From positions 1 through 32,944 of the forward strand of contig MFOC01000004.1 of the NCBI GenBank assembly GCA_001782235.1: a stretch of 32,944 nt of DNA. The letters are read 5' to 3'. Each line of letters opens with the position of its first letter. Position 1 is the first letter of the stretch. Position numbers and translations under genes: made by a program. Below the pieces are notes generated by a model. It saw only the letters and a list, made by a program, of their open reading frames with translations. It was not told the DNA's origin and did no database searches. Positions 1 to 32,944 of the stretch are shown here, in pieces. The DNA comes from Candidatus Levybacteria bacterium RIFCSPHIGHO2_02_FULL_40_18. Its GTDB lineage: Bacteria; Patescibacteriota; Microgenomatia; Levybacterales; GWA1-39-11.

Positions 1-1680
1 CTTCCGCTTCTGTATCACCTTCAGTATCGCCAAGCATATCTCCGTCAGTATCACCTTCCCAAAGTCCATCAGCATCTGTATCTCCTTCAGTAAGTCCTTC
101 AGTAAGTCCTTCGGTAAGTCCAAGCCAGTCACCCTCAGCCTCGGTTTCACCATCAGTATCACCAAGCGTTTCACCTTCTGTTTCTCCTAGTCAAAGTCCA
201 AGTGCGTCTGTTTCACCTAGCGTTTCTCCATCTGTTAGCCCATCTGTTTCACCTAGTCAAAGTCCAAGTGCATCCGTATCTCCCTCAGTTTCTCCTTCGG
301 TTTCTCCTTCAGTGTCACCTTCCGTATCACCCAGTGTATCTCCATCTCAAAGTCCTAGTGCATCTGTATCACCTAGTGTTAGCCCATCAGTCAGTCCTAG
401 CGTTTCACCTTCCCAGAGTCCATCAGCATCTGTTTCACCATCTGTAAGCCCATCTGTATCTCCATCTGTTTCTCCTTCCCAAAGTCCCAGTGCTTCTGTA
501 TCTCCTTCTGTCAGTCCATCTGTATCTCCATCAGTTAGTCCTTCCCAATCTCCTTCAGCATCTGTTTCACCCTCTGTATCACCATCAGTAAGCCCAAGTG
601 TCTCTCCAAGCCAAAGCCCATCGGCATCTGTTTCTCCTAGTGTAAGCCCTAGCGTCTCTCCCAGTGTTAGTCCGTCAGTTTCGCCAAGCGTCTCTCCTTC
701 AGTTAGTCCATCAGTCAGTCCATCTGTATCACCTAGCCAATCCCCATCCGCTTCAGTATCGCCATCTGTTTCTCCTAGTGTATCCCCATCCGTCTCTCCT
801 TCCCAAAGTCCTTCCGCTTCTGTTTCACCATCTGTATCACCCAGTCAAAGTCCCAGTGCATCTATATCTCCTAGCGTCAGTCCTTCAGTTAGTCCATCTG
901 TAAGTCCAAGCATAAGCCCATCTATTAGTCCATCCGCAGTAAGTAGTGTTTCTCCATCAGTAAGTCCCTCGATTAGTCCTTCAGTAAGTCCTTCAGTTAG
1001 CCCTTCCCAATCTCCTAGCGCATCTATATCACCCAGTATTTCACCATCTGTTAGTCCATCGGTATCTCCTTCAGTGTCACCAAGTCAATCTCCTTCAGCT
1101 TCGGTTTCACCATCTGTTAGTCCATCGGTATCTCCATCAGTGTCACCATCTGTGAGTCCTTCCCAATCTCCTAGTGCATCTGTATCACCTAGCATTAGTC
1201 CATCAGTCAGTCCATCGGTATCTCCATCTGTCTCTCCTTCCCAGAGTCCATCAGCATCCATATCTCCATCTATATCACCTTCCCAGAGTCCATCAGCATC
1301 CATATCTCCAAGTGTTAGTCCATCTGCCAGCCCATCTGTAAGTCCAAGCGCTTCTCCTTCGCAATCTCCTTCAGCTTCAGTATCCCCATCTGCATCTGTA
1401 TCACCCTCAGTAAGTCCATCCCAAAGTCCCTCGGCATCTGTATCTCCTTCTGTTTCACCAAGTCAATCTCCATCAGCTTCAGTGTCACCTAGTGTAAGCC
1501 CATCCATAGCAGGAAGTGTTTCACCTTCTGTTTCTCCAAGTGTCAGTCCATCCATAGCAGGAAGTGTTTCACCTTCTGTTTCTCCCTCGCCGTCTGCTGC
1601 CGGTGCCTCAGCAAGCCCCAGTCCTTCAGCACCTTCCTCAGCAAGCCCCAGTCCTTCACCATCCGCGTCAGCAAGCCCTT
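1..1680 (+). repeat. Coding tandem repeat (SPSV / SPSQSPSASV)
   Basis: The DNA consists of 12-bp units encoding Ser-Pro-Ser-Val, grouped into larger blocks of roughly 60-80 bp ending in SPSQSPSAS. Serine is written with TCT, TCA, TCC, TCG, AGT and AGC in mixed order, and proline and valine codons also vary. The repeat is therefore much better conserved as protein than as DNA. Long open frames on other strands and phases here (for example an Asp/Gly-rich antisense frame) are by-products of the repeat. Confidence 0.9.
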
Positions 1681-1928
1681 CGGAAGTACAAATCGCAGAA
1701 GTGGAGGAGCCTCCTGTATTAAATAAAAATTCCCTGATATTTAATCATGAGGCTTTAACAAATCAAACCCTATTTGCCACAGTCTTCCAGTACATGATCC
1801 CATCTTGGAACAACGCAGGAAGACCAAAAAAGGTAAAGACAGGAACAATCGGCTTCAACTCTCAAACAAAAAATTTGGAATTCTTTAACGGATCTTCCTG
1901 GCTGAAACTGCCAATGAAGAAAATCTAG
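1..1928 (+). CDS. Giant Ser-Pro repeat surface protein, 5' end outside window
   Basis: The frame is open from base 3, so the start lies upstream and at least 641 residues are visible. About 560 residues are a near-perfect low-complexity repeat of SPSV tetrads broken by SPSQSPSASV blocks, with a few SPSI, AVSS and IAGSV interruptions. From about base 1683 it changes to an acidic linker (EVQIAEVEEPP) and a C-terminal globular stretch of about 80 residues ending in a GFNSQTKNLEFFNGSSW motif. That motif resembles the GFN-x-TNKLE-x-x-DG-x-W segments often seen in phage tail fibres and bacterial surface proteins. The Ser/Pro stretch should be extended and could be O-glycosylated, so a stalk carrying a C-terminal head is the likely design; this is inference. 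No LPXTG motif or C-terminal membrane anchor is seen. The next gene carries a copy of the same C-terminal domain. Confidence 0.85.
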   Translation, partial: SASVSPSVSPSISPSVSPSQSPSASVSPSVSPSVSPSVSPSQSPSASVSPSVSPSVSPSVSPSQSPSASVSPSVSPSVSPSVSPSQSPSASVSPSVSPSVSPSVSPSVSPSVSPSQSPSASVSPSVSPSVSPSVSPSQSPSASVSPSVSPSVSPSVSPSQSPSASVSPSVSPSVSPSVSPSQSPSASVSPSVSPSVSPSVSPSQSPSASVSPSVSPSVSPSVSPSVSPSVSPSVSPSVSPSVSPSQSPSASVSPSVSPSVSPSVSPSQSPSASVSPSVSPSQSPSASISPSVSPSVSPSVSPSISPSISPSAVSSVSPSVSPSISPSVSPSVSPSQSPSASISPSISPSVSPSVSPSVSPSQSPSASVSPSVSPSVSPSVSPSVSPSQSPSASVSPSISPSVSPSVSPSVSPSQSPSASISPSISPSQSPSASISPSVSPSASPSVSPSASPSQSPSASVSPSASVSPSVSPSQSPSASVSPSVSPSQSPSASVSPSVSPSIAGSVSPSVSPSVSPSIAGSVSPSVSPSPSAAGASASPSPSAPSSASPSPSPSASASPSEVQIAEVEEPPVLNKNSLIFNHEALTNQTLFATVFQYMIPSWNNAGRPKKVKTGTIGFNSQTKNLEFFNGSSWLKLPMKKI

Positions 1929-2003
1929 TCCGTTAGGAAAATTATTTAGAAGGCAGAGTAGTGCAAAAAATAAATGGATATGATATATAATATGTAAGAC
2001 GCT

Positions 2004-2198
2004 ATGCCAAAAAACTCCCCCTTCCTTATTGATATTGGACAAGGCTTATCTATGATGCTAGGACTACCTAAGATTAGTGCTTGGAAAACAACCACAAGAC
2101 CAAAAAAAGCCAAAAAGGGAACACTTGGATTTAACTCTCAAACAAAAAATTTGGAATATTTTGATGGGACTTCCTGGTACTCAGCGTCTATGAGCTGA
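2004..2198 (+). CDS. 64-residue protein with the same C-terminal domain as the Ser-Pro repeat protein
   Basis: Unrecognised small protein. Residues about 32-58 (RPKKAKKGTLGFNSQTKNLE, then YFDGTSW) match the end of the upstream repeat protein (RPKKVKTGTIGFNSQTKNLE, then FFNGSSW), and part of the match is almost identical as DNA, which points to a fairly recent duplication. It consists of about 30 N-terminal residues plus this domain, with no stalk, signal peptide or membrane segment. A TATAAT lies 12 nt before the ATG, so it probably has its own promoter. It may be a free subunit or competitor of the head domain, or a remnant of a duplicated stalk gene. A real gene is likely; its function is unknown. 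Confidence 0.7.
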   Translation: MPKNSPFLIDIGQGLSMMLGLPKISAWKTTTRPKKAKKGTLGFNSQTKNLEYFDGTSWYSASMS

Positions 2199-2261
2199 TT
2201 AGGCCCATGTTTTGCCTCTTGTTTTTTTCAAATTTAAGTTTTATATTGATTATAAGCCGGA

Positions 2262-2453
2262 ATGTTTGATTTCATAAAAAATATCAGTCCAATAGAGCTT
2301 GCTATTATTGTTATAATTTTAATAGTTCTTTTCGGAGGCAAAGCAATTATGAGCTTGGCTCGAACCAGCGGTGAAAGCGTCAAGGAGATCAAAAGAATAA
2401 AAAACGCATTTACCAAAACCATAGAAGACGATGACGAACCAAGTAAAAAATAA
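2262..2453 (+). CDS. tatA: Sec-independent translocase TatA/TatB-type subunit
   Basis: This 63-residue protein has the TatA/B plan: a short N-terminus, one transmembrane helix (about residues 10-24, ending in the hinge LFGGKAI), an amphipathic helix (SLARTSGESVKEIKRIKNAF) and an acidic tail. TatA proteins oligomerise around TatC to let folded twin-arginine proteins through the membrane. The FGG hinge followed by K fits TatA. It is less canonical than the second copy at 2505, lacking the Pro after the hinge, so it may fill the TatB role. It is first in a tatA-tatA-tatC cluster. A TTATAA-like -10 lies a few bases before the ATG and there is no Shine-Dalgarno. Confidence 0.88.
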   Translation: MFDFIKNISPIELAIIVIILIVLFGGKAIMSLARTSGESVKEIKRIKNAFTKTIEDDDEPSKK

Positions 2454-2454
2454 T

Positions 2455-2496
2455 GGAAGGCCGCTGGCCCGGAGAGGCCTCTGGCCCGGAAGGAGG
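2455..2496 (+). repeat. GC-rich palindromic element between the two tatA genes
   Basis: A GC-rich stretch centred on the perfect palindrome AGAGGCCTCT (2473-2482), flanked by CTGGCCCGG-type repeats. Related copies are in-frame in argS (about 22305-22345) and, in reverse orientation, at 9588-9615. Its right edge runs into the AGGAGG ribosome binding site of the downstream tatA, so that site may have come with the element. Confidence 0.65.
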
Positions 2497-2504
2497 TGTG
2501 AAAA

Positions 2505-2660
2505 TTGAACATGCTTCAATCAATTGGGGTGACTGAATGGCTGATCATCGCCTTAATAGTGGTTTTGCTTTTCGGGGGGAAGAAAATCCCGGAACTTTTT
2601 AAGGGCTTAGCCGAAGCTATGAAAGAATTTAAGAAGGCCTCCAAAGACGATTCTAAGTAA
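2505..2660 (+). CDS. tatA: Sec-independent translocase TatA (second copy)
   Basis: A 49-51 residue protein with a textbook TatA core: transmembrane helix [20 protein letters not shown], then the amphipathic helix [20 protein letters not shown]. The FGGKKIPEL hinge is the TatA signature. AGGAGG at 2491-2496 is 8 nt from a TTG at 2505 and 14 nt from the ATG at 2511. The spacing favours TTG (adding Met-Asn); ATG is the conservative alternative. This is one of the few genes here with a strong Shine-Dalgarno. It lies between the first tatA and tatC, giving a complete Tat translocase with two small subunits. Confidence 0.93.
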
Positions 2661-2697
2661 GAGGAATAATCGAATTTGATACACTTTTATTACTGCT

Positions 2698-3444
2698 GTG
2701 GATAATATCAAATCCTCCGAAACTTCCGAAGAAAGCGTTGCATTAATAAGCAAATATTCTCCATACCTTGCTGAAGTTAGAAAAAGAATCCTCTTTATCC
2801 TAATAGTTTTTGCAGTCGCGGCAGCAGCAGGTTTTATTTTTTATGAAAGAATAATCAAATTCATAATTGAAATCCTATCGCTTCGCGGAGTTAACATCGT
2901 TTTTACCTCGCCTTTTCAATTTATAAACCTCGCAATTAGTTCTGGTATGGCAACAGGAGTTGTAGCTATTCTTCCTCTTTTAATCTATCAAACATTATCC
3001 TTTTTAAGACCGGCATTGAGACACAAAGAATATAAAATGATAATTAAGACTTTGCCTTTCTCGATAACCCTTTTTTTTATGGGATTTTCTTTTGGAATTC
3101 TTATTATGAAATGGCAAATTCAATTATTTTTGGAAAAGTCAATAGAGCTTGGTATCGGCAACGTCCTGGATATCAGCCGTCTTATAAGCACGGTACTTCT
3201 AGTCTCAGTTTTTATGGGTATTGCTTTCCAATTTCCGATAATCATGATTCTTCTGATAAGCCTCGGAATTGTTAAAACCGGCTATCTGCGAAAACAGCGC
3301 CTGTGGGTTTATTTATTTTCTATTTTATTTCCTATCCTTCTTCCACTGGATTCAATTTTTGCGGATTTCCTGCTTGCATTACCTCTTATAATTCTATTTG
3401 AACTTACGTTAATATTAAATCAAATTTTTAAAAAAAGAAGCTAA
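2698..3444 (+). CDS. tatC: Sec-independent protein translocase TatC
   Basis: 248 residues, usual TatC length, with six predicted transmembrane segments. The N-terminus has YLAEVRKRILFILIVF, equivalent to the conserved H-L-x-E-L-R-x-R-L segment that reads twin-arginine signals; His is replaced by Tyr. FTSPFQFINLAISSGMATG matches the TatC periplasmic/second-helix signature, and FMGIAFQFPIIM is the conserved F-G-x-x-F-x-x-P region. The best start is GTG at 2698; no clear Shine-Dalgarno is seen. It is third in the tat cluster, about 37 bp after the second tatA. TatC with TatA should export folded proteins with twin-arginine signals; no substrate is encoded nearby. Confidence 0.93.
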   Translation: MDNIKSSETSEESVALISKYSPYLAEVRKRILFILIVFAVAAAAGFIFYERIIKFIIEILSLRGVNIVFTSPFQFINLAISSGMATGVVAILPLLIYQTLSFLRPALRHKEYKMIIKTLPFSITLFFMGFSFGILIMKWQIQLFLEKSIELGIGNVLDISRLISTVLLVSVFMGIAFQFPIIMILLISLGIVKTGYLRKQRLWVYLFSILFPILLPLDSIFADFLLALPLIILFELTLILNQIFKKRS

Positions 3445-3453
3445 TACATAGTA

Positions 3454-3482
3454 TTCCAATTCTACTTCGGATTTGCTAAAAT
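3454..3482 (+). promoter_or_regulatory. Promoter of rpmG-uppS, leaderless type
   Basis: TTCCAA (3454-3459), 17-nt spacer, extended -10 TGC-TAAAAT (-10 at 3477-3482). The ATG of rpmG begins 8 nt after the -10, where transcription should start. Confidence 0.6.
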
Positions 3483-3489
3483 ACCCTTT

Positions 3490-3666
3490 ATGGCAAAAAA
3501 GACTGGGGCCCGAATTATTGTAGGCTTAGATTGTACGGTTTGCGGGACACGCAATTATGTCACATCTCGCAACAAACTCAACACCCCTGAGAAACTGAAA
3601 CTTGAAAAATACTGCCGAATCTGCAGAAAGGTTCAAGAACACAAGGAAGTCGAAAAACTCAAATAA
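3490..3666 (+). CDS. rpmG: 50S ribosomal protein L33
   Basis: 58 residues starting MAKKTGARIIVGLDCTVCGT. It has the L33 pattern with two CxxC pairs, Cys15/Cys18 and Cys42/Cys45, which bind zinc in the C+ form. The segment RNYVTSRNKLNTPEKLKLEK-YC is typical of L33. The ATG follows a TGCTAAAAT -10 by 7 nt and there is no Shine-Dalgarno. The stop codon is one base from the uppS start, so the two are probably co-transcribed and translationally coupled. Confidence 0.95.
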   Translation: MAKKTGARIIVGLDCTVCGTRNYVTSRNKLNTPEKLKLEKYCRICRKVQEHKEVEKLK

Positions 3667-3667
3667 A

Positions 3668-4519
3668 ATGACAAAAGCAGAGGATGGAAGATCAATAGGT
3701 ATTCAGGGTAGGGTCAGAGAGGTCCTAGCAAGAGGAGCTCCGAATTTTGTTCGAGAATATGCTATAGAGAAAGAGTGGCAGGAGTCGCTTGCTCGTCTTA
3801 AAGAAAAACTCCCGGAGCTACGAAGAGTAAAAAATAGGCTACCTCGCACTGTTTTAATTATTCCGGATGGCGGAAGAAGATTCGCAAAAGAGCATGGGAT
3901 ATCAGATGAACGAGCTTATAACCTTGGGGCGAGACTTTTGTACGAGGGACTAATGCAGTTTGACGAATTTTCGGAAGTTAAAAACATTATTTTATGGGCA
4001 TGGTCCACGGATAATGAAATAAAGAGACCCAGAGAGCAAAAAGAGGCAGTTTTTAAGACAATGGCCAAATGTCTTGCGGATTATAGAGATGAACTTGTTG
4101 AGAGGAACGCTAGAGTTACAAGAGTTGGAAGAATCGACAGATTAACTTTGCCTCTCGCAAGGGAATTGGGAAGGGCAGAACTGGCAACAGGAGAAAACTC
4201 GGGCACGAATATAATTCTTGCGATTGATTATGGGGAAGATTACGAGGATTCTCTTTTTGCTCAAGAGGTAGCGAGAAGTAATTTGAACGAATGGGCTATT
4301 ACACCCGAACTTGCTGTTCGTTTGAGGGAACAAGCTCGTAGTATTCCGGTTCCGGATTTGGTCATCAGAACGTCTGGAGAATTGCATTTATCCAAGTTCC
4401 CTTATTCAAATCACGCTGAACTCGTGGTAGTTGATACTAATCTTCCCGCTACTATGCCGGACGTTTTTGCGGACGCATTGCTTTCGTATACTAATCGGGA
4501 TATCCGCGGCGGCAGATAA
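3668..4519 (+). CDS. uppS: Isoprenyl (undecaprenyl) diphosphate synthase, divergent
   Basis: A 283-residue cis-prenyltransferase, which condenses isopentenyl diphosphate onto farnesyl diphosphate to make the lipid carrier for cell-wall precursors. Visible motifs: IIPDGGRRFAKEHG (residues 64-77, catalytic Asp67 of the usual MDGNGRWA motif), AWSTDNEIKRPREQ (usually AFSTENWKRP), AIDYG (usually NYGGR), and IRTSGELHLSKF near the C-terminus. Several canonical residues differ: Asn-Gly-Arg-Trp reads Gly-Arg-Arg-Phe, and the Arg of RTGGE-x-R is His. About 60 extra residues precede the core. ATG at 3668 was chosen because it follows the rpmG stop by one base; an open frame continues upstream only inside rpmG. 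The nearby PAP2 phosphatase would make the product usable as undecaprenyl phosphate. Confidence 0.88.
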   Translation: MTKAEDGRSIGIQGRVREVLARGAPNFVREYAIEKEWQESLARLKEKLPELRRVKNRLPRTVLIIPDGGRRFAKEHGISDERAYNLGARLLYEGLMQFDEFSEVKNIILWAWSTDNEIKRPREQKEAVFKTMAKCLADYRDELVERNARVTRVGRIDRLTLPLARELGRAELATGENSGTNIILAIDYGEDYEDSLFAQEVARSNLNEWAITPELAVRLREQARSIPVPDLVIRTSGELHLSKFPYSNHAELVVVDTNLPATMPDVFADALLSYTNRDIRGGR

Positions 4520-4521
4520 TT

Positions 4522-5076
4522 TTATCCCGCGTTAGTTAGTGGGCGCAGAAGCGGCGTGAAGGGTTGCGCAAGAACCTCATCTTCAGGTAAAGTTATGGGA
4601 TCTCTAAGAAGGGTATCATAATACGCAGTTCTTTCGGCAATTGAAATTCTGATTCCATTTCTTTTTCCGTCTGGTCTAAATCTCGAACTTTCAAGAATAA
4701 CAGATCTGTTATTGCCTTCAATTGCATGAACAGCTGTTTTAAAAGTTTCACCGCCAATTTTTATTTCCTGTGATGGGTCCCAGGAAAATTCGGTTGGTTT
4801 TCTTCCGGCCGCATTTAGAACAGCATATGCATCATCTTCTCGAATTAAAACTGGGTCAGTTCCCTTTGAACCGTTTCTATATAAATGCGCGGTAAAAAAG
4901 AAATCATCTTCCTCTGCCGTGAGAAGTAGATATTCTATTTTAGGATCGAAGTGTCTCAGTATGTGTCTTACTTCAGCATATAATCGTTGATCTGGGGTTT
5001 TTGGCGTTTCATGATGCCAGGGACCGAGTAGTCGTTCAAAGCCGTGCGTGGCAAGAGTTTCCGGAATGCTACTCAT
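4522..5076 (-). CDS. Unknown 184-residue protein
   Basis: Not recognised. It is soluble, with no signal peptide or membrane segment, and mixed alpha/beta with many acidic and aromatic residues. The middle (KIEYLLLTAEEDDFFFTAHL) looks like two beta strands, followed by a stretch rich in Asp, Arg and Lys. It is transcribed from its own promoter on the minus strand. Its stop codon is only two bases from the uppS stop, so the genes converge with no room for a terminator. The start is well supported by the promoter at 5083-5111. Confidence 0.75.
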   Translation of the reverse strand: MSSIPETLATHGFERLLGPWHHETPKTPDQRLYAEVRHILRHFDPKIEYLLLTAEEDDFFFTAHLYRNGSKGTDPVLIREDDAYAVLNAAGRKPTEFSWDPSQEIKIGGETFKTAVHAIEGNNRSVILESSRFRPDGKRNGIRISIAERTAYYDTLLRDPITLPEDEVLAQPFTPLLRPLTNAG

Positions 5077-5082
5077 AATTAA

Positions 5083-5111
5083 CCTATAACATTGTGAAAA
5101 ATGTTTGTCAA
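5083..5111 (-). promoter_or_regulatory. Promoter of the 184-residue gene, leaderless type
   Basis: On the minus strand: TTGACA (5106-5111), 17-nt spacer, TATAGG (5083-5088), then 6 nt to the ATG at 5076. The -35 is consensus. The expected transcription start falls on or beside the start codon. Confidence 0.7.
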
Positions 5112-5121
5112 TAGGCAGTTT

Positions 5122-5778
5122 TCACAGAAGGGCAAAGGAGAAAAACGCGAAAGCCGCACCAAGCAGTGATCCGCCAATTACGTCTGTTGTCCAGTGTTCA
5201 CCAAGTGAGACGCGGGAGAAAACCATTATAAGATAAATAGCTAAAATAGCTGAATAGCTAAATAGTTTATAAGGGCGTGATAATTTCGAATTTTTAACCA
5301 AAAAGAGAAAAAGTACCGCTAGATAGGCTGTTCGCATGGCATGTCCTGACGGATAGGAGCCGCCTGGCTGAACATAGCTTGTTGGAAAAAAGAAGTCTAA
5401 AGCGTAACGATGGAACATGAACGGAGTTTGCGGATGATCTAAAAATGCCTTCCCAATTATCTCGACAACGTGCATAAAACCAAAGGCCGGAACTAATAAA
5501 ATCGATAAAAACTTTTTTTTCAAGAAATTAATTATTGAAAATACAATTAATATCAAAAGTGTTACTTCAAAGCTTCCAAGAAGCGAGAACCAAGAAAGAT
5601 AAGGGTCGAATCTAACAGGCACATTATTCTGAACCCTAACAGTCATATCAAAATCAAACCTGGTAAAAACATCCTCCTTAACCAAAAAAGAAAAGGCGTA
5701 GAAGATAGTGAGCAAAAGCCCACCAAGAACAAAATAGGGAGCGTTCTTTTTAAAGTCCGCAAAAAGCCTGAGGAGCAT
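5122..5778 (-). CDS. PAP2-family membrane phosphatase
   Basis: 218 residues with about six transmembrane helices and the three-part acid phosphatase signature: K-x6-R-P-like KAFLDHPQTPFMFHR (about 110-124), PSGH in YPSGHAMR (about 142-149), and SR-x5-H-x3-D in SRVSLGEHWTTD (about 188-199), containing both catalytic histidines. Family members (PgpB, BcrC and relatives) dephosphorylate undecaprenyl diphosphate, phosphatidylglycerophosphate or phosphatidate outside the membrane. With uppS 600 bp away and no bacA-type gene in view, undecaprenyl-diphosphate phosphatase is the most plausible role, but substrate cannot be read from sequence. An extended -10 (TGC-TATTAT, 5785-5790) ends 6 nt before the ATG. 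Confidence 0.9.
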   Translation of the reverse strand: MLLRLFADFKKNAPYFVLGGLLLTIFYAFSFLVKEDVFTRFDFDMTVRVQNNVPVRFDPYLSWFSLLGSFEVTLLILIVFSIINFLKKKFLSILLVPAFGFMHVVEIIGKAFLDHPQTPFMFHRYALDFFFPTSYVQPGGSYPSGHAMRTAYLAVLFLFLVKNSKLSRPYKLFSYSAILAIYLIMVFSRVSLGEHWTTDVIGGSLLGAAFAFFSFALL

Positions 5779-5832
5779 TAATATATAATAGCAAACTCAA
5801 AAGTCAAAACTCAAAATTTAGAGAGAAAAAGG

Positions 5833-7155
5833 TTACATTCCATCATGGAAGGAAGATTCTTCGAAACGCTGATTAAATTCCCGCCTGGCTCTATTTTCTC
5901 TTGATTCACGCATCACCCACCTTTGAAATCGTTTTGCAATTTCGGCAGGATCGGGGACTCTTGAATCACTAAATTCCCCTGGATTATCAGTTCTTGTTGG
6001 GATTAATCGCGCAAGGTTTTCAGCCCATGGAGGTAGTGGTACGCTCTCAGCAGTTCCAACAGATGCCCCAATTCCATTATCAAGAATATACCAATAAAGG
6101 TTTGGGGGATAATTTTTTGAATCGGCAAGAACCGCGTGCATTGTGCTCATTTCAAAGTTTTGATCACCATCTATAACTACCCAGTCAATATCAGGATTTG
6201 CCCATGCTGCACCATATCCAATGGCGGCTGACCCTCCCATTCCAGCGACATTTGGAAGGTTGCCAAGTCTGTCGTGTTGCCAATAGGCCGTGCGGGCATT
6301 GAAACCATTACAAATAATGATTGCCGAATTGGGATGTTGTTCAATAATAGCTCCGATTGCTTCACTTCTAGCAACAAGGTCACCAAATCTTATTGGATTT
6401 GATTCCTGCCCTTTGATACTCGCATTTTCTTCATAGAGTTTGAGAAGCTGTTGCCTTTCTTCCCAATAACTTTCGGCCGTTCTTTCACGAAGACGAGGAG
6501 GAATCTCAAGTTTAACTGTTTTATTGAATGCGCGAGGCGATATCGCAACCCCTGCTATCCCTCCCGCTTTTACTATATCGATTCCTTCTTCAAGCTTTCT
6601 TAAAAATCCTCGTCCGTCACGCTCTCCATAGTTTTTGCCTTTAAAAATTGTTTTCATGAGATCCTGTGTCATATCGCCTATTTCCTGATGCGGTTCACTA
6701 TTGTCACTTTTGTCATTGCCTCTCCAAGTAGGCATGACAAGCATTGGCACTTCATGAACATATGCTGTAGTTATTCCGTCCTGTGCATTGCCGATTCCCG
6801 AGTTTTGAAAGTGAACAAGAGAAGGTTCACCGGTCGCAAGCCATATTCCTACCGCTATGCTCGGAAGACTATGTTCGCTTACTGCGTTAAAATATCTTAA
6901 TTCTCCCTTGCGCGCCTTTTCAACAACCGCCTGTTGCATAGTGTCCGTAATTGAACAGTGAAACCAAACAAAATTCCTAATGCCACTGTTTACAATCTTA
7001 TCTATTATTTCAACTTCTGAAGGTTTTGTAAGTCTTTCTTTTGATGAGAGCAAGAATTCTCCGCTGAATTGTCTTGCGCGCGTCACAACCTCTTTTCCAA
7101 AGCGCAAAGCCTGATCTAATTCACTACCTTGGGGTTTTCTTTCTCTTGGGTTCAT
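5833..7155 (-). CDS. Thiamine-diphosphate enzyme, phosphonopyruvate/sulfopyruvate decarboxylase-like
   Basis: 440 residues in the two-part plan of phosphonopyruvate decarboxylase. The N-terminal pyrimidine-binding half has SEHSLPSIAVGIWLATGEPS with the likely catalytic Glu, then HFQNSGIGNAQDGITTAY, close to the family's MQNSGLGN-x-x-NP segment, and PTWRGN. The C-terminal half has GMGGSAAIGYGAAWANP and the ThDP motif IDGDQNFEMSTMHAV ending in YILDNGIGASVG. Known relatives decarboxylate phosphonopyruvate (AepY) or sulfopyruvate (ComDE). No PEP mutase, aminotransferase or sulfopyruvate gene is in the window, so the substrate is open. It is about 50 residues longer than usual, mostly a charged C-terminal tail. 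It has its own promoter with a palindrome beside the -35. Confidence 0.85.
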   Translation of the reverse strand: MNPRERKPQGSELDQALRFGKEVVTRARQFSGEFLLSSKERLTKPSEVEIIDKIVNSGIRNFVWFHCSITDTMQQAVVEKARKGELRYFNAVSEHSLPSIAVGIWLATGEPSLVHFQNSGIGNAQDGITTAYVHEVPMLVMPTWRGNDKSDNSEPHQEIGDMTQDLMKTIFKGKNYGERDGRGFLRKLEEGIDIVKAGGIAGVAISPRAFNKTVKLEIPPRLRERTAESYWEERQQLLKLYEENASIKGQESNPIRFGDLVARSEAIGAIIEQHPNSAIIICNGFNARTAYWQHDRLGNLPNVAGMGGSAAIGYGAAWANPDIDWVVIDGDQNFEMSTMHAVLADSKNYPPNLYWYILDNGIGASVGTAESVPLPPWAENLARLIPTRTDNPGEFSDSRVPDPAEIAKRFQRWVMRESRENRARREFNQRFEESSFHDGM

Positions 7156-7164
7156 TTTGTGGCT

Positions 7165-7207
7165 ATATTAACATGGTAAAATGCCGATTGCAAGTAATCT
7201 AGATTAC
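7165..7207 (-). promoter_or_regulatory. Promoter with a 14-bp palindromic operator candidate
   Basis: On the minus strand: TTGCAA (7188-7193), 17-nt spacer, TAATAT (7165-7170), 9 nt to the ATG at 7155. Directly upstream of the -35 is the perfect palindrome GTAATCTAGATTAC (7194-7207). It contains no GC-rich repeat sequence, so it fits a regulator site rather than one of the palindromic elements. Confidence 0.5.
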
Positions 7208-7246
7208 AAAGAAGGTGGAATAAAATTTCTGATGAATGCGGTGCGG

Positions 7247-7280
7247 TGTCGCGTCAAACGCGACTATAACCGCGTATGAC
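7247..7280 (-). repeat. Twin hairpins at the rnhB 3' end
   Basis: Two adjacent short palindromes overlap the rnhB stop: GTCGCGT-CAA-ACGCGAC (about 7247-7263) and CCGCGT-ATG-ACGCGG (about 7269-7283). Together they could act as a 3' mRNA barrier. No uridine run follows, so this is not a standard intrinsic terminator. Confidence 0.55.
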
Positions 7281-7940
7281 GCGGTGGAGGCGTGTTGGGC
7301 CGTGGATTTTAAGGGCGTTGATGTGTTCGCTCGTTCCATAGCCTTTGTTGCGGCCCCAACCATACAGTGGAAATTTAGCAGATAGTTTTCTCATCTGATT
7401 GTCTCTTGCGACCTTGGCAATAATTGATGCGGCTGCTATCGAAAGGGAGATCTGATCTCCATGAACTATTCCTTTTTGGTTTTTAAGACCTATACCATTA
7501 AGACGCTTTACATAAAATTTGTCAATCAAGACGAAAAACTTGACATGAGATCCTTCGCTATAGCTCAGGATGCCCTTCGGACATTTTTCACGGAGATTTT
7601 TCACGACATCCCGCATGGCCACAAAGGTTGCCTTTGTGATACCAATTCGATTGATTTTAGTGACACTTACTTTACTGACATGATAAGCTAAACATTCATC
7701 TTGTATAATTTTTGAAAGCAAACGGCGCTGCATCGGTTTCAACTTCTTGGAGTCGTCAATACCTAGAGATTCTAGATATTGGATATTAGATCCTGGATGA
7801 AAGATAACGCCGCCGACAACCAGAGGTCCAGCAAACGCACCGCGTCCAACTTCATCTATTCCAATTACAACATAACTCTTTTTCCAGAGTTCGATTTCAT
7901 ATTTGAGGTCCGGCAAACTACGAGGCATTCTGCTAATCAT
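7254..7940 (-). CDS. rnhB: Ribonuclease HII
   Basis: 228 residues. RNase HII removes ribonucleotides from DNA and RNA primers. The first active-site segment is VVIGIDEVGRGAFAGPLV (Asp29, Glu30), followed by DDSKKL; Asp140 in VLIDKFYV and Asp180 in SIIAKVARD complete the acidic site. Two oddities trace to repeats. Residues about 123-132 (GILSYSEGSH) are encoded by 7548-7572, which matches an arm of the 77-bp hairpin at 19597-19673 with one indel. The last residues and stop lie in two adjacent CGCGT/ACGCG hairpins. Neither touches the catalytic residues, so the enzyme should be active. The start is ATG at 7940, divergent from the transglycosylase gene. Confidence 0.93.
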   Translation of the reverse strand: MISRMPRSLPDLKYEIELWKKSYVVIGIDEVGRGAFAGPLVVGGVIFHPGSNIQYLESLGIDDSKKLKPMQRRLLSKIIQDECLAYHVSKVSVTKINRIGITKATFVAMRDVVKNLREKCPKGILSYSEGSHVKFFVLIDKFYVKRLNGIGLKNQKGIVHGDQISLSIAAASIIAKVARDNQMRKLSAKFPLYGWGRNKGYGTSEHINALKIHGPTRLHRVIRGYSRV

Positions 7941-7957
7941 AAATCATTTTGACCGAT

Positions 7958-7987
7958 TTGAAAAGCATAATAATTTATTGTTACACT
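7958..7987 (+). promoter_or_regulatory. Promoter of the transglycosylase gene, leaderless type
   Basis: TTGAAA (7958-7963), 18-nt spacer, TACACT (7982-7987), then 8 nt to the ATG at 7996. It lies in the 55-bp divergent space shared with rnhB. Confidence 0.55.
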
Positions 7988-7995
7988 AAGTTAAT

Positions 7996-9069
7996 ATGTT
8001 TGATGGACAAACTTTTGAGGCAGGGCAAAGTTCGCTTCCCGAAAGAGGAACAACAACTCCTATTAAACGAAATTTGTCTCCGTCTCACATGATACAAAAA
8101 CCTCCACCAAGCATGGCAGAAGTCGCGGCCCGAATGACACTTGCAATGACTACCCCTATGGCGGTGTTTGCCGGAGGGAAACTCGCTTATAATGTGAGTA
8201 GCAACATAGACCTTCCTGACGTTATACCCGCTGTTCATCGACATATGGATTCCATGCCATCTGAGAGCCTTCCTCTTGTCGATGAGAGGGATAAAGCAGA
8301 GCTCTCGGTTTACGCTAAGTACGGCCGCGAGAGAATGATGGAATGGCTGAACTTAACTAAACTTTCGAATGCGGATCGCGCAAGAGTTGAGCAGAAGATA
8401 GGCGAAATGAAAAAAGTGATTGAGGAGAACCCAAGTTTTGAAGGAATGAAGAATGTTTTAAGTAATCATGCCCAAAGCTTAATCGAGCTCTCGCAAAAAT
8501 TCGGGATTAATCCTGAAATTGTTCTTTCAGTTTGTCTAATTGAAAACGGAGGGGCAGAGAAAATGGTTTCTCCTGCGGGAGCCATGTGGGAAATGCAGGT
8601 CATGCCCGATCTTCTCTCAACAAAACTTGATCAAAGGGGGATGACTAGAGAGGAATTCGACGCACTTTCAGACCGGGAGAAAGGAGATCTTTTAAGAGAA
8701 ATTGGAGTTGAAAACCTCTCTGACATGTATAAATTGTTTGGCGATTGGGGTTTGGCGGTTTGGGCCTATCATGGAGGACAGGGTAATGTTTATCGAGCGC
8801 TAAAGATTTACTTCGAGGCAGAATTTGATGCCGATAGTTTGCCTTCCGGCGGATTTTTGGAGCTTAAAAATTATTATCGGAAGAAGATCGAAGCGGCGCG
8901 TGAAAGCGATAAGGGGTTTAACTTTTTCATTTTACTTAACGATGAGAGGGTAAAAAATGAAATCTCAGATCTTGAAGACGAAACCGAGCTTTATACTTTA
9001 AAGGTAGCTGCGGCAAACCAAATAATTAACGAACAAATGCCGGACCTCGCTAGGCAAGTTTTAAGATGA
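7996..9069 (+). CDS. Lytic transglycosylase-like protein (SLT domain)
   Basis: 357 residues. A lysozyme-like SLT domain spans about 165-275: FGINPEIVLSVCLIENGG with the catalytic Glu near 183, then SPAGAMWEMQVMP (usual form S-x-G-A-x-G-x-M-Q-x-x-P) and GDWGLAVWAYHGGQGNV (usual form ALAAYNAGPG-x-V). Such enzymes cleave peptidoglycan glycan strands to form 1,6-anhydro-muropeptides. Gly before the Met-Gln is Trp-Glu here. Residues about 33-65 are weakly hydrophobic and may be an inefficient signal anchor; the first 30 residues are unstructured. The last 9 bp overlap the convergent regulator gene. The start is supported by a -10 box 8 nt upstream. Confidence 0.82.
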   Translation: MFDGQTFEAGQSSLPERGTTTPIKRNLSPSHMIQKPPPSMAEVAARMTLAMTTPMAVFAGGKLAYNVSSNIDLPDVIPAVHRHMDSMPSESLPLVDERDKAELSVYAKYGRERMMEWLNLTKLSNADRARVEQKIGEMKKVIEENPSFEGMKNVLSNHAQSLIELSQKFGINPEIVLSVCLIENGGAEKMVSPAGAMWEMQVMPDLLSTKLDQRGMTREEFDALSDREKGDLLREIGVENLSDMYKLFGDWGLAVWAYHGGQGNVYRALKIYFEAEFDADSLPSGGFLELKNYYRKKIEAARESDKGFNFFILLNDERVKNEISDLEDETELYTLKVAAANQIINEQMPDLARQVLR

Positions 9070-9387
9070 TTTGTTGTTTTTTGGTTCAATAAGGCCATTC
9101 CGAATGCCAAGCTCCACGGCTACTCTTATTGTCTCTTCGATAGAAAGTTGACTTTCAGAGACACCAAACCTCTCAAGCATTTTTTCTTTTATGCGTCGCC
9201 TTGATAAAGTTAAAGATTTTGCCGATACCCCAAACGAAATAGCTATTTGCCGGCCGGTCAAACCGTCATGAGTCGCCTGTAAAATTTTTAATTCGAGAGG
9301 GGAGAAGGGATTAAGTTTGGAATATTTTCTCTGATCAGGTGAGTATCTAAAATCCGGCTGACGAGCGCGAGCTTCAGGCGATTTCAT
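9061..9387 (-). CDS. LuxR-type helix-turn-helix DNA-binding protein
   Basis: 108 residues consisting almost only of a LuxR/GerE-type domain: FSPLELKILQATHDGLTGRQ then IAISFGVSAKSLTLSRRRIK, matching the form L-T-x-R-E-x-E-V-L, G-x-x-x-x-x-I-A, S-x-x-T-V-x-x-H-x-x-x-I-x-x-K. No receiver or ligand-binding domain is attached. ATG at 9387 was chosen because a perfect extended -10 (TGC-TATAAT, at 9397-9402) ends 9 nt upstream; an in-frame extension beyond it would lie in the promoter. It converges on and overlaps the transglycosylase gene by 9 bp. Targets are unknown. Confidence 0.8.
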   Translation of the reverse strand: MKSPEARARQPDFRYSPDQRKYSKLNPFSPLELKILQATHDGLTGRQIAISFGVSAKSLTLSRRRIKEKMLERFGVSESQLSIEETIRVAVELGIRNGLIEPKNNKSS

Positions 9388-9429
9388 ATTTTGGAAATTA
9401 TAGCAAATTTTCCGAATGTATATAAGTAA

Positions 9430-9620
9430 TGATGCGGAGCCCCGCACCGTATGGTGTGGGGCGGAGGGGAAAGTTTTAGACCAAGCTAAGCTTGGAATGG
9501 TCGATAAACGACCCTTTCCGCCTCCGCGAATTCTCGCTTCGGCGAGACAAAGTCCGCCTCCGCGATTGTCACCCTCCGGGCGCTATAGCCCTCTGAGCCA
9601 GAGGCCCTTCCGGGAAATTG
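9430..9620. repeat. Cluster of hairpins (palindrome nest)
   Basis: At least five inverted repeats in 190 bp: GCCCCGCACC/GGTGTGGGGC (9439-9462, loop GTAT); an outer stem GCGGAGG plus GGAAAG (9461-9473) pairing with 9514-9527, enclosing CCAAGC-TAA-GCTTGG (9481-9495) and GGTCG-ATAAA-CGACC (9499-9513); TCTCGC-TTCG-GCGAGA (9532-9547); and CCTCTG-AGC-CAGAGG (9590-9604). TCCGCCTCCGCGA occurs twice as a direct repeat. No reading frame here looks real. It sits just downstream of the small-protein island. Confidence 0.7.
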
Positions 9621-9635
9621 ATTCGCATTCCGAAC

Positions 9636-9824
9636 CTATTTGCCTTGCAGTTCGGCAGCTCGTTCGTTGATCTTCTGGCAGATAGCGAGGGCCTCGGACT
9701 GGTCACTACTTGAGATCTGGGCGTTGGGCGGAAATCCCATTTCCCTTGCCGCACGGTGGTCTGGTTCTCCTTGTAGGATAACCGGGTATTCACCAGCGGG
9801 CGTGTGTCCGATTACACGTGCCAC
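9636..9824 (-). CDS. 62-residue miniprotein, paralogue of the next gene
   Basis: Unrecognised. It starts at GTG (9824) behind a near-perfect Shine-Dalgarno, AAGGAGG seven bases upstream, which is rare in this window. The protein has two beta-like stretches (ARVIGHTPAGEYPVILQG), a DHRAAREMG helix, and a C-terminal helix (EALAICQKINERAAELQGK). It aligns along its whole length with the protein at 9893-10072: MAR start, V-I-x-G, D-H-x-A-A-x-x-x, P, then an E-A-(x)-x-x-x-x-K-I helix. Soluble, no cysteine cluster. It is third in a minus-strand series with the membrane miniprotein at 10087. Function unknown. Confidence 0.72.
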   Translation of the reverse strand: MARVIGHTPAGEYPVILQGEPDHRAAREMGFPPNAQISSSDQSEALAICQKINERAAELQGK

Positions 9825-9892
9825 GAGATTCCTCCTTGAGCTTAACCAGTAGTTTGTAAGAGTTTTTGCTTCCGTCTTGGAATGAGAAGACC

Positions 9893-10072
9893 TCAGCTGC
9901 CTTGCTTTGGGCAGGCGCTTTTGATCTTCTCAAGAGCCGACATGGCCTCAGGAAAGGTCCTGTGCTCAAGGGGCACTTCAAGACGCTGTGCTGCCTCGTG
10001 ATCTTCCGGACTGAGACCTCTGATCACGAATGACTTGGTGTTGTCATTCCGTGTTTCGACGATTCGTGCCAC
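9893..10072 (-). CDS. 59-residue miniprotein, paralogue of the previous gene
   Basis: Unrecognised small soluble protein: ARIVETRNDN, then KSFVIRGLSPEDHEAAQRLE, then a helix PEAMSALEKIKSACPKQGS. GTG at 10072 was chosen over the in-frame ATG at 10084 because GGAGG lies at ideal distance before the GTG (it would be inside the coding region otherwise) and because the product then begins Met-Ala-Arg like its paralogue. It is 15 bp after the membrane miniprotein stop and 68 bp before the paralogue. The divergence between copies is large, so the duplication is old. Confidence 0.68.
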   Translation of the reverse strand: MARIVETRNDNTKSFVIRGLSPEDHEAAQRLEVPLEHRTFPEAMSALEKIKSACPKQGS

Positions 10073-10086
10073 TTTTGCCTCCATTG

Positions 10087-10311
10087 CTATTCTGACGGCC
10101 GAATGTGCGAACTTTGTTCGGACGGGCTGTCTCTTGAAAAGGTCACGGCTCTCCTCTCGCTAATAATAGTTGTCAAAGGTAGTAAGTTGCGGTTCGAGCG
10201 CCTTGCCGAGCTGCTAGGCGACCAGTAGAAGAACGCGAATACCACGATTCCTGCGACAAGTGCTTTCGTGCGCGTCTGCATTCTTTTCCGTGCAGTTTTG
10301 GTCGAACGCAT
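10087..10311 (-). CDS. Small membrane-anchored basic protein
   Basis: 74 residues with a basic N-terminus (RSTKTARKRMQTRTK), one hydrophobic helix (ALVAGIVVFAFFYW, about 17-30) and an Arg/Ser-rich tail; inside-positive charge predicts N-in, C-out, or a secreted peptide after cleavage near SSSA. The start is backed by AAGGAGA 6-7 nt before the ATG. It is first gene of the minus-strand small-protein series, with a candidate promoter about 155 nt upstream. The composition is unlike most neighbours. No family recognised, and the tail could be non-native, so this is less sure than its two followers. Confidence 0.55.
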   Translation of the reverse strand: MRSTKTARKRMQTRTKALVAGIVVFAFFYWSPSSSARRSNRNLLPLTTIISERRAVTFSRDSPSEQSSHIRPSE

Positions 10312-10508
10312 GAGTTTTCTCCTTTCTCTTCAGTCCGCTTATTGCGAAACTGGACTACCGAACTTGTTTTCCCGGATTTTGAAGGTGCCAAAGTGTCCAA
10401 CTGAGGGCGGATGTTTCGAACATGCTCGCGTTCGAATCCGTACCTCAAAGGATACCAATCAGAAGATTATATCAGACGATGACATGATTTTCACGGATTC
10501 ACAGCTTA
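10312..10508 (-). promoter_or_regulatory. Promoter and long 5' leader of the small-protein series
   Basis: On the minus strand an extended -10 (TGA-TATAAT, at 10466-10471) is followed by about 150 nt of leader before the Shine-Dalgarno and ATG at 10311. The leader has palindromes such as ATGTT-TCG-AACAT and two TTCGAA sites. No clear -35 is seen. Upstream, ATCCGTGAAAATC resembles a repeat also present near 25860. Confidence 0.45.
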
Positions 10509-11576
10509 TTAGTATCCCTTCTTTTTGTCAACGAGGTTTGGCATGGCTTTTTTCTCAAGATACGCTTTCAAATTCGAACAAAAAATATCCATGACGCGAT
10601 CTGTGTAATGGGGTGTCCAGCCGGAATAGTGGGGAGTAATGATTACATTTTCGAATTTCCATAACGGGGAATTTTCAGGTAGCGGTTCGGTCTCAAAAAC
10701 ATCAAGACCCGCCCCGGCAATAACATTTTCTTTTAATGCCCGAATCAAGTCACGTTCAACAACGGTTTTCCCTCGGCCAATGTTTATGAAATAGGCAGAG
10801 CGCTTTCCGCCCGAGGCGGATCCTGCTCCGCGGGACATTATTCGAAATTTCTTTAGATCGAAATATCCTGCGGTCTCACTCGTCAGCGGAAGGCAGTTAA
10901 TAACAAAATCAGAAGTCTTCAATAGTTGGCCAACATCTTTATAAACTTTATGAACATTATGAACTTTATAAACTTTGTGTTTATGTTCAAGCGCCGCGAC
11001 TTTTGCGCCAAGAGCTTTTGCAACCTTGGCAACGCGAGCACCGATTCGTCCGTATCCAACAATTCCGACAGTTGAACTCGCAAGTTCAAAAGGCGCGAGC
11101 GCCTCAACATCTTTAATCCAGCGTTTTTCCTTAACTTGCGCTCGGTGAGCTTTGTGGATTTGTCTTGCAAACATAAGCATGAAGGCTAAAACGTGTTCTG
11201 AAATTGGAATAGGGTGAACGCCTGATGAATTTGTCAAAATAATTTTTGTTGGCAAAAGGATTTTAGCAAGATCGGTAACCCCGGCTGAAGAGGAGTGAAT
11301 CCATTTTAGGTTTTTGGCGGTTTTAAGATCGATTAAGTGTTGTAAGAACGGAGAGGTGATAATAATTTCAGCATCTGGAAGCAGCTTCTTGACCTCAATT
11401 GGGTCCGCGGTCAGGCTGATTTTGGCCTGCGGCACAACCTTTTTAATTTGAGCAAGATGGGTTTTAGTATACGCGGTTATTGTCCTTGTAAGCTTGCCAT
11501 ACCCAATAATCAGAATTCTCACCCCGTTAGAAACTAATCTATAATTTTTTCGCCGAGATTTTCTAACGGGGCTCAC
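10509..11576 (-). CDS. D-isomer-specific 2-hydroxyacid dehydrogenase
   Basis: 355 residues from GTG at 11576. The NAD-binding domain has TVGIVGYGRIGARVAKVAKA, then the catalytic INIGRGKTVVERDLIRAL (Arg), GLDVFETEPLPENSPLW (Glu) and ITPHYSGWT (His). Family members reduce 2-oxoacids with NAD(P)H (for example glyoxylate, hydroxypyruvate or phosphoglycerate dehydrogenases); substrate is not predictable. Three stretches come from repeats: residues 2-18 lie in a 50-bp palindrome (11522-11571), a KVYKVHNVHKVYK stretch lies in a tandem repeat (10938-10986), and SRGAGSASGGKRS lies in a GC palindrome (10800-10840). The native start may be GTG at 11522, giving VRILIIGYG. A TTGTTA-N16-TATAAT promoter ends 8 nt before the outer GTG. 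Confidence 0.88.
   Translation of the reverse strand: MSPVRKSRRKNYRLVSNGVRILIIGYGKLTRTITAYTKTHLAQIKKVVPQAKISLTADPIEVKKLLPDAEIIITSPFLQHLIDLKTAKNLKWIHSSSAGVTDLAKILLPTKIILTNSSGVHPIPISEHVLAFMLMFARQIHKAHRAQVKEKRWIKDVEALAPFELASSTVGIVGYGRIGARVAKVAKALGAKVAALEHKHKVYKVHNVHKVYKDVGQLLKTSDFVINCLPLTSETAGYFDLKKFRIMSRGAGSASGGKRSAYFINIGRGKTVVERDLIRALKENVIAGAGLDVFETEPLPENSPLWKFENVIITPHYSGWTPHYTDRVMDIFCSNLKAYLEKKAMPNLVDKKKGY
11522..11571. repeat. 50-bp palindrome with CCCCGTTAGAAA arms
   Basis: Perfect 12-bp inverted arms, CCCCGTTAGAAA and TTTCTAACGGGG, around a 26-bp AT-rich loop. It sits between the promoter of the dehydrogenase gene and its family-conserved start, so it either encodes an N-terminal extension or forms a leader hairpin. 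A diverged relative lies at about 25174-25222. Confidence 0.75.
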
Positions 11577-11584
11577 AAGAAAAG

Positions 11585-11612
11585 ATTATAACAAAAGATT
11601 TTGCCATAACAA
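11585..11612 (-). promoter_or_regulatory. Promoter of the dehydrogenase gene
   Basis: On the minus strand: TTGTTA (11607-11612), 16-nt spacer, TATAAT (11585-11590), 8 nt to the outer GTG at 11576. Confidence 0.6.
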
Positions 11613-11647
11613 AGTGCAGGTCCTCAGCAACTATGTTGGAACCTATT

Positions 11648-11938
11648 TTAGCTCCCCGTTCCTCGGAAATATAAAGTGGAGAGAAGTGTAAGAAGCGACA
11701 TAGTTCCAGCTAAACTATTACTTCCCATAATAAAACGGTCTCTAGTAAAAAATCCGTGCAAGGAAAAGCCGTATTGGATAAGGACTAGTATTATTAAAAA
11801 ACCTACCGATAATCCTGCCGTCTGATGTGTTTGCCAAAGTTGTAAGAGTTGAGGGAGTATCATTAATGGATTAACAATACTCACTCCCCAAATGATTTTT
11901 TTCCAATATATTTTTTTGGCAAATTCCTCTCTTGTCAT
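11648..11938 (-). CDS. SemiSWEET/PQ-loop membrane protein
   Basis: 96 residues with three transmembrane helices and the PQ-loop signature in PLMILPQLLQLWQTHQTAGLS, followed by VGFLIILVLIQYGFSLHGFF and a third helix. This is the size and plan of SemiSWEET sugar transporters, which dimerise to form a small sugar channel. Substrate cannot be told from sequence; related PQ-loop proteins move other solutes. TATAAT (11949-11954) ends 10 nt before the ATG. The gene is monocistronic between the dehydrogenase and the coiled-coil gene. Confidence 0.82.
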   Translation of the reverse strand: MTREEFAKKIYWKKIIWGVSIVNPLMILPQLLQLWQTHQTAGLSVGFLIILVLIQYGFSLHGFFTRDRFIMGSNSLAGTMSLLTLLSTLYFRGTGS

Positions 11939-11990
11939 ATCTGAGTTAATTATACCAAATGTTCGAATCCCGAGGAGAGTAAAGCGGTTG

Positions 11991-12314
11991 TTAATTTGGG
12001 GATTCGAGTTTTGCTATCCTTTTCTCATGATCTTTGGCAGTTTCACGCAATTCATGGATCTGGTCTGTGCCAATTTCATTATCATTTGTTAAATCATCAA
12101 CTCTTCCGACAAAACCATCGAGTTGATTAGAAATCTTTTCAATTGTTGATCCCATCTTATCAACTTTTCCTTCGAGTCTTTTCTGGCCTTCTTCTAGATT
12201 CTCAACTCTTTCTTCAACCCTCAAAATTTCAGTTCCCAAAACTTTTTCTGAACCCTTAACAGCTTTGTTTACATCAGCTATTGTTGCAGGATTATTTATA
12301 GATTTATTTGTCAT
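11991..12314 (-). CDS. Coiled-coil protein of unknown function
   Basis: 107 residues, almost entirely heptad-patterned helix from about residue 25 (EILRVEERVENLEEGQKRLE, then GKVDKMGSTIEKISNQLDGF and further heptads), highly charged, no membrane segment and no cysteine. It should form an oligomeric rod. Many small-genome bacteria carry similar short coiled-coil proteins of unknown role. A TATACT (12322-12327) ends 7 nt before the ATG, supporting this start. Confidence 0.7.
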   Translation of the reverse strand: MTNKSINNPATIADVNKAVKGSEKVLGTEILRVEERVENLEEGQKRLEGKVDKMGSTIEKISNQLDGFVGRVDDLTNDNEIGTDQIHELRETAKDHEKRIAKLESPN

Positions 12315-12371
12315 GGCAAACAGTATAGCATTAGTTAATTCGGGACTGTCAATTGTATCAAACTATATCAG

Positions 12372-12442
12372 CAGGGCCAAGAGGATTCGGACCTCTACGA
12401 ACGGTTTTGGAGACCGTTATGCTGCCATTACATCATGGCCCT
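12372..12442 (-). tRNA. tRNA-Trp (anticodon CCA)
   Basis: Cloverleaf: 7-bp acceptor AGGGCCA/TGGCCCT, D stem ATGT/GCAT with GG in the loop, anticodon stem ACGGT/ACCGT with loop CTCCAAA (CCA reads UGG), T stem AGAGG/CCTCT. The discriminator is G, as expected for tRNA-Trp. CCA is not encoded. The T loop reads TCCGAAT, so position 55 is C rather than the near-universal U. Confidence 0.93.
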
Positions 12443-12452
12443 AGGTCTTCTA

Positions 12453-12481
12453 ATTATATTCGAACCAAGCTCAACTTTCAA
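12453..12481 (-). promoter_or_regulatory. Promoter of tRNA-Trp
   Basis: On the minus strand: TTGAAA (12476-12481), exactly 17 nt, TATAAT (12453-12458), about 10 nt before the mature tRNA 5' end. Confidence 0.75.
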
Positions 12482-12523
12482 TAAAAACAGGCTTGATGAT
12501 TGATCATTCACTCATTTCCTTGG

Positions 12524-12964
12524 CTATTTTCTAGGGTAATCGTTCGGAGGTTTAATTCGCCAGTTAAGAAATATGTCGGCCGTCTCCTTTGCAAGGCCCA
12601 GTAGAATTGAGCTTATTTCCTTTGCCATCCTATCCTTTTTTACCTTAGCGATTGCAAGATTGAACCCCTGATTTTTTATCTTTTGCGTCCTTTTCAGTCT
12701 TACTAATGTTTGTTTAGTTAATTTTAATATTTTCGAAACCTCTGTCAAACCCAAACCCCGCTCTAAAAGCACTATAGCAGCAAATCGTTTTGAAACCATT
12801 ATCCGCTCATTTTTGCCCAACAAAGAAAAGAGAAAAGCACGAACCTCGTCTTTTTTCATTTTCCCAAGAACTAAGTCCAGGGTATCCAAAACCTGTATAT
12901 AAGTTTTTTTATCAAGGCGATGCTTCGAAACTCTGGCCATAAATTTAGCGGTATGATCGATCAT
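12524..12964 (-). CDS. TrpR/YerC-like helix-turn-helix protein
   Basis: 146 residues. Residues about 40-100 follow the Trp-repressor superfamily pattern: FLFSLLGKNERIMVSKRFAA, then IVLLERGLGLTEVSKILKLT and a recognition helix KQTLVRLKRTQK. In YerC/TrpR-like proteins this region carries the DNA-reading helix-turn-helix. The N- and C-terminal helices are less conserved, and whether it binds a ligand is unknown. TATTAT (12976-12981) ends 11 nt before the ATG. It lies just upstream of the tRNA-Trp gene on the same strand, a suggestive but unproven pairing. Confidence 0.72.
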   Translation of the reverse strand: MIDHTAKFMARVSKHRLDKKTYIQVLDTLDLVLGKMKKDEVRAFLFSLLGKNERIMVSKRFAAIVLLERGLGLTEVSKILKLTKQTLVRLKRTQKIKNQGFNLAIAKVKKDRMAKEISSILLGLAKETADIFLNWRIKPPNDYPRK

Positions 12965-13041
12965 ACCATCTTCTCATAATATTAATAATATAACAATGAT
13001 AAATGATTATATACGGATGCCAAGGGTTTTCTCTGGTTTTT

Positions 13042-14676
13042 TTACAAACTGAGGAGGGGGAGATAGAGTTGTTCGATGTAGTCTTTTATCATTCGGGCTG
13101 TCGAGAAACGGTCTTTGATAAGATGTCTTGCGCGTATCATATTTTCGATCCACAGTTTTGGAACATCCTTTTCATCCCGATCAAAGTAGAGCGGAATTAT
13201 TTCGTTCTCAAGAGAGGCTAGAATACTTTCGTTAATTTTGTCGGAATCAAGCGGCCACCCAATACCGTAAAAATCTACTTCCTGCATCCACCCATCCCTT
13301 GTCGATACGGGCAGATCGCCATTGAGAGCGGCTTTCATCCCGCTTGTTCCGCAAGCCTCCATTCCAACCATTGGGGTATTGAGCCAAATATCGCACCCTG
13401 AAACCAAGAGTTTCGCAAAGGAAAGATTATATCCCGGCAAGAAGGCGGCCAGGCCCTTAAGCTTGCTATCAATCGTGTTCCTAATGTCTTCTAGGAATTG
13501 CTTTGCTTCGATATCGCTTGGATGCTGGGTTCCTGAAATGACAATTCTTACAGGGTGATCGCTATTTTCAAGAATTTTTTTAAGCCGATCAATATCCTCA
13601 AGGAGCGCATTGGGCCTTTTGTAAGGGACCAGTCTTCTTGCCCACCCAACAAGAAGAGCACGATCGTCAAAAGAAAAATCGGTTAATTGATTTACTTCTT
13701 TTAATAATTCATTTTTGTTTGCACAATGTGCGGCCCAAAAGTCATTGTCATTCTGTATCTTGTTCCATGAAGGGACATGAATTCCGTTTGTGATTGCCTG
13801 CATAGGATAATGCGGGAAGACTTCAGCGCTTTTTTGCGCATGAAGCCCTGATACGGCATTTGTTTTTCCTGCCATTCGAAGCGCAAAGAGACTTTTTGAA
13901 AAAGAGCTTGAACCCGCAGGTACTCCCAGTTTTATAATTTCATCCATTCCGATCCCAAGTTCTTGTGCATATTTTGACAGGCACACACTTGCAAGCTCGC
14001 TTGAAAAAACATCATGTCCTCTCGTGACCAATGTATGATTTGTGTAAACAACCTTCCGAGAAATTCTTCTTGCAGCATCCTCAAATCCTATTTTTTGATT
14101 TTTCATTTCATTTTTGATCAATTCAAAGCAGAGAAGAGAAGAGAAACCTTCGTTCATGTGATAAATAGATGGGTTTATGCCAAGTCTTTCAAGAAGTCTT
14201 ACCCCCCCGACACCAAGAACTATTGCCTGACAAAATCTTGTTTCATTATCAACAACATAAAGATGGTCGGTAATTTTCTTATCTTCCTCAGAGTTTTGCG
14301 GAACATTCGTGTCCATCAAATATACAGGGATTGTACCTACATTCCATTTCCAGGCTTTCACTTTAATGTTCTTGTCTTTAATAGGGACGTCTATTAATAT
14401 TGGACTCTGGTTTTCATCAAGGAGAGGGGAGAGGCCGTAATCTTGAGGAGGAGTATGTACGTGCGGCGCTTGAATATTTCCTTTCAGACCAACTTCATGC
14501 AGTGTTTCATACCCGTCATTGTAGTACAAGCCAACACCCACAACAGGAAGTCTTTGATCATCCGCCTCCTTCAAATAATCTCCAGCCAAAACCCCAAGGC
14601 CGCCTGCGTAAATCGGAAGTTCTGAGGTCAGAGCGTATTCGGCGCAGAAATATGCAATGGGATTTTTTTTATCCAT
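13042..14676 (-). CDS. glgP: Alpha-glucan (glycogen) phosphorylase, short form
   Basis: 544 residues. It splits glycogen or maltodextrin with phosphate to glucose 1-phosphate, using PLP. The N-terminus IAYFCAEYALTSELPIYAGG-LGVLAGDYL is characteristic of the short alpha-glucan phosphorylases. HMNEGFSS, the GWARRLVPYKRP region and EACGTSGMKAALNGDLPVST with the PLP-binding Lys are all present. It is far shorter than the 800-residue E. coli type. ATG at 14676 fits the family start; an upstream in-frame TTG at 14703 overlaps the glgA stop and is an alternative. It follows glgA by 23 bp in one transcription unit, pairing synthesis with breakdown. Confidence 0.93.
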   Translation of the reverse strand: MDKKNPIAYFCAEYALTSELPIYAGGLGVLAGDYLKEADDQRLPVVGVGLYYNDGYETLHEVGLKGNIQAPHVHTPPQDYGLSPLLDENQSPILIDVPIKDKNIKVKAWKWNVGTIPVYLMDTNVPQNSEEDKKITDHLYVVDNETRFCQAIVLGVGGVRLLERLGINPSIYHMNEGFSSLLCFELIKNEMKNQKIGFEDAARRISRKVVYTNHTLVTRGHDVFSSELASVCLSKYAQELGIGMDEIIKLGVPAGSSSFSKSLFALRMAGKTNAVSGLHAQKSAEVFPHYPMQAITNGIHVPSWNKIQNDNDFWAAHCANKNELLKEVNQLTDFSFDDRALLVGWARRLVPYKRPNALLEDIDRLKKILENSDHPVRIVISGTQHPSDIEAKQFLEDIRNTIDSKLKGLAAFLPGYNLSFAKLLVSGCDIWLNTPMVGMEACGTSGMKAALNGDLPVSTRDGWMQEVDFYGIGWPLDSDKINESILASLENEIIPLYFDRDEKDVPKLWIENMIRARHLIKDRFSTARMIKDYIEQLYLPLLSL

Positions 14677-14699
14677 GCTCTTATTATAGAGTAAAAGGG

Positions 14700-16247
14700 T
14701 CAAGCAAAATCAACCCGTTCATCAAGCTCGGGCTTGTAGGCCGGATGGGGTGTTGTGCTTGTTGCCCGCCTTCTTACCTCGATCACCTTTTCATACCAAT
14801 TCAGGTATTCATTTGCCGCGTGATCCCATGAGAAATCAGATTTAAGACAGTTTTTGACAAGCCTTTTAAAAACAGAAGGCTGGTTGTAAATTGAGAGCGC
14901 CGTAATAATAGTGGCAAAAAGCGACCAGGGGCTTTTATTTGTAAAAGAAAACCCATTACCCGAAAGCCTATTAGGATTAAAGTCACGAATGATATCATTT
15001 AGGCCGCCCGTGCGTCTTACAATGGGTACGGTACCATACCTTAACGCTTCAAGCGCTACAATGCCTCCCGGTTCAAAGATGCTCGGGAGCAAAATCATGT
15101 CAGCCCCCGAATAAATTCTCCTGGGGATTTTAAAATCGGTCTGAAGATGAAGCGCAAGCTGTTCGGGAAACTGTTTAGCAAGATTTAAGAGCTCATTTTG
15201 ATAATGTTCGTCTCCTTGTCCCATAACAAGAAACTGAGTCTCTTTTTTCTCAGAAAGGAGTCTTGGTAAGACTTCAAGGATTAAATCCCACCCTTTTTGC
15301 GTTGAAATTCGTCCTGAAACGGCAATTAACGGCCTTGAAGCATCTTGCACGAGACCAAACTCTTTTTGTAATGCAAGCTTATTTTTTTTTCTTGCCGGTA
15401 CAAAATTTCGAGCACTATAATTGTTTTTTATGATTGGGTCCGTTGCCGGATTAAATTCCTTTGTGTCAAGTCCGTTGAGAATTCCGGTAAGTTTTCCGCG
15501 GACGCGATTTAAGACGGTATCCAACCCTTCCCCATACTCGGGATCCAAAACTTCAATTGCATGGGTTTGGCTTACTGTATTTACGGCGTCGGCATTAATT
15601 ATTCCGCGAAGCAGAGCGTTCTGCATGATGAGCTTTGAAGATGTTAGTCCTTCAAGAGGTTTCGTTCCATCATCACGCTTTTTTTCCGGAAGATATCTAA
15701 AATTAATATTTCCTTGAAAGGAGAAGTTGTGGACCGTAAAAACAATAGGGGTTTTTAAAAGCAGAGATTTGTAACGGTCGTTGCGGCGGGCCATATCTAT
15801 AAAATAGCCTGTGTGCCAATCATTAGCATGGATGATGTCAGGCCACCAGGGGTCATGAGATTTTTTAAGATGCGAAAGCCATTCAAGACAGCCTTTTGAC
15901 AAAAGTGCAAACCGCATGTGATCATCTTTATATCCGAAAACATTCGCCCGGAGCTCAAAATATTCTTTATTCTCAAGAAAAAAAGCCTTTGGGGATCCGC
16001 GTTTTATAAATGAGGATATGCTGCATCTTACTTTTATATCTGGGATTTGAAGTTTTGTGAACTCCTCTCTTAACCTCCACGGTTTTTTATCGGGGCTCGT
16101 TTTGTCCATCTCGCCATACTTTGCAGTAAAAATACGCACCGAATGCCCTTTTTTCGCAAGAGACCTGGGTAAAAAATACATAACCTGCGATAAACCGCCA
16201 ACAGAAACATAAGGTGCAACCTCTGCTGCCGTAATAAGGATTTTCAT
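14700..16247 (-). CDS. glgA: Glycogen/starch synthase, GT5 family
   Basis: 515 residues with the two-domain GT-B fold. N-terminus MKILITAAEVAPYVSVGGLS corresponds to the GT5 start; the usual Lys15 of KTGGL is Ser. The middle has FTVHNFSFQGN (usual TIHN-x-x-x-Q-G), NAVNTVSQTHA-like NADAVNTVS, and GILNGLDTKEFNPATD. The C-terminal domain has VSGRISTQKGWDLI and FEPGGIVALEALRYGTVPIVRRTGGL with the catalytic-region Glu. GlgA extends alpha-1,4-glucan from ADP-glucose (or UDP-glucose in some relatives). The -10 TAAAAT (16254-16259) ends 6 nt before the ATG, back to back with the era promoter. Confidence 0.92.
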   Translation of the reverse strand: MKILITAAEVAPYVSVGGLSQVMYFLPRSLAKKGHSVRIFTAKYGEMDKTSPDKKPWRLREEFTKLQIPDIKVRCSISSFIKRGSPKAFFLENKEYFELRANVFGYKDDHMRFALLSKGCLEWLSHLKKSHDPWWPDIIHANDWHTGYFIDMARRNDRYKSLLLKTPIVFTVHNFSFQGNINFRYLPEKKRDDGTKPLEGLTSSKLIMQNALLRGIINADAVNTVSQTHAIEVLDPEYGEGLDTVLNRVRGKLTGILNGLDTKEFNPATDPIIKNNYSARNFVPARKKNKLALQKEFGLVQDASRPLIAVSGRISTQKGWDLILEVLPRLLSEKKETQFLVMGQGDEHYQNELLNLAKQFPEQLALHLQTDFKIPRRIYSGADMILLPSIFEPGGIVALEALRYGTVPIVRRTGGLNDIIRDFNPNRLSGNGFSFTNKSPWSLFATIITALSIYNQPSVFKRLVKNCLKSDFSWDHAANEYLNWYEKVIEVRRRATSTTPHPAYKPELDERVDFA

Positions 16248-16253
16248 GAGTCA

Positions 16254-16277
16254 ATTTTAACACACTTATGCTAAAAT
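16254..16277. promoter_or_regulatory. Back-to-back -10 boxes for glgA and era
   Basis: TAAAAT on the minus strand (16254-16259, glgA) and on the plus strand (16272-16277, era) within 24 bp. No convincing -35 is seen for either. Both place the transcription start about at a start codon. Confidence 0.5.
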
Positions 16278-16283
16278 CATTTT

Positions 16284-16304
16284 ATGAAAGTTGTTATAAC
16301 GTGA
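16284..16304 (+). promoter_or_regulatory. Six-codon leaderless mini-ORF overlapping the era start
   Basis: ATG at 16284 lies 6 nt after the era -10 and encodes MKVVIT then TGA (16302-16304). The stop overlaps the GTG start of era as GTGA. It could deliver ribosomes to era by reinitiation. Confidence 0.4.
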
Positions 16305-17134
16305 GAATCGGTACTGTTGCGCTTGTTGGGAGGCCGAATGTGGGGAAATCGACACTTGTCAATAATTTAGTGGGACATAAAGTAGCCATAACCTCACCAA
16401 GACCGCAAACCACACAGTTTCGGATTTACGCAGTGTACGAAAAAGATGATATTCAAATTATCTTTGTAGATACGCCCGGAATATTCGCAAAGGCCCCTCG
16501 AAAAGACATCAATCTTGAGGCAGAAAGAGCACTTAAGGAACAGATAGATATAGTATTATATATTATTGATCATACAAGAAAGAGGGGAATCGAGGAAAAT
16601 CGCGTCCTTGGAATCTTGAGAAAAATTCAGAAGCCTAAGATTCTAGTTATTAATAAAATTGACAAAGAAGAACCTTCATTTAGGTCCGACTACCGATTTT
16701 TGGAGGAGGAGTTTGATGAGATTGTTGAAGTTTCGGCGCTTAAAAATAAAAATCTGCCGATACTACTTCAAACTATTTCAAAATATCTCAAAGAAGGGCA
16801 GAAAATGGTTGTTCGGGAGGATATGCCAACGCCTGCAATAAATCTTGACTCCAAATTATATATTGCCGAAAATATCCGCGAGAAAGCGTTTTTGGTTTTG
16901 CGTGATGAAGTGCCGTACACTATTCGAGTTGTCGTTGATGAGGTGACACAGCGCAAGAATGGAATGTTTTATATAAAGGCTCGGATTGTTACAACGACTG
17001 ATGGTTACAAAAAAATGATAATCGGCGCGGGCGGTGCACGGATCAAGCAAATCGGAAGCATGGCGCGCAAAGAATTAGAACTTGCAACCGGCCAAAAAAT
17101 CTATTTAGATTTGAAAGTTGAAGTAGAAGAATAA
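16301..17134 (+). CDS. era: GTPase Era
   Basis: 277 residues from GTG. Era is a GTPase that helps mature 16S rRNA and the small ribosomal subunit. G1 GRPNVGKST (10-18), the switch I Thr, G3 DTPG, G4 NKID and G5 SAL are visible, then a type-2 KH domain with IIGAGGARIKQIGSMARKEL near the C-terminus. GTG at 16301 was preferred because Era usually has about 10 residues before G1, and because the only upstream in-frame ATG (16268) lies ahead of the predicted -10 and could not be transcribed from it. That ATG would add 11 residues. No Shine-Dalgarno; translation may depend on the mini-ORF at 16284. Confidence 0.93.
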   Translation: MRIGTVALVGRPNVGKSTLVNNLVGHKVAITSPRPQTTQFRIYAVYEKDDIQIIFVDTPGIFAKAPRKDINLEAERALKEQIDIVLYIIDHTRKRGIEENRVLGILRKIQKPKILVINKIDKEEPSFRSDYRFLEEEFDEIVEVSALKNKNLPILLQTISKYLKEGQKMVVREDMPTPAINLDSKLYIAENIREKAFLVLRDEVPYTIRVVVDEVTQRKNGMFYIKARIVTTTDGYKKMIIGAGGARIKQIGSMARKELELATGQKIYLDLKVEVEE

Positions 17135-17177
17135 CCAAAAAAGGTACCCTTGATACTTTATGTATATTTCGGTTTAA

Positions 17178-17210
17178 TATAATTAATGCCCAAAAAGCGG
17201 CTGTCATTCT
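17178..17210 (+). promoter_or_regulatory. TATAAT and eight-codon mini-ORF ahead of the galT-like gene
   Basis: TATAAT (17178-17183) is followed 3 nt later by ATG (17187) encoding MPKKRLSF, ended by a TGA (17211-17213) inside the 77-bp hairpin element. The true gene begins at 17287 with MPGKKDF, similar to the mini-ORF start, so the element may have split an older 5' end. Confidence 0.4.
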
Positions 17211-17278
17211 GAACGAAGTGAAGAATCTTTTGTTCAAGCCTGTTTAAGAAAGATCCTTCGTTATCACTCAGAATGACA
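17202..17278. repeat. 77-bp imperfect hairpin element, copy 1
   Basis: Arms 17202-17231 and 17249-17278 both begin (read inward) TGTCATTCTGA and end near ATCTTT, with mismatches in the middle. The loop is about 17 bp. A second copy of identical length is at 19597-19673, and one arm is inside rnhB. It is MITE-like in shape but too short to encode anything. Confidence 0.8.
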
Positions 17279-17286
17279 TTACGAGT

Positions 17287-18177
17287 ATGCCCGGTAAAAA
17301 GGATTTCAAATTCGTCAATATTCCTTCACTTGAGAATTGGATTATACTTGCCCCAAGGCGTGCAAAAAGACCCGATATTCATGGAAGGCGAGGTACCCAC
17401 CCATGTCCTTTTTGCCCAGGGAATGAGAAACGTGAACCATCCGTCTATCGAATAGGAGGGGAAAACGATGATTCCAATTGGTCGGTTCGCGCGGTTAAAA
17501 ACAAATATCCTTTTGCGCCGATTCACGAGGTAATTGTTCATACGCCCCAGCATTTACATAGCATCTCAGAGCTTTCAGTTGAGCAAGTGAAGCTTGTGAT
17601 CGAAGCATTCGTAAACCGCTTTAACGCCCACCTGAAAAAAGGAACTGTTTGTATCTTCTCGAACTCAGGGCATGATGCGGGAGAAAGCATTAATCATTCC
17701 CACTCACAGCTTGCAGTTGTTCCGCAAGAGGTACCTGTTGTTGTGCCATCGCTTGAAGAGTTTTTGGAGTACGAGAGAGAGTTTCTCAAAGTTAAGGATT
17801 TTGAGCTCGTGTGCCCACCTTATTCTCAATGGCCGGATGAGGTCTGGATAGTACCAACCGACCGTGGGAAACTCTTTGGCGAAATAGCATATGATGAGAT
17901 GGAAAACCTGGCATATATTCTACGACGCCTAGTCTATATTTTTGAGGCAAGACACGGGGAAGATTTCCCATACAACTTTTATATCTATCCCCATCGCGAT
18001 TGGTATCTTCGTATAATGCCGCGCGCCAAGATCCCCGGCGGCTTTGAAATCGCAACCGGAATTTTTGTAAATACCCAAGATCCCCGCGATACCATGAATT
18101 TTATCAAGGCCCATTTCGCGGAATCGGAACGTGAGAAGATCAAACTTGCGCGAGCAGAATATAGAAGAGGAGTATAG
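17287..18177 (+). CDS. galT: Galactose-1-phosphate uridylyltransferase-family nucleotidyltransferase
   Basis: 296 residues of the GalT branch of the HIT superfamily. CPFCPGNE (Cys40, Cys43) is a zinc pair, NKYPFAP is the conserved N-K-Y-P-A segment, and INHSHSQL (His137, His139, Gln141) is the active site, with the nucleophilic His at 139. Classical GalT has His-Pro-His-Gly-Gln; here both spacers are Ser. HxHSQ forms are also found among GalT relatives that act as ADP- or UDP-glucose phosphorylases. With glgA, glgP and galU nearby, either uridylyl transfer or nucleotide-sugar phosphorolysis is plausible. Convergent with rplA, 28 bp apart. Confidence 0.85.
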   Translation: MPGKKDFKFVNIPSLENWIILAPRRAKRPDIHGRRGTHPCPFCPGNEKREPSVYRIGGENDDSNWSVRAVKNKYPFAPIHEVIVHTPQHLHSISELSVEQVKLVIEAFVNRFNAHLKKGTVCIFSNSGHDAGESINHSHSQLAVVPQEVPVVVPSLEEFLEYEREFLKVKDFELVCPPYSQWPDEVWIVPTDRGKLFGEIAYDEMENLAYILRRLVYIFEARHGEDFPYNFYIYPHRDWYLRIMPRAKIPGGFEIATGIFVNTQDPRDTMNFIKAHFAESEREKIKLARAEYRRGV

Positions 18178-18205
18178 TATAAAAGTATCAAGGGCGATTG
18201 GTGAG

Positions 18206-19066
18206 TTAGGCCTTTAGTCTGATAGCGGGAGACATTGTGGATTTGAGGGTTACCGAGCTGATTTTAGCTGGACCAATCGAGGAGAGTAGAGTTTGAATAT
18301 TTTCAGAAAGTTGTTCGTCCGCAAAAGATAGTTTTCCAATAGACATATGAATAATCGGTGCTTGAGCCTCTGTTTTATATGAAACTTGGCCGGCGGAGAA
18401 TTTTTCAACCAAAGATTCGGGTTTATCGGATATAGTTCCGCTTTTGGGGCTCGGCATTAAGCCACGGGGGCCTAAGATTCTTGCAACTTTTGCCAATTTT
18501 GGCATCATTTCAGGTGTCGCAACTAGAATATCAAAATCAATTTTACCTTTTTCAATTTCTGCGATTAATGCATCATCTGCAATAACAACACGAACTTTTT
18601 TTCCTGTTCCATGGGGTAGAGTAATCTGGCCTGAGATCCCCTTTTCACGGGTATTAATATGAAGTTCAACAGTTTCATCAAAATTAATCTTCTTAAATTT
18701 TCGCAGCAAATCTATACCAGCAGGAATAGGGTAAGCAGTTTTTTTCCCCACTAACGCTTTGTTTTCGGCGTAGCGTTTTGAGACAGGTTTGGGTTCGGCC
18801 TTAATTTTTTTGGGCTGTTTGGTAGCTTGGGGCTTTTGGGGCTGTTCGGTTTGTCCTGCTTCCGAAGCCTCCGGCCTAGCCTCAAGCTCCTTTAATATTT
18901 CTTCTTCAGATGTTCCAACAGCGCTAATACGTTGGCCGCCGCCAAGACCAACACCTTTGACAGCCTGCTTTTTAGCAAACTTTTGTTCTCGCTTTTTCTT
19001 TTGTTCTTCTTTTTGCTCCTGCTCTAATTGTTCGTCTCCAACGACGCGAATTTTAACTTTTCCCAT
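18206..19066 (-). CDS. rplA: 50S ribosomal protein L1 with N-terminal extension
   Basis: 286 residues against about 230 for typical L1. The L1 core starts near residue 95 (SKRYAENKALVGKKTAYPIP) and includes FDETVELHINT, IADDALIAEIEKGKIDFDIL, the RILGPRGLMPSPKSGTIS signature and TLKSTMSPAIRL at the end. The first 90 residues are a charged, Lys/Glu/Gln-rich extension beginning MGKVKIRVVGDEQLEQEQKE and containing VGLGGGQRI. Such extensions are common in CPR L1. ATG at 19066 was chosen; a further upstream TTG lies inside a hairpin. L1 forms the L1 stalk and often represses its own operon. rplJ and rplL do not follow. Confidence 0.95.
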   Translation of the reverse strand: MGKVKIRVVGDEQLEQEQKEEQKKKREQKFAKKQAVKGVGLGGGQRISAVGTSEEEILKELEARPEASEAGQTEQPQKPQATKQPKKIKAEPKPVSKRYAENKALVGKKTAYPIPAGIDLLRKFKKINFDETVELHINTREKGISGQITLPHGTGKKVRVVIADDALIAEIEKGKIDFDILVATPEMMPKLAKVARILGPRGLMPSPKSGTISDKPESLVEKFSAGQVSYKTEAQAPIIHMSIGKLSFADEQLSENIQTLLSSIGPAKISSVTLKSTMSPAIRLKA

Positions 19067-19076
19067 AATCTTATTC

Positions 19077-19142
19077 TCGAGAGGCAACTACGTTTCCTCT
19101 CGACGGCGCTTGAGGCAAAGCCTCATCCCGATTTCATCGGGA
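19077..19142. repeat. Three tandem hairpins between rplK and rplA
   Basis: TCGAGAGG/CCTCTCGA (19077-19103, 8-bp perfect stem), TGAGG-CAAAG-CCTCA (19111-19125) and TCCCGAT-TTC-ATCGGGA (19126-19142, 7-bp stem). They occupy nearly the whole spacer and end 11 bp before the rplA ATG. They may set the L11:L1 ratio or be inserted elements; autoregulatory L1 binding is possible but no L1-site match was established. Confidence 0.65.
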
Positions 19143-19162
19143 CCGCGCCTGCTCTCCTTCCT

Positions 19163-19585
19163 TTACTCTACTTGGATACCCATTGACCTCGCAACGCCTT
19201 TTACGATCTTTGCCGCCTGATCAACATCTTTCGTATTTAAATCATCCATCTTAACCTCTGCGATTTGTTTGGCTTGAACGTCGGATAGCTTGCCTGCGAC
19301 TTCCCGCCCCGGTTTGTCCGAACCCTTCTCAAGGCTCAGAGTTTTCTTGATGAGCTCGGCAATCGGCGGTTTCTTTACTATAAACGAAAACGTTCGATCT
19401 TCGTAAACCGTAATTACAACCGGCAAAACTGTTCCCTTTTGATCGGCAGTCTTGTCATTAAAAGCCTTCACAAAATCCATAATAGGAAGTCCGTGAGGAC
19501 CCAGAGCTGTTCCAACAGGAGGAGCCGGAGTGGCCTCTCCACCTTTAACGTTTAATTTTATTAATGTCTTTATTTTTTTAGCCAT
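19163..19585 (-). CDS. rplK: 50S ribosomal protein L11
   Basis: 140 residues, normal length. The N-terminal domain reads IKLNVKGGEATPAPPVGTAL, GPHGLPIMDFVKAFND; the conserved G-x-A-x-P-x-P-P-x-G-x-A-L-G segment is intact. The C-terminal RNA-binding domain ends TKDVDQAAKIVKGVARSMGI. L11 binds 23S rRNA at the GTPase-associated centre. It lies between nusG and rplA in the usual order. A TACAAT is 4 nt upstream of its ATG, directly next to the 77-bp hairpin, so it may have a secondary promoter. Confidence 0.96.
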   Translation of the reverse strand: MAKKIKTLIKLNVKGGEATPAPPVGTALGPHGLPIMDFVKAFNDKTADQKGTVLPVVITVYEDRTFSFIVKKPPIAELIKKTLSLEKGSDKPGREVAGKLSDVQAKQIAEVKMDDLNTKDVDQAAKIVKGVARSMGIQVE

Positions 19586-19596
19586 AATTATTGTAA

Positions 19597-19673
19597 TGTC
19601 ATCCTGAGCATAGCGAAGGATCTTTCCTAAAGCCCTTCAGGCAAAGATTCTTCACCTTCGGTTCAGAATGACA
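19597..19673. repeat. 77-bp imperfect hairpin element, copy 2
   Basis: Arms TGTCATCCTGAGCATAGCGA... (from 19597) and the reverse complement ending at 19673 (starting inward TGTCATTCTGAACCGAAGG). It has the same length and termini as the copy at 17202-17278. It fills the nusG-rplK spacer, 8 bp after the nusG stop and 11 bp before rplK. Confidence 0.8.
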
Positions 19674-19681
19674 AACCCCTC

Positions 19682-20224
19682 TTATATCTTACTAACCTGC
19701 AGGAAGTCGAGCTCAACTGGTGTTTCGCGACCGAATATCGAAACTAGTACTTTTACTTTTCCTTTCTCCTCATCAATTGATTCAATGCTTCCCAAGAAAT
19801 CCGAAAATGGGCCGTCTGTGATTTTAACAGCTTCGCCCAAGGAAAAGGAAGACTTGAAGAGCGGAGTCTTAAGTTCGGTGAATTTCTGGATTGCCTCAAC
19901 CTCTTCATCACGGACAGGGGTAGGCTTGTTTTGAGTTCCTACGAATGACGTAACACCGGGAGTAGTGCGAACCAAAAGCCAAGATTCATCGTCCAAGACC
20001 ATCTTAACAAAAATATATCCAGCAAAGATTTTTTCCTTAACTGTCTCTTTTTTGCCGGCGCGAACTTTTACAATCTCTTTTGTCGGGACCAAAACATCCA
20101 AAATTCGGTCTGCAAAGCCCATTGCGTCAACTCGCTGCATTAGAGTTTTAGCGACCTTATTTTCATGGCCTGAGTAGGTATGAACTATGAACCATCGTGC
20201 TTTTTTTTCAGAATTTGTGTCCAT
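19682..20224 (-). CDS. nusG: Transcription termination/antitermination protein NusG
   Basis: 180 residues. The NGN domain (about 10-110) contains WFIVHTYSGHENKVAKTLMQ, VLVPTKEIVKVRAGKKETV and the conserved FAGYIFVKM and RTTPGVTSFVG. The KOW domain follows at about 128-160 (LGEAVKITDGPFSDFLGSIE). NusG binds RNA polymerase to increase processivity and links it to ribosomes or Rho. It starts 4 bp after secE in the conserved secE-nusG-rplK-rplA order. Confidence 0.96.
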   Translation of the reverse strand: MDTNSEKKARWFIVHTYSGHENKVAKTLMQRVDAMGFADRILDVLVPTKEIVKVRAGKKETVKEKIFAGYIFVKMVLDDESWLLVRTTPGVTSFVGTQNKPTPVRDEEVEAIQKFTELKTPLFKSSFSLGEAVKITDGPFSDFLGSIESIDEEKGKVKVLVSIFGRETPVELDFLQVSKI

Positions 20225-20228
20225 AAAT

Positions 20229-20402
20229 TTATCTTACTAAGAATCCTAGGAGAGTTGTAAAAAGAAAGTCTGCGGACCCAAGATAAATCCCGACAAGCAA
20301 ACTTATTAGAATGACAATTGCGGTTAATCTTACGACATTGTTTAAGTCTGGCCAAGTGACCTTGTCAAGCTCGCTTTTTACTTCTCCTATGAACCTAAAC
20401 AT
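20229..20402 (-). CDS. secE: Preprotein translocase subunit SecE
   Basis: 57 residues, single-helix short form. FIGEVKSELDKVTWPDLNNV is the conserved SecE cytoplasmic segment (usual form E-L-K-K-V-x-W-P), followed by one transmembrane helix (RLTAIVILISLLVGIYLGS). SecE clamps SecY in the protein-export channel. It is first gene of the minus-strand operon. The promoter reads TTGCTA (20433-20438), 18 nt, TAAAAT (20409-20414), with 6 nt to the ATG. Confidence 0.93.
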   Translation of the reverse strand: MFRFIGEVKSELDKVTWPDLNNVVRLTAIVILISLLVGIYLGSADFLFTTLLGFLVR

Positions 20403-20408
20403 CGTAAG

Positions 20409-20479
20409 ATTTTACCACAAGCCCAGGGCGCTTAGCAAGAAGAAAGGCTTTTGACTTTTTGGGGTTTTGGCACTAAAAT
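20409..20479. promoter_or_regulatory. Divergent promoters for secE and galU
   Basis: Minus strand (secE): TTGCTA at 20433-20438, 18-nt spacer, TAAAAT at 20409-20414. Plus strand (galU): TTGACT at 20451-20456, 17-nt spacer, TAAAAT at 20474-20479, then 9 nt to the ATG. Neither gene has a Shine-Dalgarno. Confidence 0.72.
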
Positions 20480-20488
20480 GAGAAAACC

Positions 20489-21370
20489 ATGTCGAAAATT
20501 CGTAAGGCTGTTATTCCGGCCGCCGGGTTCGGTACTCGCTTTCTACCTCAGACAAAGGCGATGCCTAAGGAGATGCTTCCGATAGTTGATAAGCCGGTTA
20601 TTCAGTATGTAGTTGAAGAGGCTGTTGAATCTGGTATCGAAGATATAGTGTTAGTAACTGGCGCGCTGAAGCGAGCTATTGAAGATCATTTTGATGTTAC
20701 AAATGCCGAGCTTCTGAGAAATCTTGAGGCCGGTGGGAAAGAGAAGTTAATCACGGAGACAAATAAGATTTCAGAGATGGCAAACTTTATATATGTACGC
20801 CAGAAAGGGCCATACGGGAATGGTACGCCAGTTCTCGCTGCCGAACCTATTATAGATAAAGAATCTTTTGCGGTTCTTTGGGGAGATGAGTTTATAATAT
20901 CTGATCCTCCCCGTTTAGCTCAAATGATTGAGGTTCATAAAAAATATGGGGGTGTGGTAATCTCAGGTGTTCGAATCGAGAAAAAAGAAGATCTTGCGCG
21001 CTACGGAATTGCGGATCTTGAACATGTGGAAGGGAACGTTTCAAAGATTCGTGGAATTGTCGAAAAACCAAAACCAGACGAGGCTCCTTCACAAATCGCG
21101 GCCCATGGAGCATATATTTTACCCCCAGAAATATTTTCAGCCTTAAAAAGACTCGAACCGGGTCAGGGCGGAGAGATTTGGTTGGTCGATGCTATAAATC
21201 TCCTCCGCGATGATGGCATGCCAATCTATGCGGTAGAAATTAAAAACGGAAAATATTACGACACAGGCAACAAGCTCGAATATATGAAAACCGCAGTAGA
21301 ACTAGCCCTCAAACACCCAGACATAAACGGCGAATTCAAAAAGTTCCTGCGAGATCTTAACCTCAAATAA
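20489..21370 (+). CDS. galU: UTP-glucose-1-phosphate uridylyltransferase
   Basis: 293 residues. VIPAAGFGTRFLPQTKAMPK carries the nucleotide-binding G-x-G-T-R-x-L-P-x-T-K signature, followed by EMLPIVDKPVIQYVVEEAV, WGDEFIISDP (metal-binding Asp), GIVEKPKPDEAPS and GEIWLVDAI. GalU makes UDP-glucose from UTP and glucose 1-phosphate for glycans and cell-envelope sugars. It connects to the galT-like and glycogen genes through glucose 1-phosphate. Transcription starts from a near-consensus promoter immediately upstream. argS follows 41 bp later with its own -10. Confidence 0.95.
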   Translation: MSKIRKAVIPAAGFGTRFLPQTKAMPKEMLPIVDKPVIQYVVEEAVESGIEDIVLVTGALKRAIEDHFDVTNAELLRNLEAGGKEKLITETNKISEMANFIYVRQKGPYGNGTPVLAAEPIIDKESFAVLWGDEFIISDPPRLAQMIEVHKKYGGVVISGVRIEKKEDLARYGIADLEHVEGNVSKIRGIVEKPKPDEAPSQIAAHGAYILPPEIFSALKRLEPGQGGEIWLVDAINLLRDDGMPIYAVEIKNGKYYDTGNKLEYMKTAVELALKHPDINGEFKKFLRDLNLK

Positions 21371-21376
21371 TTTCGC

Positions 21377-21405
21377 TTTACTATTTCTCTTTTTAGCTTT
21401 AAAAT
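21377..21405 (+). promoter_or_regulatory. Promoter of argS, leaderless type
   Basis: TTTACT (21377-21382), 17-nt spacer, TAAAAT (21400-21405), then 6 nt to the ATG at 21412. Confidence 0.6.
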
Positions 21406-21411
21406 TAGAAC

Positions 21412-23253
21412 ATGCAGGTAAGAGAACTCATTGCTCAAAATTTAGAACGGATTGTTCGCAGGATTACGAAAGAGCCGGTTGAGGTGCAGGTTTCGATTTC
21501 TGAGAAATCTGAAAATGGGGATTATTATACAAATGTGGCCTTAAAACTCGCTTCGATCCTGAAACAAAAGCCGCTGGACATCGCGTATAAAATAAAAAGT
21601 GAGTTAGAGAAAGGTATCATGGGTATCAAGGGTGCCACGAGTATCACGGGGGACCTCAGTTCGACGGTCGATAGAATTGAAGCCGTAAATCCGGGGTTTA
21701 TTAATTTCTTCTTGAGCGAGCAGTATCTGCAAGAGACTCTTGAACACATAAATAAAGAAGGTGGCAAATTCGGTAGATCCGAAAAGTTAAAAGCACAGAA
21801 GGTAATGATCGAATTTACTGATCCCAATCCTTTTAAAGAATTTCACATTGGGCATTTGTATTCAAATCTAGTGGGCGAGTCGCTTTCTCGATTATACGAA
21901 TCTTGTGGAGCAACAGTTTGGCGAGTTTGTTATCAGGGAGATGTTGGGCTTCATGTTGCAAAGGCAATTTACGGCATGAAAAAACTTTCAGACCAGATGC
22001 CGGATGATTCTTCGCCGCTTTCGATTCGTGCCCAATTTATGGGCAGAGCGTATGCGCTTGGATCGCGCGATTACGAATCGAATAAAACTGTAAAACAGGA
22101 AATTGACGATCTGAATAAAAAGATATATGAACAAGATTCTTCAGTTCGCGATCTCTACAAAAAGGGAAGAGAGTGGAGTCTTGAATATTTCGATTCTATT
22201 TATAAGCGGCTTGGAACAAATTTTAAGCGCTTCTATTTTGAAAGCGAAGTAGGAGAAGAGGGCGCTCGAATTGTTCGTGAGTTCTTGAAAAAGGGCGTCG
22301 CCCAGCCGCCGGCCCAGAGGGCCTCTGGGCCCGGAGGGAAGGGCTCTGCCCCGGAGGAAGTGTTTGAAGAGAGCGAGGGAGCGATTATTTTTCCGGGTAA
22401 AAAATATGGTCTTCACAATCGGGTTTTTATAAATTCGGCCGGCATCCCAACTTACGAAGCAAAAGACTTAGGTTTGGCGCCAACCAAATACAAGGATTTT
22501 CCCTATGACCAATCGATTATAATCACCGCCCACGAACAGACAGAATATTTTAAGGTCGTCTTAAAAGCGTTGGAACACACCAACCCGGAACTTGCTAAGA
22601 AAACTATGCATATCCCCCATGGAGTAGTACGCTTGCCGGGAAGAAAGATCTCAAGTAGAGCAGGAGAAGTAATCACGGGAGAGTGGTTAATGGATGAGGC
22701 GGTTGCAAGAATTCTCCGTGAGTATCCTGAGATGGCTAGCCCTGAGCGAAGTCGAAGGGATGAGGACACTGCTGAAAAGGTTGGCTTGGCGGCAATAAAA
22801 TACGCTTTACTCCGCGGGACCATTGGCCGCGATATCGAGTTTAATTTTGAAGAATCAATATCATTGACGGGCGCTTCCGGACCCTATCTTCAATATACTT
22901 ATGTAAGAACACGTTCGGTTATCGAAAAGAATCATGAAGCACGAATCATGAATCATGGTAAGCATGCGGAAAATTGGGAATTGGGAATTGGAAATTTGAA
23001 ATTAGAAATTGAAGAACTTAATGTTCTTCGTCAGTTGGTTCATTTCGAAGAAACTGTTGACGAAGCGCAAGATAGACTGTCCCCAAACCTAGTTGCTGAA
23101 TATCTGTTCGATTTAGCCTCAAAATTCAACCTGTTTTACCAAAAGCACAGGATCGTCGGCAATTCGTTTCGCTTAGAATTAACAAGAGCTGTTGGGCAAA
23201 CTATCAAAAACGGCCTCGTGCTTCTCGGCATAGAAACGGTTAGGAAGATGTAG
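21412..23253 (+). CDS. argS: Arginyl-tRNA synthetase carrying four repeat-derived insertions
   Basis: 613 residues against about 550-580 usually. It charges tRNA-Arg. Class I motifs: FHIGHLYSNLVGESL (HIGH) and the KMSKS-equivalent GRKISSRAGEVITG; VNPGFINFFL is the end of the N-terminal Add-1 domain and the anticodon-binding domain is at the end. Four stretches are out of place and match repeat sequences: about residues 67-87 (GIMGIKGATSITG, GTATCA-type repeat), about 296-316 (PPAQRASGPGGKGSAP, GC palindrome), about 443-450 (SPERSRRD, from CCCTGAGCGAAGTCGAAGGG) and about 507-533 (NHEARIMNHGK, then ENWELGIGNLKLEIEE). All keep the frame and avoid the active-site motifs. Confidence 0.95.
   Translation: MQVRELIAQNLERIVRRITKEPVEVQVSISEKSENGDYYTNVALKLASILKQKPLDIAYKIKSELEKGIMGIKGATSITGDLSSTVDRIEAVNPGFINFFLSEQYLQETLEHINKEGGKFGRSEKLKAQKVMIEFTDPNPFKEFHIGHLYSNLVGESLSRLYESCGATVWRVCYQGDVGLHVAKAIYGMKKLSDQMPDDSSPLSIRAQFMGRAYALGSRDYESNKTVKQEIDDLNKKIYEQDSSVRDLYKKGREWSLEYFDSIYKRLGTNFKRFYFESEVGEEGARIVREFLKKGVAQPPAQRASGPGGKGSAPEEVFEESEGAIIFPGKKYGLHNRVFINSAGIPTYEAKDLGLAPTKYKDFPYDQSIIITAHEQTEYFKVVLKALEHTNPELAKKTMHIPHGVVRLPGRKISSRAGEVITGEWLMDEAVARILREYPEMASPERSRRDEDTAEKVGLAAIKYALLRGTIGRDIEFNFEESISLTGASGPYLQYTYVRTRSVIEKNHEARIMNHGKHAENWELGIGNLKLEIEELNVLRQLVHFEETVDEAQDRLSPNLVAEYLFDLASKFNLFYQKHRIVGNSFRLELTRAVGQTIKNGLVLLGIETVRKM
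22295..22360. repeat. GC-rich palindrome in-frame inside argS
   Basis: Perfect stem GGCCCAGA/TCTGGGCC (22311-22331, 5-nt loop) flanked by GGAGG/CCGG-rich sequence. It encodes PPAQRASGPGGKGSAP. It resembles the intergenic elements at 2455-2496 and 9588-9615. Confidence 0.7.
22740..22759. repeat. Short palindrome-like repeat in-frame inside argS
   Basis: The 20-bp sequence CCCTGAGCGAAGTCGAAGGG encodes part of SPERSRRDE. The GAGCGAAG core is shared with the 77-bp hairpins. Confidence 0.6.
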
Positions 23254-23259
23254 AAGACC

Positions 23260-23808
23260 TTACTTTTTTGCTATAAGATGCGGGTTTCTCCATGGGTGGT
23301 CGGGAGGTGGGATCGCACTTCCCCTGCGGATTTTTCGAGTGTCCGTAATAGCTGTTTTGTTTTGATATCTCTTTTGACTGCGTCTTCCCTCGGTGCTTGT
23401 CATTCCCGTTTGAAGTACAACCACCGCCTCACAAAATACCTGTTTGGGAGCGGTACTCGTTATTATCCCGTAATCATCTCTTAGGTGCCTTATAGTTTCG
23501 GTAAATAGATTTGGGTCTTCGGGATAATTTTTTGTCTTTAATTTGTCGTCCGCCGAAGCCGCGATGTCCTCAAGCTGGATTATAAGGACATCTCCAGCTG
23601 TTGACTTCCAATCATCGCGGCAGAGAAGAGAAGCAACATTTAGAAGGGCTAAAATTCTTTTTTCCAAATATTCTCTTGGGGTATCTTCCCAATTTCGGCA
23701 TTTATATTCTCCGACCGCGCGCCTAACAGCCTGACGTCTTTCATCCTGAGGATCTTTCTCATGAAAATGCGTTCCGCGATCATTTTGCCTATCTGCTTCT
23801 GTTGTCAT
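23260..23808 (-). CDS. Unknown 182-residue protein
   Basis: Not recognised. It begins MTTEADRQNDRGTHFHEKDP, has a helical, charged middle (EYLEKRILALLNVASLLCRD, then DVLIIQLEDIAASADDKL), a region with RDDYGIITSTAPKQVFCEAV and a basic C-terminal tail. No membrane segment. The frame stays open upstream, but ATG at 23808 is chosen because a TTGCAA-N17-TAAAAT promoter ends 10 nt before it. It is divergent from the M16 peptidase gene and ends 6 bp from the argS stop. Confidence 0.65.
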   Translation of the reverse strand: MTTEADRQNDRGTHFHEKDPQDERRQAVRRAVGEYKCRNWEDTPREYLEKRILALLNVASLLCRDDWKSTAGDVLIIQLEDIAASADDKLKTKNYPEDPNLFTETIRHLRDDYGIITSTAPKQVFCEAVVVLQTGMTSTEGRRSQKRYQNKTAITDTRKIRRGSAIPPPDHPWRNPHLIAKK

Positions 23809-23818
23809 GAATGTAAAG

Positions 23819-23888
23819 ATTTTAAAACACTTATTATTAGTTTGCAAGCCAGCCGAATATTGCAGGAAATAGGTTCGTGTGAGATAAT
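23819..23888. promoter_or_regulatory. Divergent promoters for the unknown gene and the M16 peptidase
   Basis: Minus strand: TTGCAA (23842-23847), 17 nt, TAAAAT (23819-23824), 10 nt to ATG 23808. Plus strand: TTGCAG (23860-23865), 17 nt, GATAAT (23883-23888), 7 nt to ATG 23896. The matched spacing on both strands makes both starts convincing. Confidence 0.75.
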
Positions 23889-23895
23889 GTGCGAT

Positions 23896-25164
23896 ATGAA
23901 TTTTCATCATGCGACTCTTAAGAATGGGATGAATGTTGTGATTGTACCCATCACAGAGGTCGAATCTGTTACCACAATGGTAATGGTTGGCGCAGGCTCC
24001 CGATATGAAACACACAAAAACAATGGAATCTCACATTTTCTTGAGCACATGGCATTTAAGGGTACTCGCAAGCGGCCGACTGCAATTGAGATAGCTTCAC
24101 TTATTGACGGCGCCGGCGCCGAAAGTAACGCTTTTACGGGAAAAGAGTACACCGGATACTATATAAAATCCGCGGCTCACCGCATCGAATTATCCTTCGA
24201 TATATTATCCGACATGTTAGCAAATTTGCTTTTTGATCCAAAAGAAATAGAAAAAGAAAAGGGTGTCATAATCGAGGAAATTAATTTATATGAGGATACT
24301 CCCCCAAGAAAAATATCGGATGTTTACGAGTCCCTTTTATACGGAGATACGCCCATGGGATGGGATATTGCCGGAAGAAAAGAAGTAATTCGCGGAGCCA
24401 TACGGCGCGACTTTATTTCCTACATGAAAAAGCTGTATTCCGCGTCAAACATGGTAATTGTAGTTGCCGGAAAAGTGAAAGTAGATGAAACTCAAAAAGC
24501 GATCGAAAAATACTTTGGCGAACATCCTACTTTTACCACGGAAGGTCATAAGGTTGTTATTGAGGGCCAGAAAGAGTCTGCTGTCAAGATCCACTACAAA
24601 AAAACCGATCAGGCGCACTTTGCAATAGGCGTCCGAACAGTAGGCCTTAATGATGAGAAAGACAGATTCCCGCTTGCGATTCTCTCGGCAATTTTGGGCG
24701 GAGGAATGTCAAGCCGTCTTTTTCATGAAGTACGCGAAAAGCGAGGGCTTGCGTATTATGTAAGAACGGCGTCCGAAAACTATATGGATTGCGGACACTT
24801 AACAACATATATTGGTTCTGACCCCAAAAGAATTGATCATGCCATAAAAGTAGTAGTTGATGAATATAAAAAGGTTCAGAAAAAAGGCCAAATAACTGAG
24901 GAGGAGTTAAAAAAGGCCAAGGAATTTGTTAAGGGACATTTTGTTTTGGAGCTTGAAGATACACGTTCGGTGGCGGTTTTTTACGGTTCGACTTGGATTT
25001 TGGAGAAGAAGCTTGAGAATCCATCCGAAGTTATTGCAAAAATTGATCGAATAAGACTTTCTGATATAATGCGGGTTGCAAAAGAATTTCTATCTTCTCC
25101 TCTGAATCTTGCCATAATCGGCAACTACAAAGACCACGACCATTTTCGAAAACTCCTGGTCTAG
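23896..25164 (+). CDS. M16-family zinc metallopeptidase (processing-peptidase-like)
   Basis: 422 residues, the usual size of a single-chain bacterial M16B peptidase. The inverted zinc motif HFLEH (His47, Glu50, His51) is intact in GISHFLEHMAFKGT, with the third-ligand region KEKGVIIEEINLYEDTP about 75 residues on; NAFTGKEYTGYY is the conserved substrate region. The C-terminal half has GGGMSSRLFHEVREKRGLAY, the R-Y-type motif of the partner domain. Substrate unknown; no signal peptide is seen, so it is probably cytoplasmic. ATG at 23896 is set by the promoter; upstream in-frame codons precede the -35. Confidence 0.92.
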   Translation: MNFHHATLKNGMNVVIVPITEVESVTTMVMVGAGSRYETHKNNGISHFLEHMAFKGTRKRPTAIEIASLIDGAGAESNAFTGKEYTGYYIKSAAHRIELSFDILSDMLANLLFDPKEIEKEKGVIIEEINLYEDTPPRKISDVYESLLYGDTPMGWDIAGRKEVIRGAIRRDFISYMKKLYSASNMVIVVAGKVKVDETQKAIEKYFGEHPTFTTEGHKVVIEGQKESAVKIHYKKTDQAHFAIGVRTVGLNDEKDRFPLAILSAILGGGMSSRLFHEVREKRGLAYYVRTASENYMDCGHLTTYIGSDPKRIDHAIKVVVDEYKKVQKKGQITEEELKKAKEFVKGHFVLELEDTRSVAVFYGSTWILEKKLENPSEVIAKIDRIRLSDIMRVAKEFLSSPLNLAIIGNYKDHDHFRKLLV

Positions 25165-25224
25165 AATTCATATTTACCCTGTTAGAGTGTTTATTCAAAA
25201 TAGCCAGCCCAGCTCTAACCGGGG
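25165..25224. repeat. Inverted repeat downstream of the M16 gene
   Basis: GTTAGAG (about 25179) and CTCTAAC (about 25213) with partly matching CCC/GGG flanks and a loop of about 28 bp. It resembles a decayed form of the CCCCGTTAGA palindrome at 11522. It could weaken read-through into ndk. Confidence 0.5.
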
Positions 25225-25253
25225 TTGACTTTGCAGCATTTTAGCTCGATAAT
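25225..25253 (+). promoter_or_regulatory. Promoter of ndk, leaderless type
   Basis: TTGACT (25225-25230), exactly 17 nt, GATAAT (25248-25253), then 7 nt to the GTG at 25261. It is the clearest case showing that the transcript starts at the start codon. Confidence 0.8.
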
Positions 25254-25260
25254 ATTTATT

Positions 25261-25833
25261 GTGGAACAGACTGTTGTTTTAATAAAGCCGGATGGGGTTA
25301 AGCGGGGACTTATCGGTGAGATTATTCACCGTTTTGAGCGCATGGGGTTAAAAATTGTCGCTATGAAAATGATTATTCCAACTCAGGAAATTCTTCACGA
25401 GCATTACGGAACCCACAAGGAAGAGACAATTGAAAGACTGGGCAAAAAAACACTCGCTTCTTATGAGAGATTTGGTAGAGATGCAAAAAAGGAACTTGGC
25501 ACAGATAGTCCAAAAGAGCTTGGGAAAATGGTTGTTGAATGGCTTCTTAATTATGTTTCTTCAGGCCCTGTGATTGCAATGGTTGTTGAGGGTCGGCATG
25601 CAGTTGAAAATGTTACTCGCTTAGCAGGTCCTACAATGCCTGTTGAAGCAACTCCAGGCACGATTCGCGGTGATTTTTCTACAGACTCGGCAGCTTATGC
25701 CAATGTTGAGAAAAGAGGAGTTTCAAATCTAATTCATGTTTCAGGGTCAATTGAAGAGGCGAATTTTGAGAAAAACCTTTGGTTTAAGCCGGAAGAAATC
25801 CTATCCTATAAGCGCGCGGACGAAGGCATCTGA
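25261..25833 (+). CDS. ndk: Nucleoside diphosphate kinase with insertion
   Basis: 190 residues against about 140-150 usually. EQTVVLIKPDGVKRGLIGEI is the typical start, and LIHVSGSIEEANFEKNLWF contains the phosphorylated His (usual form N-x-x-H-G-S-D; here His-Val-Ser-Gly). About 40 extra residues (KKTLASYERFGRDAKKELGT region) lie between the first helix and the YVSSGPVIAMVVEG strand. Ndk equalises NTP and dNTP pools. The start is GTG at 25261, fixed by the promoter; an in-frame TTG at 25225 is the -35 box itself. Confidence 0.93.
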   Translation: MEQTVVLIKPDGVKRGLIGEIIHRFERMGLKIVAMKMIIPTQEILHEHYGTHKEETIERLGKKTLASYERFGRDAKKELGTDSPKELGKMVVEWLLNYVSSGPVIAMVVEGRHAVENVTRLAGPTMPVEATPGTIRGDFSTDSAAYANVEKRGVSNLIHVSGSIEEANFEKNLWFKPEEILSYKRADEGI

Positions 25834-25970
25834 GATTAAATTCGGCATACTTTGATTTCCACAGATTTAGGATCGATTTTCACTGATAGAGGAATTTTGC
25901 CTGTGATATAATATTGAGGCCAAATATTAATTGCCCTGAGGAGTCCCGCCTAAGGCGGGGCGACAAATGG
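25834..25970 (+). promoter_or_regulatory. tRNA-Arg upstream region with extended -10 and a hairpin
   Basis: No gene. An extended -10 (TGA-TATAAT, 25908-25913) lies about 57 nt before the tRNA. Between them is the palindrome CCCGCC-TAA-GGCGGG (about 25945-25959). Upstream, CACAGATTTAGGATCG with TTTTCACTGAT resembles the repeat near 10485. Confidence 0.5.
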
Positions 25971-26042
25971 GTCCCCGTAGTTCAACGGATAGAGCAAGCC
26001 CGTCCTAAGGGCGAGATGGGGGTTCGATTCCTCTCGGGGATA
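25971..26042 (+). tRNA. tRNA-Arg (anticodon CCT)
   Basis: Acceptor GTCCCCG/CGGGGAT with a G-U end pair, D arm GTTC/GAGC, anticodon stem with loop GTCCTAA (CCT reads AGG), T loop TTCGATT on a GC stem with two G-U pairs, discriminator A. CCA is not encoded. Position 27-43 is mismatched and position 32 is G, both unusual. Confidence 0.93.
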
Positions 26043-26102
26043 CAATAGAAATATTAAATATCAAAAATAAAATATAAAAAATTGTTTCGATGTAGGATTT
26101 GG

Positions 26103-26174
26103 CGGGGTGTAGTGAACCGGTATCACGTTCGGTTCGGGACCGAGAGGCACTGGGTTCGATTCCCAGCACCCCGA
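26103..26174 (+). tRNA. tRNA-Pro (anticodon CGG)
   Basis: Acceptor CGGGGTG/CACCCCG, D stem GTGA/TCAC, anticodon stem TTCGG/CCGAG with loop TTCGGGA (CGG reads CCG), T stem CTGGG/CCCAG with loop TTCGATT, discriminator A. CCA is not encoded. It lies 60 bp after tRNA-Arg and 27 bp before the next coding region, probably one transcript. Confidence 0.95.
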
Positions 26175-26201
26175 CAAACCAAGGAAAGGTGGTGAAAATT
26201 T

Positions 26202-26444
26202 ATGCAGGATCAAATAGGTCGCGTAATTCACTATTATGACAAGATAGGCGTTGCGGTTGTTAAGCTTGACAAGCCGCTAAAAGTAGGGGATAAGATTAAG
26301 CTTTCGCATGGAGAAGATTCTTTTGAACAGACGATCGAATCAATGCAGTTAGACCACAAGCAAATTACAGAAGGCAAAGCCGGGGATGAAGTGGCGATAA
26401 AGGTAGACCAAATGGCAAAAGAAGGAACAATTATGGTAAGATAA
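26202..26444 (+). CDS. EF-Tu domain-2-like miniprotein
   Basis: 80 residues forming one translation-factor-type beta barrel: IGRVIHYYDKIGVAVVKLDK, then PLKVGDKIKL and KAGDEVAIKVDQMAKEGTIM. It looks like domain 2 of EF-Tu/IF2-type GTPases, with no GTPase domain attached. Similar stand-alone proteins occur in small-genome bacteria and archaea; the role is unknown. GGTGGTG, about 8 nt before the ATG, is a usable ribosome binding site. It follows tRNA-Pro closely and precedes dsbA by 5 bp, so tRNA, this gene and dsbA may share a transcript. Confidence 0.8.
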   Translation: MQDQIGRVIHYYDKIGVAVVKLDKPLKVGDKIKLSHGEDSFEQTIESMQLDHKQITEGKAGDEVAIKVDQMAKEGTIMVR

Positions 26445-26449
26445 TCCCC

Positions 26450-27232
26450 GTGGATCAAAATAGAACTCTGACAAAAAGGGAACTAAAGGCGCTTAAGCGT
26501 CTTGAGAAGTTGGATCAACAAAGACAGGAAAAGTCTCAAAATTCTTTAAAATGGATTATTTTAGGGATGGGCGCATTTCTTTTCGTTGCCTTTTTTGCTT
26601 CCCTAATATTTCTTGCAAAACAAAATTCTCAAAAACCGGCTAAACTTTCCTCTAACGGTTGGGTGAAAGGGGGCGGACTGAGCGCGAGCGAGGGAGCCCG
26701 GCTGCGAAGCGACAGCGGAGACAGCGGTGGTAGTACTCCGAAAGTAACGCTAATTGAATTCGAAGACTTTCAGTGTCCAGCCTGTAAAACTTATCATCCG
26801 ATTGTTCGCGATGTCTTAAATTCTTATGACGGGAAGAGTTTCAAACTTATGTTCAAGCACTTTCCATTGACCTCGGCCCATAAAAATGCATTTGCCGCAG
26901 CAGTGGCGGCAGAAGCGGCGGGGGCGCAGGGAAAGTTTTTTGAAATGCACGATCTTTTGTATGAAAGACAGGACGAATGGGCAATGCTATCCGCAGCTTC
27001 CGCCCGCGAAAAGTTCATAGCCTATGCGAATGGACTTAAGCTTAACGAGGGTAAATTCGTAAAAGATCTCATAAATAAAGACCTGGAAGAAAAAATTCGT
27101 GCAAATCAAAACGAGGGTATAAATAATGGCGTTTCGGGAACGCCCACCTTTTTCTTAAACGGTAAACTAATTCAAAATCCCAGAACTGTTGACGATTTTA
27201 AGAAACTGATTGACGAAGAACTAAAGAAATAG
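26450..27232 (+). CDS. Membrane-anchored DsbA-like thiol oxidoreductase
   Basis: 260 residues. A basic N-terminus and one transmembrane helix (about 34-56) anchor an outside thioredoxin-fold domain with active site Cys109-Pro-Ala-Cys112 and the cis-Pro loop SGTPTFFLNG near 228. Such proteins introduce disulfides into exported proteins. Residues about 73-94 (GGGLSASEGARLRSDSGDSG) are a linker encoded by a GC-rich repeat of GCGAGCGAGG/GCGAAGCGACAGCGG type, inserted between anchor and catalytic domain where length is tolerated. GTG start, 5 bp after the previous stop. The partner DsbB-like gene follows. Confidence 0.9.
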   Translation: MDQNRTLTKRELKALKRLEKLDQQRQEKSQNSLKWIILGMGAFLFVAFFASLIFLAKQNSQKPAKLSSNGWVKGGGLSASEGARLRSDSGDSGGSTPKVTLIEFEDFQCPACKTYHPIVRDVLNSYDGKSFKLMFKHFPLTSAHKNAFAAAVAAEAAGAQGKFFEMHDLLYERQDEWAMLSAASAREKFIAYANGLKLNEGKFVKDLINKDLEEKIRANQNEGINNGVSGTPTFFLNGKLIQNPRTVDDFKKLIDEELKK

Positions 27233-27252
27233 AGAGTGGTTGTTAGAAATTT

Positions 27253-27357
27253 GAAAATGGTTATGGGAAGTAGATATTAGAAATTGGTTTTTTAATTTTT
27301 GCTATTTTCTATTTTCCAATTTCTATTACTAATTTCCATTTTCCAATAACTATTTTC
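27253..27357. repeat. AT-rich imperfect inverted repeat between the dsb genes
   Basis: GAAAATGGTTATGGGAAG...AGAAATTGG on the left pairs, with gaps, with its reverse complement on the right (CCAATTTCTATT...AACTATTTTC). Motifs like TTAGAAATTGG also occur in an in-frame stretch of argS (about 22975-23015). No gene is seen in the 133-bp spacer. Confidence 0.6.
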
Positions 27358-27365
27358 AATAAATT

Positions 27366-27911
27366 ATGGATAAAGAACTTATTTCAGCAATTACCATCGG
27401 TTTGGCAACGTTAGCGCTTATCTCGCAGATTTTTTTGGCAATTTTTATAGTTGGAATTTTCCTATTAAGATTGGATAAAAAAAATAAAGAGATAAAAAAA
27501 ATTACCCAATTCTTATCCGATAATTCTTTGCCTTTTGCATTTCTAGTTGCGGTAGCTGCGACAGCAGGGCCTCTATTTTTGTCAGAAATTGCACACTTTA
27601 CGCCATGCAAATTATGTTGGTTTCAACGAATTTTTATGTTCCCGCAGGTTTTGATTTTAGGAATTGCGACATTTAAAAATGATTTTAGTATTAAAAGATA
27701 TATTTTGCCGATGAGTGTAATAGGCGCAGCAATTGCAATTTATCACTACTTACTTCAGACATCACCGATTCCATTGCCGTGCTCGGATGAGGTCGCAAAC
27801 TGCACTTTAAAACAGTTTGCGTATTTTGGCTACATAACAATTCCTCTTATGTCTTTTACTGCGTTCGCTCTGATAATTTTTCTGATGCTTTTTCTAAAAC
27901 GGCAGAAATAA
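27366..27911 (+). CDS. DsbB-like disulfide oxidoreductase
   Basis: 181 residues with five predicted transmembrane helices: one extra N-terminal helix (about 5-34), then the four-helix DsbB core. Active Cys pairs are Cys81-x-x-Cys84 in PCKLCWFQR and Cys139/Cys146 in PCSDEVANC, with the following FAYFGYITIPLMS typical of BdbC/DsbB. It would reoxidise the DsbA-like protein and pass electrons to quinone. It is downstream of dsbA across an AT-rich repeat, and its stop directly abuts the stop of the convergent gene. Confidence 0.92.
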   Translation: MDKELISAITIGLATLALISQIFLAIFIVGIFLLRLDKKNKEIKKITQFLSDNSLPFAFLVAVAATAGPLFLSEIAHFTPCKLCWFQRIFMFPQVLILGIATFKNDFSIKRYILPMSVIGAAIAIYHYLLQTSPIPLPCSDEVANCTLKQFAYFGYITIPLMSFTAFALIIFLMLFLKRQK

Positions 27912-28709
27912 CTATTCTGAAACAGTGGGAACCGTAATTTTTCCGGACCAATCTTTATCGGGGTCACTCGGAACTCCTCCGGATGTTTGAACGATATTTT
28001 TAGTTTTACTGGAGAGACTTACGTAAAGAATCGTTTTTTCGCCGGAATTAAGTTCAACGTTTTCAAGCTTAATCCAATAATACCCTTGTCCAGCCTCATC
28101 TACTGCTTGCCCTACAACAAGAGGAGCATCAGTTATCGTAAAAAAGATAACATTCCCAATTTCCGCGCCGTTTATTGATTTTATTTCATCCCAACCGACT
28201 CGATTGTCGGGGGGTGTGGGTTCGTTAAGTCGCGAAGTCGGGACTATGGCGTCCCTTCGAAATCTGATTTCATCCCTGTTAACTACATCAAATTTGTTAA
28301 TCTTTGTCACTCCCCGCTGTATTTTTACTATCTCGCGGTCAACAGGAGGCGATGCTTCTCTTGAATCTATAATGCCGGGACCTTTGTTTTCAGGTTCCGT
28401 GTTAGGCTGAGACGCTCCGGGAGAAGATTTGTCCGGATCTACTAAACCCCTGCCGACAGGAGAAGCTGCGAGGAGGGTTGCAACGGTTGTTATTGCTGCT
28501 CCGGCTGCCAATGCAATTTTTGTCTTTATGCCCATACGGGGAGGGGTAAGCGATGGCAATTCCGTAGCTCTTGCGTAGTCACTGATCGGTGTTCCATGCG
28601 CATCGGGTCTTCGGGGCTGGCTTTGGAAGGTGTCAATGACTTTTCGAGTGTTTTGTTTTGGAGACGTCAATTCAGGTTTTGGCACGGTATCTGAGCTTCC
28701 TTCACTCAT
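27912..28709 (-). CDS. Membrane-anchored protein of unknown function
   Basis: 265 residues: a 60-residue polar, Pro-rich cytoplasmic segment, one transmembrane helix (KIALAAGAAITTVATLLAA, about 63-82), a Pro/Ser/Glu-rich linker, then an outside domain of about 150 residues that looks beta-rich (GNVIFFTITDAPLVVGQAVD, GQGYYWIKLENVELNSGEKT). No cysteines, so it is not a Dsb substrate. No family recognised. The promoter TTGACA-N17-TAAAAT is 8 nt before the ATG. Its head-on abutment with dsbB and divergence from the sortase suggest an envelope role, no more. Confidence 0.72.
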   Translation of the reverse strand: MSEGSSDTVPKPELTSPKQNTRKVIDTFQSQPRRPDAHGTPISDYARATELPSLTPPRMGIKTKIALAAGAAITTVATLLAASPVGRGLVDPDKSSPGASQPNTEPENKGPGIIDSREASPPVDREIVKIQRGVTKINKFDVVNRDEIRFRRDAIVPTSRLNEPTPPDNRVGWDEIKSINGAEIGNVIFFTITDAPLVVGQAVDEAGQGYYWIKLENVELNSGEKTILYVSLSSKTKNIVQTSGGVPSDPDKDWSGKITVPTVSE

Positions 28710-28717
28710 AAAATAAT

Positions 28718-28746
28718 ATTTTAAAGGGAAGCTGTCCGATTGTCAA
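28718..28746 (-). promoter_or_regulatory. Consensus promoter of the anchored unknown gene
   Basis: On the minus strand: TTGACA (28741-28746), exactly 17 nt, TAAAAT (28718-28723), 8 nt to the ATG at 28709. Confidence 0.78.
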
Positions 28747-28780
28747 TTAAACTAGCGCACCATTTTTGATACGGGTGGGC

Positions 28781-28786
28781 TATAAT
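28781..28786 (+). promoter_or_regulatory. -10 box of the sortase gene
   Basis: A perfect TATAAT, with 6 nt to the GTG at 28793. No good -35 was found. Confidence 0.6.
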
Positions 28787-28792
28787 ATTGTT

Positions 28793-29533
28793 GTGGGAGC
28801 GCATTCGGTAATAAAAATTTTGATTCTTCGGACAATCGGGAATTTTCTGATTCTCTTGACGATTTTTGGATTTGTCGCAACTTTTGGGCCCGCTCTTTAC
28901 TACGAGGCTTCGTGGAGAGTGGCAACTTTTCGCGGCATAACGTATAGACTGGCACCTGACGTTCAGGCTTCAAACGAGACGGAGCTTGGAAAATTGGTTC
29001 GTCTCTATCGCGAACGAGGACAAGCAACTCCCCAGACGCCGAGTCTTTTCCGAGAAGTCCTGACAAATGCAAAAGAACAAATTCTGGTTCCTCCTGATAC
29101 GGAATTTTCAATCGTAATTCCACGAATCGGCGTGTCTCAGAGGATTGCGGCAAATGTTGATCCTACAAACAAAAATGAATACCTTGAAGTCTTAAAATCG
29201 GCAATCGCCCATGCAAAGGGCACTGCTTACCCGGGGGTCAACGGGACAACTTTTCTGTTCGCGCACTCCGCTGACAACTTTTGGAATATCGGACGATATA
29301 ACGCAGTGTTTTATTTATTGAAAGAGCTTAAGCCTGGAGACGAGATTATTCTTTTTTTTCGGGGTAAAAGATATGAGTATGAAGTTTATGAAAATAGGAT
29401 TGCCGAAGCCAAAGAAACAGAGCATATCGATGCCGCTCTGGGGCAAGGTGAAAAAATTATTCTTCAAACCTGCTGGCCTCCCGGTACCGATTGGAAGCGG
29501 ACATTAGTTTTTGCCAAACCAAAATCCCCTTAA
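28793..29533 (+). CDS. Sortase family transpeptidase
   Basis: 246 residues. An N-terminal transmembrane helix (about 14-37) leads to a sortase beta barrel with catalytic His158 in FLFAHSAD, Cys227 in ILQTCWPPG and Arg236 in WKRTLVFA. Sortases cut a C-terminal sorting signal and link the protein to the wall or to pilin subunits. The class is uncertain. No LPXTG-type protein is seen in the window; the Ser-Pro repeat protein lacks one. GTG at 28793 is chosen because it follows TATAAT by 6 nt; the longer in-frame TTG at 28766 lies upstream of that box. Not obviously co-transcribed with mreC. Confidence 0.9.
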   Translation: MGAHSVIKILILRTIGNFLILLTIFGFVATFGPALYYEASWRVATFRGITYRLAPDVQASNETELGKLVRLYRERGQATPQTPSLFREVLTNAKEQILVPPDTEFSIVIPRIGVSQRIAANVDPTNKNEYLEVLKSAIAHAKGTAYPGVNGTTFLFAHSADNFWNIGRYNAVFYLLKELKPGDEIILFFRGKRYEYEVYENRIAEAKETEHIDAALGQGEKIILQTCWPPGTDWKRTLVFAKPKSP

Positions 29534-29553
29534 AACTTGATATACTTATAGCT

Positions 29554-29655
29554 ATGATAAAAGGCCCAAAACTTACAATTTCGCAATTAAAACTTTTTGC
29601 GGGCGCTCTGTCAAATATAGGACAAGCTATTACCATTTTTTCTAAGGAAAAATAA
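29554..29655 (+). CDS. 33-residue micro-protein
   Basis: MIKGPKLTISQLKLFAGALS then NIGQAITIFSKEK. It looks like one amphipathic or weakly hydrophobic helix with a charged end. Support is indirect: a TATACT box lies 7 nt before the ATG, matching the leaderless pattern of the region, and the stop is two bases from a second micro-ORF. There is no other explanation for this part of the 390-bp gap. Function unknown. Confidence 0.5.
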   Translation: MIKGPKLTISQLKLFAGALSNIGQAITIFSKEK

Positions 29656-29657
29656 AT

Positions 29658-29756
29658 ATGGATGTTTTTTGGTCATTTATTGCTATAGGTATATTAATTG
29701 CGGTAGAGTGGTATCTAATTATTTTTGGTCGAGTAGAGAAACACCACAAGCGCTAG
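29658..29756 (+). CDS. 32-residue single-helix membrane micro-protein
   Basis: MDVFWSFIAIGILIAVEWYL then IIFGRVEKHHKR: one transmembrane helix (about 4-24) and a basic tail, so N-out/C-in is expected. It starts two bases after the preceding micro-ORF stop, which suggests coupling. With the neighbouring helix peptide it may form a small membrane pair next to the cell-shape operon. Unrecognised; too short for confident prediction. Confidence 0.5.
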   Translation: MDVFWSFIAIGILIAVEWYLIIFGRVEKHHKR

Positions 29757-29768
29757 ATATCATTTTAG

Positions 29769-29875
29769 ATTTATGCCGGATGGAGAAACCCCATCCAATC
29801 CTTCCAAATCACAACCTTAGAATCATTAGTAGCCTAGGGCTTTGAGGTCTTGGCGGTAATTTTTTCGGCATAAAT
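29769..29875. other. Possible structured RNA bounded by a 10-bp inverted repeat
   Basis: ATTTATGCCG (29769-29778) and CGGCATAAAT (29866-29875) pair perfectly around 87 nt. Inside are GGATGG/CCATCC (about 29778-29796), and CCAA plus ACCT (about 29804-29815) opposite AGGT and TTGG (about 29845-29854). The nested pairing suggests a multibranch fold. There is no open frame of note and no match to a known RNA was recognised. It could be a small RNA, an mreC leader or a decayed repeat. Confidence 0.35.
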
Positions 29876-29888
29876 TGATTATATATAA

Positions 29889-29917
29889 TTGTAATTTATT
29901 AATCATACGGGTAGAAT
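29889..29917 (+). promoter_or_regulatory. Promoter of mreC, leaderless type
   Basis: TTGTAA (29889-29894), 17 nt, TAGAAT (29912-29917), then 7 nt to the ATG at 29925. Confidence 0.65.
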
Positions 29918-29924
29918 AATTGGT

Positions 29925-30692
29925 ATGCAAAAAAGAACTATCTTGATAATACTTCTTATTATTTTATTTTCTTTCTTGGTATTCATCATCCGCACTACGC
30001 AAGTTCCCGTTCTTTCTTTCCTTGCTCAAAAAATCGCTCAACCACCCAAAAATTTGCTCTACAAATTAAGGGTAACCTCGGTTGACAATAAATACAAGAA
30101 ACTTGAGACAGAAAATGAAAAATTACGCCAAAAAATCGTTGATTACGAAAAATTGAGGCGCGATAACCAGGCTTTAAAGGACCAATTTGAAACAGGAGCA
30201 ACGCGCGAATTTAAGCTTTTACCGGCAGGAGTTCTTGGATCTCAGGGTACTTTCTCATATCCTACGGCATTAATCATTGACCAAGGAGAGAGATCGGGTG
30301 TTGCCCACGGTATGGCAGTAGTTTTCAAAGATAATCTTTTGGGGAAAGTTTCGGCAGTGTCAGACAATTATTCAAAAATCATCTTAACGGAAAACGAGCG
30401 ATTTTCTACTCTTGCAAGAACTTCTGATACTAATGCATTAGGGGTCACAAGTGGCCAAGGAAACTTCATTTTATTTAGCCAAGTTTCTATTAATGATATT
30501 ATCAATCCCGGACAACTGATTTTGTCTCGTGGAGAGATAAACGAGCAAGGATTTGGAATTCCGCCGGATTTTATAATTGGCAAAATTTCCGAGGTGGATA
30601 AAAATGAGAGCCTTCCCGCTCAATCTGCCAAAATAGAAAGCATTATAAGTATATCGCAAATTGATACAGTATTCGTAGTAATGTCATTATAG
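29925..30692 (+). CDS. mreC: Rod shape-determining protein MreC
   Basis: 255 residues. N-terminal transmembrane helix (about 5-23), a coiled coil (about 55-92, KYKKLETENEKLRQKIVDYE), then the double beta-barrel domain, with PTALIIDQGERSGVAHGMAV and GKVSAVSDNYSKIILTENER, the typical MreC motifs. MreC sits outside the membrane and activates the elongasome through PBP2. It is first in mreC-mreD-PBP2; mreB is not in the window. The stop is one base before mreD. Confidence 0.94.
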   Translation: MQKRTILIILLIILFSFLVFIIRTTQVPVLSFLAQKIAQPPKNLLYKLRVTSVDNKYKKLETENEKLRQKIVDYEKLRRDNQALKDQFETGATREFKLLPAGVLGSQGTFSYPTALIIDQGERSGVAHGMAVVFKDNLLGKVSAVSDNYSKIILTENERFSTLARTSDTNALGVTSGQGNFILFSQVSINDIINPGQLILSRGEINEQGFGIPPDFIIGKISEVDKNESLPAQSAKIESIISISQIDTVFVVMSL

Positions 30693-30693
30693 T

Positions 30694-31110
30694 ATGGATC
30701 GACAAAACTTATTTCTGTTATTTTTGTTTATCTCTTTATTTCTTGAATCAACGGTTATTTCCTTTCCTTTTATCTTCTTAATATCGCTCATTTATTATAT
30801 TTTTTATCCTTCCACGCGGACTTTAATTACGGCTGTACTTGCCGGCTTATTCATAGATATTCTAAGCGTCTCCATTATTGGCCAAACATCTTTGGCGATT
30901 TTAATATCCTATTTATTGATAGAGTTTTATAAAAAAGCATTTGATACAAGGGATTGGCGGATTCTCCTAATTCTATTATTTACCGCAACGTATATATATT
31001 CGAACATTTTCCCGTACGAGAACAACTTATTAATTTATTTATCACTTTTTGTGAGCATAGGAATCATTATCTTTAATTTAACCCATGACAATAACTTATG
31101 GTTAAAATAG
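30694..31110 (+). CDS. mreD: Rod shape-determining protein MreD
   Basis: 138 residues, almost all hydrophobic, with about five transmembrane helices. Sequence is poorly conserved as is normal for MreD; the position between mreC and the PBP2 gene and the L-x-G-L-x-x-D-(I/L)-like AGLFIDILS in the middle support the call. It starts one base after mreC and overlaps the PBP2 gene by 13 bp, indicating translational coupling. Confidence 0.85.
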   Translation: MDRQNLFLLFLFISLFLESTVISFPFIFLISLIYYIFYPSTRTLITAVLAGLFIDILSVSIIGQTSLAILISYLLIEFYKKAFDTRDWRILLILLFTATYIYSNIFPYENNLLIYLSLFVSIGIIIFNLTHDNNLWLK

Positions 31111-32909
31111 GGCCAAAGATAGGGCCGGCATTTTTTGACTACGTAACTGGTTCGCAAAATGACAGAAGGCCTAAAAGACAAAATCTCGAGCTTTCGGAGC
31201 TCTTAAGATTACTTCCACTATTTTTCCTGCTACTTTCCACAGGCGTTATTATCGCGAGGCTTTTCTACCTACAAGTAATTAGAGCAAGTTACTATAAAGA
31301 TCTTTCGGAAAACAATCGTACTCGAACAAAAATAATTCCTGCTCCTCGAGGAATAATCTATGATAGGAATGAAAAGCCTCTTGTTTCAAATAGCCAGATT
31401 TTCCCTGTTCCCCGCGAGCAGGCTTTAAAATTAATGTCAGAAGGCAAAAAACTTCAAAGCGTTGTTCGAAGAGAATATTTATATAAGGATGCCTTTGCCC
31501 ATGTCGTGGGATTTCTAGGCCAAATTTCAGAAGATGAGGTAATCCTACCAATATTTTCAGAATATGCGCTATCCGAAAGCATTGGGAAAATAGGTCTTGA
31601 AAAAACATATGAGAAGGTACTTCATGGTCAAAATGGCAGAGAGTTATTGGAGGTTGACGTACATGGTCGGGAGATGAGGGCACTTGGAGAAAGGGAGCCT
31701 GTAAGAGGCCAAAATTTACATACTACTCTTGATTTAGACTTACAGCTTTTGATCAAAGATGCAATGTCAGAAGTTGAACGGGGAGCAGTTATCGCCCAAG
31801 ATCCAAAAACAGGCGGCATCCTTGCTCTTTACTCAAAACCATCTTTTGACCCAAACATCTTTACCCTTCGACTCCCCTTCAAGTCCGCTCAGGGTCGCTC
31901 CCCTCGATCGGACTCGGGGCAGGCAGGGCAGGCTGTCTCTTCTGGTAGTTCGGCAGAATATCAAAGCGCTGAAGAAATACTAGCAGATGATGAAAATCAG
32001 CCGCTTTTAAATCGTGCGATAGGCGGAGTTTACCCACCGGGATCAACATTCAAGCTTGTTACAGGAGTTGCCGCACTCGCAACAGGCGCGATTCGCGAAG
32101 ATACAATTATAGAAGATACGGGAGTTTTAAAAGTTGGTGACTTTTCCTTTGGAAACTGGTATTTTCTAGAGTATGGTAAAAAAGAAGGCCCACTTAACAT
32201 AGTGGCCGCAATTAAGCGCTCAAACGATATATTCTTTTACAAAGCCGCAGAAAGGGCAGGGGTTGAAAACATCTCGTCTTTTTCTCGCGAATTTGGCTTC
32301 GGAGCAATATTTGGAATTGATATTGTGGGCGAAGCAGAAGGTCTGGTTCCATCACCTTCTTGGAAGGAAAATGAAATCGGCGAACAATGGTATCTTGGGG
32401 ATACTTATAATTATGGCATAGGACAAGGATATCTTTTAACAACGCCTCTTCAGATAAATGTAATGACAAGTGTATTTGCCAATGGGGGGACTTTATACAG
32501 GCCGCATTTAGTAGATTCGCAAAAAAAGATTTTAAAGAAGAGTTTTATTAAAAAGGAATATCTCGATCTAGTTCGTGAAGGGATGCGGCAGTCATGTGAG
32601 AGAGGCGGCGTGGCATGGCCATTCTTTGATTTTAAAGTAAAGAATGAGAGACTACCCATTGACAACCATGATTTTATCGAGGAGGGAAGCGGCAGCGCAA
32701 AAATAGTTCGCATAAAAGTTGCATGCAAGACTGGAACTGCGGAAGTTTCGGACAAAGACAAAAACCCGCATGCATGGATCACGGTTTTTGCGCCGTTTTA
32801 TGATCCTGAGATAGTCCTAACTGTTTTGGTTGAAAATGGAGGAGAGGGGTCAAGTGTTGCCGGCCCAATCGCCAAAAAAATCCTCCAGAATTATTTCGAG
32901 AAAAAGTAG
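31098..32909 (+). CDS. mrdA: Penicillin-binding protein 2 (elongation transpeptidase)
   Basis: 603 residues. Transmembrane helix (about 36-57), pedestal domain with RTKIIPAPRGIIYDRN, then the transpeptidase: Ser-Thr-Phe-Lys near 316 (YPPGSTFKLVTG), Ser-Asn-Asp (KRSNDIFFY) and Lys-Thr-Gly near 544 (ACKTGTAEV). PBP2 cross-links peptidoglycan during elongation. Residues about 256-284 (LPFKSAQGRSPRSDSGQAGQ and a few more) come from a GC-rich palindromic insert (31862-31955) between the pedestal and the catalytic Ser and do not fit the family. The start overlaps mreD. A rodA gene would be expected next, outside the window. Confidence 0.95.
   Translation: MVKIGPKIGPAFFDYVTGSQNDRRPKRQNLELSELLRLLPLFFLLLSTGVIIARLFYLQVIRASYYKDLSENNRTRTKIIPAPRGIIYDRNEKPLVSNSQIFPVPREQALKLMSEGKKLQSVVRREYLYKDAFAHVVGFLGQISEDEVILPIFSEYALSESIGKIGLEKTYEKVLHGQNGRELLEVDVHGREMRALGEREPVRGQNLHTTLDLDLQLLIKDAMSEVERGAVIAQDPKTGGILALYSKPSFDPNIFTLRLPFKSAQGRSPRSDSGQAGQAVSSGSSAEYQSAEEILADDENQPLLNRAIGGVYPPGSTFKLVTGVAALATGAIREDTIIEDTGVLKVGDFSFGNWYFLEYGKKEGPLNIVAAIKRSNDIFFYKAAERAGVENISSFSREFGFGAIFGIDIVGEAEGLVPSPSWKENEIGEQWYLGDTYNYGIGQGYLLTTPLQINVMTSVFANGGTLYRPHLVDSQKKILKKSFIKKEYLDLVREGMRQSCERGGVAWPFFDFKVKNERLPIDNHDFIEEGSGSAKIVRIKVACKTGTAEVSDKDKNPHAWITVFAPFYDPEIVLTVLVENGGEGSSVAGPIAKKILQNYFEKK
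31862..31955. repeat. GC-rich repeat in-frame inside the PBP2 gene
   Basis: Contains CTTCGACTCCCCTTC, GTCCGCTCAGGG, CCCC...GGGG inverted pieces and GGCAGGCAGGGCAGGC. The CTTCGAC/GCTCAGGG parts are the reverse of the CCCTGAGCGAAGTCGAAGGG repeat in argS. Confidence 0.6.
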
Positions 32910-32944
32910 AGAAGAGTATCAAGAGTATCAGGGGTTTGTGAATT
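32910..32944 (+). repeat. GTATCA short repeat at the window end
   Basis: GAGTATCAAGAGTATCAGGGG repeats a GTATCA unit. The same unit builds the first insertion in argS (21612-21650). Confidence 0.5.

Follow-up and report, generated by a model that had tools for sequence, protein, structure and literature searches.

Palindromic DNA that reads in frame inside working genes is known chiefly from Rickettsia and otherwise as a minor feature of REP sequences. The Rickettsia palindromic elements (RPEs) are about 150 bp long and encode a conserved peptide (Ogata et al., 2000, 2002; reviewed in PMC10969869). REPs with a GTAG or CGTC tag measure 20–40 nt and are partly intragenic, and RPE-4 and RPE-6 were re-described as CGTC REPs (Di Nocera et al., 2013, PMC3733652). 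The part of that account considered here also describes CGTC REPs without a dedicated transposase and intragenic REPs in X. oryzae, E. litoralis, and S. alaskensis, where tRNA synthetases are among the genes affected; for GTAG repeats, it names phyla other than Patescibacteria. According to the same part, in-frame REPs in genes, even in those of tRNA synthetases, are already known from other bacteria. Heptameric simple sequence repeats were reported in Xanthomonas and Nostoc (PMC4692102), and TAACTGA heptamer repeats were reported in Beggiatoaceae (PMC4679880). A literature search for the 20-mer analyzed here and for in-frame palindromic repeats in Patescibacteria found none, and a prior description elsewhere is possible.

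The genome studied here (G000) is a 995-kb draft, in seven contigs, of an uncultured Candidatus Levybacteria organism belonging to the Microgenomates of the Patescibacteria, and the window analyzed is a stretch of 32,944 nt on contig 4; argS and its features, the PBP2 and DsbA-like inserts, and the repeat copies at 2460–2490 and 32916–32930 described below lie on its forward strand. An ORF of 613 codons (21412–23253) was identified as full-length argS, encoding arginyl-tRNA synthetase (ArgRS), by its 75–77% identity to the enzyme from two genomes of the same genus (G001 and G002) and by phmmer matches to solved ArgRS (2zue, E = 3e-44; 6ao8, E = 6e-38). The HIGH motif is intact (21844–21855; residues 145–148), with H145, G147, and H148 invariant in the alignment. 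The KMSKS equivalent is also intact and was placed by alignment at residues 412–416 (22645–22659), where it reads KISSR here versus KMSSR in nearly all relatives. With HIGH, the KMSKS equivalent, and solved homologues, the product has the features of a class I ArgRS. An earlier note on this DNA had claimed that argS carries four repeat stretches that keep the frame and avoid both motifs. All four were confirmed, each at most a few bases off the proposed position, within an uninterrupted ORF; all are frame-preserving and lie outside HIGH and KISSR. Because the congeneric ArgRS are 75–77% identical, the gene could be compared insert by insert, using a codon alignment with G001 and G002 and a protein alignment with 29 relatives (the two congeners and 27 other members of the order).

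Stretch 2 (22294–22356) is a GC-rich in-frame insert of 63 nt encoding 21 residues (GVAQPPAQRASGPGGKGSAPE), and it belongs to a GGCC..CTCT..GGCC double-hairpin family, whose copies were aligned. It is missing from G001, G002, and the 27 other aligned order members, where the flanks align directly. With 6-nt flanks, it folds at −40.6 kcal/mol, better than all 400 windows taken from the same gene. A different hairpin (PPASLDAKHLRA) occupies the same loop in the ArgRS of an unrelated order member (G048, locus L024), apparently as an independent event, and other hairpin-like inserts occur elsewhere in the orthologues of G040, G015, G044, G010, and G020.

Stretch 3 (22735–22758) is an in-frame insert of 24 nt, GCTAGCCCTGAGCGAAGTCGAAGG, encoding the eight residues ASPERSRR. 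This insert is likewise missing from both congeners and the 27 other aligned order members, with flanks that align directly. It represents one copy of a GCTTG-tagged TGAGCGNAGTCGA hairpin family and matches the element end to end, the limits of the insert in the codon alignment being the GCTTG tag and the foot of the hairpin. As RNA it folds at −5.3 kcal/mol, which alone is not an unusually good fold. The codon alignment shows GATG on either side of the 24-nt insert; this does not establish a target-site duplication, since reading it as one would put the gene out of frame.

The other two stretches are of another kind. Stretch 1 (21613–21650; residues about 68–80) is a tandem tract of the GGTATCANG (GTATCAnnn) nonamer, detected by Tandem Repeats Finder with period 9, which in the codon alignment is common to G002 and nine codons shorter in G001. 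Stretch 4 (22929–23011) lies in a hypervariable linker before the anticodon-binding domain and consists of AATCATG and AAATTGG heptamer tracts, which Tandem Repeats Finder resolved with period 7 at 22929–22957 (GAATCAT) and 22971–23011 (AAATTGG). The AATCATG heptamers are common to G002, where they are the sole type; the AAATTGG heptamers are common to G001, where private GACAACT heptamers also occur. On the codon alignment, neither stretch 1 nor stretch 4 is a single insertion; both are tandem tracts undergoing turnover, with length and type varying between congeners. Of the four, only stretches 2 and 3 are clean insertions when set against the nearest relatives. Therefore, two processes, hairpin insertion and tandem tract variation, replace the single process that had been proposed for all four. 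The insert-free versions of ArgRS that the earlier note had suggested looking for were seen in both same-genus genomes and in the 27 other order members.

An AlphaFold model of ArgRS, built from an 18-sequence alignment, had a mean pLDDT of 87.6. The only segments with pLDDT below 50 were 72–79 (between helix 54–70 and 82–85), 296–312, 444–447 (between helices 423–437 and 449–467), and 517–528 (between helices 490–514 and 533–542), which correspond to stretches 1, 2, 3, and 4, respectively. The model places all four between secondary-structure elements and thus predicts the loop position that had been anticipated for them. The low pLDDT suggests that the stretches may be disordered, although it is partly expected because no homologue covers those columns.

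Copies of the elements were counted in 433 kb of the genome, window included, with ORFs taken from simple greedy calls rather than curated genes. The families recur more often than chance would give: compared with Markov-simulated sequence, TGAGCGAAGTCGAA (up to two substitutions) had 18 sites versus 2–4 simulated (11 of them inside ORFs), GCCTCTGGCCCGGA had 17 versus 2–3 (13 inside ORFs), and GTATCAnnnGTATCA had 10 versus 0 (4 inside ORFs). The in-ORF copies of these three are read in several frames and in both orientations, and the coding fraction of the sample is 85%. Of 14-mers, 213 occurred at four or more separate sites versus 3 in simulated sequence. Arrays of period 7 (52) and period 14 (35) were found in the same 433 kb and none in the simulations; 40 of these 87 arrays lie inside ORFs. 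The 20-mer, when reversed as a backward control, had no copy in the genome, and an Rfam scan of 21300–23400 matched no family.

It had also been claimed that each stretch has relatives between genes in the window. This was borne out for the GTATCA type, with an intergenic copy of the nonamer family found by site search at 32916–32930; for the GGCC type, with a hairpin copy between conserved genes at 2460–2490 (within a probably spurious 92-aa minus-strand ORF) and a further relative at 9592–9605; and for the AAATTGG type, with a relative at 27264–27357. It failed for the CCCTGAGCG element, which has no second good copy within the window, the nearest being a scrambled copy in the PBP2 gene. Taken together with the alignments, the family counts uphold in-frame uptake from several repeat families in a putative essential enzyme.

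In this genome, the first hairpin family has the form GCTTG-CCCT-GAGCGNAGTCGA-AGGG, and other copies carry TCCT..AGGA or TGGT..ACCA arms. The tag is GCTTG in this genome and GTTTA or TGTCA in most of the other Patescibacteria copies that were read. The SSTGAGCGNAGTCGAASS pattern was present in 71 of 286 Patescibacteria genomes, compared with 0 for the reversed control. Besides CC/GG, the arms among the listed places were GG/CC in 23 cases, GC/GC in 4, and mismatched in 6. Paired double changes thus far exceed mismatched arms, and these compensatory changes across Patescibacteria indicate structural constraint on the TGAGCGNAGTCGA family. Exact copies of CCCTGAGCGAAGTCGAAGGG were also found in 36 stretches of a viral collection (L145–L180), many of them with a CCGTTCG tag, which suggests that the hairpin core may be widespread beyond Patescibacteria with other tags.

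Members of the second family form a double hairpin, GGCCTCCGGCCC-(G)GAGG-GCCTCTGGC-CCGGAGGG, of which compensated GGGGCTCTGCCCC copies (GGGC..GCCC) exist. With up to two mismatches, GGCCTCTGGCCCGGAGGG had 32 copies in G000, 3 in G001, and 1 in G002; five other family members had none, and the backward control gave 0. Judged by these copy numbers, the GGCC double hairpin has multiplied recently and specifically in this lineage.

Inserts of this type were not confined to argS. By orthologue comparison, the PBP2 gene contains a 63-nt in-frame insert, LRLPFKSAQGRSPRSDSGQAG (31866–31928), which holds the scrambled TTCGACTC..GTCCGCTCAGGG element and is missing from the orthologues of G001, G002, G004, and G015. 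A DsbA-like thioredoxin gene contains a GC-rich in-frame insert of about 57 nt (26669–26725, boundaries approximate) that is missing from the G001 and G004 orthologues. Over 157 orthologue pairs of G000 and G002 (66.9% identity), inserts of at least four residues numbered 30 in G000 and 27 in G002. Among the G000 inserts of at least seven residues, 11 of 19 exceed 95% of same-gene windows in folding stability, where about one would be expected; the counterpart for G002 was 3 of 10. An 11-mer recurrence score gave 2 of 19 and no discrimination, and it is uninformative because AT-rich coding 11-mers recur anyway. ArgRS has three inserts relative to G002, for which simulation gave a chance of 0.5% if ArgRS is named beforehand. 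As a special target, ArgRS was rejected: with 30 inserts distributed over 157 proteins, some protein receives three in 78% of simulations.

The argS elements resemble RPEs in that several palindromic families occur both between genes and in frame inside the genes of unrelated working enzymes. In both cases, the insertions are considered compatible with the fold of the protein. The analogy with RPEs drawn in the earlier note is apt. Unlike RPEs (about 100–150 bp with a conserved translated peptide), the present elements are 24–63 nt long, are translated in more than one frame and in either orientation, occur in a different phylum, and are accompanied by tandem heptamers as a second source of inserts. 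With REPs they share a short hairpin with a conserved loop, paired arms, and many copies, some of them within genes, and, like CGTC REPs, they are linked to no dedicated transposase. The end tag, however, is GCTTG here (GTTTA or TGTCA in other Patescibacteria) instead of GTAG or CGTC, and the sampled copies lie mostly within ORFs and not in intergenic regions. GTAG REPs flank a RAYT gene, which is not so for the four Y1-domain genes of this genome. The elements differ from RPEs in length and peptide and from GTAG/CGTC REPs in tag; therefore, they are not classed as members of either group, although they work alike. Similarly, tandem 7-nt arrays are over-represented in the genome as in bacteria with heptameric repeats, including the cyanobacterial STRR. 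Known heptameric repeats are mainly intergenic, whereas nearly half of the period-7/14 arrays here are in ORFs, three units of 7 nt encoding a repeat of seven residues. Many different unit sequences coexist here.

The explanation that we consider very probable is that the frame-preserving DNA in ArgRS came from two sources, REP/RPE-type hairpins and heptamer or nonamer tandem tracts. GC-rich hairpins, namely the 24-nt GCTTG-tagged element with the CCCTGAGCGAAGTCGAAGGG core and the compound 63-nt GGCC..CTCT..GGCC double hairpin, would rise in copy number and enter numerous coding and non-coding sites, presumably moving as hairpin DNA. Insertions into genes would persist only if they are divisible by three in length, contain no stop in the frame used, and fall in a loop that separates secondary-structure elements; purifying selection would then retain the in-frame copies in loops, where they may be nearly neutral for ArgRS. 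The heptamer and nonamer tracts would lengthen and shorten by slippage and build up in the loops and linkers that also tolerate the hairpins. The joint presence of several hairpin families and heptamer tracts in the genes for ArgRS, PBP2, and many other proteins of this streamlined bacterium implies that genome reduction does not bar repeats from essential genes. Close relatives whose proteins have or lack the inserts offer a natural series for measuring tolerance. In practice, residues that stem from repeats can confound the annotation, phylogeny, and structure prediction of Patescibacteria proteins.

The stretches might instead be ordinary lineage-specific variation in ArgRS loop length that is repetitive by accident. 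Loop and linker lengths do differ across the whole alignment, and stretches 1 and 4 are each common to one congener and differ mainly in length; stretches 2 and 3, however, are missing in all close relatives and belong to dispersed families with some intergenic copies. These dispersed copies largely refute accidental repetition for stretches 2 and 3, and as an account of all four it is quite improbable. The palindromes could also have formed at their present sites through template switching or hairpin-primed repair, without movement of existing elements. This would fit several near-perfect palindromic inserts without an obvious family, such as CCCCGCACCGATGCGGTGCGGGG, and the tandem duplication that elements do undergo (the 24-bp GSTGSPQG array described below). 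Members of a family are nevertheless almost identical in sequence at unlinked sites, and TGAGCGNAGTCGA is phylum-wide. De novo formation would not give such recurrence, and the near-identical copies therefore argue against it and make it unlikely. An artefact of assembly or binning should be weighed for a metagenome-derived draft in seven contigs whose named relatives are MAGs, but it is hardly credible, given that long ORFs stay open across inserts at many loci, the same families are found in dozens of genomes that were assembled independently, and different inserts occur at related places in other relatives.

A further question is whether IS200/IS605-like Y1 transposases (RAYTs) encoded in this genome mobilize the hairpins, as in a canonical REP-RAYT system. 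Four stand-alone Y1 transposase-domain genes in G000 and the conserved 5-nt tag preceding the hairpin, as in REPs, are consistent with this possibility. Across the 286 genomes, Y1 presence was also associated with element presence (35/50 versus 101/236; OR 3.1; Fisher p = 5e-4, phylogeny ignored). Against it, the tags differ from GTAG, being GCTTG in this genome and GTTTA or TGTCA in others; none of the four Y1 genes is flanked by TGAGCGNAGTCGA, with a single GGCC copy upstream of one; and two element-rich genomes, G186 with 20 copies and G193 with 14, have no Y1 match. Such genomes rule out a RAYT as a necessary mobilizer, and a canonical REP-RAYT system here is doubtful. As for the reading preferred above, uptake from hairpins and tandem tracts, we would only tentatively extend it to the idea that phylum-wide, structure-conserved tagged hairpins multiply in genomes that lack a dedicated transposase of their own and, jointly with heptamer tracts, give core proteins new loops, which would make tolerated insertion into essential genes a main route of protein-length change in reduced genomes.

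Several minor observations were made. One Y1-domain protein (L123, 1243–2391, on contig 6 of G000) has an extra C-terminal part, and a GGCC-type hairpin lies just upstream of its gene. In the D-2-hydroxyacid dehydrogenase gene of the window, a nonamer tandem repeat, CTTTATAAA (10937–10976), encodes KVYKVHNVHKVYK, and a possible GC-rich insert, GAGSASGGKRSAYF, is present in the same gene; no close orthologue of this gene was found in the congeners. At L075 (5788–5907), a 24-bp hairpin of the TTCGAC..GCTCACC family is present in five tandem copies inside a gene and is translated as GSTGSPQG repeats. Hairpin inserts were also seen within heptamer tracts, for example GTTGTCAGTAGTCAG-hairpin-TTGTCAATTGTC (L062, 19773; L067, ORF 8795–10208; L065, ORF 2965–3751); hairpins may favor such tracts as landing sites or be better tolerated there. 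Finally, positions 1–1928 of the window encode a large Ser/Pro repeat protein (SPSVSPSQSPSAS) with a 12-nt repeat unit, which is likely a surface protein, and its C-terminal segment (1804–1901) is near-duplicated at 2080–2177.
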